Origin: Chitinophaga pinensis
GTDB lineage: Bacteria > Bacteroidota > Bacteroidia > Flavobacteriales_D > Crocinitomicaceae
Assembly: GCA_943324565.2 (NCBI GenBank)
Contig: CALPMC020000011.1
Location: forward strand, 1-47,675
DNA length: 47,675 nt
Direction of reading: 5' to 3'
The notes beneath the pieces were generated by a model. It was given only the letters and a program-made list of their open reading frames with translations, was not told the DNA's origin and searched no databases. Below, in pieces: positions 1 through 47,675 of the stretch. Within the stretch, counting starts at the first letter, position 1. Every line of letters starts with the position of its first letter. A program made the position numbers and the translations under genes.

Positions 1-7
1 CCAAAAA

Positions 8-382
8 TCACTTAGAACTTAATGTCACCAAATACTTTGTGATTAATAACTCTTCATCTGTTGAAATTGCTTTTCCTTTTTTGTTGGAAAGTACGCTCAT
101 ACTTGGAACGATACTTTTCCATTCATTGGGAGATTTTGAACTTGGTGTTATTGTTGAGTGACAAGCAGCACATTTTGAATCATATAAGTTTTTTCCGTCG
201 TCAAAATTTGCTTGTGTGTAAGCTGGATATAGTTTTTGTCCCATTGCTAAATCACTCAAAACAACTTTGGTTTCAGTTGTAGATGATGTATCTTTTGAGG
301 TTGCACAGCCAAAAAGAACTGCAATTATTGATACAATTATAATCGTTTTTTTTTCATGATTTAAAATTTTAAAGTAAATCAA
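8..382 (-). CDS. Small cytochrome c-like lipoprotein
   Basis: The protein has a hydrophobic leader ending in a lipobox-like LFGC (Cys26) and a single haem-binding motif CAACH at residues 71-75, followed by a Met-containing segment (PSMSV, about residue 94) that could supply the distal ligand. At 124 aa it is the size of a one-haem cytochrome c domain. Inference: a lipid-anchored electron carrier or sensor. The start is problematic. The reading frame can be opened only by a TTG at 380-382, which gives an unusual charged N-terminal extension before the leader. The natural-looking ATG at 355-357 is followed by nine A residues and is out of frame, giving only Met-Lys-Lys-Lys-Arg-Leu-stop. With seven or ten A residues, that ATG would open directly into the lipoprotein leader. 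The stop codon is at 8-10. Confidence 0.7.
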   Translation of the reverse strand: MIYFKILNHEKKTIIIVSIIAVLFGCATSKDTSSTTETKVVLSDLAMGQKLYPAYTQANFDDGKNLYDSKCAACHSTITPSSKSPNEWKSIVPSMSVLSNKKGKAISTDEELLITKYLVTLSSK

Positions 383-778
383 GTTTAGTTAAAAAAAGTG
401 GAATACCTAAACTCGAATGGAAAATAATAGCATTTTTAATTATGTGCTTCAATAGTGTTTACAAATACAATTGGTGAATATCAAAAAATAGGGATATATC
501 CAAAATTTAACAAAAGCAAATCTATTCGTTAATGAAATTCTAGGATTTAGCTGCTGAATTTAAATTGTTAATTTTTATAATTCTTCTATTTTCATCGAAT
601 AGTTTAAAAATTCAGTTTTAGCAAGGTGATTAATTGAATTTTTAGATCTAAAAATGTACTTTGGTATGTTAGGTAACTTGAAAAAAATATTTCCAAAAAC
701 TCATATTTTCTTATTGTTTTTAACTTTCCCTGAATGATAAATAAATCCATTTCCTCTTTTATTCCTTCGGCTTTTCCC

Positions 779-786
779 TAATTTTG
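779..786 (+). promoter_or_regulatory. Candidate -7 box upstream of tex
   Basis: TAATTTTG fits the Bacteroidota -7 consensus TAnnTTTG and lies 26 bases before the tex ATG, which would leave a leader of about 19 nt. No good TTTG-like -33 box is visible at the expected distance. The rest of 383-811 is AT-rich and I see no gene in it. Confidence 0.3.
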
Positions 787-811
787 GAGGCTTAAAAAAA
801 ATGAGAAAGAA

Positions 812-2917
812 ATGCTAACATACATACGAACCAATTCTAATCTTCCAGAAAAATCAATCACAAATACCTTACAATTATTGAACGAAGGCGCAACTGTTCC
901 TTTTATTGCGCGCTATCGTAAGGAAATGACTGGTGGCTTGGATGAAGTAGAAATTGCTTTGATTCGTGATCTTGGAAAGAAATACGATGAGTTAATTGCT
1001 CGCCAGCAAACGATTCTAAATTCGATTGAAGAACAAGGAAAATTAACCCCTGAATTAAAAGAAAAAATCACTACTTGTTTTGATTCAATCATTCTGGAAG
1101 ACATTTATTTACCTTATAAACAGAAACGCCAAACAAAAGGGGATAAAGCCAAGAAACTTGGTTTAGAGCATTTAGCAAAAATGATTATGTCGCAGCGTGG
1201 TGGAGATCCGTTTTCAATGGCTGATAAATTTGTGAAGGGAGATGTGGAAGACGAACAAATGGCTATCGATGGAGCAAAAGATATCATCGCAGAATGGATC
1301 AATGAAAATGGCGCAGCTCGAGCAAAAATTCGTTATTTGTTCCAACGAAAGTCTTTGTTAGCCTCAAAAATGGTGAAAGGGAAAGAAGAAGAGGGTGCAA
1401 AATATCGTGATTACTTTGACTTTTCAGAACCTTTGTACAAATGTGCTTCTCACCGCTTATTAGCTTTGATTCGTGCTGAACGTGAAGGTTTTATTTCCTT
1501 AAAAGCACAACCCGACCAAGCGGAAGCGATTGAATCCTTGGAACGATTTTTTGTGAAAGGAAAAGACGCTTGTGCAACAATTGTGGGTGAAGCGTGCAAA
1601 GAATCTTACAAACGCTTAATGTGTCCTTCACTAGAAAATGAGATTTTAAGTGAAGCCAAAGAAAAAGCAGATAAAGAAGCGATTAAGATTTTTACCACGA
1701 ATTTACGCCAATTACTTTTAGCGCCACCATTGGGTTCAAAGCGAATTTTGGCAATCGACCCAGGATTTAGGACGGGCTGTAAAGTTGTTTGTATCGACGA
1801 ATCAGGCGATTTATTAATGAACCAAACGATTTATCCACATCCGCCACAGAACGAAAGTTCGGCTGCAAAATCAAAAATCGCTCAATTTGTACAAGCGTAT
1901 AAAATTGAAGCGATTGCGATTGGCGATGGGACTGCTGGTCGAGAAACAGAAGCAATTATCAAACAAATTCGTTTCGATCGCGAAGTAGAAGTGTTTGTAG
2001 TGCGCGAAGATGGTGCTTCGATTTATTCTGCTAGTCCCATTGCACGCAAGGAATTTCCAACGTATGATGTTACCGTTCGCGGTTCTGTTTCCATTGGTCG
2101 ACGCTTGATGGATCCCTTAGCGGAGTTGGTGAAAATTGACCCGAAATCGATAGGTGTTGGACAGTATCAGCATGAAGTCAACCAACATTTATTGAAAGAT
2201 GAATTGGATGATGTCGTGATTTCGTGTGTGAATGCAGTTGGCGTTGATTTAAACACTGCTTCGCCTTATTTATTGAGTTATGTTTCTGGTTTGGGACCAA
2301 CTTTAGCAGAAAATATTGTTGCGTATCGTACCGAAAATGGTGGCATTCGTTCGCGCGAAGATCTGAAAAAAGTGAAGCGTTTGGGAGACAAAGCTTACGA
2401 GCAAGCGGCAGGTTTCTTGCGTGTTCGTGATGCTGAAAATCCTTTGGATAATTCATCGGTGCATCCAGAAAGTTACAAAGTTGTGCAAGCGATGGCGAAA
2501 AAGTTAAAAGTGGATTTGAAAACGCTCATTGGCAATGATGATTTATTGAAAGAAATAAAGAAAAGTGATTTTCAGGAAATAGATTCCTACACATTTGATG
2601 ACATTATAAAAGAGCTTAAAAAACCGGGGCGAGATCCACGTAAAAAAGCAAAAGTATTGGAGTTTGATTCCTCGATTCGTACGATGGACGATTTACGCAT
2701 CGGAATGATTTTACCAGGAATTGTTACAAACGTCACTGCTTTCGGTGCTTTTGTAAACATTGGCATCAAAGAGAATGGCTTGATTCATAAATCGAATTTG
2801 GCAGAAACCTACGTCGAAGATTCTGCACAGTTTATTTCTTTACATGAGCACGTTTCTGTTCAGGTTTTAGAAGTAGATGCAATTAGAAAACGAGTAGGGT
2901 TGAAGCGGGTGAAATGA
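812..2917 (+). CDS. tex: Tex family RNA-binding transcription accessory protein
   Basis: This is a 701-residue Tex protein, the usual length for the family. In order it has the N-terminal Tex helical region with the ATVPFIARYRKE motif (about residues 28-39), a YqgF/RNase H-like fold starting at RILAIDPGFRTG (about residue 310), a helix-hairpin-helix region (VSGLGPTLAENIVAYR, about 490-510) and a C-terminal S1 RNA-binding domain (GMILPGIVTNVTAFGAFVNIG to the end). Tex proteins are cytoplasmic nucleic-acid-binding factors linked to transcription and RNA metabolism. An ATG at 801 is out of frame and reads only five codons, so the ATG at 812 is used. A perfect 19-bp palindrome begins two bases after the stop. 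The gene appears to be monocistronic. Confidence 0.95.
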   Translation: MLTYIRTNSNLPEKSITNTLQLLNEGATVPFIARYRKEMTGGLDEVEIALIRDLGKKYDELIARQQTILNSIEEQGKLTPELKEKITTCFDSIILEDIYLPYKQKRQTKGDKAKKLGLEHLAKMIMSQRGGDPFSMADKFVKGDVEDEQMAIDGAKDIIAEWINENGAARAKIRYLFQRKSLLASKMVKGKEEEGAKYRDYFDFSEPLYKCASHRLLALIRAEREGFISLKAQPDQAEAIESLERFFVKGKDACATIVGEACKESYKRLMCPSLENEILSEAKEKADKEAIKIFTTNLRQLLLAPPLGSKRILAIDPGFRTGCKVVCIDESGDLLMNQTIYPHPPQNESSAAKSKIAQFVQAYKIEAIAIGDGTAGRETEAIIKQIRFDREVEVFVVREDGASIYSASPIARKEFPTYDVTVRGSVSIGRRLMDPLAELVKIDPKSIGVGQYQHEVNQHLLKDELDDVVISCVNAVGVDLNTASPYLLSYVSGLGPTLAENIVAYRTENGGIRSREDLKKVKRLGDKAYEQAAGFLRVRDAENPLDNSSVHPESYKVVQAMAKKLKVDLKTLIGNDDLLKEIKKSDFQEIDSYTFDDIIKELKKPGRDPRKKAKVLEFDSSIRTMDDLRIGMILPGIVTNVTAFGAFVNIGIKENGLIHKSNLAETYVEDSAQFISLHEHVSVQVLEVDAIRKRVGLKRVK

Positions 2918-2918
2918 T

Positions 2919-2956
2919 TTTCCATAGGTGAGGGTTTAAACCCTCACCTATGGAAA
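2919..2956. repeat. Perfect 19-bp palindrome after tex
   Basis: Two 19-base arms (2919-2937 and 2938-2956) are exact reverse complements with no loop, centred on GTTTAAAC. The arms carry CCATAGGTGAGGG and CCCTCACCTATGG. It starts two bases after the tex stop. There is no U-tract after it, so it is not a textbook intrinsic terminator. It could still act as an RNA 3'-end hairpin, or be a palindromic repeat unit. Confidence 0.85.
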
Positions 2957-2983
2957 TCCGAGCCTTTGAAATGTGACCGTATT

Positions 2984-3010
2984 AATTGTGTCGCCACTTG
3001 CGACACAATT
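2984..3010. repeat. 11-bp inverted repeat with 5-nt loop
   Basis: Arms AATTGTGTCGC (2984-2994) and GCGACACAATT (3000-3010) enclose the loop CACTT. It is the second of three palindromes between tex and the DUF1016 remnant. Confidence 0.8.
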
Positions 3011-3138
3011 GTAAAATCATCAAAATCTGTTGCAAATTTCATCATTCGATCAGCGTTTTTAAGTGAAATTTCTAGCAATTATTTTCAAAATTTTCATTAT
3101 CTTCAATATATATAAACTTGGAATGATTTTCAAAAGTG

Positions 3139-3165
3139 AATTGCGAACACAGTGCGGTCGCAATT
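3139..3165. repeat. 8-bp inverted repeat upstream of the DUF1016 remnant
   Basis: Arms AATTGCGA (3139-3146) and TCGCAATT (3158-3165) are separated by 11 bases. The arms resemble those of the 2984-3010 hairpin, since both begin AATTG and contain GCGA. It lies 40 bases before the ATG of the truncated DUF1016 gene. Confidence 0.65.
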
Positions 3166-3205
3166 ATAAGGTAATAGAAATAAGGAGATTACAATTTAAA
3201 AGGTT

Positions 3206-3427
3206 ATGGCAGAAATAGAAAATATAGCATTACTACATTCCATCATTTCATTGATTGAGGAAACGAGAGAAAACGCTATTCGTTCGGTTGATTTTCACAA
3301 AGTTCAACTGAATTGGCACATTGGTAAATTTATTTTTGAAGATGAACAAAAAGGTAAGGAACGAGCAGACTATGGAAAATATCTGATAAAATACCTTTCT
3401 AAACTAAATTACCTTACCAGATTCTAG
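3206..3427 (+). pseudogene. Truncated DUF1016 (YhcG-type) N-terminal fragment
   Basis: The 73 residues match the start of the DUF1016/YhcG family: a helical N-terminal region with LNWHIGKFIFEDEQKGKERADYGKYLIKYLSK, the family's typical WxIG...E.QxGxxRAxYGxxLL pattern. Full-length members run to roughly 330-380 aa and carry a C-terminal PD-(D/E)XK nuclease-like domain. Here the match stops at about residue 67, the last few codons read into unrelated sequence, and the frame closes inside the 3' end of the convergent M13 peptidase gene (overlap 3414-3427). I read this as a relic in which the catalytic half was lost by a deletion or rearrangement whose junction is near 3400. Expression of the fragment cannot be excluded. 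Confidence 0.7.
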
Positions 3428-5435
3428 CTACTTTTTTCGTGCTATTTCGCATTTTTGAACCTTCTTTCACATCAAAGCTTTTGAAGAACTCATCGCAATT
3501 TTGAAGTGGGCCGTTAACACGATACATCCCCGGTGAGTGTGGGTCGTTTGCGATTCTGTTTTTCATTTCTTCGTCCGTATATTTTATTTTCCAAAGTTGA
3601 GCGTAAGCAATAAAGAAACGTTGGCTTGGTGTAAATCCTTCGCGCATTTCATTTTTCTTGAATTCATCCGTTAAGGCGTAAGCATAATAAGCCATTGTCA
3701 ATCCTCCTAAATCTGCAATGTTTTCACCCATCGTCAAATCAGGATTTACGCAATGACCTTCAATTGGACAGTAAGCAGAGAACGTTTCCCCTAAGATTTT
3801 TGTTTTTTCTTCAAATAGTTTTCGATCTTCTTCCGTCCACCAATTTTTGAACGAACCATCAGCAGCAAATTTAGAACCCATATCATCGAAACCGTGGGTG
3901 AATTCGTGACCAATCACCATTCCAATACGACCATAGTTAACAGCATCTTCCGCTTTTTCATCGAAGAAAGGTGCTTGCATAATTCCAGCAGGGAAAGCGA
4001 TTTCGTTCAATAATGGATGATAATACGCATTTACCATGTGCGCTGGCATTCCCCATTTCTTTTTATCAACTGGTTTTGATAATTCGCTAAAATTCTTTTT
4101 CACCGAAAAACGATTGATTTCTTTAATGTTTTCTAGGTAATTAGTTGCTGTAAAGTTCAACATCGAAAAATCTTCCCATTGCTCGGGGTAACCTAATTTT
4201 CTTCCGATAGAAGTCAATTTATTCATCGCCTCTTTTTTCGTTTCCGTTGACATCCAATCCAAGTTTTGAATACGTTCTTTGAATACAGCTAATAAATTGT
4301 CAACCATCGTATTAACGCGGTCACGAGCTTCTTTCGAGAAATGTTTTTCCACAAATGCTTTACCCAATAATTCTGAAAATTCCATTCGCGTAATTTCATC
4401 AATCGCACTTTCATTCATTGGTTTGCGTTGTTTTTTACCGCTTAATGTTTTACCGTAAAAATCAAAATTCAAGTTCACAAATGAATCGTTCAAATGTCCT
4501 GCGTAGTGATTCACTAAGTTCCAAGAAATGTAATCTTTCCATTCTTCAAGACTTAAATTTTCAATCATGGAAGCTACATTTTTAACAAAAGCAATATTTC
4601 CAACAACCATTGAATCAGGAGATTGACAGCCCACTTTTGTCATATAATAACGGAAGTCAAAATTTCCAAAAAGTGCCGTTGCTTCTTTTGTTGATAGTTT
4701 ATTGTACGTCTTTTCAGGAATTCGCATTTCCGCCGGACTCATCATTTGTTCAGCTAGCATCGTTTCAATTTTCAATACGTTTTCAGCTGCTTTTTCTGCT
4801 TGTGCCGTTTCTTTTCCAGATAATTGAAGGGAAGTTGCAACGTGTTTTTTGTATGCTGCCAATAGTTCTTTTTTGTTTTCGCTCGTGTAATATTCTTTGT
4901 TTGGTAAACCAATTCCACCTTGACCGAGGTACAAAATGTTGTTATCCACGTTTTTTAAATCTTGACCAACGCCAAAACCGAAAAGTGTACCGATTCCATC
5001 TGTGTGATGTTCTGCAATGATTTCAACCAATTGATCTTTACTTTTTAACGAATTCACGCGGTTAAATTCCGCTTCAAGTCCACGCATTCCTTGCGAATTA
5101 CGCAATTCCATATTCATATATGCCGCGTAATAATCACCTAAAATCTGATTTTGAGAACCTTTCGTTCCTGGATTTTTCTTAGCTTCGTCCAAGATTGTTG
5201 TCAGTTTCGCTTTGTTGTTTTGCTCCAATTCATTGAAGCTTCCCCAACGCGATTCAGACGCTGGAATTTGATTGTTTTTAATCCAAGTTCCGTTAGCAAA
5301 TTGGAAAAAATCTTCCTGTGGCTTCACCGATTTGTCGAGGTATTCAACATTGATAGTTGTAAATTCATTCGTCTTTTTAGTTCCGCAAGCAGCAAGAATT
5401 AAGGCAACTGAAGAAGCGAAAATTACTTTTTTCAT
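3414..5435 (-). CDS. M13 family zinc metallopeptidase lipoprotein (neprilysin/PepO-like)
   Basis: This is a full-length 673-residue M13 peptidase. The N-terminus is a lipoprotein signal (MKKVIFASSVALILAAC, lipobox Cys17). The zinc site is HEFTH (His510, Glu511, His514), with the third ligand in GENIADLGG (Glu571). The protein ends in ...VARIW; a tryptophan at or near the C-terminus is typical of the family. M13 enzymes cleave oligopeptides on the amino side of hydrophobic residues. Lipidation suggests a periplasmic or outer-membrane location. With the S46 and M1 peptidases and the two POT transporters in this window it fits extracytoplasmic peptide breakdown. The 3' end abuts a truncated DUF1016 gene but the peptidase itself looks intact. 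Confidence 0.95.
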   Translation of the reverse strand: MKKVIFASSVALILAACGTKKTNEFTTINVEYLDKSVKPQEDFFQFANGTWIKNNQIPASESRWGSFNELEQNNKAKLTTILDEAKKNPGTKGSQNQILGDYYAAYMNMELRNSQGMRGLEAEFNRVNSLKSKDQLVEIIAEHHTDGIGTLFGFGVGQDLKNVDNNILYLGQGGIGLPNKEYYTSENKKELLAAYKKHVATSLQLSGKETAQAEKAAENVLKIETMLAEQMMSPAEMRIPEKTYNKLSTKEATALFGNFDFRYYMTKVGCQSPDSMVVGNIAFVKNVASMIENLSLEEWKDYISWNLVNHYAGHLNDSFVNLNFDFYGKTLSGKKQRKPMNESAIDEITRMEFSELLGKAFVEKHFSKEARDRVNTMVDNLLAVFKERIQNLDWMSTETKKEAMNKLTSIGRKLGYPEQWEDFSMLNFTATNYLENIKEINRFSVKKNFSELSKPVDKKKWGMPAHMVNAYYHPLLNEIAFPAGIMQAPFFDEKAEDAVNYGRIGMVIGHEFTHGFDDMGSKFAADGSFKNWWTEEDRKLFEEKTKILGETFSAYCPIEGHCVNPDLTMGENIADLGGLTMAYYAYALTDEFKKNEMREGFTPSQRFFIAYAQLWKIKYTDEEMKNRIANDPHSPGMYRVNGPLQNCDEFFKSFDVKEGSKMRNSTKKVARIW

Positions 5436-5526
5436 ATGAGTTTATTTTTTTTAAAAGGTTATATGGAATCGCCATTTTGAATTCATCCCTGATTGAGTCT
5501 AATCTCGTTATGGCTTATTTCATAGT

Positions 5527-5979
5527 TTAATTTTTGGGTAAATAAAGCATTTCAACGTGAGGAATTCCATCTTCCAGGTATTCTTTTCCAGTTGAAATAA
5601 AGAGATGTTGATTATAAAATTTTTCCAAATGACTTTGCGCTGAAATCCGAACGGAAACCTTGCCGAATTCTTCTATAATGAAATCCATACAAGCAGTCAT
5701 TAATTCGTGGCCAGCTCCAGTTCCTCGTTCTTCTTCTGCAACCACCACACGACCAATTCCAACTTCGGGATAATAAACTCCAGCAGGTAAAATGCGAGCA
5801 GTTGCTTTAATTTCACCTTTAGAATTTCTGCCAATCACGTGCAAAGATTTTTTGTCTTTACCATCTAGATCTTGGTAGGGACAATTTTGTTCGATTACAA
5901 AAACTTGGATTCGTAATGCAATTAAGTCGTGGAATTCTTCAAGTGTTAAAGATTCGAAGGGTTTTAATTCAAAATTCAT
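5527..5979 (-). CDS. elaA: ElaA-type GNAT N-acetyltransferase
   Basis: The 150-residue protein matches the ElaA branch of GNAT acetyltransferases. The N-terminal FESLTLEEFHDLIALRIQVFVIEQNCPYQDLDGKD segment (about residues 8-42) is the family signature. It is followed by the acetyl-CoA-binding stretch EVGIGRVVVAEEERGTGAGHELM (about 72-94), an R/Q-x-x-G-x-G/A-like loop. GNAT enzymes transfer acetyl from acetyl-CoA to amines, and the substrate of ElaA is not established. It lies about 90 bases upstream of the M13 gene on the same strand. Co-transcription is possible but not shown. Confidence 0.88.
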   Translation of the reverse strand: MNFELKPFESLTLEEFHDLIALRIQVFVIEQNCPYQDLDGKDKKSLHVIGRNSKGEIKATARILPAGVYYPEVGIGRVVVAEEERGTGAGHELMTACMDFIIEEFGKVSVRISAQSHLEKFYNQHLFISTGKEYLEDGIPHVEMLYLPKN

Positions 5980-6263
5980 GTTCTAAATTTAAGTAGAATA
6001 ATTGTTTTGGAAAGTGTTTTCTTGATGAAAGCTTGAATGGGGTCGACGAGAGGAAATTTAATTCAATTAATTGCAACAAGAAACAAAACACATTTTCTCA
6101 TTCATTAATTTTAAACGAATTTAGAAATAAGTAAACTAAATTCTATTTAAAAATCACATTTGGAAACACATAACTTTTAAATCAATTTCAAATTTAACAA
6201 TTAGATTTAACCGTTTCTTACGTTCATTTTATCCTTTCATCCATTTTTAAAGGCTTGTGAAAA

Positions 6264-6271
6264 TAATTTTG
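6264..6271 (+). promoter_or_regulatory. Candidate -7 box upstream of the S46 peptidase
   Basis: TAATTTTG fits TAnnTTTG and lies 36 bases before the ATG, which would give a leader of about 29 nt. No strong -33 box is visible. The remainder of the 327-base gap 5980-6306 is AT-rich and I see no gene in it. Confidence 0.3.
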
Positions 6272-6306
6272 GTATTTTTAGGCTCGTTTTAAAAAAATAA
6301 CAAATT

Positions 6307-8454
6307 ATGACACGATTTAAAAGTACACTGGTTGCCATCGCCTTATTCGTTGGCTTCTTCGTTCGTGCAGACGAAGGAATGTGGTTTTTAATGTTCATTG
6401 AACGTTTGAATCACCGCGACATGCAAAAAATGGGACTTCAATTAACAACTGAAGAAATCTACAGTATTAATAATTCAAGTTTAAAAGATGCTGTTGTGCA
6501 ATTCAATGGTGGATGTACAGCTGAATTAATCTCAAAAGAAGGTTTATTGTTAACCAATCACCACTGTGGATATGATGCAATTGCTGAATTGTCAACTCCA
6601 GAAAAAGATTATTTAACAAATGGATTCTGGGCTGCATCGAAAAAAGATGAGCTTAAGCCAAAATCACTTTATGTTCGCTTTTTCGTTCGTATGGATGATT
6701 GTACAAAACGAATACTCGCTAAAGTAAACGATGGTATGACTGAAGCTGAACGCGATAAAGCTATCAAAGAGGAAACAACGGCTATTGAAAAAGAAAACAG
6801 TGACAATGGAAAATATACAGTAAGTGTACGTTCGTTTTTTCAAGGAAATGAGTTTTATTACTTTGTTTATCAAGACTATAAAGATGTTCGTTTAGTTGGT
6901 ACACCCCCTGAAAATATCGGTAAATTCGGTGGAGATACAGACAACTGGGAATGGCCACGTCATACTGGAGATTTTTCAATGTTCCGCGTTTATGCTGATG
7001 CAAATGGAAATCCAGCTGATTATTCAACGAGCAATGTTCCTTTAAAACCAAAACACCATTTACCAGTTAACATCAAAGGAGTTAAAGAAGGTGATTTTGC
7101 GATGATTTTAGGTTATCCGGGTAGAACAAATCGTTGGTTACCAGCTGGAGGAATTGAGCAAAACGTAAAATTTGCTTATCCAGCTTGGGTTGAAGCTTCT
7201 AAAACAAGTATGGATGCAATGCAAAAATACATGGATAAAGACGATGCTGTTCGTTTGAACTACGCTTCTAAATATGCAGGAATTGCTAATTACTGGAAAA
7301 ATCGTCAAGGAATGATTGATGCATTGACAAAATTTGGAACGTCTACATCTAAAGCGGCAAACGAGGCAAAATTCAATACGTGGGCAAACAAGAAAGAAAA
7401 TGTTGCTAAATATGGAACTGTTGTAGCAACAATCAATAATTATTACGCTGCTACAAACGATAAATCTCGTCACGATAACTTATTGCAAATAATGTTTAGA
7501 GGTTCTGAATATGCTAAAATCGCAAGAACTTTAGGACCACAGTTAGAAGCTTATGCAAAAGCGGATGAAGCAACTAAAGCACAAATGTTACCAGAATTGA
7601 AAGCAGGAATTGAAGAGTTTTTTGCTGGAATTTATATCCTTGCTGAAAAAGATATTATGGTTGATGGATTGAATTTGTATGCTAAAAAAGCGGCTTATAA
7701 ATTAGTTCCTTCAATTGATGCTGCTTTCAAAAAAGGAAATGGTGACTTAAAAAGTTATGTTAATGCATTGTTTGAAATGAGTATTTTGACATCAAAAGAG
7801 AAAATGATGGCTTTCTTAGAAGTTCCATCTGAGGGTACTCTTTCTAATGATCCTTTAATGAAATTATCAAATGATATGATTACCCATTTAAATACAAGAA
7901 CAGATGAGTTGACAAAATTGCAAAATGACTTTGGTAAAGCATACAGATTATTAGTAGACGGAATGCGTCAATCTAACCTAAGCCCAGTTAAGTATCCAGA
8001 TGCAAATAGTACTTTACGATTGACTTACGGAAAAGTAAGTGCATTGCCTGCTGATAAACGCAATGATGCAAAAATCAACAATTACACAACTTTGCAAGGA
8101 ACAATTAACAAATACAAACCAAATGATAAAGAATTTGATTTACCAAAAAGATTAATTGAATTGAATAATACAAAAGATTTTGGAGAGTATGCTGACAAAG
8201 CAGGTTATATGCCTGTAAACTTCTTGACAAACAATGATATCACAGGCGGAAACTCAGGTTCTCCAGTATTGAATGGAAAAGGAGAATTGATTGGTTTAGC
8301 ATTTGACGGAAACATTGAAGCGATGGCTGGTGATGTTATTTTCGATGCGAAATTGCAAAAAACAATCAATGTTGACATTCGTTACGTGTTGTTCATCATC
8401 GACAAATATGCTGGTGCAAAACACATTGTAAACGAAATGACGATTATTAGATAA
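6307..8454 (+). CDS. dpp7: S46 dipeptidyl peptidase, DPP7-like
   Basis: The 715-residue protein has the S46 serine peptidase layout. There is a signal peptide (about residues 1-21, ending FFVRA), the catalytic His in TNHHCGY (His85/86), the catalytic Asp in RHTGDFS (Asp222), and the nucleophile in GGNSGSPVLNGKGELIGLAFDGN (Ser650). Family knowledge: a Gly at the FDGN position marks DPP7-type enzymes, which prefer hydrophobic P1 residues, while Arg there marks DPP11 (Asp/Glu P1). Here it is Gly668, so DPP7-like specificity is inferred. The enzyme would act in the periplasm, releasing dipeptides from the N-termini of oligopeptides. A strong intrinsic terminator follows, so the gene is probably a single transcription unit. 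Confidence 0.95.
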   Translation: MTRFKSTLVAIALFVGFFVRADEGMWFLMFIERLNHRDMQKMGLQLTTEEIYSINNSSLKDAVVQFNGGCTAELISKEGLLLTNHHCGYDAIAELSTPEKDYLTNGFWAASKKDELKPKSLYVRFFVRMDDCTKRILAKVNDGMTEAERDKAIKEETTAIEKENSDNGKYTVSVRSFFQGNEFYYFVYQDYKDVRLVGTPPENIGKFGGDTDNWEWPRHTGDFSMFRVYADANGNPADYSTSNVPLKPKHHLPVNIKGVKEGDFAMILGYPGRTNRWLPAGGIEQNVKFAYPAWVEASKTSMDAMQKYMDKDDAVRLNYASKYAGIANYWKNRQGMIDALTKFGTSTSKAANEAKFNTWANKKENVAKYGTVVATINNYYAATNDKSRHDNLLQIMFRGSEYAKIARTLGPQLEAYAKADEATKAQMLPELKAGIEEFFAGIYILAEKDIMVDGLNLYAKKAAYKLVPSIDAAFKKGNGDLKSYVNALFEMSILTSKEKMMAFLEVPSEGTLSNDPLMKLSNDMITHLNTRTDELTKLQNDFGKAYRLLVDGMRQSNLSPVKYPDANSTLRLTYGKVSALPADKRNDAKINNYTTLQGTINKYKPNDKEFDLPKRLIELNNTKDFGEYADKAGYMPVNFLTNNDITGGNSGSPVLNGKGELIGLAFDGNIEAMAGDVIFDAKLQKTINVDIRYVLFIIDKYAGAKHIVNEMTIIR

Positions 8455-8473
8455 CCCAAATCATTTAATTCTT

Positions 8474-8512
8474 AAAAGCCCTATCGCTCGTTCGGTAGGG
8501 CTTTTGTTTTTT
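8474..8512 (+). terminator. Intrinsic terminator of the S46 peptidase gene
   Basis: A 13-bp stem (8474-8486 with 8493-8505, one G-T wobble) with a 6-nt loop is followed by GTTTTTT. It begins 20 bases after the stop codon. The core arms are AAAAGCCCTA and TAGGGCTTTT. Confidence 0.9.
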
Positions 8513-8560
8513 AGGGTAGTAATTTGTGCGGTTTAAGATTTATTATAAACTTTCGGTTAA

Positions 8561-9850
8561 TCACTCATACAACAAATACTTACTTCGAATCACTATGAAT
8601 TTATCAATACCATCCTTCCAAGTGGCACGAATTTCTTCTTCGCTCCAGCATTCGTGTATCTGATTTCGAAAAACTGAATTTCCAGCTAAACGGTTGAAAA
8701 ACACATTTTGATTAATGAAAATCCCTAAATCTGCTAGCAATTTATTTGCATTGATTAAATATTCTAAATTGATTTTTGTCAATCGCAGCGGAACATTCGA
8801 CAAGTCGTAACCGTTGCATTTTTTGTTCAATTGAGTTGACGTTTTCGCTCCCGGCATTGGAATCGGTGTGAATTCATAGGATGTTTGAGGAAATTTTGGG
8901 TGACCATACATTTCAAAAGGTCGTTCGGTCCCACGTCCTAAACTGACCGTTGTTCCTTCAAATAAACACAAACTTGGATACAGCGCAATGGCACGATCCG
9001 TTTTTAAGTTGGGTGAAGGCGCAATTGGCAGTGAATAACTCGTTTGATGGGTGTAATTTTTACAAGGCAAGACACTTAAGTCGCATTTCACGCCATTTTC
9101 TAACCAATTTTCACCATTAATCATCATCGCATATTCGCCAATTGTCATTCCGTAAACAATTGGAACAGGGTGCATTCCAACAAATGAAGTAAATTCTTTC
9201 TCCAAAACAGGACCGTCGATGTAATGTGCATTTGGATTAGGCCGATCAAGCACAATGACTTTTTTACCATTTTCGGCAGCAGCTTCCATTACATAGTGCA
9301 AGGTAGAAATGAAGGTGTAAAAACGTACGCCAACATCTTGAATATCAAATACAATTATATCCACATCTTTCAGTTGGTCAACGCTCGGTTTTTTGTTGTT
9401 TCCGTAAAGCGAAACCAAGGGCAATCCTGTTTTTGAATCCACCGAATGATTGATTTTTTCACCTGCATCAGCTTCGCCTCGAAATCCATGTTCAGGAGCA
9501 AAAACTTTTACAACATTTAATTTTAACGCTAAAAGTGTATCAACCAAATGTTGCTTATTGACAACAGAAGTTTGATTCGCAACCACAGCAATTCTTTTTC
9601 CTTTCAAAGAATCTAGAATCAATCCCAATCGTTCAATTCCCAGTGTAGGTTTAGCTTTAATTGGAACTTTTTCAGCTTTTTTCAATAGTAGTGAATCTTC
9701 AAAAACGACTGTTGTTTGTCCAGAACGAATCTTTAACGGATTAGGATTACCACATGAAATAAGTAAAAACACCAAAAATAGGTGTAAGCCAAAAAGCTTT
9801 CCGTAACTTTGAAGGCTAAAAAAAGAACTATTGTCTTTTGAATTTTTCAT
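8561..9850 (-). CDS. namZ: DUF1343 / NamZ-like exo-beta-N-acetylmuramidase lipoprotein
   Basis: The protein matches DUF1343 (YbbC/NamZ, glycoside hydrolase 171). Visible blocks are KRIAVVANQTSVV, the APEHGFRGEADAGE loop, DIQDVGVRFYTFISTLHYVMEAA, a conserved FVGMHPVPIVYGMTIGEYAMMINGE stretch and a C-terminal Arg/Lys-rich end. NamZ of Bacillus releases MurNAc from the non-reducing ends of peptidoglycan fragments, and a role in cell-wall recycling is inferred here. I place the start at the ATG at 9848-9850, giving 429 aa with a hydrophobic leader and lipobox LLISC (Cys33). An upstream in-frame extension to 9922 adds 24 residues with no signal character. The start overlaps the 5' end of the divergent permease gene by 20 bases. 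Confidence 0.88.
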   Translation of the reverse strand: MKNSKDNSSFFSLQSYGKLFGLHLFLVFLLISCGNPNPLKIRSGQTTVVFEDSLLLKKAEKVPIKAKPTLGIERLGLILDSLKGKRIAVVANQTSVVNKQHLVDTLLALKLNVVKVFAPEHGFRGEADAGEKINHSVDSKTGLPLVSLYGNNKKPSVDQLKDVDIIVFDIQDVGVRFYTFISTLHYVMEAAAENGKKVIVLDRPNPNAHYIDGPVLEKEFTSFVGMHPVPIVYGMTIGEYAMMINGENWLENGVKCDLSVLPCKNYTHQTSYSLPIAPSPNLKTDRAIALYPSLCLFEGTTVSLGRGTERPFEMYGHPKFPQTSYEFTPIPMPGAKTSTQLNKKCNGYDLSNVPLRLTKINLEYLINANKLLADLGIFINQNVFFNRLAGNSVFRNQIHECWSEEEIRATWKDGIDKFIVIRSKYLLYE

Positions 9851-11510
9851 ATCGCAACGCATGATTCGTAATCGGGAACAAGGTACTAAAGTTTCCAAAC
9901 CGATAATTCGTATATCTGTCATAAGTATTTCACTTGCAATTGTTGTTAATTTAATTACTGTTGCAATTGTTACTGGTTTTCAGAACGAAATTCGTACCAA
10001 GATTACAAGTTTCAATGCACCTTTATTCATTTCAAAAGCTGGAACTGTTGGTTTTTATGACTGTGAACCCATTTATAAAAACGGATTTAACCGCAACGAT
10101 ATTGCCAAAATCGAGGGTTTAGCTGCAATAAATAACGTTTCTTATAAACCTGCGTTACTACAATCAGATAAATTTCAAGACAAAATTAAACTTGCATCAG
10201 GAAAAGATTCCTTGATTTCACGACAAGAAATAGCAGGGATAATTATGAAAGGAGTAGAGCAAAATTACAATTGGGATTTCATCAAAAGTAATTTAACGCA
10301 GGGTCGAATTCCTAATTTTAAAGCTTCTCAAGTTTCCAACGAAATCCTTATTTCTGAAAAGATATGTCAACAGTTGAATTTTAAACTTAACGAAGAAATT
10401 GCTGCTTTTTATGTGAAAAATCAACCGGTTCAACGACGTTATAAAATTGTTGGGATTTTTAAAACCGGATTGGAAGAATACGATAAAAAGATACTTTTCT
10501 GCGACCTTCGAGAAGTACAAAAAATGAATGATTATGGTATTTCTTCATCGATAGAAATAGCTGATACTTTATCCACAAATGGTTCGCTTATCGTAAAAGC
10601 TTCTATTTCGGGTTCAATGGAAAATCTGCAGTTTGATTGGGGAAATGGAAGGGATATGTACAGTGGGTTTTATTTGAACACGATTAAAGATACATCTATT
10701 CGCTTGATTGTTTATCAAATGGATTACAATTTGAACACGGCAAAAGCAATGGATACCGCGTATTTGAAAATTAAAACAATACGTAACTTTCCTGCATCAA
10801 CATTATTGAAAAATGAAGATAGGACGCTACAAAAAACAGTAATTAAAGCCAACTTAAGTGAATTGACTGACGGAACAACTAAAGTGAAAATTGAATCAAA
10901 AGAAGGTGCTGGCAATTATCAAGATTTTATCGCTGGAATGGAAGTGCATATTTCAAACTGGAAAGATTTAGAAAAAGTAGAAGAAGCATTGAAATCAAAA
11001 TTGGAAATGCACCCAACTAGTCAAGGGGAATTATTGCAGGTTTCTAGCATTTTGGAAAACGAAGGAGATTTGTTTGCTTGGTTAAGTTTTCTTGATTATA
11101 ACGTTATGATTATCTTATTCTTAATGTTGATTATCGGAATTATTAATGTAGGTTCAGCAATGCTTGTTTTAATCGTAATGCGCACAAATTTTATTGGAAT
11201 GTTAAAAGCAATGGGTGCAACGAATTGGAGCATTCGGAAAGTCTTTTTGTACCAAGCTTCTTATTTAATTTTGAAAGGCTTGCTGTATGGTAACATCATT
11301 GGTGTAAGTTTATGTTTAGTTCAAGCTCAATTCGGATTGTTTTCACTCGATCCAGCAGTTTATTATTTAGATAAAGTTCCAGTAGAATTAACGATTTTTA
11401 ATTGGTTGGGAATTAACTTACTAACATTTTTTGTTTGTCTTACTGCTTTGTTGCTGCCAAGTTATGTGGTAACGCGAATCAGTCCCTCAAAAGCAATTCG
11501 ATTCAATTAA
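9831..11510 (+). CDS. FtsX/LolE-family ABC transporter permease with a large insertion
   Basis: The 559-residue protein begins MSFEFFISQR...KVSKPIIRISVISISLAIVVNLITVAIVTGFQNEI, the standard N-terminus of Bacteroidota FtsX-like (LolC/E, MacB-type) permeases. That includes a first membrane helix (about residues 26-50). The last 130 residues hold three more helices with the FtsX core (GIINVGSAMLVLIVMRTNFIGMLKAMGATNWSIRKVF) and end in SPSKAIRFN. The start is TTG at 9831; the FFIxxR block is typical of the family N-terminus and precedes the first internal ATG (9861), so TTG is favoured. Residues of about 240-365 form an extra block that makes the protein about 150 aa longer than usual (about 410). 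No ATPase gene is adjacent, so the partner must be encoded elsewhere. Confidence 0.88.
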   Translation: MSFEFFISQRMIRNREQGTKVSKPIIRISVISISLAIVVNLITVAIVTGFQNEIRTKITSFNAPLFISKAGTVGFYDCEPIYKNGFNRNDIAKIEGLAAINNVSYKPALLQSDKFQDKIKLASGKDSLISRQEIAGIIMKGVEQNYNWDFIKSNLTQGRIPNFKASQVSNEILISEKICQQLNFKLNEEIAAFYVKNQPVQRRYKIVGIFKTGLEEYDKKILFCDLREVQKMNDYGISSSIEIADTLSTNGSLIVKASISGSMENLQFDWGNGRDMYSGFYLNTIKDTSIRLIVYQMDYNLNTAKAMDTAYLKIKTIRNFPASTLLKNEDRTLQKTVIKANLSELTDGTTKVKIESKEGAGNYQDFIAGMEVHISNWKDLEKVEEALKSKLEMHPTSQGELLQVSSILENEGDLFAWLSFLDYNVMIILFLMLIIGIINVGSAMLVLIVMRTNFIGMLKAMGATNWSIRKVFLYQASYLILKGLLYGNIIGVSLCLVQAQFGLFSLDPAVYYLDKVPVELTIFNWLGINLLTFFVCLTALLLPSYVVTRISPSKAIRFN

Positions 11511-11511
11511 A

Positions 11512-12039
11512 ATGCAGTTCAAAGTCGGAGATATCGTTTCACTATTGCATCAAACGGGCAAATACACCATACTCGCAATAAATCATACGCAGATAACAAT
11601 TGAAGATGAACATGGATTTGACCAAAAAATTGACGTAAAACACTTGGTTCCACAACGTCCAATTACAGTCTTGGAAGTTCCTTCTTTCGAAAAAGATGCA
11701 AATGCCAATTCAAAAGGATTTCCATTAAAAACAAAGAATGAATATTTTGAAATTGATTTACATATTGAAGCTCTGATTTCAAAAGATGCTGGTTTGTTTG
11801 CGCACGATAAATTCATGTTACAAATCAAATCTTTCCAAGCGTTTACGAATTTAATGATTGACAAACGACAGAAAAAATTCCGAATCATTCACGGTGCTGG
11901 CGAAGGTAAATTGAAAAATGAAATTCGTTCAATGCTCTCCATACGAAAAGGTTTCACGATGCACGACGACCAATATTCGTTTGGTAGGGTTGGTGCATCT
12001 ATCATTGAAATCAAGCTATCGGTGGCTGAGAAATTCTAA
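11512..12039 (+). CDS. DUF2027-like/Smr-domain protein
   Basis: The 175-residue protein begins one base after the permease stop, so the two are probably co-transcribed. The N-terminal part (MQFKVGDIVSLLHQTGKYTILAIN...) is a small beta domain like that preceding Smr in Bacteroidota proteins. From about residue 80 it carries a Smr domain: the EIDLHIEAL start replaces the usual DLHG, and IIHGAGEGKLKNEIRSML gives the classical H-G-x-G-x-G-x-L motif. Smr domains are nucleic-acid binding and often nicking nucleases. This is a stand-alone copy, notable because the MutS2 in this window has no Smr domain. Confidence 0.82.
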   Translation: MQFKVGDIVSLLHQTGKYTILAINHTQITIEDEHGFDQKIDVKHLVPQRPITVLEVPSFEKDANANSKGFPLKTKNEYFEIDLHIEALISKDAGLFAHDKFMLQIKSFQAFTNLMIDKRQKKFRIIHGAGEGKLKNEIRSMLSIRKGFTMHDDQYSFGRVGASIIEIKLSVAEKF

Positions 12040-12100
12040 TTCAAAAGAAAAATTAACGATTCAAAAGTAATCCAAGGGCTCATTTTTCCTATTTTTGAAC

Positions 12101-13441
12101 ATGAGTAAATTACCTCAGGATTTTTTAAATCGCATTGTTGCCAATCCACTTTTTGGTGAAAAGTTAGCTTCCTCATTGGATGAATCGCCACCTATTTCAC
12201 TAAGAATCAATTCGGAAAAAGAGAATGGAATACAAGCTGATGCAATGAAAGTTCCTTGGTGTGACACTGGTTTTTATCTAGAAACACGACCAAGTTTTAC
12301 TTTAGATCCACATTTTCACGCTGGTTGTTATTACCCACAAGAAGCTGGTTCAATGTATATTGATGCCGTTTTGAATAGTTTAGAACTTCCAGAAGAGCCT
12401 GTTTGCCTAGATTTATGTGCAGCGCCAGGTGGAAAAAGTACCTTAATAGCAAGTCTTTTAAAAAATAAAGGAGTACTTATTTCGAATGAAATTATTCGAA
12501 CGAGAGCGCATATTTTAGCAGAAAATTTAACGAAATGGGGTTGTTCAAATACACTTGTTTCTTGTAATGACCCCAAAGAATTCAATAATTTCCCACATTT
12601 ATTTGATTTGGTATTGATTGACGCTCCTTGTTCAGGTGAAGGAATGTTCCGAAAAGATCCACAAGCACGAGATGAATGGAGTTTAGAAAGTGCTCAGCAT
12701 TGTGCAATTAGACAACAAAAAATCCTAGCTGATGTATGGGATTCTGTCAAAGAAAATGGATATATTATTTATTCAACTTGCACGTTCAATCCTGCTGAAA
12801 ACGAGGAGAATATAGCGTGGATGTTGGAAAATTTTGATTGTGAAATTTGTCCGCTTCCAGCGTTTGAAGGAATTGAAAAAGACGCTAAAGGTTACGGCAG
12901 TTATTTTATCCCCGGAAAAACCCAAACGGAAGGATTTTACTGTTGTTTGCTTCAAAAAAAGGAAGCTTATCACTCCAATAAAAAATTCAAATCGAGCAAA
13001 AGAAATGTGATTTCAAACAGTCTGTTCAAAAATGAATTCACCGAAAAATCGCCTCATATTTATTTTGAAGAAAATCAAAATTACTATGCTTTAACACCTA
13101 GTGCTTTTGAGGTGATGTCCATTATTGACAAAGGATTGTATTGGGTGAAAAAAGGAGTGAATTTAGGAACGATTCAAAAGAAAGGTTTACAGCCAGAAAT
13201 TGATTTAGCTTTGAGTTTGGATTTCGATTTGCACTATCAACAACTAGAGCTTTCAAAAAATCAAGCATTGGCCTATTTACATGGTGATACATTTGCACTA
13301 GAAGGCGAATTTGGTTACACTGTTTTGACGTATCAAGGAAAAAAATTAGGCTTCATCAAACATTTAGGAAATCGTTTCAATAATTTATTTCCAAAAGAAT
13401 GGCGTATTCGAATGAATATTCCTAAAGAATTTACAATTTAA
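12101..13441 (+). CDS. rRNA cytosine-C5-methyltransferase, RsmF/NOL1-NOP2-Sun family
   Basis: The protein is 446 aa from the ATG at 12101; a TTG six bases upstream would add two residues. The SAM-binding motif LDLCAAPGGKST (about residues 104-115) is present. So are both catalytic cysteines: DAPCSGEGMFRKD (Cys177) and YSTCTFNPAENEENI (Cys227), the second being the nucleophile that attacks cytosine C6. The C-terminal 150 residues, from NYYALTPSAFE, resemble the PUA-like extension of RsmF. The enzyme would methylate cytosine in ribosomal RNA in the cytoplasm; the exact position (C1407 of 16S for E. coli RsmF) cannot be read from sequence alone. A TATTTTTG box ends only three bases before the ATG, too close to serve as its promoter. 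Confidence 0.92.
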   Translation: MSKLPQDFLNRIVANPLFGEKLASSLDESPPISLRINSEKENGIQADAMKVPWCDTGFYLETRPSFTLDPHFHAGCYYPQEAGSMYIDAVLNSLELPEEPVCLDLCAAPGGKSTLIASLLKNKGVLISNEIIRTRAHILAENLTKWGCSNTLVSCNDPKEFNNFPHLFDLVLIDAPCSGEGMFRKDPQARDEWSLESAQHCAIRQQKILADVWDSVKENGYIIYSTCTFNPAENEENIAWMLENFDCEICPLPAFEGIEKDAKGYGSYFIPGKTQTEGFYCCLLQKKEAYHSNKKFKSSKRNVISNSLFKNEFTEKSPHIYFEENQNYYALTPSAFEVMSIIDKGLYWVKKGVNLGTIQKKGLQPEIDLALSLDFDLHYQQLELSKNQALAYLHGDTFALEGEFGYTVLTYQGKKLGFIKHLGNRFNNLFPKEWRIRMNIPKEFTI

Positions 13442-13453
13442 AATTGACACAAA

Positions 13454-14062
13454 GTGAACGAGGAAATAGCTAGAAAACAGTTAATTGATTATATAAATCA
13501 AAAGATAGAACTAACACCAGAAGAGCAGTTTACAGTTGCAAATGCGTATCACTTACATCAAATTAAAAAGAAAGACTTTTTTTTGAAAGAAGATACACAA
13601 TGTAAATTGCAAGGTTTTGTAGTAGGAGGGACGTTCCGCGTTTTTTACACAGATAAAAAAAGCTTAGAACACGTTCTTTACTTTGCATTTAAAGATTGGT
13701 GGATGGGAGATATTGCTTCTTTTTTCGACGATAATCCGACAAAATTGAACGCTCAAGCGATGGAAGATTCTTGGATTTTGGTGATTGGAAGAGAAGAAAC
13801 AGAACAACTTTTTACGGATGTTCCCAAGCTCGAACGATTATTTAGAATCATTACGCAACGAACGCTTTCTGTGCTTCAAAAGCGATTTTTCTTAACTGTC
13901 AGTGCCAATGCTGAAGAGCGTTACGAAGAATTAATTAAAAGACATGACGGGATTGAACAATTAGTTCCTCAGCATCAAATTGCTTCTTATTTGGGGATTT
14001 TGCCTGAATCACTCAGTCGTATGAAAAAGCAACTCATGGATCGACGAATGAAGAAAAACTAG
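13454..14062 (+). CDS. Crp/Fnr family transcriptional regulator
   Basis: This 202-residue protein starts at a GTG 12 bases after the methyltransferase stop. It has a cyclic-nucleotide-binding-like beta barrel (about residues 25-125: FFLKEDTQCKLQGFVVGGTFRVFYTD...FAFKDWWMGDIASFF). A C-terminal winged-helix region follows, with a recognition-helix-like stretch (QHQIASYLGILPESLSRMKKQL, about 174-195). The effector is unknown. The family in Bacteroidota often lacks the residues that bind cAMP, and I see no obvious R-x-S/T cAMP pocket. It could control its neighbours, such as the downstream pirin gene, but no operator is identified. Confidence 0.88.
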   Translation: MNEEIARKQLIDYINQKIELTPEEQFTVANAYHLHQIKKKDFFLKEDTQCKLQGFVVGGTFRVFYTDKKSLEHVLYFAFKDWWMGDIASFFDDNPTKLNAQAMEDSWILVIGREETEQLFTDVPKLERLFRIITQRTLSVLQKRFFLTVSANAEERYEELIKRHDGIEQLVPQHQIASYLGILPESLSRMKKQLMDRRMKKN

Positions 14063-14198
14063 AAGTGAAATAGAACAGAGCATTGGATAAGATTGATTTC
14101 GTTTAAATGATTGTTATTCGAGTTGAATAAACTTAATTTTCAGTAATCTTATCAAAAAAACTTAACCCACATCAAGTAAATTTTACTTTGCATTTTGC

Positions 14199-14206
14199 TA
14201 CATTTG
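14199..14206 (+). promoter_or_regulatory. Candidate -7 box upstream of the pirin gene
   Basis: TACATTTG matches TAnnTTTG and lies 13 bases before the pirin ATG, which would leave a leader of only about 7 nt. No well-spaced -33 box is visible. Confidence 0.25.
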
Positions 14207-14219
14207 AAAAAAAAACTCA

Positions 14220-15353
14220 ATGGGAAAAGAATTAGAACGCAGAAGTTTTTTAGGTAAACTAACTTTAGGGATATCAGCTTTAGTCGTTTTACCACTATTT
14301 GGTTGGGGAAGAAATACAGATAAAAACATGGAAGAAATAAAAACAATTAAAAAAATACGTGCACTTGGTTTTCAATGGGAAACATCAGATCCATTTTTAT
14401 TTTGTGTACACCACGAAGATTTTTTTCCAAAAGGAAATAGTGAAATGGGCCCAGCAAAAGATTATTTAAACGGTCGTCACATGGGGCAAGATTTCATTGT
14501 TAAAGATGGTTTCAGAATGTATCATGGAATGACAGTACCGGGTTTTCCTGGTCATCCGCATAGAGGTTTTGAGACTATAACTGTCGTTAGAACAGGTTTG
14601 GTAGATCATGCAGATTCAACAGGTGCTGCTGGAAGATACGGTAATGGTGATGTTCAATGGATGACAGCAGGAAAAGGAGTTCAACATTCTGAAATGTTTC
14701 CTTTGTTGAAAGAAGAGGAAGAAAATCCAATGGAATTGTTTCAAATTTGGCTTAATCTTCCTAAAAAAAGCAAGATGGTTGAGCCTCATTTTAAGATGAT
14801 TTGGTCAGAAGAAGTTCCGAAATACACAGATAAAGACGCAAACGGAAATGAAATTAAAATAGAAGTTTTGGTAGGGAAATTAGGAGCTCATTCAGCTTCA
14901 ACACCTCCACCAAATTCTTGGGCGGCAGATACCAATAATGCAGTTGCAATTTACAACGTTCAATTAGAACCAAATGCAGAATGGATTTTGCCAGCTACTT
15001 TGGAAGGAATCAATAGAACTGTTTTTTATTACGAAGGAAATGATTTAGAAATTGATGGTACAAAAATACCTCATTACCATGCAGTTGAAGTTGAAGAAAC
15101 GGCTTCGTTGAAAATTAAAAACAATAATGAAGTTTCAAAAATACTTGTACTTCAAGGCAGACCAATAAATGAGCCTGTTGTTCAACATGGACCTTTTGTA
15201 ATGAATACGAAACAAGAAATTTATCAGGCTTTTGAAGATTACCAAAAAACACAATTTGGTGGATGGCCTTGGCCTAAATACGATTATGTTCATGAGAGAA
15301 ACATAGGTCGCTTCGCTAAACATTCTGATGGTACTGTAGAAAATAAAGGGTAG
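14220..15353 (+). CDS. Pirin family protein with Tat-type signal peptide
   Basis: This 377-residue pirin has all four metal ligands expected for the cupin: GHPHRGFET (His112, His114) and VQHSEMF (His156, Glu158). Unlike typical cytoplasmic pirins (about 230-300 aa), it begins with ERRSFLGKLTLGISALVVLPLFGWG, a twin-arginine motif (RRSFLGK, Arg7-Arg8) followed by a hydrophobic stretch. Export to the periplasm in folded, metal-loaded form is therefore inferred. Known pirins include quercetin dioxygenases and transcription cofactors; the second role would be excluded for an exported protein. The substrate is unknown. The start ATG at 14220 is the one that includes the Tat motif. Confidence 0.9.
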   Translation: MGKELERRSFLGKLTLGISALVVLPLFGWGRNTDKNMEEIKTIKKIRALGFQWETSDPFLFCVHHEDFFPKGNSEMGPAKDYLNGRHMGQDFIVKDGFRMYHGMTVPGFPGHPHRGFETITVVRTGLVDHADSTGAAGRYGNGDVQWMTAGKGVQHSEMFPLLKEEEENPMELFQIWLNLPKKSKMVEPHFKMIWSEEVPKYTDKDANGNEIKIEVLVGKLGAHSASTPPPNSWAADTNNAVAIYNVQLEPNAEWILPATLEGINRTVFYYEGNDLEIDGTKIPHYHAVEVEETASLKIKNNNEVSKILVLQGRPINEPVVQHGPFVMNTKQEIYQAFEDYQKTQFGGWPWPKYDYVHERNIGRFAKHSDGTVENKG

Positions 15354-15529
15354 AATTATTTGATTTTTGCTACATTTTTAAAGCTGCAATCGGGATAAAA
15401 TGTAGAACAAATAAAATACTTTCTTCGAATTTTAATGGTTTTTGGAACCCTCAATTTGAAAAATTCTTAGGTATTGATTCAAAAAGAATAATGGTATTAA
15501 TTTGATAATCGATTTGAAATTCTAACTGA

Positions 15530-16324
15530 TTACCAACTTCCGCCAGAACCACCACCACCAAAGCTTCCGCCACCAAAACCTCCAAATCCGCCGCCTCCGC
15601 CGCTTGAGCCTCCGCCAAAACCACCTCTATTTCCACCAAATCCACCACTGGCAATACTTCCCCAGAAAAGTCCACTAGCAATTGAAGAACCAAGTCCGCC
15701 ACCTCCACCACGACCACCTTTTTTAATCAATACGACTACGATGAAAATGATTAATAAAACAAGTAATAATCCGCCGACAAAACCAATTTCTTTTTTGTTC
15801 TTTTTACTGTATTGTTTTGAATTATACTCTCCTTTGGAAAGCTTTGAAAGTACATCAACAGCTTGTTTAATTCCTTGAAAATAATTGTCTTGCTTGAAGT
15901 TAGGAAGAATTTCATTTTCAACTATTTCATTTGTTGTATATGAAGGGATTACACCTGTTAAACCTCTACCTACACTTATGAATACTTCTCTTTTGCCATT
16001 TTTTTTTGTTGGTTTAATTAATAAGATAATACCATTATCTTCTTTTTCTTTTCCAACTCCCCATTCTTCTCCAATTCTTGCTGCATAATTCCAAGGTTCA
16101 TAGCCTTTTAAATCATCTACAACTATGATAGCGATTTCATTGGAAGTTTCTGCTTCAAATTTTTCTAATTGTTGTTCAATTTCAGTCTCTTCAGATGATG
16201 ACAACATTTGAAAAGCGGAAAAATTGTTATAAAAACTTGGTGGTGATTTTGGGGAAGGAAACTGTGCCAATACACTAAACGAAAGGCAAATAAAGAGAAC
16301 TAAACTCGTAAATTTCTTAATCAT
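15530..16324 (-). CDS. TPM-domain membrane protein with Gly-rich tail
   Basis: The 264-residue protein has a cleavable signal peptide (MIKKFTSLVLFICLSFSVLAQ). A TPM domain (about residues 38-150) carries the conserved SNEIAIIVVDDLKGYEPWNYAARIGEEWGVGKEKEDNGIILLI core. One membrane helix (about 178-198, GLLLVLLIIFIVVVLI) and a glycine-serine-rich tail ending in GGSW follow, the usual layout of the YgcG-like branch. It is the last gene of a lemA-TPM-TPM set and overlaps the preceding TPM gene by four bases (ATGA). TPM proteins were first linked to photosystem repair in plants and are found with LemA in bacteria; the bacterial role is unsettled, and envelope maintenance is only a guess. Confidence 0.88.
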   Translation of the reverse strand: MIKKFTSLVLFICLSFSVLAQFPSPKSPPSFYNNFSAFQMLSSSEETEIEQQLEKFEAETSNEIAIIVVDDLKGYEPWNYAARIGEEWGVGKEKEDNGIILLIKPTKKNGKREVFISVGRGLTGVIPSYTTNEIVENEILPNFKQDNYFQGIKQAVDVLSKLSKGEYNSKQYSKKNKKEIGFVGGLLLVLLIIFIVVVLIKKGGRGGGGGLGSSIASGLFWGSIASGGFGGNRGGFGGGSSGGGGGFGGFGGGSFGGGGSGGSW

Positions 16325-16743
16325 TCGTTGGTGCTAATTTTATTACTTAACTCATTCACATCTCCTTCTTCTAAAGGAAAATACGTTGAAAGTTGTTTGC
16401 CTGCTTCATTAACCGCAGCACAAATTCCTTCCGTGAATTTCCCTTCTTTAAACAATTGTATCATTGCATCACGCGTGCTGTCCCAAAAATTGGAAGGCAC
16501 CAACTCATTGATGCCTTTGTCTCCAATTATTGCCAATTTCTGATTCGAAAAAGCGATAAAAATCAATACTCCATTTCGCAATTCTGTTTCGTGCATTTTA
16601 AGTTCTTCAAACACTTCTATTGCACGTTTTACTGGATCAACTTCACATTCTTTATCAATGTGGACTCTTATTTCTCCAGAAGTTTGAAGCTCTGCTTGCG
16701 CGATAGCATCTTGAATTAAATCTTTATCTTTTTCGGTCAACAT
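16321..16743 (-). CDS. TPM-domain protein without signal peptide
   Basis: The 140-residue protein is essentially a lone TPM domain: TSGEIRVHIDKECEVDPVKRAIEVFEELKMHETELRNGVLIFIAFSNQKLAIIGDKGINELV. It has no signal peptide or membrane helix visible, so it is probably cytoplasmic, while the next TPM gene is exported. It starts five bases after the lemA stop and overlaps the following gene by four bases, which argues for translational coupling in one operon. Confidence 0.88.
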   Translation of the reverse strand: MLTEKDKDLIQDAIAQAELQTSGEIRVHIDKECEVDPVKRAIEVFEELKMHETELRNGVLIFIAFSNQKLAIIGDKGINELVPSNFWDSTRDAMIQLFKEGKFTEGICAAVNEAGKQLSTYFPLEEGDVNELSNKISTNE

Positions 16744-16748
16744 GTGTC

Positions 16749-17303
16749 TTAGAATTTTACGTCCGGTACTTTTTCAGCTCCAGTAGTAGCTTTGAATCCT
16801 TCTTTTTTAGAAAATTCTTCTTTGTTCAAGAACATACGGTTGAAGAAACCACGAATATGAGTGTTATATTCTTTGATGGATTCATTGTACAATTCTCTTT
16901 CTCTTTTGATTTCATTTTCTGTTGACTCTAATTGCATTTGAAAAGTCTGAAATAATTTTGTTGATTGAATATCTGGATATGCTTCATAAGCTAAATTAAT
17001 TGCTGTATTAATTTTTCTACCCATTAATTCTAAATCTTCTGGAGTTTTAGCACCTACTATTCCTGCTCTTGCTTGTGTAACATTAGTTAGGATTTCTTTT
17101 TCATTCGCTGCCCCTCCTTTAACCGTATTTAATAAATTAGGAATTAAATCAAGTCTTTTTTGGTAAGCAGATTGTACATTTCCCCATTTTTCATCAACTC
17201 CTTCTTGTAATTTCACTGCTTTATTGTAAGAATTGTAATATCCTAAGAAAGCAAACAAAATAATAGCGCCAATAACGCCTAAAACAACATAACTACGTTT
17301 CAT
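16749..17303 (-). CDS. lemA: LemA family membrane protein
   Basis: This 184-residue protein has an N-terminal membrane anchor (VVLGVIGAIILFAFLGYYNSYN, about residues 5-26) followed by the LemA core: VQSAYQKRLDLIPNLLNTVKG, then TQARA and the INLAYEAYPDIQST block, all helical. LemA proteins are coiled, membrane-tethered and often encoded next to TPM genes. It is the first gene of the three-gene cluster ending at 15530. Its molecular function is unknown in bacteria. Confidence 0.93.
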   Translation of the reverse strand: MKRSYVVLGVIGAIILFAFLGYYNSYNKAVKLQEGVDEKWGNVQSAYQKRLDLIPNLLNTVKGGAANEKEILTNVTQARAGIVGAKTPEDLELMGRKINTAINLAYEAYPDIQSTKLFQTFQMQLESTENEIKRERELYNESIKEYNTHIRGFFNRMFLNKEEFSKKEGFKATTGAEKVPDVKF

Positions 17304-17501
17304 TTTTATAGATTTTAATTTTCAAATGTATTTAATTTTTAGATACTCTAATTTCTGTTAACTAAAAATGGGAAAGAATCTTTACAAAAAGATTTTTAGA
17401 TTAGAAATGTATTTAGACTTACTTAGAACATAATCAATTTATATTTCCTTAACCATCAATAATAAAGTAATTCTTTAAAAATTAATTCCAAAAAATTCAA
17501 A

Positions 17502-18716
17502 CTAAACCGTTTTTCTTTTTCTTTGCTGGGAAGTAGGTTTTGGTCTTGAAAATACGCGTTTTTCTACAATGTCAATTTTTCCAGTCGAAGGATAGGGATG
17601 GTTACTTACAACCGGAACCGTCATTCCAATCACTTTTTGAATGTCTTTCAAATAAGCTTTTTCTTCTGTATTACAAAAAGAAATCGATTTTCCTGAAGCA
17701 CCTGCACGACCCGTTCTACCAATACGGTGAACATAGGTTTCTGGTACGTTTGGAATGTCATAATTGATAACAAAAGCTAAAGAGTCGATGTCGATTCCAC
17801 GAGCTGCGATATCAGTTGCAACCAAAACGCGCGAAGTTCTATCTTTGAAATTTTTCAATGCATTTTGACGTGCGTTTTGCGATTTATTTCCATGAATTGC
17901 CTCTGCTTTAATATCGTTTTTCAAAAGAATTTTTACCAATTTGTCTGCGCCATGTTTTGTTCTGGTGAACACCAAAGCCGTTTCGATGTTTTGTTCTTCC
18001 AATACATGTAAAATCAAATCTTTTTTCTGATCCGTGTCTACAAAGTACATTTCTTGTTGAATCGTTTCAGCAGTTGACGAAACAGGACTTACTTCGATAT
18101 GACTTGGATTAGTTAAAATAGAATTTGCCAATGAAGTAATTTCTTTCGGCATCGTGGCAGAGAAAAACAAAGTTTGACGTTTTTCGGGAATGATTTTGAT
18201 GATTTTCTTTACATCGTGAATGAATCCCATGTCCAACATACGATCTGCTTCGTCCAAGACAAAAATTTCCAGCGTTTTCAAACTGATAAATCCTTGTTGA
18301 ATCAAATCCAACAAACGTCCTGGTGTTGCGATCAAAATATCAACTCCTGCTTTCAATCGATTAACTTGTGAATGTTGATTTACGCCTCCAAAAATGACAG
18401 CACTTTGTTGTTTCAAATTCTGTCCATAATCTTTAAAACTTTCGTGAATTTGAATAGCTAATTCTCTTGTTGGAGTAACGATTAAAGCTCGAATTACTCT
18501 TCTACCATTGGTAGGTTTTGTGTTTTCTAAACGTTGTAAAATTGGAATAGCAAAAGCTGCTGTTTTTCCAGTTCCAGTTTGGGCGCATCCCATGATGTCT
18601 TTTCCTGATAATACAATTGGAATTGCTTGTTCTTGGATTGGAGTTGGTTGGGTGTAACCTTGGGTGTCAAGAGCGTTTAAAATCGGCTCTAAAAGATTTA
18701 GTTCTTTGAATGTCAT
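17502..18716 (-). CDS. rhlE: DEAD-box ATP-dependent RNA helicase, RhlE type
   Basis: The 404-residue helicase has the Q motif (YTQPTPIQEQAIP), motif I AQTGTGKT (45-52), motif Ia PTRELA, TPGRLLD, motif II DEAD (155-158), motif III SAT (186-188) and the C-terminal HRIGRTGRAG. A short basic tail (KRVFSRPKPTSQQRKRKTV) follows the helicase core, as in RhlE proteins. It unwinds short RNA duplexes with ATP in the cytoplasm, linked in the family to ribosome assembly and RNA decay. The gene stands alone on the minus strand. Confidence 0.94.
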   Translation of the reverse strand: MTFKELNLLEPILNALDTQGYTQPTPIQEQAIPIVLSGKDIMGCAQTGTGKTAAFAIPILQRLENTKPTNGRRVIRALIVTPTRELAIQIHESFKDYGQNLKQQSAVIFGGVNQHSQVNRLKAGVDILIATPGRLLDLIQQGFISLKTLEIFVLDEADRMLDMGFIHDVKKIIKIIPEKRQTLFFSATMPKEITSLANSILTNPSHIEVSPVSSTAETIQQEMYFVDTDQKKDLILHVLEEQNIETALVFTRTKHGADKLVKILLKNDIKAEAIHGNKSQNARQNALKNFKDRTSRVLVATDIAARGIDIDSLAFVINYDIPNVPETYVHRIGRTGRAGASGKSISFCNTEEKAYLKDIQKVIGMTVPVVSNHPYPSTGKIDIVEKRVFSRPKPTSQQRKRKTV

Positions 18717-18953
18717 AAAATAGATTCCACTCCAAGTTTGACATGATAAATTAAATGAAATACCTAGAATTTATGTAAAGGTACATTATTTAAATCTTAA
18801 ATTCAAATAACAAATACAACTTTTAGAATTGATAGGAAGATAAACTTCAAAACAGGAGAGAAATAAGAAGATTCCTCTCTCTCTTTTCTGGAAAGGTTAT
18901 TAAATTACCTCCTTAAATCGCTAAAAATAAAGTTGTAATGTCGCACACCTTGA

Positions 18954-19160
18954 ACAATCATAGGGAAAGACCATAAAGGCGCAATAATAAAACTAAATGA
19001 AAGAGTTAGCTGAATGCTTTGGAAGAGAAAAGTAGAATCGAAAGGTACAGAAATAGTAATTAAAAAATTAGCTGAAATGATAGAAGAAATCAGGCCTTAT
19101 TTAAGATCAATAACAAGTTATAACGGTAAAGAATTTGCAGCACATCAATTAAATAAATAA
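18954..19160 (+). pseudogene. IS30-family transposase remnant
   Basis: One frame from 18954 reads TIIGKDHKGAIIKLNERVS, then a TGA stop at 19011-19013, then MLWKRKVESKGTEIV...IRPYLRSITSYNGKEFAAH to a TAA at 19158-19160. This aligns with the DDE core of IS30 transposases (TIIGKNHKGA...NERxSRMLW...ITSDNGKEFA.H). It shows an apparent CGA-to-TGA nonsense change, loss of the second catalytic Asp (SDNGKEF is here SYNGKEF) and no recognisable N- or C-terminal parts. It is a decayed fragment in the 484-base gap between rhlE and mutS2, 40 bases from the mutS2 stop. I see nothing else in 18717-18953. Confidence 0.75.
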
Positions 19161-19200
19161 TCTATTTTTAAATATTGAATTCCAAAAAGTTACCTATGGT

Positions 19201-21336
19201 TTATTCTTTTATTAATTGAAGTTTTTCCAATTCAACTTTCAAGCGTGCATTTCCAAAAATTATTGAAATGTTTTTTCCTGTCATTGATTCAACAGTTCCT
19301 TTTTGTTTGGTAGAAATAAGTTGAACTACAGAACCAATCTTGATTTTTGCTTGTTGAAATAAATCTTCTTCTACAACTTGTTTTTTGACTTTTTTTGGTG
19401 ATTTCGAGTGTTTTTGTTCGAGTAACTTTTGTTTTTCTTGCTGCTCTTTAAGCTCTATTTTGGATTTCTCTAAGCGTAAAAAAGTACGTATTTCATCAAT
19501 TAAAGCAGTATTTGCATCCTTTTTTCTTGATTTTAAATTGAATTTATCAATGAAAGAAAGCAACTTTTTTCCAGCAATCAATTGTTTGTTATTGGATTCA
19601 CTTACAAGTTGTTGCGTTTTTAAACGTTCATCTAATTTTTCTTTTCTTTCAGTGAAAGAAAGTCTAGCTTCTTCAGCATTCTGTTGCGCTTCCAAATGTT
19701 CTTTGTTCAAACGCTCCAAGTAATTTTTTTCCTTTTGTAAATCATTTAACAAACGGTCTAATTTCACCTTTTTATCATCTAATAATCCTTTTGCCGTTTC
19801 GATCAATTCATTTGGAATGCCATTCATTTTGGCAACTTCAAAAGTAAAAGAACTTCCTGGTTGACCTATTGCAAACTCATATTTTGGTTTCAAAGTATCA
19901 GAATCGAAAAGCATACAGCCATTAACGGCGTTTTGAAGTACATTCGCTTTTAACTTGATATTTCCGTAATGCGTTGTAATTACACCAAAAGCTGATTTAT
20001 TATAAATTTCTTCAAAGAAAACTTCTGCTAAAGCGCCTCCTAATTCTGGATCAGAACCCGTTCCAAATTCATCCAATAATAGTAGTGTTCTTGAATTCGC
20101 TACTTGTAAAAAATGATGCATCCGTTGTAAACGGTAAGAATAGGTACTTAATTCATTTTCAATAGATTGATTGTCTCCAATATCTGAAATTATTTGTTGA
20201 AAAAAGCACACTTTACTATTTTCATTTACAGGAATTAACAAACCAGATTGCAACATCAACTGTAATAACCCTATCGTTTTCAAAGTAATACTTTTACCTC
20301 CAGCATTAGGTCCAGAAATCACCAACATTCGGTTTTTTCCATTCATTACAATCCGTTGCGGTTTCGTTTCTTTTTTGTTTAAACTGTTATTTCTACGCAA
20401 AATTGGGTGGTAAGCTTCCACTAATTCAAAGTCTACTTTTCGATTAATTCCCGGTAAAACAGCCTTCATTTCAAGAGCTAATTTACATTTGGCATTTACA
20501 AAATCAAAAATCACTAAAGATTTTTGATAAGCAGAAATAAGAAATGCATGAACTGAAATTAAACGAGTTAGCTGTTTTAAAATACGGTGAATTTCTTTTC
20601 GTTCGTCGTCCAATAAAAATTCCATTTCATTATTTAAAGGAACATTTACAATGGGTTCAATATACGTTAAACTGCCTGTTTTACTTGAGCCGTGAATATT
20701 TCCTGGAACCTTTCTCTTAAAAGATGAAACTACAGTTAATACGCGACGTTCACTAATAAAACCCTCTGTTACATCACCTAATAGTTTGTCTTTAATCAGC
20801 TTTCGCATTTCGCGTTCAAAATTCCGATTGATTTGATTTCGAAGTGTTTTTATACGTTGACGTATTTCAGAGAGTTGTTGAGATGCATCATCCTTTACAT
20901 TCCCTGCTCGGTCAAAAATCTCGTCTATTCTTTTGTTTATTTCGTCGTTGTGTTCGCATTCTTGCAAGATTTTTGCTAATAAAGGATAACGATTCGAACG
21001 AGTTTCAAAGAATTTTAATAAGCGATTCACCAAATCAGAAGCCTGATAGATACGTCGAAAACCTTCAATTGAAATAACTGCATCTTCAATATTTAATAGC
21101 TTTATTTCTTCTTCTAATTCCTCAAAATCAATTGCAGGTAAAGTATCGCTCACTACTCGAATTTGTCTTAATTCATCTAGTTGTTTCAGCTCAAACTCCA
21201 ATCTAGTGAAATTGCTCGTTGGCTTAAGATTTCTGATTTTTGATTGTGCAGTTTTTCCGATACAGAAAGTCTCTAACCATTCTGTGATGACATTGAATTC
21301 TAAATCTTGTAATGTTTGTGAGTCGGTTGCTAACAT
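19201..21336 (-). CDS. mutS2: MutS2-family ATPase lacking the Smr domain
   Basis: The 711-residue protein has the MutS2 layout: an N-terminal helical clamp/lever region, the ATPase with Walker A GPNAGGKS (342-349) and Walker B LLLLDEFGTGSDPELGG (about 418-434), a long coiled coil (about 520-640) and the KOW-like segment IGSVVQLISTKQKGTVESM near the end. It stops at LEKLQLIKE, just where the Smr nuclease domain begins in Bacillus-type MutS2 (about 785 aa). Family knowledge: MutS2 binds branched DNA and/or collided ribosomes, and Smr supplies cleavage. This copy should bind and hydrolyse ATP but would need another nuclease. The dead IS30 remnant lies right behind its stop codon. Confidence 0.9.
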   Translation of the reverse strand: MLATDSQTLQDLEFNVITEWLETFCIGKTAQSKIRNLKPTSNFTRLEFELKQLDELRQIRVVSDTLPAIDFEELEEEIKLLNIEDAVISIEGFRRIYQASDLVNRLLKFFETRSNRYPLLAKILQECEHNDEINKRIDEIFDRAGNVKDDASQQLSEIRQRIKTLRNQINRNFEREMRKLIKDKLLGDVTEGFISERRVLTVVSSFKRKVPGNIHGSSKTGSLTYIEPIVNVPLNNEMEFLLDDERKEIHRILKQLTRLISVHAFLISAYQKSLVIFDFVNAKCKLALEMKAVLPGINRKVDFELVEAYHPILRRNNSLNKKETKPQRIVMNGKNRMLVISGPNAGGKSITLKTIGLLQLMLQSGLLIPVNENSKVCFFQQIISDIGDNQSIENELSTYSYRLQRMHHFLQVANSRTLLLLDEFGTGSDPELGGALAEVFFEEIYNKSAFGVITTHYGNIKLKANVLQNAVNGCMLFDSDTLKPKYEFAIGQPGSSFTFEVAKMNGIPNELIETAKGLLDDKKVKLDRLLNDLQKEKNYLERLNKEHLEAQQNAEEARLSFTERKEKLDERLKTQQLVSESNNKQLIAGKKLLSFIDKFNLKSRKKDANTALIDEIRTFLRLEKSKIELKEQQEKQKLLEQKHSKSPKKVKKQVVEEDLFQQAKIKIGSVVQLISTKQKGTVESMTGKNISIIFGNARLKVELEKLQLIKE

Positions 21337-21835
21337 CTCTGCAAAGCTAAAAACATTTAAAGGTTAGAAAGGTTCACAAACAAAAAGTAATAGAAATTAA
21401 CACCTATAAATGTAATAATCCAGAATATTAAAAATGTAAAATTTCGTTTTTGATAATCTAATTGGGTTGAAAATTTAGTCGATATTTTACACAAATACAG
21501 AACTTATCTCTGCTTAAATCTAGTGATTAAAATTAAGTTTACTACTTTGTCATTATTTGATGTCTGTTTTAAATATTGATTTTTTTGATTACTTCAATTG
21601 ATACATTTCTAATCATCTTTTTTGTATAACACTATTTCGAGTAGAATATAATTTTAAATTTTTCAAAAAATAGCATCATATTAAAAACAATGATTATTTC
21701 TTTTTCTCAAGCTTTGGCTAACCAACTTGTAACGGAATATTTGATTGAATTGTTTTGGAACACTTAGCTTTTAAAACTTAATAAATGATTATTAACTCTA
21801 AATAAGATAGTTTTTACAACTTTATTTGTGAGTTA
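21337..21835. other. AT-rich gap, no gene seen
   Basis: About 500 AT-rich bases separate mutS2 from the SRPBCC gene. I find no RNA gene, no convincing repeat and only a 25-codon frame (21690-21767) without family resemblance. Confidence 0.6.
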
Positions 21836-22246
21836 TTAGTTTTCTTCGATGTAGTCTTTGAAGTTATTCAATATCAATTGCCATCCATTTTGCTGTAATT
21901 CAAGTGAATTTTCATTTTCAGGATCGAATGATATTTTAACCAACGTTTGATTTTCAAAATCTTTAAATTCAACAGAACACATTCTTCCTCCAAAACTATA
22001 AGTAAAACTTCTTCCAAAATCCAATTCGGTGTAATATGCTTCAAAATCAAAACCAAAACTTCCATCTTTTGCTTCCATTCTGGCTAAATACTTTCCACCA
22101 ATTTTCAAGTCATTGCTAGCAGAAGGACAATGCCAACTTGGATCTGCGAAATTCCATTTAGTTATGTATTCGGGTAGAGTATAGTAGTCCCACGTTTTTT
22201 TTATGTCGGCATAGATTGTTGCTTCGACAGTTATTTTTTGTTGCAT
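21836..22246 (-). CDS. SRPBCC (AHSA1/START-like) ligand-binding domain protein
   Basis: The 136-residue protein is a single SRPBCC fold. It begins with the typical ITVEATIYADIKKTWDYYTLPEYITKWNFADPSWHCPSASNDLKIGGKYLARMEAKDG and ends in the helix GWQLILNNFKDYIEE. In this family the phrase 'kvWdylt.pe.i.kWn.as..w....a.nDlr.Gg.f..rm.a.dg' is characteristic. It is probably cytoplasmic. The bound ligand is not predictable. It lies 26 bases downstream of parC on the same strand and may be read from the parE-parC transcript. Confidence 0.9.
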   Translation of the reverse strand: MQQKITVEATIYADIKKTWDYYTLPEYITKWNFADPSWHCPSASNDLKIGGKYLARMEAKDGSFGFDFEAYYTELDFGRSFTYSFGGRMCSVEFKDFENQTLVKISFDPENENSLELQQNGWQLILNNFKDYIEEN

Positions 22247-22272
22247 GGTGGTTATTTTAACATTTTGATTTT

Positions 22273-24960
22273 CTAAAACAACTTCATTTGATCTTCATCA
22301 TCCTCCTCTGGTTTCTTTGTCAAATCCCATTCAACTGTTGGAGCGTCGCCTTCATCTGAATCAATCTCTACATCGATTTCGTCAGTTGTAATTATCGCTT
22401 CATCCTCTGGCCAAGATTCTTTCCCTTCGTCAATTGGATGCGTCAATACGATTTCTTTGACTTTCAATTTCGTTATTTGATTGCCTTGTGCTTTCATTCC
22501 TTTCACGTCAATCATATCTGCCAAGTTCATTACGTTGTCAGGTAGATTTTTTGTTTCTTTTAGCAATTTATTGTAAACGATTTTCACTTCCGGGCGATAA
22601 GCTGTAGAAACTGCATCCATATATGAACCAGCACTTTCACTGATAAATGAAACGCGTTTATCGCTATGTACCTCACAAACAAATCGTTTTACATAATGCA
22701 ATTCTTTTTCACCGTCATAATAAACTACAGAAATTGGTCGATCTTGAACCCATTTTTCAATGTGAATCATATCTTCATCGAAATGAGATGCCAAATCAAA
22801 GGTACTCAAGCGGTATTCACCAGTTTTGTATAATGTTAAGATTTTATCTTCGCCTTTGAAAGAACCTAAGAATTTCCCACGACCTTCATCGTTCAAACGT
22901 CCAACGATTGTATCGTACCAAATTTTGCGAGCGGCCAATGTGGAACCTCCCACTTCTTTCTGAACGATTTTCTGAATGATTTCTTTCGTAGCTCTATTTC
23001 CAGCTGAATTTCTTCCTTTGATCAGCATTTCTCCCATGTCGATGTCAAAACGTAAACGTTTCAAATGCGGACGTGGACGTAACAAGACTGTAACCACTTC
23101 GCGTTCACCATTTGGATGCACTGAGAAATACAACATTTTAGAACCTTTTGTTCCACGAGTTAAATCATATTCTGTGTCGCGTGTAATAGAATTCACATAG
23201 AAGCGTTTCATCATTGTTGCACCACCAACTCCATCTTGATAGAATAAATGGTAAATAGTTCGTGTGTCGCCTTTTTTCCAAACGCTCGCAAAAATCAAGT
23301 CTTTACCAACGAATTTCTTGTCTGTCACTTTCGTAACCATCATTTTACCCGAAGCGAAGAAACAAATGATATCATCGATTTCAGAACAATCGGAAACAGC
23401 TTCATTCTTTTTCAAACCGTAACCAATAAATCCTTCTTCGTAATCGACATATAATTTTTTGTTCGCAATAATTACTTTGCTCGCTGTAATGTTATCGAAT
23501 ACTTTGATTTCTGTTTTGCGTTCTTTACCTGCGCCAAAACGTTTCTTCAAATCTTTGTAGTAATCGATTGCGTATTCCACCAAATTCGCTAAGTGACCTT
23601 TCACTTCTTCCATTTCTGCCTCGATTTTCAACAAAGCATCATCTGCTTTTGAAGAGTCGAAACGCGTGATACGAATCATTGGAATTTGAGTCAATTTCTG
23701 TAAATCTTCATCCACAATTGGACGCAATAATTGACTTAAAAACGGCTCAAAGCGTTTATATAAGTATTTGTAAAGTTCTTCTCTGTCCGAATAATGCTTG
23801 AAGTCGATGTACATTTCGTTGTTGATGAACAATTTCTCCAACGTTGAGAAATGCCACATTCTTTCCAACTCATCCAAACGGATTTCCAATTCCAATTTCA
23901 ACAAGCGTACCGTACTATCAGTTGTCACTTTCAAAATCTCGGAAACGCCCATAAAACGTGGACGATCACCATCAATTATCGTTGAATTGGGAGAAATCGA
24001 AACTTCACAATCTGTGAATGCATACAAGGCATCAATCGTTTTGTCAGGAGAAACTCCAGGGAACAAATGCACGATGATTTCAGCCTCCATCGAAGTGTTG
24101 TCCTCGATTTTCTTGATTTTAATCTTTCCTTTATCGTTGGCTTTAATCACTGATTCAATCAAAGAACCTGTCGTTGTTCCAAAAGGAATTTCGTTGATGA
24201 TTAAAGTCTTGTTGTCAACTTTTCTAATCTTCGCTCTAACACGAACACGCGCGCCACGTAAACCGTCGTTGTAACCTGTAAAATCTGCCATTCCTCCATT
24301 GGGGAAATCAGGCAAAAATTCCACTTTCTTTCCACGCAAATGGTTGATTGCTTGTTCTATTAATTCATTGAAATTGTGCGGCAAAAACTTACAAGCCATC
24401 CCTACAGCAATTCCTTCTGCACCTTGCGCCAAAAGCAAAGGAAACTTCATTGGTAGTTGTTCCGGTTCTTTATTTCTTCCGTCGTAACTGGACAACCAAT
24501 TTGTTGTTTTACCATTGAAGGCAACGTGAAGCGCAAATTTTGAAAGACGTGCCTCAATGTAACGTGGAGCAGCAGCGCCGTCACCCGTCAAAGTATTTCC
24601 CCAGTTTCCTTGGCAGTCAATCATCAATTCTTTCTGACCCAATTGCACCAAAGCATCTCCAATCGAAGCGTCACCGTGCGGGTGATATTTCATCGTATTC
24701 CCGATGATGTTCGCTACTTTGTTGTAACGTCCATCTTCCATTTCTTTCATTGAATGCAAAATGCGTCGTTGTACCGGTTTCAATCCATCGTACAAAGAAG
24801 GAACCGCGCGTTCAAGAATTACGTAACTGGCATAATCCAAAAACCAATTTTCGTACAAGCCACCCACAGGAATGACTTTTTCATCTACTTTTTTATGCTC
24901 GAAAGGGTTGTGTTCGTCACCCTTTTCCAAGTTTGCATCTTCAATTTCGTCCTCTGCCAT
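22273..24960 (-). CDS. parC: DNA topoisomerase IV subunit A
   Basis: The 895-residue type IIA topoisomerase A subunit has the catalytic tyrosine in GDGAAAPRYIEARLS (Tyr134), the DGLKPVQRRIL motif at 58-68 and the HPHGDASIGDALV block (93-105). The C-terminal half continues into a beta-propeller-like region and an acidic tail (EIDVEIDSDEGDAPTVEWD...EDDEDQMKLF). It starts two bases after the parE stop. Length, tandem order and sequence character point to topoisomerase IV rather than gyrase; GyrA-box evidence was not seen. The complex decatenates chromosomes. The extreme C-terminus QMKLF resembles a sliding-clamp-binding motif. Confidence 0.93.
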   Translation of the reverse strand: MAEDEIEDANLEKGDEHNPFEHKKVDEKVIPVGGLYENWFLDYASYVILERAVPSLYDGLKPVQRRILHSMKEMEDGRYNKVANIIGNTMKYHPHGDASIGDALVQLGQKELMIDCQGNWGNTLTGDGAAAPRYIEARLSKFALHVAFNGKTTNWLSSYDGRNKEPEQLPMKFPLLLAQGAEGIAVGMACKFLPHNFNELIEQAINHLRGKKVEFLPDFPNGGMADFTGYNDGLRGARVRVRAKIRKVDNKTLIINEIPFGTTTGSLIESVIKANDKGKIKIKKIEDNTSMEAEIIVHLFPGVSPDKTIDALYAFTDCEVSISPNSTIIDGDRPRFMGVSEILKVTTDSTVRLLKLELEIRLDELERMWHFSTLEKLFINNEMYIDFKHYSDREELYKYLYKRFEPFLSQLLRPIVDEDLQKLTQIPMIRITRFDSSKADDALLKIEAEMEEVKGHLANLVEYAIDYYKDLKKRFGAGKERKTEIKVFDNITASKVIIANKKLYVDYEEGFIGYGLKKNEAVSDCSEIDDIICFFASGKMMVTKVTDKKFVGKDLIFASVWKKGDTRTIYHLFYQDGVGGATMMKRFYVNSITRDTEYDLTRGTKGSKMLYFSVHPNGEREVVTVLLRPRPHLKRLRFDIDMGEMLIKGRNSAGNRATKEIIQKIVQKEVGGSTLAARKIWYDTIVGRLNDEGRGKFLGSFKGEDKILTLYKTGEYRLSTFDLASHFDEDMIHIEKWVQDRPISVVYYDGEKELHYVKRFVCEVHSDKRVSFISESAGSYMDAVSTAYRPEVKIVYNKLLKETKNLPDNVMNLADMIDVKGMKAQGNQITKLKVKEIVLTHPIDEGKESWPEDEAIITTDEIDVEIDSDEGDAPTVEWDLTKKPEEDDEDQMKLF

Positions 24961-24962
24961 AA

Positions 24963-26849
24963 TTAAGAAGCTTGTTCAAGATCGTCTGGTTGCGTGTCTG
25001 CAAGAATTTCTTCTGCAATGTCTTTCTCCACACGAAGGTTATCAATAATAAAATCTTGTCGTTCAGGTGTATTTTTACCCATAAAATACGATAGAATCGA
25101 ATCAATCGAATTGTCTTTGGATAATAGAACTGGTTCTAAACGAATGTCTGCACCGATAAAATGTACGAACTCGTCTGGTGAAATTTCTCCCAAACCTTTG
25201 AATCGCGTTATTTCAGCTGCTTTTCCAATTTCTGCAATCGCATTTCGGCGTTCTTCTTCGGAATAACAGTAAATCGTTTTTTTCTTGTTGCGCACGCGGA
25301 ACAGAGGTGTTTGCAAAACATACACGTGGTTTCGTTTCACTAAATCTGGAAAAAACTGCAAGAAAAACGTCAACAACAACATACGAATGTGCATTCCATC
25401 GACGTCGGCATCGGTTGCAATCACGATTTTGTTGTAACGTAAATTATCCATATCGTCCTCGATGTCTAAGGCAGCTTGAATGAGGTTGAATTCTTCGTTT
25501 TCGTACACCACTTTTTTTGTCAGACCGTAGCAGTTCAATGGCTTACCACGCAATGAGAAAACAGCTTGTGTGTTCACGTCTCTTGATTTCGTAATCGATC
25601 CACTGGCAGAATCTCCCTCGGTAATGAACAAGGTTGTATTCTCACGATTTTCATCTTTTAAATCAGTCAAGTGCGTACGGCAATCGCGCAATTTTTTGTT
25701 GTGAAGATTTGCTTTTTTTGAACGCTCACGTGCAATTTTACGAATACCAGCCAATTCTTTGCGCTCGCGCTCCGATTGTTTGATTTTCTTTTCAATCGTT
25801 TCTGCCACTTCAGGATGACGGTGCAGGTAATTATCTAATTTGTCTTTTAAGAAATCGTTGATGAACGCACGCATAGATTTTCCACCCGGTTCAATTTCTT
25901 GCGACCCTAATTTTGTTTTTGTTTGCGATTCGAAAACAGGTTCAATCACTTTAATCGCAATCGCAGCTACAATCGACTGACGAATATCAGAAGCCTCGTA
26001 GTTTTTATTGTAAAAATCGCGAATCACTTTTGCAACCGACTCACGGAAAGCACTTTGATGCGTACCACCTTGTGTGGTGTGTTGTCCGTTGACGAACGAA
26101 TAATAATCTTCACCGTACGTTCTTCCGTGTGTGAAAGCTACTTCGATGTCTTCGTCTTCAATGTGAATGATTGGGTACAAAGGATCGCCGTCCATATTGT
26201 TTTCCAACAAATCTTTCAAACCATCTTTCGATTGGAACTTTTCACCGTTGTAATAAATCGCCAATCCGCGGTTCAAGTAACAGTAATTCCACATCATTTT
26301 ATCCAAGTACACTGTTTTAAAAGCATACTTTTTGAAAATCATTTCGTCGGGAATAAATTCTACGTAGGTTCCATTTTGCTCGTCCGTTTTCTCAATTGGA
26401 TATTCTTTTACCAATTCTCCTTTATCAAAATCTGCACGTTTTTTCTCCCCTTCACGAACCGAATAAACGGAGAAATAAGAAGAAAGCGCATTCACAGCTT
26501 TAGTACCTACACCGTTCAAACCAACCGATTTCTTGAAGGCTTTGGAATCGTATTTTCCACCCGTATTCATACGAGAAACAACTTCAACCACTTTTCCCAA
26601 CGGAATACCACGACCGTAATCGCGCACGCTTACTTTTCCGTCTTTCACTTTGATATCGACACGTTTGCCATTCCCCATCACGAATTCATCGATACAGTTA
26701 TCGACTACTTCTTTTACGAGGATATAAATTCCATCATCTGCTGCGGCGCCATCACCGAGTTTTCCGATGTACATCCCAGGACGCAAGCGAATGTGCTCTT
26801 TCCAGTCGAGGGAGCGTATGTTGTCTTCAGTATATTGATTTTCAGCCAT
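24963..26849 (-). CDS. parE: DNA topoisomerase IV subunit B
   Basis: The 628-residue ATPase subunit has the GHKL fold ([11 protein letters not shown] near residue 46, [27 protein letters not shown]) and the transducer region with the QTKTKLGS motif. The TOPRIM domain has TEGDSASG at about 410 and [17 protein letters not shown] at about 480. It lacks the insertion seen in some GyrB proteins and sits directly before parC with a two-base gap, so the two subunits are surely co-expressed. Together they form the heterotetrameric topoisomerase IV that separates daughter chromosomes. Confidence 0.93.
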
Positions 26850-27254
26850 TTTTATGTAGAATTCTTCAATTTAACAAAAATAACTGATAAACAAAGAAAT
26901 GATTAGTAACTAAACGTAATTTATGAACGCAAATTAGTTGATAAAACTTAACTTATCTGAAAGTTGATTCGCCACGGCGAACGGATAAGTGAAAGTAAAA
27001 CGTGAAGAGTGAAGAATTAAAAGTGAAGAGTTAAGTGATTTACTTTTCGTTTTTAACTTTTCACTTATTTTAGGGAGTTCCCCCGACGAAAAATCGTCGT
27101 TCCTCCTCATTTTTTTGCGTTAGCCCTATTCGCTAGAATCTCAGACAAGTTTTGAAAAAAAAACTTCGTCAGAGGATTTTCGCTACTATCATAACATGGG
27201 ATTTTGGGTTGTTTTTTTTTTATTAGTTTCGCATTTCATTAATAAATTAACCTT
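26850..27254. other. Intergenic region with short inverted repeats
   Basis: This 405-base gap has no gene I can support. It holds several small palindromes: TTCGCC-AC-GGCGAA (about 26969-26982), CGACGA-AAAA-TCGTCG (about 27083-27098) and an AAGTTTT/AAAACTT pair near 27150. There is also a repeated GTGAAGAGT word near 27000-27035. It separates the divergent parE and VOC genes and must contain both promoters. Confidence 0.5.
27203..27231 (+). promoter_or_regulatory. Candidate promoter of the VOC gene
   Basis: TTTG at 27203-27206 and TAGTTTCG at 27224-27231 (one mismatch to TAnnTTTG) are 17 bases apart, as in Bacteroidota sigma-A-type promoters. The predicted start would lie about 17 bases before the ATG at 27255. 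Confidence 0.35.
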
Positions 27255-27635
27255 ATGTTGACTCAAATTCATCCAAAACTTCCAATGCGAAATAAAGCAG
27301 CAACAAAAGATTTCTACTGCAATCTGCTTGGATTTGAGATTTTTGGAAGTGAGTTTTTTGAAGGTTATTTAATGTTGCAAAAAGATAAAATTCAAATTCA
27401 CTTTTTTGAACACCAAAACTTAATTCCAGAAGAAAATTACGGTCAGGTTTATATTCGCACCAACGAAATAGAGAATGTTTATGCTCAATTTATTAGGGAT
27501 GGAGTCCAAATTCACCCGAATGGAAAATTAGAATTGAAACATTGGGAAATAAAGGAATTTTCCATTTTAGATCCTGACAGTAATTTGCTGACTTTTGGAG
27601 AGAATGGGCTTTGGAAAACACAAAACAACCTTTGA
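27255..27635 (+). CDS. VOC-fold protein (glyoxalase/bleomycin-resistance family)
   Basis: The 126-residue protein shows the paired beta-alpha-beta-beta-beta modules of the vicinal oxygen chelate fold: PKLPMRNKAATKDFYCNLLGFEIFG...GYLMLQKDKIQIHFFEHQ and YIRTNEIENVYAQFIRDGVQ...WEIKEFSILDPDSNLLTFGE. This pattern is that of small bleomycin-resistance-like proteins, which often bind hydrophobic or metal-chelating drugs without catalysis. Classical glyoxalase metal ligands are not all evident. The ligand is unknown. Confidence 0.85.
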   Translation: MLTQIHPKLPMRNKAATKDFYCNLLGFEIFGSEFFEGYLMLQKDKIQIHFFEHQNLIPEENYGQVYIRTNEIENVYAQFIRDGVQIHPNGKLELKHWEIKEFSILDPDSNLLTFGENGLWKTQNNL

Positions 27636-27643
27636 TAGATTGA

Positions 27644-27758
27644 AACCATGAAAAAAGCAGTGTTTTCATTTCTTTACCCAATCAAGGTCATAATTTCATT
27701 AACGAAAACACCGATTTTCAAGAAGAAATTGAAAAGATTTTTAATAGAAATGTATAGC
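27644..27758 (+). pseudogene. Possible alpha/beta-hydrolase C-terminal fragment, frameshifted
   Basis: One frame (27644-27721) reads NHEKSSVFISLPNQGHNFIN then ENTDFQ. The neighbouring frame continues as KEEIEKIFNRNV to a TAG at 27756-27758. Joined, this looks like the catalytic-His end of an alpha/beta hydrolase (LPNQGHN...). A run of A residues near 27720 is where the frames switch. No upstream part of such a gene is present, so this would be a short relic. Identification rests on a brief motif and is tentative. Confidence 0.3.
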
Positions 27759-27834
27759 AATAGCTAAGAAATTGGTTTTCTTGGATATTTAATCATATTC
27801 GTTTTCTCTTGAAATACAATTAATTTTACGTACT

Positions 27835-29787
27835 TTAAAAACTCACCAATTTCAAACGTTTATGCTGACCTTTAGAAATTTGAATTTCAACTAAATAAGT
27901 TCCATTTCCGAAAGAACGTAAGTCTATTTTTTCAGAAGGAATAATCGATTTCGAGTAAATTTTCTTTCCATTCATAGTGTAAATTTCAACCGTTGCATTT
28001 TCAGTTAAATTCCCAATAGAAAACAAACCATTAGTTGGGTTTGGAATAATTTGAAGTTCTTTTTTTGCAATGATTTCACTGATTCCAATTGTATTATCTT
28101 GTGTAATTGATCCAACTTTATTGACAATCCAGTTTTTTGCATCAATCGCCATGTTTCCGGTTATAGTTCCAGAAAAGGGTACCGTAAACAATTCATCATT
28201 ACTTGATATTGAAAATCGAATAGTAGTATCCGCAAGTCCTTGACGAAAAATACGAACATCTATTGGATTAGTAAAAGTAGGAGTAACACTTGGTTTTGAT
28301 GCCGTATGACTAATTTGCATTAACAACTCATTTCCAACTTGACGGTAACGAATAGAATAGATAGGGTAGCCTTCGCCAAAATACCATTGTTCAAAGAAAG
28401 GTGTCAAATTTAAACTTGTTGATTCCATGAATTTATCACGGATGTCAACACCAACGGCAACACTATCCGCAAAATCAGTTTGGAAGGCTCTTAAAGTATT
28501 GAAAAATAGTGTGTCGTTGTTTACTAAGTAACGTAAACTGTGAATAATTGCAGCACCTTTGTCATAAGTGAGTCTTCCACTGAAAATTCTATTCTCATTT
28601 AATGAATCTGTAAACCATACACTCCCTCCAGCTTGCGTCATCACGTTGTTATGAACATCTGTCATGTGTTGTACTTTTTCATTTGGATATAAATTTTCGA
28701 GCATCAAATATTCACTGTAAGAAGCAAAACCTTCGTTCACCCAAATATCTGACCAAGAGGCACAAGTAACATTATCTCCCCACCATTGATGTCCAAGTTC
28801 ATGAGAAGTCAATGTTTTTTCAAAAAATCCTTGAGTGGTCATCGTTTGATGTTCCATTCCTCCTGAAATTGGCGCCATACAATGACCATATTTTTCATCT
28901 TCAAATGGATAGGGACCGTATAAATCGTAAAACAACTCAATAAAGGCAGCCGTTTCATTGATTTCGTCTAAGAAATTCGGTAAGGTTTGAGGATTATCGT
29001 AAATATAGTTTTGAATTAAAATGGGAGCTGGCGCACCAACAGGATTAGCGTATAAATTGTGTTCAACGTATTTGGCTACGGCAACAGAAATCAAATAATA
29101 ATCAATCGGATGACGGTGTTTCCATTCATAGCGTGTGAATCCATTTCCAAGATTTACAACATTTTCCAAAAGACCGTTTGAGCCAGCTTTACAAGAATCA
29201 GGAACCGTAATTTTTATGGAGCAGCTATCGATTTTATCGCGCAAACTTTGTTTCACTGGAAACCATTCGTAAGCAGAAAAAGGTTCAGAAAGCGACCAAA
29301 CAACATGATTTCCCCATGATTGTGAAGTTGCGTAAGTCATTCCTCCACCACCTAAAGGATTGGTTGCAGCAGTTGGTGGGTTTCCTAAATAATCTGTTTC
29401 AATTCTGAAATTTTCTCCAGCAGCAACACTCACAGGAACTTTCAAGGCAGATTGCGAACGAGAATAAGTAACAGGATTCCCATTTACTCGGATTTCCGTA
29501 ATAGTAAAAGTCGAAAAAAGTTCAAAAAGAGCTGAGTCTAAGGCAACTCTTGCATTTGCTTGCATTTCAACTGTTCCTGAAAGATAGGTTGAAGTATTGG
29601 TCATGTTCAAATTCAAACTGTAATAGTTGACATCATATTTTTCAGTTTCTGCAATTTGAGCAACAGACAAGGTTGCACTTTTCAAGGAATGTTCGTGTTT
29701 TGTTCGTTTGGAACAAGTTGTGTTTGTTTCTTGTGCTTGGATAGAAAACGTAGCAAAACAAAGAAAAAAGGAGAATTTTTTTAGCAT
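27835..29787 (-). CDS. M1 family aminopeptidase with T9SS sorting domain
   Basis: The 650-residue protein has a signal peptide (MLKKFSFFLCFATFSIQAQ), an N-terminal beta domain, the exopeptidase motif GGMEH (variant of GxMEN) and the zinc site HELGHQWW...NEGFAS (His329, Glu330, His333, Glu352, the classic HExxH-18-E). From about residue 570 it carries a type A T9SS C-terminal sorting domain (LQIIPNPTNGLFSIGNL...VEIYTMNGKKIYSK...GTYLVEI...KLVSF). It should be secreted through T9SS and attached to the cell surface, removing N-terminal residues from extracellular peptides. It lies next to two POT transporter genes on the same strand, a sensible partner for uptake. Confidence 0.93.
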   Translation of the reverse strand: MLKKFSFFLCFATFSIQAQETNTTCSKRTKHEHSLKSATLSVAQIAETEKYDVNYYSLNLNMTNTSTYLSGTVEMQANARVALDSALFELFSTFTITEIRVNGNPVTYSRSQSALKVPVSVAAGENFRIETDYLGNPPTAATNPLGGGGMTYATSQSWGNHVVWSLSEPFSAYEWFPVKQSLRDKIDSCSIKITVPDSCKAGSNGLLENVVNLGNGFTRYEWKHRHPIDYYLISVAVAKYVEHNLYANPVGAPAPILIQNYIYDNPQTLPNFLDEINETAAFIELFYDLYGPYPFEDEKYGHCMAPISGGMEHQTMTTQGFFEKTLTSHELGHQWWGDNVTCASWSDIWVNEGFASYSEYLMLENLYPNEKVQHMTDVHNNVMTQAGGSVWFTDSLNENRIFSGRLTYDKGAAIIHSLRYLVNNDTLFFNTLRAFQTDFADSVAVGVDIRDKFMESTSLNLTPFFEQWYFGEGYPIYSIRYRQVGNELLMQISHTASKPSVTPTFTNPIDVRIFRQGLADTTIRFSISSNDELFTVPFSGTITGNMAIDAKNWIVNKVGSITQDNTIGISEIIAKKELQIIPNPTNGLFSIGNLTENATVEIYTMNGKKIYSKSIIPSEKIDLRSFGNGTYLVEIQISKGQHKRLKLVSF

Positions 29788-29864
29788 TTTAAAAGAGTTT
29801 ATTGTTTTAGTTTGAAACAGTTTTGGTATGTAAAAATAATTTAATCATTATTTGAATTCTCATT

Positions 29865-31484
29865 CTATTTATAATCTGCGAAGATTTTATTCAGCCATTT
29901 TAGCATTAAAAACATGAGAAGAGAAGCTGCGCAAAGGAGTACTACGTTGACATAGAAGAAATTAGCTTTGTCTTCGTAACCATCCCAAAGCGAACTTAAA
30001 ACACCTGACATTTTGTTTCCAATTGAGGTAGCCAAAAACCAACCTCCCATCATCAATGATGTTAAACGAGGAGGACTTAGTTTTGAAACGAGTGAAAGTC
30101 CCATTGGACTTAGGAAAAGTTCCCCAATTGTAATGACAGCATAAGAACTAATAAACCACCAAGCTGACGATTTTAATAGTCCGTTATTACTCGCATAAAC
30201 AGCACCAACCATTACGAAGCAAGATAAACCAGAAATTAAAAGTCCAAAAGCGATTTTTGTTGGAGTGGAAGGTTCCAATCCTTTTCTGTTTAAAAATCCA
30301 AAAAAGGCAAGTACTAAAGGTGTTAGTGCAATTACCCAAAATGGATTAACGGATTGAAAAATATTGGTGTTAAAAGCATAAATCGTTTCACCTTCTTTTG
30401 GTAGTTTTTCAGCAGGCACGTTTTTAAAATAAGCAGGATAATTCCATTCTTTCAACGTTTTGTCCTTTACACGAAATTGATCGTCCATAACAACAACTGA
30501 GTCTTTAGTATATTTAATTTTTTCTGCAAGAAATAAACCCGACATTGCTGGTTGAATAGCTGTAGGAACTTCTCTATCTGTAAAGCGATCTGCCCACGTA
30601 TTTAAAGTGGAACCGTTTTGTTTGAAAACTGCCCAAAAGGTTATAACAACTGCAAAAATTGCCAACATTGCGGATATAGGTCTTTTTTCTTCCGGCGGTG
30701 ATTTGTATAGTAGTCGTCCGTAAAAAAAGATCACAGGAATACAACCAAAAAGAAAAGCATCGGTTGTTTTTGAGCCCACTAAAGGTTCAGGTAGCAATAA
30801 AGCTAATAAACCAAATCCTACAGCAGGTAAAAGAATAACTCCAAAAATACTCAATAAGCTCATGTCATTTTCAGCTTTTGGTTTAATGACATCCACGTGT
30901 TTGAAGTGTTTAGTTCCCATCCAAAAGATAGCAATTCCAATAAACATTCCTACACCAGCAGCAATAAAGGCAGCATACCAGCCATAAATGTTATAGAGCG
31001 CAGCACCAAAGAAATTACAAACAAAGGCACCAATATTAATTCCCATGTAGAAAATATTGTAACCAGCATCTTTTTTAGCTTTATATTTTTCTTCGTTGTA
31101 AACGTTACCAAGCAATGCTGAAATATTGGGTTTAAAGAAACCATTACCAAAAATAACAAGCATCATGGCAATGTAAAGTGCATTTTTATCGTGGACAGCC
31201 ATCAAACAATAACCTAATCCCATCATGATTCCACCAATTGTAATAGAACGACGATAGCCTAAAATTCTGTCTGCTAAAAGTCCTCCAATAAATGGAGTAA
31301 GGAATACAAAGGCAATAAAAGTCCCATACAAATCAGACGCCTCTGTTTCGTTCATTCCAAAACCTTGCTCAGCATCTTTAAGATAAAGTGTGAAAATTCC
31401 AATCATTAAATAATAACCAAATCGTTCCCACATTTCTGAGAAAAATAAATAGGGAAGAGCCTTAGGGTGTTGTCTTTCTTTCAT
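29865..31484 (-). CDS. POT/PTR2 family proton-dependent peptide transporter
   Basis: The 539-residue membrane protein starts with the POT signature EMWERFGYYLMIGIFTLYL (ExxERF, about residues 17-35). It has many hydrophobic helices, including GNGFFKPNISALLG, NIFYMGINIGAF and a second ...GELFLSPMGLSLVSKLSPPRL block. A soluble stretch of about 90 residues between helices (about 299-378, GSTLNTWADRFTDREV...IFQSVNP) is longer than in its neighbour. Function: import of di- and tripeptides driven by protons across the inner membrane. It follows a second POT gene on the same strand, separated by an intrinsic terminator. Confidence 0.92.
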   Translation of the reverse strand: MKERQHPKALPYLFFSEMWERFGYYLMIGIFTLYLKDAEQGFGMNETEASDLYGTFIAFVFLTPFIGGLLADRILGYRRSITIGGIMMGLGYCLMAVHDKNALYIAMMLVIFGNGFFKPNISALLGNVYNEEKYKAKKDAGYNIFYMGINIGAFVCNFFGAALYNIYGWYAAFIAAGVGMFIGIAIFWMGTKHFKHVDVIKPKAENDMSLLSIFGVILLPAVGFGLLALLLPEPLVGSKTTDAFLFGCIPVIFFYGRLLYKSPPEEKRPISAMLAIFAVVITFWAVFKQNGSTLNTWADRFTDREVPTAIQPAMSGLFLAEKIKYTKDSVVVMDDQFRVKDKTLKEWNYPAYFKNVPAEKLPKEGETIYAFNTNIFQSVNPFWVIALTPLVLAFFGFLNRKGLEPSTPTKIAFGLLISGLSCFVMVGAVYASNNGLLKSSAWWFISSYAVITIGELFLSPMGLSLVSKLSPPRLTSLMMGGWFLATSIGNKMSGVLSSLWDGYEDKANFFYVNVVLLCAASLLMFLMLKWLNKIFADYK

Positions 31485-31498
31485 TGTATTTTATTTTA

Positions 31499-31535
31499 AA
31501 ATAAAAAAGGCTATCAATTAATTTCGATAGCCTTT
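31499..31535 (-). terminator. Intrinsic terminator between the two POT genes
   Basis: On the minus strand a 10-bp stem (AAAGGCTATC / GATAGCCTTT, 31506-31515 with 31526-31535) is followed by a T-rich tract. It lies about 20 bases after the stop of the 31554-32999 transporter and would end that transcript before the next gene. Confidence 0.8.
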
Positions 31536-31553
31536 AGATTTTATTGTATTTGG

Positions 31554-32999
31554 TTATTTAACGCCGTGCATCATTTTAGAAAGTCTGCTTGTCAATAACA
31601 ACATTAACAATCCTAAAGTGATTACAAAAGCTGCAATTGAAACGAAAATTGTAGCTGCTCCAAGTTTCTCAACATACATTGCTATATAGCCTCCCATAAT
31701 ATTTGCTACGAAAGAAGAAAGCATCCAAACGCCCATTAACATTGAAGCTAATTTCAGAGGAGCAAGTTTTGTAACTACTGATAAACCAACAGGAGATAAG
31801 CAAAGTTCCCCAATTGTATGGAAGAAATAAGTCATTACTAACCAAATTAAAGCTGCTTTTTGTGTCACCACTTCTTTATCACCTGATCCAGTTGTTTGAA
31901 CACCATAGGTAGCGAAAAGCATAAATAAGAAACCAATACCTAACAAAATCATACCTAAAGACATTTTAACTGGTGTAGTCAATCTTGCTCCATATTTAGA
32001 ATTCCAGAACCAAGCGAAAATAGGACCTAACGCAACAATGAATAATGGATTAACAGATTGGAAAATAGCTGTAGGAATTTCCCAGCCAAATAAATGACGG
32101 TCGATGTATTTATCAGTGTATAAAGTCATTGATGAACCAGCTTGTTCAAAACCAGCCCAGAAGAAAATAACAAAGAAAGTTAATATGAAAATTACAGTTA
32201 TACGTTGTTTTTCTTCGTGTGTTAGTGGTTGTTTTGCAATTTTTTGATCAACGATTCCATCTGAATTGGTTTCTTGTTTCTTAGCACCTGGTTCCACTCC
32301 GATTTCTAATAAATATTTAGACGATAACCAATTGAAAAGGATTTGACCAATTGCCATTCCGATTGCAGCAGCTAAGAAACCATATTTATAACCATAACTG
32401 ATAATTTCACCGTCAGCACCTTTTGTAGCAAAAACATCATCAGTTAAAATTGCAATAACGATAGGTGCTAATAATGCTCCAAGATTGATACCCATATAAA
32501 AAATGGAGAATGCAGAATCACGACGATTATCGCCGTTTCTGTACAATTGTCCAACCATTGTAGAAATATTTGGTTTAAACATTCCATTACCAAGAATTAA
32601 AAGCAGCAAACCAATTGCTAAACCAACGTGCGTATTAATTGAAAAAAGAACTAATTGACCAAAAAACATTGTAATTCCGCCAATTGTGATTGCTTTTCTT
32701 TGACCGATGAAATTGTCAGCTATGTATCCACCAATAATTGGAGTTAAGTAAACAAATCCTGTGAAGAATCCATAAATTAAAGCCGCTTTATCTCCCGGTA
32801 TGTTTAAACCATTTTCAATCCATAATTTCGTCATGTAAAGCATTAGAATTGCTCTCATTCCATAGTAACTAAAACGCTCCCACATTTCTGTGAAGAACAA
32901 TAAATATAAACCTTTAGGGTGACCGAAAATCGTTCCTTGTGATTCGATTCTGTCAATTAAATCATCGTTTTTGTCAATTAAAACTTCGCTATTTGCCAT
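31554..32999 (-). CDS. POT/PTR2 family proton-dependent peptide transporter
   Basis: The 481-residue protein has the POT signature EMWERFSYYGMRAILMLYM (about residues 36-54), the GNGMFKPNISTMVGQLY helix, the SIFYMGINLGALLAP helix and the late GELCLSPVGLSVVTKLAP motif. It is predicted to import small peptides with protons. It differs from the adjacent 539-residue POT mainly by lacking the long soluble insertion, so the two are paralogues that may differ in substrate. Confidence 0.93.
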   Translation of the reverse strand: MANSEVLIDKNDDLIDRIESQGTIFGHPKGLYLLFFTEMWERFSYYGMRAILMLYMTKLWIENGLNIPGDKAALIYGFFTGFVYLTPIIGGYIADNFIGQRKAITIGGITMFFGQLVLFSINTHVGLAIGLLLLILGNGMFKPNISTMVGQLYRNGDNRRDSAFSIFYMGINLGALLAPIVIAILTDDVFATKGADGEIISYGYKYGFLAAAIGMAIGQILFNWLSSKYLLEIGVEPGAKKQETNSDGIVDQKIAKQPLTHEEKQRITVIFILTFFVIFFWAGFEQAGSSMTLYTDKYIDRHLFGWEIPTAIFQSVNPLFIVALGPIFAWFWNSKYGARLTTPVKMSLGMILLGIGFLFMLFATYGVQTTGSGDKEVVTQKAALIWLVMTYFFHTIGELCLSPVGLSVVTKLAPLKLASMLMGVWMLSSFVANIMGGYIAMYVEKLGAATIFVSIAAFVITLGLLMLLLTSRLSKMMHGVK

Positions 33000-33131
33000 A
33001 TTTTTAAATTTGTTTTCAGCCCGAATTTAATAAAAAATGTTAACGTGGAATTAATTTTCACGAATCAGTGTGAATTAATTGAATCACTAAAATGGATTCT
33101 ACTGAAGGAATGATGTTTTAAAAGAAACAAA

Positions 33132-33139
33132 TACCTTTG
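33132..33139 (+). promoter_or_regulatory. Candidate -7 box upstream of tcdA
   Basis: TACCTTTG fits TAnnTTTG and would place transcription start about 23 bases before the ATG at 33169. A convincing -33 box is not seen at 17-19 bases. Confidence 0.3.
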
Positions 33140-33168
33140 CAACCGATTCAAAATCAATACTTGTAATT

Positions 33169-33903
33169 ATGGAGAAATGGCTAGAGAGAACAGCGTTATT
33201 ATTAAATGATAAAAAAATGCAACAATTAAAAAATGCACATGTTTTAATTGTTGGATTGGGAGGAATAGGTTCGTTTGCAGGTGAATTTATCGCTCGTGCA
33301 GGGATTGGAAAAATGACAATAATTGATGGAGATGTTTTTGATCCAACTAATAAAAATCGTCAATTGACAGCTTTAGACTCAACGATTGGAATCAATAAAG
33401 CAATTGTTTTGGCAGCGCGATTGAAAGATATAAATCCTAATTTAAAAATAAATGTTGTAGAAGAATTTGTACAGCCAGATCGTGTTTGGGCCTTGCTGGA
33501 AGAATTTCAACCAGATTACGTGATGGATTGCATCGACTCTGTTACGCCAAAACTAGAATGGATAAAAGTCTGTAAACGCAAGAAAATCAAAATAATAAGT
33601 CATTTGGGGGCAGGAGGGAAGATCGACCCATCCAAAGTGCAAGTGGCAAAATTAGAACATGCACACAATTGTAAATTAGGAGCACATATCAAGAAACGCT
33701 TGCGTGGTGAAAACATTACTTTAAAAGGAGTGAAGGCAGTTTTTTCAACAGAAATTCAAGATAAAGCCTCACTCAAAATGACCGATGGAACGAATTTCAA
33801 GAAATCATTTTATGGAACTATTAGTTATATGCCGGCACTTTTTGGTTTAATGGGTGCTGCAGAAGTGATTCGCTATTTAACGGAAGAATGGAAAGAGGCT
33901 TGA
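33169..33903 (+). CDS. tcdA: tRNA threonylcarbamoyladenosine dehydratase TcdA
   Basis: The 244-residue ThiF/E1-like enzyme has the nucleotide-binding GLGGIGSFAGEFIARAGIGKMTIIDGDVFDPTNKNRQ (about residues 29-65) and the TcdA/YgdL features WLERTALLLND at the start and AHNCKLGAHIKKRLRGENITLKGVKAVFSTE near the end. TcdA uses ATP to cyclise t6A to ct6A at position 37 of ANN-decoding tRNAs in the cytoplasm. The sulfur-acceptor cysteines of some relatives are absent, as expected for the dehydratase. Confidence 0.9.
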   Translation: MEKWLERTALLLNDKKMQQLKNAHVLIVGLGGIGSFAGEFIARAGIGKMTIIDGDVFDPTNKNRQLTALDSTIGINKAIVLAARLKDINPNLKINVVEEFVQPDRVWALLEEFQPDYVMDCIDSVTPKLEWIKVCKRKKIKIISHLGAGGKIDPSKVQVAKLEHAHNCKLGAHIKKRLRGENITLKGVKAVFSTEIQDKASLKMTDGTNFKKSFYGTISYMPALFGLMGAAEVIRYLTEEWKEA

Positions 33904-33972
33904 AGATTTTTGTCTGAACATTAAAATTAGCGATGAAAAAAAAGTACTTTTAGTTTTTGAAATGTTACCCAA

Positions 33973-34566
33973 ATGAACCTAACCAAAGCAGATTTTCAAA
34001 TTTCACGAGCACAAAAAGAAATACTTAACGGACATAAATCTTTTGTTGTCTGGTTAACTGGATTTTCTGGTTCTGGAAAATCAACTGTTGCGAATCAATT
34101 AGAAATTGCTCTTTTTGAAAAAGGAGTGCGCTCTTTTTGTTTGGATGGTGATAATACGCGTTTGGGAATAAATAAAGATTTAGGTTTTTCATCTGCTGAT
34201 AGGACAGAAAATATTCGTCGCGTGGCAGAAATGGCAAAATTATTTTTGGAATCAGGTACAATCGTAATCACCTCTTTTATTTCACCTTTGATTTCAGACA
34301 GAGAAATGGCAAAAAAGATAATTGGCTCAACTGATTTCGTGGAGGTTTTCATCAATTGTCCATTAGCAATTTGTGAGCAACGCGACGTGAAAGGTTTATA
34401 TGCAAAAGCTAGAAAAGGAGAAATTAAGGATTTTACAGGAATTGATAGTCCTTTCGAAGCACCTTTAAATTCAGACATTGAGTTATTCACTAATCAAAAT
34501 TCTATTGAAGAATGTGTAAAGATTATTTTGGAAAAGATTAGTGAAAAGTTGTTTGTTTCCTTATGA
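33973..34566 (+). CDS. cysC: Adenylylsulfate (APS) kinase
   Basis: The 197-residue kinase has the P-loop GFSGSGKST (30-38), the DGDNTR substrate motif (58-63), DLGFSSADRTENIRR (69-83) and FINCPLAICEQRDVKGLYAKARKGEIKDFTGIDSPFEAP, all standard for CysC. It phosphorylates APS to PAPS. No cysD, cysN, cysH or cysQ is in this window; the gene stands between tcdA and an OmpA protein. It may supply PAPS to a sulfotransferase or belong to an assimilation pathway encoded elsewhere. Confidence 0.92.
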   Translation: MNLTKADFQISRAQKEILNGHKSFVVWLTGFSGSGKSTVANQLEIALFEKGVRSFCLDGDNTRLGINKDLGFSSADRTENIRRVAEMAKLFLESGTIVITSFISPLISDREMAKKIIGSTDFVEVFINCPLAICEQRDVKGLYAKARKGEIKDFTGIDSPFEAPLNSDIELFTNQNSIEECVKIILEKISEKLFVSL

Positions 34567-34749
34567 AGTTTTCTTCTTTAAATCAATTCCTTATAAATTT
34601 TTAAAGTGGAATAAAAAGATCTTCTCATTTCCTTGAATACTAGAATTGTAATGTATTCTATTCAATATTTTATGTTTTTAATAGCTTATTTTGTAACCTT
34701 TTCTATGTTTTGGTCTATAAATTGCTTGGACAACAACAAACTATTAAAT

Positions 34750-36786
34750 ATGCTTAAAAAGCTAATATATCTTTCTCTTTTTTTAAATTTTATTCCTGTT
34801 TTTTCTCAAAATGACCCATGTATAACAAGTGATAAAAAACTTATTAAATTGTTAGCAAACGCAATGAGTGAAGAAACTTTTGAAGAGAAAACGGCAAAAT
34901 TTGCTGAAGCAATGCAAAAGTTTCCTGATAATGCGGAGACTTATTTTTTGTATGCTAAATTATGTAAAAGTGAAGCTTCAATTCTTATGCGTGAGGAAAA
35001 AAACTATTCGAAAGGTGAAGCATTACAAAAAAAAGCTATTCCCTTCTATCAAAATACAGTTAAGAAATGTCCAAATTTTCATGCCGATTGCTATTATATT
35101 GTTGGTGTAACGCTTTTACAAAATGGTGATTTGAAAAATGCACTACCTTATTTTCAAAAATTTGTAGATTTCCCACAAGATGATTTTTCAAAATTGTCTG
35201 AGAATTACTTGCAACAAAAAAAAGAAATTGAATCAATTTTAGAGGACGTAGCATTTGAGAAAATAATGGTCGAAAATCCAGTTCCTTTTGTTCCGAAAAA
35301 AGTACAAATGGTCAGTTCAAACCTTGATGAATATTTTCCGATGATATCACCAGACAATGATTTGTTGTTTTTTACACGTAAAATTGACCGAAAAAATTTA
35401 GGTGACATTTCTTCGAATATTCGCGAGGAATTCAGTATTTCTTCAAGAGAAGATTCCAAAGGGCCTTTCACATCCGGCGATCCATTACCAAAACCATTTA
35501 ATGATGGTAGTTTTTTTAATTATGGAACAGCAACTCTCTCTGTTGATAATAAAGAAATGATTATTTGTGCTTGCAAAGCAGAAAAAGTTTACAATCAAGA
35601 TTACTTAAATTGTGATTTGTACACTACAACATATAGACGAACTGGAAAAGGAGGAAATGATTTTGAATGGACAACTTTGGTGAATATGGGACCTGCCATT
35701 AACACAAAAGATGGGTGGGAAGCACAACCTTCTTTGTCAGCCGATGGAACAATGTTGTTTTTTACATCCTTACGAAAAGGTTCACGAAATGACGATATTT
35801 TTATTTCGGAAAAACAAAAAGATGGCACTTGGAGCAAAGCAAAACCTTTTGATTTGATTAATACGGACGGAAAAGATAAGAGTCCATTTTTTCACCAAGA
35901 TGGAGAGACTTTGTACTTCGTTTCTAATTCTACAAAAAAACGAAAAGGTTTGGGAGGACTGGATATATTTTACATTCGTAAAGAAGGTGAAAAATGGACA
36001 GAACCTAAAAATATTGGTTATCCCATAAATTCGAAGGAAGATGAACTTGGATTGTTTGTGTCGACTAATGGAAAAGAAGCATACTATTCGAGCATGAAAG
36101 AAGGGGATTGGGATATTTATTCCTTTGATTTATATGAAGAGGCGCGACCACAGGAAGTAGTTATTTTGAAGGGTGAATTAGTTGATGATCAAGGAAAACC
36201 AATTCAAGGAGCAGAAGTTGAAATCACTTACAACGATACAGGAGAAAAAACACAGTTTAAGGTTAATGGTGATGATGGGAAATATGCAGCTGTTGTGAAA
36301 GTTTCTCAAAAACAAGATATTACAGTAAGTATCAACAAAGATGGATATGCTTATAATGCCAAAGTAATTGAAAAAGAAACACTAGTTAAAACAGATGCTT
36401 CTGCCGTAAAAACAGGAAAATTAAAAATAGATACGGTTGAAATAGGTAAAGCATTTAGTATTGATGATATTATTTTCGAGAGTGATTCTTACGCATTAAC
36501 AACCAAAAGTAAATACATCTTAAATGGTTTTTCAACTTATTTATTGAAAAATAGCCAACTAAAATTTGCAATTAATGGACACACGGATGATTTAGGAGAC
36601 GATGAAAAAAACCGTCAACTTTCTCAAAATCGTTCGGATGCTGTAAAAAAATATTTGGTAGAAAAAGGAATTGACGAAGGCCGATTAATTGCCAAAGGGT
36701 TTGGAGAAACGAAGCAAAAGTTTCCAAATACGAGCGAATTAAATCGTACAAAAAATCGAAGAACAGAATTTCAAGTTATTAAATAA
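34750..36786 (+). CDS. TPR / PD40 propeller / CarboxypepD-like / OmpA protein, PorE-like
   Basis: From the ATG at 34750 the protein is 678 aa with a signal peptide (MLKKLIYLSLFLNFIPVFSQ). An upstream TTG at 34633 adds 39 hydrophobic residues that look non-coding. In order there is a TPR-like helical region (about residues 30-165), WD40-like PD40 repeats (about 185-465, with DEYFPMISPDNDLLFFTRK, WEAQPSLSADGTMLFFTS and DKSPFFHQDGETLYFVSN), a carboxypeptidase-regulatory-like beta domain (VVILKGELVDDQGKPIQGAEVEI) and a C-terminal OmpA domain with NGHTDDLGDD...NRQLSQNRSDAVKKYL that should bind peptidoglycan. The same order is known for PorE of T9SS, but paralogues are common, so the assignment stays open. 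Confidence 0.88.
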   Translation: MLKKLIYLSLFLNFIPVFSQNDPCITSDKKLIKLLANAMSEETFEEKTAKFAEAMQKFPDNAETYFLYAKLCKSEASILMREEKNYSKGEALQKKAIPFYQNTVKKCPNFHADCYYIVGVTLLQNGDLKNALPYFQKFVDFPQDDFSKLSENYLQQKKEIESILEDVAFEKIMVENPVPFVPKKVQMVSSNLDEYFPMISPDNDLLFFTRKIDRKNLGDISSNIREEFSISSREDSKGPFTSGDPLPKPFNDGSFFNYGTATLSVDNKEMIICACKAEKVYNQDYLNCDLYTTTYRRTGKGGNDFEWTTLVNMGPAINTKDGWEAQPSLSADGTMLFFTSLRKGSRNDDIFISEKQKDGTWSKAKPFDLINTDGKDKSPFFHQDGETLYFVSNSTKKRKGLGGLDIFYIRKEGEKWTEPKNIGYPINSKEDELGLFVSTNGKEAYYSSMKEGDWDIYSFDLYEEARPQEVVILKGELVDDQGKPIQGAEVEITYNDTGEKTQFKVNGDDGKYAAVVKVSQKQDITVSINKDGYAYNAKVIEKETLVKTDASAVKTGKLKIDTVEIGKAFSIDDIIFESDSYALTTKSKYILNGFSTYLLKNSQLKFAINGHTDDLGDDEKNRQLSQNRSDAVKKYLVEKGIDEGRLIAKGFGETKQKFPNTSELNRTKNRRTEFQVIK

Positions 36787-36789
36787 GAT

Positions 36790-37590
36790 TTATTGATTCA
36801 ACTTTTCTAAAATCCTTTGAACATCGTATTGTAAGTTTCTAAAGTTGAGATTTAATTGTTGTGGATCCATTTGAACCTCAGGGATTTCTTTCGCGATGTA
36901 AGCACTAAATTTCCAAACCTCAAGAATGTCAGATGTCATAACTCTAAATGGCTGATAAAGAGCATTTGACGAAATCAAAATTAAAGATTTATTTTCTTTA
37001 AAGTTATTATGAATGAACTTAAAAACAATCCCTTCGCTTTTCGTAACAACAATACAAGGGGTTCCTGTTTTTAATGTTGTCCAATCTTGAATGAATTCAC
37101 CAATAACAATTGAACCAGAAGGAAGAGGAGGCATCGAATCACCATTTATTGCGAACGCACGGTGTTTGCGGTCTTTAGATAAAAATGGTAAATTGATTCG
37201 TGGTAAATCTTGTATAAATTCTTGATCAGAATAACCGCTCACATAACCTGCACGTGCTTTTTCTGGTATTAATTCTATTAATTCTTCATTGTTGCTATCA
37301 ACAACAGATGTCAGTATGCGAAGATTAGATCCTTTAGCAGATTCTTTCCATTTATTTTCAAACTTTTGCCAATCTGATTCTGTAAATGACTGAAAGTCAA
37401 GTTTTACTAAATCATCAATTAATAATTCATGAAATTGACTAAAAGCAATTAAATTCTCGATATTAGGAAGTGCAACGTCATTTTCATAACCACTGTAAGT
37501 TGAACGATGCATACTTAAAGCCGTAGCAACATCCTCTTGCGATAATTTTTTACGTTTGCGGAGCGCTTTTAAATTACTTCCTACTTTCAT
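36790..37590 (-). CDS. HTH-XRE / S24 LexA-like regulator
   Basis: The 266-residue protein has an N-terminal XRE helix-turn-helix (about residues 5-60, LKALRKRKKLSQEDVATALSMHRSTYSGYEN) and a C-terminal S24 peptidase-like domain. The likely catalytic pair is Ser152 (NGDSMPPLPSGSIV) and Lys191 (EGIVFKF). An Ala-Gly pair (KARAGY, Ala114-Gly115) lies where LexA and CI repressors cleave themselves. A damage- or stress-released repressor is inferred, though many Bacteroidota members of this type are not SOS regulators. It is convergent with the OmpA gene, with only three bases between stop codons. Its own promoter seems to lie at 37607-37635. Confidence 0.9.
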   Translation of the reverse strand: MKVGSNLKALRKRKKLSQEDVATALSMHRSTYSGYENDVALPNIENLIAFSQFHELLIDDLVKLDFQSFTESDWQKFENKWKESAKGSNLRILTSVVDSNNEELIELIPEKARAGYVSGYSDQEFIQDLPRINLPFLSKDRKHRAFAINGDSMPPLPSGSIVIGEFIQDWTTLKTGTPCIVVTKSEGIVFKFIHNNFKENKSLILISSNALYQPFRVMTSDILEVWKFSAYIAKEIPEVQMDPQQLNLNFRNLQYDVQRILEKLNQ

Positions 37591-37606
37591 TTGATTTAAT
37601 TTTAAA

Positions 37607-37635
37607 CAAAAGTAAAATAAATTTAAAATATAAAC
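37607..37635 (-). promoter_or_regulatory. Candidate promoter of the S24 regulator
   Basis: On the minus strand GTTTA (37635-37631) and TACTTTTG (37614-37607) are 16-17 bases apart. TACTTTTG is a full match to TAnnTTTG. Transcription would begin about 10 bases before the ATG at 37590. The ssrA promoter on the other side of this gap has the same GTTTA-spacer-TAnnTTTG form. Confidence 0.45.
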
Positions 37636-38137
37636 TAAAAAATGATTGATTTTTAATCACGAAATGGATGCTTGAAAAAAAATATTGAATTTATACTTTC
37701 AAAACAATAACTTTTTGTAAATTATAGAAACTATTTATAAGAACTTTATCCAATATCTAAAGTTAGCAAACATTGTTGGACTTGAATTTAAGGCTTTTAC
37801 TGCTTATCTGAAACAGCCAATTTTATTACTATTATAAGTAATGTTACGGATTAAAAATAATCCAGTTTCAGAAACGAGTTAAAATTGTTTACAAACGAGT
37901 TTTAAATATTTACAATACAATGATTAACGACCAACGCAACGAAAAAATCAATTATTATTAGTTAATGATTGACTTTTTACCTTCTGTAGTAAATTGTTGT
38001 TTATAGAATACTTTAAAAAAAAATCTAACAAAAGAATGGTAAATAAAGAATAACTTGAAATGAGTAGTTAATCATCATTTAAATTTTGATTATTTAGCAA
38101 AATCGTTAAATTTTAGAAAAAATCAATTTTAATAATC
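37636..38137. other. AT-rich gap with a 21-bp tandem repeat and hairpin
   Basis: No gene is seen in this stretch. Two adjacent 21-base units, 37872-37892 and 37893-37913, begin with aaacgagtt and agree at 17 of 21 positions. A perfect GGATTA-AAAA-TAATCC hairpin lies at 37848-37863, bracketed by TCTGAAAC (37807-37814) and GTTTCAGA (37865-37872). These sit about 280 bases upstream of ssrA. Confidence 0.55.
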
Positions 38138-38167
38138 GTTTATAATCTCAAATTAAGACTAACTTTG
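38138..38167 (+). promoter_or_regulatory. Candidate ssrA promoter
   Basis: GTTTA at 38138-38142 and TAACTTTG at 38160-38167 (full match to TAnnTTTG) are 17 bases apart. Transcription would start around 38174, leaving a short 5' leader to be removed before the mature tmRNA end at 38192. Confidence 0.5.
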
Positions 38168-38191
38168 TTGTACGCTTAAAAAACGTTCTTT

Positions 38192-38591
38192 GGGGTCGAC
38201 ATTGGATTTGACAGCGATAGCGGTAGTCAAGTGTCAGCATGCAGAGGGTTGTGGTGAACCTCTTAAATATCTTGTCACGAACAATAATTGACAATACGTC
38301 ATACGCACTTGCTGCTTAATTAGCTGAATGTTAATTGGCTTAATCTTTCCGAAGTATAGTAGGTTAGACAAGTACTTCCGATAAACTGCTGCTCATTCGG
38401 TTTATCAAACGGAGGTTCATCCCATTGGGCTAGTGAATGCGAGGTTACTAAGCATTTGCGAAATTCCAGTAGCTAAGTTGAAGGTTTGGGTGTTCTTGTC
38501 CGTCCTGCAATCGAAAACCAATCGAGAAATAAGCATGTAGAAAGCTTGAAAACTCGTCGTTTGGACGAGGGTTCGAACCCCTCCGACTCCA
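38192..38591 (+). ncRNA. ssrA: Transfer-messenger RNA (tmRNA)
   Basis: The 5' end GGGGTCGACATTGGATTTGACAG and the 3' end with T-arm GAGGG-TTCGAAC-CCCTC and acceptor strand CGACTCC are those of a one-piece tmRNA. GGGGTCG (38192-38198) pairs with CGACTCC (38584-38590) with one G-T. The tag frame ends D-N-T-S-Y-A-L-A-A followed by TAA (38290-38319); the exact resume codon is uncertain because in-frame codons continue upstream. The discriminator A is at 38591 and CCA is not encoded next to it (the genome reads ACTCCA), so CCA is likely added afterwards. tmRNA rescues stalled ribosomes with SmpB and marks the product for proteolysis. A terminator follows at 38602. Confidence 0.95.
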
Positions 38592-38601
38592 CTCCACAGG
38601 T

Positions 38602-38640
38602 AAGCACACCAAAATCGGTGTGCTTTTCTTTTTTTATTTT
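38602..38640 (+). terminator. Intrinsic terminator of ssrA
   Basis: AAGCACACC (38602-38610) pairs perfectly with GGTGTGCTT (38617-38625) around a 6-nt loop and is followed by TTCTTTTTTTATTTT. It sits 10 bases after the mature tmRNA end. Confidence 0.9.
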
Positions 38641-38646
38641 CGATAA

Positions 38647-39534
38647 TTAGTTCATTGGCATAAATCCCTCTGCAATCATCCATTTTTCGCGCATACGAAA
38701 AGCAGGAATCGTTTGCCTCTTGGCTTTATTGGCTGCAACGTTTGATTTGATACCACTTTGCTTTGCCCAAATTGAAAGTGGAATTATTTTTTTTGCAGTG
38801 AGGACAGTTATACGCTTATTCAATGATTCTTGCAATAGTAGCGCAAATAACTCCGTAAAACCTCCAGATTTCAACGTCGACTGGTACTGTGTAAACAGCG
38901 GATAGTACTCAGTATGTTTATTTTTATTTTGAATAATAATGGGAGGAAAGCCTAAATTCATTAACTGCAGATTTATAAGTACTCTCCCCATTCTTCCATT
39001 TCCGTCAACAAAAGGGTGAATGGTTTCAAACTCTGCGTGAAAATGCGCCACAGCATCTAAAAAATAACTGATTTTATTTTGGTTGTAATTATCAACTAGT
39101 TCTTGTATAAGTGTTGGAACAAACTGTGGATTTGCACCTAGGTGATTGCCAACACGCACCCATTCTTTGCCAACTCTAAAACGACCGGCAATATTGTCAT
39201 CAATGTCGGTGAGCAAAATTTTATGCATACTTAAGATGAGTTTGGTGTTTAGCATTTTTTTGTTTTTTTCAAGCAAGGACTCGGTCAGTTTAGCTAAGTT
39301 TTTGGCTTCATATACTTCACGAACAATTACTTTTCGCTCTAAACTGCCTCCTGCAAGAATTTTTTCTGTGTCCTCCAACGAAAGGGTTGAATTTTCAATC
39401 GCGTTTGAATTATAAACCATCTCCGGAATTTCAGCAAGGGTTATTTCCTTTAATACTGTCTCATTTCCTTTGGCCAAGTTTAAATATTGCTTGTTCAGTT
39501 CCTCTATTCTATCTTTTGTAGTTTGGTTGATCAT
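38647..39534 (-). CDS. Fic family protein (class II, N-terminal inhibitory helix)
   Basis: The 295-residue protein has the full Fic motif HPFVDGNGRMGR (His173 to Arg184), so AMP transfer (or related UMP/phosphocholine transfer) to a hydroxyl is expected. An inhibitory motif (S/T)xxxE(G/N) is visible upstream as SNAIEN (Ser43-Asn48), which makes it a class II, self-inhibited enzyme. A C-terminal region (LSIWAKQSGIKSNVAANKAKRQTIPAFRMREKWMIAEGF) resembles a small HTH or excisionase-like adaptor found in many Fic proteins. The target is unknown. It lies directly behind the tmRNA terminator, convergent to ssrA. Confidence 0.93.
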   Translation of the reverse strand: MINQTTKDRIEELNKQYLNLAKGNETVLKEITLAEIPEMVYNSNAIENSTLSLEDTEKILAGGSLERKVIVREVYEAKNLAKLTESLLEKNKKMLNTKLILSMHKILLTDIDDNIAGRFRVGKEWVRVGNHLGANPQFVPTLIQELVDNYNQNKISYFLDAVAHFHAEFETIHPFVDGNGRMGRVLINLQLMNLGFPPIIIQNKNKHTEYYPLFTQYQSTLKSGGFTELFALLLQESLNKRITVLTAKKIIPLSIWAKQSGIKSNVAANKAKRQTIPAFRMREKWMIAEGFMPMN

Positions 39535-40119
39535 TTTATTACCTAATTATTCATCGTGAAAACATATTCAAATATACCATTTTTCACGGTAAATTGGTGC
39601 TTTAAATTATAAATTTGAAGGCTTATTTTTTGATGACTTTATAATTTCAGAATATAAATGGATAAATTATTATCAAATCCAACCGCTCATTTCTTTTGCA
39701 AAATCTTAGAAAAAAGTATACGTTTTTTGAATTTTATTTAGTCTCAAAAATCGTTTTATAAAGCATACTCAATTTGTTCAAATCCTCCAAAAAGGGGTTC
39801 GAAAAAATGTCAGTTAAGTCCACATTTAACTAAGGCCCTTTTGAAAGAAAGTGCTTTTTTTTTATGAATAAAAATAATCATTTGTAAAATGGATAAAGAG
39901 ATAAAGCATCATGCAAATTAAGGATGTCAAATTTTCCTTTTCGATATGATGGAGTTATTGATAAAGAGATAAACCTTCAGACTTAATAAGCTTAAAAAAG
40001 TAATTCTAACTAGATTATATCTTTTGTTTAACTCGATAGAAAGATATAATTTTTTAATAATGTTTACTAATTTACCGAAATAAAAAATTAAATTTAATCT
40101 CTAACCTTAAATACCGATT
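39535..40119. other. Gap containing copy A of a direct repeat
   Basis: This 585-base region between the divergent Fic and YHYH genes has no intact gene. It carries repeat copy A (39731-39806) and two copies of GATAAAGAGATAAA (39892-39905 and 39960-39973). On the minus strand copy A can be read as part of a 32-residue frame containing NPFLEDLNKLSMLYKTI, possibly the tail of a lost gene that I cannot name. Confidence 0.55.
39731..39806. repeat. Direct repeat, copy A (upstream of the YHYH gene)
   Basis: These 76 bases match 41491-41565 at about 66 positions with one gap. The shared core reads AAGCATACTCAATTTGTT followed by AAAGGGGTT further on. The two copies are in the same orientation and bracket one gene. 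Confidence 0.85.
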
Positions 40120-41463
40120 ATGAAAAATTTCATTTTGCTTTTATTTTCAGTCTCTTATTTTTCAATTAATTACGCACAACAGGTAGTTCCTGCCATTTCT
40201 TCTTGGTTGATTAATACAACTGGAGTAACAGGTAAACATTATTTAGCAGGTAATTCTACGCCAATTATAGATGCAGAATTAGCTAACATTTCAACAGTAC
40301 AGTTTTCATCTAATTGGGTATACGTTACTACACAAGGAATTCCAGCTTATGTCACTGGGCCATTTACTGCAAATCCAAATTCTGTAATTACTCCAACCAA
40401 TACAATATATCAAATCCCATTAAATCCAGTTAAAAATAATGGTGTATTAACAAATACTGGAGCTGGTAACATTGGCGTATTTAAAAATGGTGTTGGTTTA
40501 TTTAGTTACGGTGATGGTTTTGCATATAATCCAGCAACTAATTCTGATGCACCTACGCCAAACGGGGTATGGAGGAGAGATGCTGTCAAAGCAGAAATAA
40601 ATGGTTTTGATTGTTCAAAAGCGCATCCTGCAGCACAAGGAAATTATCACCATCATCAAAATCCAAGCGCCTTTAATTTGGATTTGGTTGAGCTTTCTTC
40701 TATTTGCAATTTATACACCTCAGATGGTTTGTATGTAATAAATCCAAATGAGCATTCCCCAATTTTAGGTTATTCATATGATGGATTCCCAATATATGGC
40801 GCTTATGCTTTTGCAGACACAGTAGGTGGTGGTGGTATAGTTCGAATGAAATCAAGTTATAGCTTGAGAAATATTTCAGTTAGAACTCATTACGCTAATG
40901 GAACGGATGTTGTAGATGGACCTCCGATTAGTTCGACATTCCCATTAGGCTGGTACCGCGAAGATTATGAATATATCGATCACCCATTAGACATGACCTA
41001 CTTAGATGAGCATAATGGTCGTTTTTGTGTTACTCCTGAATATCCAAATGGCATATATTGTTACTTCACAACTGTTGATGAAAATCACAATTCATATTAT
41101 CCCTATTCTATAGGTCCAACTTATTATGGCGTAAAGAGTGGTGGTAAAGTAATTACAATCACTGAAGTAACTGAGACCTATAATCCGCCAGTCCAAACAA
41201 TTTTGGAACAAATGAAAAACGTTGAAATCAAGGTTTATCCAAATCCAAGTCAAGATATTATTGCTATTCAGTCAGCAGAAATTCTTAAGCTCGATATGCA
41301 AGCAGATCTTATAGATGCTAAAGGAAAAATTGTCGAGTCTAAATCATTTCCACAAGGAACATCGATTTGTTATTTTGACACTTCCATACTTTATAGTGGT
41401 CAATACATAATTAGAATTCATAATTCAGTTGAACAAAGGGTTTTTAAAATTGTGTTGCAATAG
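40120..41463 (+). CDS. YHYH-domain protein with T9SS sorting domain
   Basis: The 447-residue protein has a signal peptide (MKNFILLLFSVSYFSINYAQ). A YHYH domain includes GVWRRDAV, HPAAQGNYHHHQNP (the name motif is here YHHH, 176-179) and GYSYDGFPIYGAY. A C-terminal T9SS sorting domain follows (EIKVYPNPSQDIIAIQSAEI...GQYIIRIHNSVEQRVFKIVLQ, about residues 370-447). It should be exported to the surface. The role of YHYH proteins is not known; the histidine cluster suggests metal binding. It is flanked by two 75-base direct repeats. Confidence 0.88.
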   Translation: MKNFILLLFSVSYFSINYAQQVVPAISSWLINTTGVTGKHYLAGNSTPIIDAELANISTVQFSSNWVYVTTQGIPAYVTGPFTANPNSVITPTNTIYQIPLNPVKNNGVLTNTGAGNIGVFKNGVGLFSYGDGFAYNPATNSDAPTPNGVWRRDAVKAEINGFDCSKAHPAAQGNYHHHQNPSAFNLDLVELSSICNLYTSDGLYVINPNEHSPILGYSYDGFPIYGAYAFADTVGGGGIVRMKSSYSLRNISVRTHYANGTDVVDGPPISSTFPLGWYREDYEYIDHPLDMTYLDEHNGRFCVTPEYPNGIYCYFTTVDENHNSYYPYSIGPTYYGVKSGGKVITITEVTETYNPPVQTILEQMKNVEIKVYPNPSQDIIAIQSAEILKLDMQADLIDAKGKIVESKSFPQGTSICYFDTSILYSGQYIIRIHNSVEQRVFKIVLQ

Positions 41464-41490
41464 TCATAGTACCGAACTCGCAATATTTGG

Positions 41491-41565
41491 ATTCTATTTA
41501 CTCTCTTAAATCGTTTTCTAAAGCATACTCAATTTGTTTAAATCTTCTATAAAGGGGTTGAAAAA
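41491..41565. repeat. Direct repeat, copy B (downstream of the YHYH gene)
   Basis: These 75 bases are the partner of 39731-39806. On the minus strand the related frame reads NPFIEDLNKLSML and then stops (TAG where copy A has TAT), so it is decayed relative to copy A. It begins 28 bases after the YHYH stop codon. The rest of 41464-41759 is AT-rich with no gene seen. Confidence 0.85.
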
Positions 41566-41759
41566 GTTTCCAAACATACACTACGGTAGTTTAAAAACTT
41601 TCGAAGAACTAATATTAAACTATGAATAGGAAAGTAAAAAGCATCCTTTTCAAAATAATCAGATTTATCCTTTTCATTTATCTCGAAAAAAGATATTAAT
41701 GCATCTTGGATTTTTAAAAAAAGCCTGACAGACTTTAGTTTTATTATAATAAAAATCTT

Positions 41760-44540
41760 TTAATCGCGATAGATTTCCCCTTTCTCTGTTGCATAGAAAT
41801 AACTACCAGCCTCTTCGATTTTGAAATATGGTGCATCATATGAAATACCTGATTCGTAACCAAAATCTGATTTTGTAGCCCAAAATTTTGCAGGAATAAG
41901 CTCAATAGCATCTGGCTTCAAAATCCCATTTTTCTCACCGGAGCGAAAGGAAATAAATTTATTCGAAAGTTCGTTCAAATCATCGTATTTTTTGTCATTT
42001 ATTAAGACGCCTTGTTTGCTGTAAATTTGATATTTGTCACCCATTTTAGCAAAAACAAAATTAGATGCAACAAATATATTATCAAATTTCACAGGTAAAA
42101 GTAGTTTTCCAAAACGATCAGATAATCCAAATTTCCCTTCATCTTTTATTTCTCCTAGGTATTCTTTTCCATAAATTTTACCTGAATTTAGAATTACCAA
42201 GTTCGTATCAGTTGGAGTTAGAATCTCTGTGTAATTCGTAGCCAGAATTATTTTTCCATTGTGATCGAATGCTCCCCATTTTCCTCCAAATGGAATAGGA
42301 GGTCCATCAGTTTCTGTATTAAATTGACAAGTCAACGCCGCAAAAATTAAATTATTCGAAGAATAACAATCTATATAATCGTATGTAATCGGAATAAGCA
42401 CCTTATTTTCGGAATTAACCAAACCATATTTTCCTCCAATTACTATTCCATATTCTCCCATTTTTGAGCCTTTACGAACTACGTAATTATGTTGAATTGC
42501 ACTTACTTCGTCGTAAATTATCGGAACTTTCACTTTATTTGAATAATCAATAACTCCCCATTTTCCTCCACTAACATATGCACCCCCTTCAGAAAAGCTC
42601 AAGCCTCCTCCTTTGTTAACAATTAATTTATTTTTACCTCCACTGTAAATTTCTTGGTATTCAATTGGAATTATTTCATTGCCATTCAAATCAAGTAATC
42701 CGCAATTACCTGTTATTGAAGGTTCATCACCAGTATCGGTTTTTCTTCCACGATTCGCAACGAAACAAAGTGAATTTGATTTGTCGGATTGGTACATAGC
42801 ATCTAATTTATCGAAAATCGCAGGAATCAAAATTTTTCCGGAACCATTTATTAAACCCCATTTTCCGGAATATGGAAATAAACCACCTCCAATATAATCT
42901 GCCTCTCCTCCAACATTGAAATAAAATAAATTTGGTTCCTGATAAACAGGAGTTATGAAGTTGTATTTAAAAGGGATAATCTCTTGAAGATCTTTATTAA
43001 TAACAGCGTATGTACCCAATTTTACATTTTCAAAATCATTGCCTTTCGAAACAATTGCTAATCCATTCTCAAACACAGGTAGTTGATCATAAGGGCAATT
43101 ATATTTTACCAAACCTTTATTTACAATTCGAAATAGAAATTCTGGAAGACCGTCTGTAGACTCTTTACCATAGGTGTTAAAACCAATAAATTCGGCACTT
43201 TCTGACATAAAATCAACTACGTATTCAGTACCTATTAATTTTTGTCCTTCATTGTTATATAAACCATTTCTGTTGCTAATTGTCACCAAATATAAACTTG
43301 GATTAGTACAAATTCTAATTTCATCGTAAAACGGAGGTAAAATAGTATTTGCATTCTCATCGATGACACCATATTTACCATTTTCCATTATGATGGCTTG
43401 ATTATTTTGGTAAAGCCCTGCCTTTTCATATTCATTTCCAAACAAATCTTCTCCTGTAAACTTATCAATATATGCATACTTACCGTTTGCAAGGAGTTTC
43501 GGAACCAATGGAAACAATTCGGCAATTCTTTTTTGAGCTTCCTCTTCAAATTTCGATTTTGGAAAAAGTCGAACAAATTCTTTGTATGCCGTTCTTGTGT
43601 TAGTTTGTTTTACCTGATCAAAAGTTATTTCACAAATGATTTCATTGACTTCTTTTAAAAACTTACTATATGGATATCGGGTCTTAAAAACGTTTAAGGA
43701 AGTAATATCACGTTGCTTAATAACCTGGTCGTAATATGAGTTTTCAAAAAGCCCAAGAACTTGTTTCAAATTTCGGGAATTCGGATAATTCTTTAGAAAA
43801 TCTTCGTAATCCATTAAACTTTTGGATGATTTCAGTTTTTCTAAGTCAATGTCTTCAATTTTTTGTCTTATCTCACTACAATATGAAGATTTAGGGTATT
43901 CAAGTAAATATTTCTGATATTCAGTTTTGGTATTCAATGTGACGGCGCGTTGGTATTCAATTTCATTTATTTTGTTTGCAACCAACTCCTTTCTACTGCT
44001 GTTGGGATACCTTTTTAAAAAATCATTGTACCCTTCTGTCGTATTTGTTTGCTGAGCAATCTTAAAATACAAATCTTCAATGAATGAATTAGAAATTGGA
44101 ATAGAAGAGGTTCCATCGTAAATTCGATTAAATTGTTGCATTTTTTCAATGCTGTTTTGCAATTTGTATGAATTAAAAGCCACAACAGCTATAGAATCTT
44201 TTACAAATTGTGCCTTTGAAAGACATAATTTGAAATCAGTACAAATATCAGCTTGTGATTTGACTTCTAATTTTTGAGCCTCTTCAACAGCTTTTGAGTA
44301 AAAAATAAAAGCACTGTCAATGTTGTATTTATTAAAGCTCTGACTTCCTATCAGCAATGATTTCACATATAAAATAGAGGGATTTAAAGGTGTTTTAATT
44401 AACAAATTTGAAATTATCTCCTCTGCCTTATCAAATTCTTTGGATTGGATATATTCCATTGATTTATTGAGTTTCCTCTCTTGAGAGAATAAACTATTAA
44501 CCATAGAGAAACATATTGTAAAAAATAAAAACCATTTCAT
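41760..44540 (-). CDS. Exported TPR-like and WG-repeat protein
   Basis: I start at the ATG at 44538-44540 (926 aa), which gives the signal peptide MKWFLFFTICFSMVNSLFSQ; an ATG at 44559-44561 adds seven residues. The first part (about 20-340) is helical, with five repeats of the type YxxFLxxYPxS (NDFLKRYPNSSR, QKYLLEYPKSSY, EDFLKNYPNSRN, NVFKTRYPYSKF, KEFVRLFPKSKF). From about 345 there are roughly eleven WG repeats (GKYGVIDENANTILPPFYDEI, GKWGLINGSGKILIPAIFDKL, GKWGVIDYSNKVKVPIIYDEV and others). WG repeats are thought to form beta structures of unknown binding role. No sorting domain or OmpA anchor is seen, so it is probably periplasmic. Confidence 0.88.
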   Translation of the reverse strand: MKWFLFFTICFSMVNSLFSQERKLNKSMEYIQSKEFDKAEEIISNLLIKTPLNPSILYVKSLLIGSQSFNKYNIDSAFIFYSKAVEEAQKLEVKSQADICTDFKLCLSKAQFVKDSIAVVAFNSYKLQNSIEKMQQFNRIYDGTSSIPISNSFIEDLYFKIAQQTNTTEGYNDFLKRYPNSSRKELVANKINEIEYQRAVTLNTKTEYQKYLLEYPKSSYCSEIRQKIEDIDLEKLKSSKSLMDYEDFLKNYPNSRNLKQVLGLFENSYYDQVIKQRDITSLNVFKTRYPYSKFLKEVNEIICEITFDQVKQTNTRTAYKEFVRLFPKSKFEEEAQKRIAELFPLVPKLLANGKYAYIDKFTGEDLFGNEYEKAGLYQNNQAIIMENGKYGVIDENANTILPPFYDEIRICTNPSLYLVTISNRNGLYNNEGQKLIGTEYVVDFMSESAEFIGFNTYGKESTDGLPEFLFRIVNKGLVKYNCPYDQLPVFENGLAIVSKGNDFENVKLGTYAVINKDLQEIIPFKYNFITPVYQEPNLFYFNVGGEADYIGGGLFPYSGKWGLINGSGKILIPAIFDKLDAMYQSDKSNSLCFVANRGRKTDTGDEPSITGNCGLLDLNGNEIIPIEYQEIYSGGKNKLIVNKGGGLSFSEGGAYVSGGKWGVIDYSNKVKVPIIYDEVSAIQHNYVVRKGSKMGEYGIVIGGKYGLVNSENKVLIPITYDYIDCYSSNNLIFAALTCQFNTETDGPPIPFGGKWGAFDHNGKIILATNYTEILTPTDTNLVILNSGKIYGKEYLGEIKDEGKFGLSDRFGKLLLPVKFDNIFVASNFVFAKMGDKYQIYSKQGVLINDKKYDDLNELSNKFISFRSGEKNGILKPDAIELIPAKFWATKSDFGYESGISYDAPYFKIEEAGSYFYATEKGEIYRD

Positions 44541-44727
44541 AGAATAAGAATTAAATCGCATTAGTAATATTTTAAATTTGTAAGATGAGTGCACTAAGTA
44601 TTCGAAGTGTTTAAAATTTCGCACAAAACTATCCAAATTAAAACGATTCCAATATATAATTTAAATTATTGTTTCGAAAACATTTAAAAAACAGAATCCT
44701 CTGGAACTCAATTTTCATATAGGATTC

Positions 44728-44801
44728 AGGAGGCATCAAGCATGTTCGAACTGTTATTGACGATTTTGCAGACCGGTGTCCAGTCGCTCGGCCATGAGAC
44801 T
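44728..44801 (-). pseudogene. Degenerate tRNA-Cys(GCA)-like sequence
   Basis: On the minus strand this 74-base segment reads TGGCCGAGCGACTGG (D-arm-like), then CTGCAAA (anticodon loop, GCA at 44767-44769), then GTTCGAAC (T-loop), and ends ATGCCTCCT. The spacing is that of a tRNA: 74 nt in all, anticodon at about position 33-35. But the acceptor strands pair at only about three of seven positions (AGTCTCA with TGCCTCC) and the T-stem is poor. I read it as a decayed tRNA copy. The surrounding 44541-44890 has no gene otherwise. Confidence 0.45.
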
Positions 44802-44896
44802 ATTTGGGATAGAACATAATTAATTTCATTGTTAAAGTATTTAAACACCCTTATCAACAAATAGCGTTAAGTTTAATTAATTGTTTAAATTTGAAT

Positions 44897-45541
44897 ATGA
44901 AAAATCTATTGCTATTATTTGTTTTGATTCCAACTTATTTTTTCTCACAAGGAACTTATCAACTAGCTGTACTCAAGTATAATGGTGGAGGAGATTATTA
45001 TGCTAATCCAACAGCCTTGCCTAATTTAATCACATTCTGTAATCAAAATTTAGGTACCAACATTTCGAAAGATGTTCCTTATGTGGAAGTAGGGAGTAAA
45101 GATATTTTTCTTTATCCAATGCTTCACATGACAGGTCATGGTAACGTTGTTTTTTCTAAAGTGGAAGCTGAGAATTTAAGAAATTATCTTTTGGCTGGTG
45201 GTTTTTTACATATAGATGATAATTATGGTATGGATGAATTTATTCGGGTGGAGCTCAAGAAAGTTTTTCCAAATAGCAAATTAGTAGAGTTACCAGGCGA
45301 ACACCCTGTTTTTAATCAGAAATTTAAATTCAATGGCTTGCCAAAAATTCATGAACACGATAACAAACGTCCACAAGCTTTTGGAATTATTGAAAAAGGA
45401 AGACTTCTATGTCTATACACCTATGAAACTGATCTTAGCGATGGATGGGAAGACCCCCAAGTTCACAACGATACACCAGAAAAAAGAAAGCAAGCACTAC
45501 AAATGGGAGCAAACATTTTGATGTATGCTTTTATGAAGTAA
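44897..45541 (+). CDS. DUF4159 family exported protein
   Basis: From the ATG at 44897 the protein is 214 aa with a signal peptide (MKNLLLLFVLIPTYFFSQ). It contains the DUF4159 pattern: YNGGGDYYANPTALPNLITFCNQNL, YPMLHMTGHGNV, NLRNYLLAGGFLHIDDNYG and GEHPVFNQKFKFNGLPKIHEHD. The fold resembles a ThuA/glutamine-amidotransferase-like domain. It is periplasmic by inference and its function is unknown. A TTG six bases upstream is an alternative start but breaks the usual signal peptide. It is followed after 25 bases by a GNAT gene. Confidence 0.9.
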   Translation: MKNLLLLFVLIPTYFFSQGTYQLAVLKYNGGGDYYANPTALPNLITFCNQNLGTNISKDVPYVEVGSKDIFLYPMLHMTGHGNVVFSKVEAENLRNYLLAGGFLHIDDNYGMDEFIRVELKKVFPNSKLVELPGEHPVFNQKFKFNGLPKIHEHDNKRPQAFGIIEKGRLLCLYTYETDLSDGWEDPQVHNDTPEKRKQALQMGANILMYAFMK

Positions 45542-45566
45542 TATTTATAAAAACTATCTTTGAGCT

Positions 45567-46007
45567 ATGCTTACAGTTAGAGAATTAGTTGATAAAGATG
45601 AAATGTTAAAATACATTCACGTCTTAAATGATTTATATCCTGCATTGACTTTAGAACAATATTCCAAAGAATTGGATGATATGTTACCTCACAATTACGG
45701 TCAAGTCGGTGTTTTTGAAGAAGATGAATGCCTAGGAATCAGTGGATTTTGGATAGGCAACAAATTGTGGTGCGGGAAGTACTTGGAGTTAGATAATATC
45801 GTTGTTTCTACAATGCATCGAAGTAAAGGTGTTGGGAAATTAATTTTTGATTTTTTAGCAAAAAAAGCACAAGAACACGAGTGTACAATGATGGCTTTAG
45901 ATTCATATACCTCTAATTTTAAAGCACATAAATTTTTCTATAACGAAGGTTTTGCCCCTAGAGGCTTTCATTTTATAAATATATTGAAACCAGATGGGGT
46001 GAGATAG
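45567..46007 (+). CDS. GNAT family N-acetyltransferase
   Basis: The 146-residue protein has the GNAT core: VFEEDECLGISGFWIGNKLWCGKYLELDNIVVSTMHRSKGVGKLIFDFLAKKAQEHECTMMALDSYTSNFKAHKFFYNEGFAPRGFHF. The R/Q-x-x-G-x-G/A acetyl-CoA loop appears as RSKGVG. The acceptor substrate is unknown. It lies 25 bases after DUF4159 and may share its transcript. Confidence 0.88.
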   Translation: MLTVRELVDKDEMLKYIHVLNDLYPALTLEQYSKELDDMLPHNYGQVGVFEEDECLGISGFWIGNKLWCGKYLELDNIVVSTMHRSKGVGKLIFDFLAKKAQEHECTMMALDSYTSNFKAHKFFYNEGFAPRGFHFINILKPDGVR

Positions 46008-46126
46008 TATAGATTCTACTGTTTTAGATAAAATTTTCAACCCAGTTTAAATATTAACTTATTGATAAGAAAGGTAAATCAAAGAACTTACTAAATTTAT
46101 AGTGTCTTTAACAAAAATTATATCCT

Positions 46127-47374
46127 ATGGAAGAATACGGTAAAATACTTTTGTTTGCAATGCCTGCATTTTTAATTTTTGTACTATCAGAAAAGATTTA
46201 TGGAATATGGAAAGGTAAAGATTATACGCCTTTTGATGATGCGATTTCAAGTTTGAGTTCTGGGATGAGTAATGTAGTAAAAGATGTTTTAGGATTATCA
46301 ATTAATATTATAAGTTACGCTTGGTTAGTGGAGCACATCGCAATAATTCAAATTAAAGAAACGGTTTTATTGTATACAATTGCCTTCATCGTTATTGATT
46401 TTTATGGTTATTGGTCGCATCGCTTTGATCACAAAATTAATATTTTTTGGAACGAACATGCAATCCATCACAGTAGTGAAGAATTTAATTTAGCATGTGC
46501 TTTACGTCAGCCTGTTTCTGGGATTTTGAAAGTGTTTAACTTTCTATTGATTCCAGCAGCATTAGTTGGAGTGCCAGTAGAAATCATTTCAATTGTTTTG
46601 CCTTTGCATTTATTTCTGCAGTTTTGGTATCATACACGTCATATTGGAAAATTAGGTTTTTTGGAATATATAATCGTAACACCTTCTCATCATCGAGTTC
46701 ATCACGCTATGAATAAAGAATATATGGATAAAAACTTGGGTCAAATTTTTATTTTTTGGGATAAACTATTTGGAACATTTCAAGTAGAATTAGATGAAGT
46801 TCCGCCGATATATGGAATTACTCGACCTTCAAAAACATGGAACCCTTTCATTATTAATTTTCAACATTTTTATTTAATTGTAAAAGACGCATGGAATGCT
46901 CCAAGAATTATAGATAAATTTCGAGTTTGGTTTATGCCAACAGGTTGGAGACCAGAAGGATTTGAGGAGAAGTATCCGGTAGAAAAAATTAATGAAGCTC
47001 ATAACTTTAAAAAGTATAAAACAGAACTTCCAAAACCTTTATTTATCTGGAGTATTGTTCAATTATTTGCAACATTGACATTCATTTCTCACTTGTTTTC
47101 TTCCATCGGGGCTATAAAAATTCCAGGTGTTTTTATCTATGGCTTTTACATTCTGTTCACAATTTATTGTTTCACCGATTTAATGGACAGAAATCGTTGG
47201 AATTGGATACTTGAATTAATACGATTTGGTTTTGTAATTGGATTCTTTTTTGCCACACAATCTTGGTTTGGACTTGGGAATTTAGTTTTTGCAGGAGTAA
47301 TTATTTACCAAGTAGTTTCACTTTTGTTTAGTTTTAAATACAGTCAAGTTAATACGAATACAGTGCTTGGTTAA
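46127..47374 (+). CDS. Sterol desaturase / fatty acid hydroxylase family membrane protein
   Basis: The 415-residue protein has the di-iron histidine boxes of the family: HRFDH (98-102), HAIHH (111-115) and HHRVHH (188-193). There are membrane helices around residues 5-22, 55-90 and 130-165, and further helices toward the C-terminus (about 305-410). The long C-terminal membrane part makes it similar to alkylglycerol monooxygenase-like members rather than short ERG3-type ones. It would hydroxylate a lipid in the inner membrane; the substrate cannot be told from sequence. Confidence 0.9.
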   Translation: MEEYGKILLFAMPAFLIFVLSEKIYGIWKGKDYTPFDDAISSLSSGMSNVVKDVLGLSINIISYAWLVEHIAIIQIKETVLLYTIAFIVIDFYGYWSHRFDHKINIFWNEHAIHHSSEEFNLACALRQPVSGILKVFNFLLIPAALVGVPVEIISIVLPLHLFLQFWYHTRHIGKLGFLEYIIVTPSHHRVHHAMNKEYMDKNLGQIFIFWDKLFGTFQVELDEVPPIYGITRPSKTWNPFIINFQHFYLIVKDAWNAPRIIDKFRVWFMPTGWRPEGFEEKYPVEKINEAHNFKKYKTELPKPLFIWSIVQLFATLTFISHLFSSIGAIKIPGVFIYGFYILFTIYCFTDLMDRNRWNWILELIRFGFVIGFFFATQSWFGLGNLVFAGVIIYQVVSLLFSFKYSQVNTNTVLG

Positions 47375-47409
47375 TTATTAATGGTGAATTAATTTTTGAG
47401 TGTCCGCTT

Positions 47410-47673
47410 TCATACCAGTAAACCTGATGCTGTTGCTAAAACCAACCTGTCAAAAAGTCGATGACCAAAATATCTCCTATTAATTTTGTAACAAAACTCG
47501 TCTAAGTAATTTTGTAAGTATTTGATTTTTACCATGTGATATGTTCCAAGTAAATTTCTTTTAGCGTTGCTTATTGCTATATGTACCCATTTTAAGTTTG
47601 TTTTAGTGACTTCTTTTGTTGATTTAAGCGTTGAATGTCCTTCTACAACAGATGAAAACCCGACATAACTTGT
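47410..47673 (-). mobile_element. IS1595-family (ISXO2-like) transposase, C-terminal part, cut by window end
   Basis: The minus strand has an open frame from the window edge to a TGA at 47410-47412, 87 residues without an internal start. It reads SYVGFSSVVEGHSTLKSTKEVTK, then WVHIAISNAKRNLLGTYH and KIKYLQNYLDEFCYKINRRYFG, ending ...LFDRLVLATASGLLV. This is the C-terminal DDE domain pattern of IS1595/ISXO2 transposases (W-VH...ISNAKR.LLG.YH...YLQ.YL.EFCY..NRR). The rest lies beyond 47675. It shows no frameshift in the visible part, so it may be an intact element. The IS end must lie between here and the desaturase stop at 47374, but I could not identify terminal repeats. Confidence 0.8.
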
Positions 47674-47675
47674 AC

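Follow-up and report, generated by a model that had tools for sequence, protein, structure and literature searches.

SCC elements occupy a site at the 3′ end of a gene (rlmH) and occur as stacked elements with and without a recombinase; integrons line up units of one or two genes each, which are often toxin-antitoxin-like, and every unit has a site at one end. Features of SCC are described in part in the study by McMurdie et al. 2011 of the tandem ssrA islands of Dehalococcoides (PMC3146451). According to that study, the CcrB-like recombinase DsiB of these islands has a 3′ end that always overlaps attL, its gene lacks a stop of its own inside the island, and the integration module is present in 16 of 31 islands; DsiB was suggested to be fully functional only on the circle or beside an island carrying the needed 3′ fragment (PMC3146451). 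For serine integrases, a structure-based model places the zinc domains 5 bp nearer the crossover in attB than in attP (PMC3783163).

The window (the whole stretch of 47,675 nucleotides analysed here) carries a tmRNA gene followed by two small units, in the order tmRNA, Fic cassette, core A, YHYH cassette, and decayed core B (Table 1). Two repeats, at 39726–39805 and 41486–41565, are identical at 68 of 80 bases without gaps (second copy, E 3.9e-20), so the direct repeats reported in an earlier note on this DNA are real, at 85% over 80 bp here vs. the approximately 88% over 75 bp claimed there. As that note had also recognized, the minus strand of each copy spells the tail of the same protein: copy A is open from 39823 to 39734, and copy B reads FFNPFIEDLNKLSML, stop, KTI, stop, ESK, stop, the interruptions indicating that copy B has decayed. 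A search of the assembly (179 contigs, 3.17 Mb) for more copies, which the note had proposed, returned just these two at E ≤ 0.001. Other genomes carry related copies, so the repeat is not confined to this locus. Core A matched the core profile with an E of 1.2e-17, being itself among the profile's sequences, and core B matched with an E of 0.00084 over positions 19–61, leaving the first 18 positions, GTGG included, unmatched.

Table 1. Coordinates of the tmRNA gene and the two adjoining cassettes in the window, with the roles proposed for them.
Feature	Position	Strand	Evidence or remark
tmRNA gene, proposed insertion target at its 3′ end	38192..38592	+	Rfam RF00023, ARAGORN
Hairpin stretch, tmRNA side of Fic cassette	38593..38635	-	Closely like the 3′ end of the G045 recombinase gene beside tmRNA
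Fic/DOC family gene, first-cassette cargo	38647..39534	-	Pfam PF02661, E 1e-20
Open tail VDLTDIFSNPFLEDLNKLSMLYKTIFETK, then stop	39734..39823	-	Read as probable native C-terminus of a large serine recombinase; coding test
Core A (putative attR-type half-site)	39763..39823	-	GTGG 39820-39823; T-loop-like motif TTCGAACCCC 39794-39803
Stretch past core A crossover	39824..39868	.	Read as putative left end of YHYH cassette, from its place
YHYH-domain protein with T9SS C-terminal sorting domain, second-cassette cargo	40120..41463	+	Pfam PF14240, PF18962
Core B (putative decayed attR-type half-site)	41486..41565	-	Tail with stops

The tmRNA ends with CTCCGACTCCAC at 38581–38592, and the complement of the putative crossover, GTGG, lies on the minus strand at 38589–38592. 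From side-by-side tmRNA 3′ flanks of the window and locus L144, we infer that the hairpin stretch next to the tmRNA is a remnant of a recombinase 3′ end on the attL side. Homologues of the Fic cassette were found in four genomes (G003, G009, G043, and G048); the alignment with G003 is 88.4% identical over 38621–39823 and ends exactly at 39823. The second cargo gene matches the YHYH and Por_Secre_tail families and has a second relative elsewhere in the same genome (56% identical). No large serine recombinase (LSR) was found in the window, and the genome has a single recombinase match, which is distant (26% identity) and beside tRNA-Met. No empty site for the window cassettes was found in the stretches of G034, G003, and G005, where the flanking genes are rearranged. 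The genes that flank the array in the window (33169–33903 and 44891–47374), which we read as ThiF-like or DUF4159-like, for example, have another arrangement in the near relatives G003 and G034, indicating that the region has been rearranged.

Complete elements in related genomes suggested what the lost protein was. In G199, a core at 35707 and an LSR gene at 59760–61253 lie on the same 61.5 kb contig, spanning approximately 25.6 kb from end to end, and rejoining the two ends in silico carried the recombinase in frame into the tail, finishing with ...LSCGVESTDLFSNPFLEDLERLGNVLK and a stop. The cargo of this element includes HsdM and a PLD-domain protein among others; the neighbour upstream of the LSR had no Pfam or NCBIfam match in the part of the element scanned. 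The LSR faces a stretch like a tRNA 3′ end, in which ARAGORN found no whole tRNA. Genome G158 has HsdR, HsdM, and HsdS between a core and a recombinase truncated near residue 434, and contig 16 of G045 displays an LSR C-terminal remnant naturally fused in frame to the tail. The rejoined frame of G199 and the natural fusion of G045 together argue that the lost protein is the recombinase and that the repeat is the half of attP displaced to the far end on integration. The tail would then be the native C-terminus of the LSR, which integration moves to the unit's other end. The earlier note was thus right that one protein underlies both copies, and its identity is now corrected to a large serine recombinase. 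A GIY-YIG nuclease considered as the source of the tail was dropped after the recombinase had been found. Searches for tail matches in plasmids and for the exact core in viral contigs both returned none.

Four relatives (G045, G025, G038, and G044) hold an LSR gene antisense against the tmRNA, with no core found at these loci. The LSR frame at all four crosses the hairpin into the tmRNA antisense, reading LSCGVESEGFEPSSK... in G045. This G045 LSR has three domains above cut-off: Resolvase (PF00239, E 7.9e-21), Recombinase (PF07508, 2e-11), and zinc ribbon (PF13408, 1.7e-5). Its nearest NCBIfam models are XisF and CcrB, both far under cut-off (for CcrB, E 2e-28 and 99.3 bits vs. a cut-off of 900); among solved structures, the chains nearest to it are those of a resolvase-family recombinase and the TP901-1 integrase, over the catalytic domain only. 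LSR matches at E ≤ 1e-20 were present in 28 of 100 relatives. An RNA gene is found at 28 of the 30 LSR loci returned, tmRNA at 9 and tRNA at 19 (Met 6, Arg 4, Leu 3, Gln 2, and Lys, Glu, His, and Val 1 each), and the recombinase frame enters the tRNA or tmRNA in 27 of the 30; with a fragment of G158, tRNA-Phe joins the list. Of 31 junctions, 13 have TGG in phase 1 of the LSR frame, 6 in phase 0, and 2 in phase 2, with 10 unassigned, and a fixed phase is claimed only for the G045-like members beside tmRNA or tRNA-Phe.

Taken together, the repeats of the window, tail included, are very likely attR half-sites of elements that carry a CcrB-like LSR and integrate into tmRNA and tRNA genes at the 3′ end; our confidence was slightly lowered by a negative spacing test, given below, and by the lack of a whole tRNA at G199. 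In the circular element, attP would lie inside the 3′ end of the LSR gene, whose tail would be of the type ...VESTDLFSNPFLEDLERLGNVLK followed by a stop. At GTGG, which is complementary to the CCAC that ends the tRNA, crossover would join the LSR gene to the tRNA antisense and alter the LSR C-terminus, and the tail-coding half of attP would go to the opposite end of the element, as the repeat in the window. Repeated insertion at one tmRNA would stack tandem units, each closed by a core. The Fic and YHYH cassettes, with core-type ends and no LSR, would be non-autonomous or deletion derivatives, and both were probably moved in trans by an LSR since lost. The recombination reaction, movement in trans, excision, and any function of the tail swap are inferred elements of this scheme. 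The earlier note had proposed that the YHYH gene was acquired by recombination or is a decayed duplication, and might be excisable. The first proposal holds insofar as the unit has recombination-type borders; the tail is part of an attachment site and no residue of a duplicated gene. Beyond the coordinates given in that note, the tmRNA at 38192–38592 and the Fic gene are involved as well. Since copy B has lost its crossover end, it is doubtful that the YHYH unit could still be excised precisely, and it may now be stuck, given the decay of core B, the lack of a recombinase in the window, and the distance of the only one in the genome.

The repeats belong to a family of sites of related Flavobacteriales. 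When up to 3 mismatches were allowed, a 23-base core pattern hit 18 places in 12 of 100 genomes, among them the genome of the window; the reversed pattern, used as a control, matched 4 places, so some of the weak core-pattern matches are chance. The exact 20-base core pattern gave 17 stretches in 84,980 species genomes, which came from MAGs under several Bacteroidetes titles and from two Mucilaginibacter genomes. Loci L068, L078, and L076 carry the core in two Mucilaginibacter genomes and a Bacteroidetes MAG; their left part differs, the tail as read is NPFLEDLRLLAA(S/C) and a stop, and these genomes have recombinases of approximately 41% identity. At several loci, a few kilobases and few genes separate the core from the 3′ end of tmRNA or tRNA-Phe. 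Pfam names among the cargo include HepT-like, nucleotidyltransferase, zeta toxin, AbiEii, GIY-YIG, Fib_succ_major, and AAA_14 with DUF4143; a mobile mystery protein A/B pair adjoins another core on a short contig in which no tRNA was found. One array, in G009, comprises tmRNA, a zeta-like gene, a core, Fic, a weaker core, a HepT pair, and a core. The sequence right after the tmRNA is unlike in most of the 39 tmRNA loci compared, including the window.

The small size of these units could also be a consequence of loss. Whole LSR elements may have been inserted serially at the tmRNA and then lost the recombinase and most of their cargo, leaving the Fic and YHYH units as leftovers, with the attachment-site reading unchanged; we consider this a serious rival, if on balance somewhat improbable. 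It gains from the lack of a recombinase in the window, from the decay of core B, from the likeness of the left end of the Fic cassette to an LSR 3′-end remnant, and from the existence of complete elements with type I restriction genes. Similar small cassettes are nevertheless found in several genomes, where their order varies and the cores alongside them differ. Protein identities point both ways: Fic is 85.6–86.3% identical in G009, G043, and G048 vs. 75–79% for a chromosomal protein, a modest gap measured with one yardstick, whereas its 88% identity to G003 is not above that of the chromosomal protein (92%). This comparison hints at movement for the first three genomes and gives no such hint for G003.

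To return to the reading of the cores as attR half-sites, homologous pairs that span a core offered a view of where the cassettes end. With default BLAST scoring, 13 of 19 pairs begin at −20 to −24 relative to CGAACCCC, and 9 of those 13 begin at −22, the first G of GTGG; among the remainder, four pairs extend further and two end short. Permissive scoring stopped 12 of 34 pairs at −20 to −24, and many others continued at 60–75% identity. At the level of sequence comparison, the core family, its anatomy, the in-frame joint, and GTGG borders in most cassette pairs were demonstrated. What most cores have in common with the tmRNA is GTGG, a few bases, and a shifted T-loop-like motif, with no long direct repeat; one G158 core holds 15 bases of the tmRNA end. 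Of 29 cores, 21 have 16 bases from TGG to TTCGA, vs. 11 in the window tmRNA, and this 5-bp offset of core against tmRNA matches the one modelled for attP against attB (PMC3783163). A script run on 31 recombinase/RNA junctions put the TGG-to-T-loop distance at 11 for 15 junctions and at other values for 11, partly because it anchored on another TGG; for the remaining 5 it gave none. Among 21 regions that lie upstream of 15 LSR loci from other groups (12 genomes), none has the 16-base spacing, which is therefore claimed for the present core family only. In that other-group set without G069, genome G062 has displaced ends of tRNA-Val (17 bases) and tRNA-His (16 bases). L235 holds 16 bases equal to the 3′ end of the targeted tRNA-His, approximately 29 kb upstream of the recombinase, and L236 holds 17 bases equal to that of the targeted tRNA-Val, approximately 14 kb upstream, which fits displaced tRNA ends.

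A further rival is that ordinary tyrosine integrases left the cores behind as displaced ends, or that the cores are attC sites of integron type, with the coding look of the tail a coincidence. The 3′ ends of tRNA and tmRNA genes are classic targets of tyrosine integrases (PMC4383910). Rows of units with one or two genes are reminiscent of integrons, G003 and G009 contain displaced stretches of tmRNA end that lack the tail, and one protein, at L069, looks by eye like a tyrosine recombinase. Against these points, the element for which both ends are available has an LSR as its recombinase, the tail is in frame with the LSR, and most cores share just GTGG and the shifted T-loop-like motif with the tmRNA, making this explanation very unlikely.

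The tmRNA site itself has further occupants. At six loci (L137, L147, L151, L152, L155, and L160) the first ~150 bases past the tmRNA hold a different repeated element, which begins with TCTGAT, finishes near TCCACTGCACGTTAGT, and has partly inverted ends; another mobile family may have its end here. Displaced tmRNA 3′ ends (GTGGAGTCGGAGGGG and variants) without the tail lie between cassettes at L052 (10100–10520) and L051 (9740–10000), so the tmRNA site seems to serve elements of more than one kind.

The coding nature of the tail was evaluated from the synonymous share of its changes. In subfamily A, 13 of 27 distinct changes are synonymous vs. 6.7 expected (reached in 25 of 20000 draws), and in subfamily B, 13 of 26 vs. 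8.2 expected (292 of 20000 draws); these sets comprise 7 and 6 hand-picked cores, with 6 distinct sequences each, and the subfamily B stretch takes in the stop and one codon beyond. The pooled test was weak, with 19 of 60 changes synonymous vs. 14.9 expected (565 of 5000 draws), and covered 24 of 29 cores, five having been excluded beforehand for frame shifts or low similarity. The null models of the pooled and subfamily tests ignore relatedness. A tblastn search of 199 genomes with the consensus tail gave 16 matches in 12 genomes, all in open frames of only 24–86 aa. A plain tandem duplication or transposition remnant, in which the repeats are pieces of one ordinary decayed gene, would account for one genome with two similar copies, one of them with stops, but is extremely improbable, given a tail joined to no long frame in the 199 genomes and cores that adjoin unrelated genes, often near tRNA or tmRNA ends.

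If the cores are LSR half-sites, as we favour, the answer suggested by the core family is that the missing 3′ piece of the recombinase is the core at each unit's other end. The family provides candidate attP and attB sequences for the recombinase group beside tmRNA and nine tRNA types, and a C-terminal switch driven by integration becomes directly testable. If true, the scheme would account for the varied sequence after the tmRNA among members of the window's genus. A wider and tentative reading, which we consider rather unlikely, is that of an integron counterpart built on a serine recombinase: small Fic, toxin-antitoxin-like, and other cassettes would be mobilized in trans and pile up at the ends of tmRNA and tRNA genes. 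The LSR C-terminus would act as a built-in sensor: the native tail would be available only while the element is a circle or lies behind the core of another unit, and integration itself would thereby switch the activity or direction of the enzyme.

No description of a tail-coding attR or of such cassettes in Bacteroidota was found in searches of open-licence PMC papers. Compared with integrons, the enzyme here is of the serine type and the anchor is a tRNA or tmRNA end. The SCC elements with CcrA/CcrB belong to the same broad serine recombinase family; the target here is tmRNA or tRNA instead, and the CcrB score is 99 against a cut-off of 900. As in the serine integrase attP/attB sites of Rutherford et al. 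2013 (PMC3783163), there is a 5-bp shift of the zinc-domain motif and a very short crossover; unlike in those systems, the motif is tRNA T-loop sequence and attP lies within the coding region of the recombinase. Integration-dependent immunity in mycobacteriophages likewise has attP in a gene whose encoded C-terminus is altered by integration, the gene being the phage repressor in that case and the recombinase itself in ours, where a regulatory effect is putative.

The family is kin to the Dehalococcoides ssrA islands, its closest precedent, and differs from them in the tail-coding attR. Shared with the islands (PMC3146451) are a serine recombinase antisense beside the tmRNA, a 3′ end over the att site, and tandem units; the recombinase is seen at such loci in relatives and is absent from the window. 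In that study (PMC3146451), the far end of an island is a 20-bp ssrA repeat, whereas most cores here have little beyond GTGG in common with the tmRNA and contain a tail-coding stretch, and the islands have a second, small serine recombinase, DsiA. Unlike the islands as described there (PMC3146451), the present family hits many tRNA types, can form units of one or two genes, and occurs in a different phylum. Set against that study, the family appears to display the missing 3′ fragment of the type proposed for DsiB.
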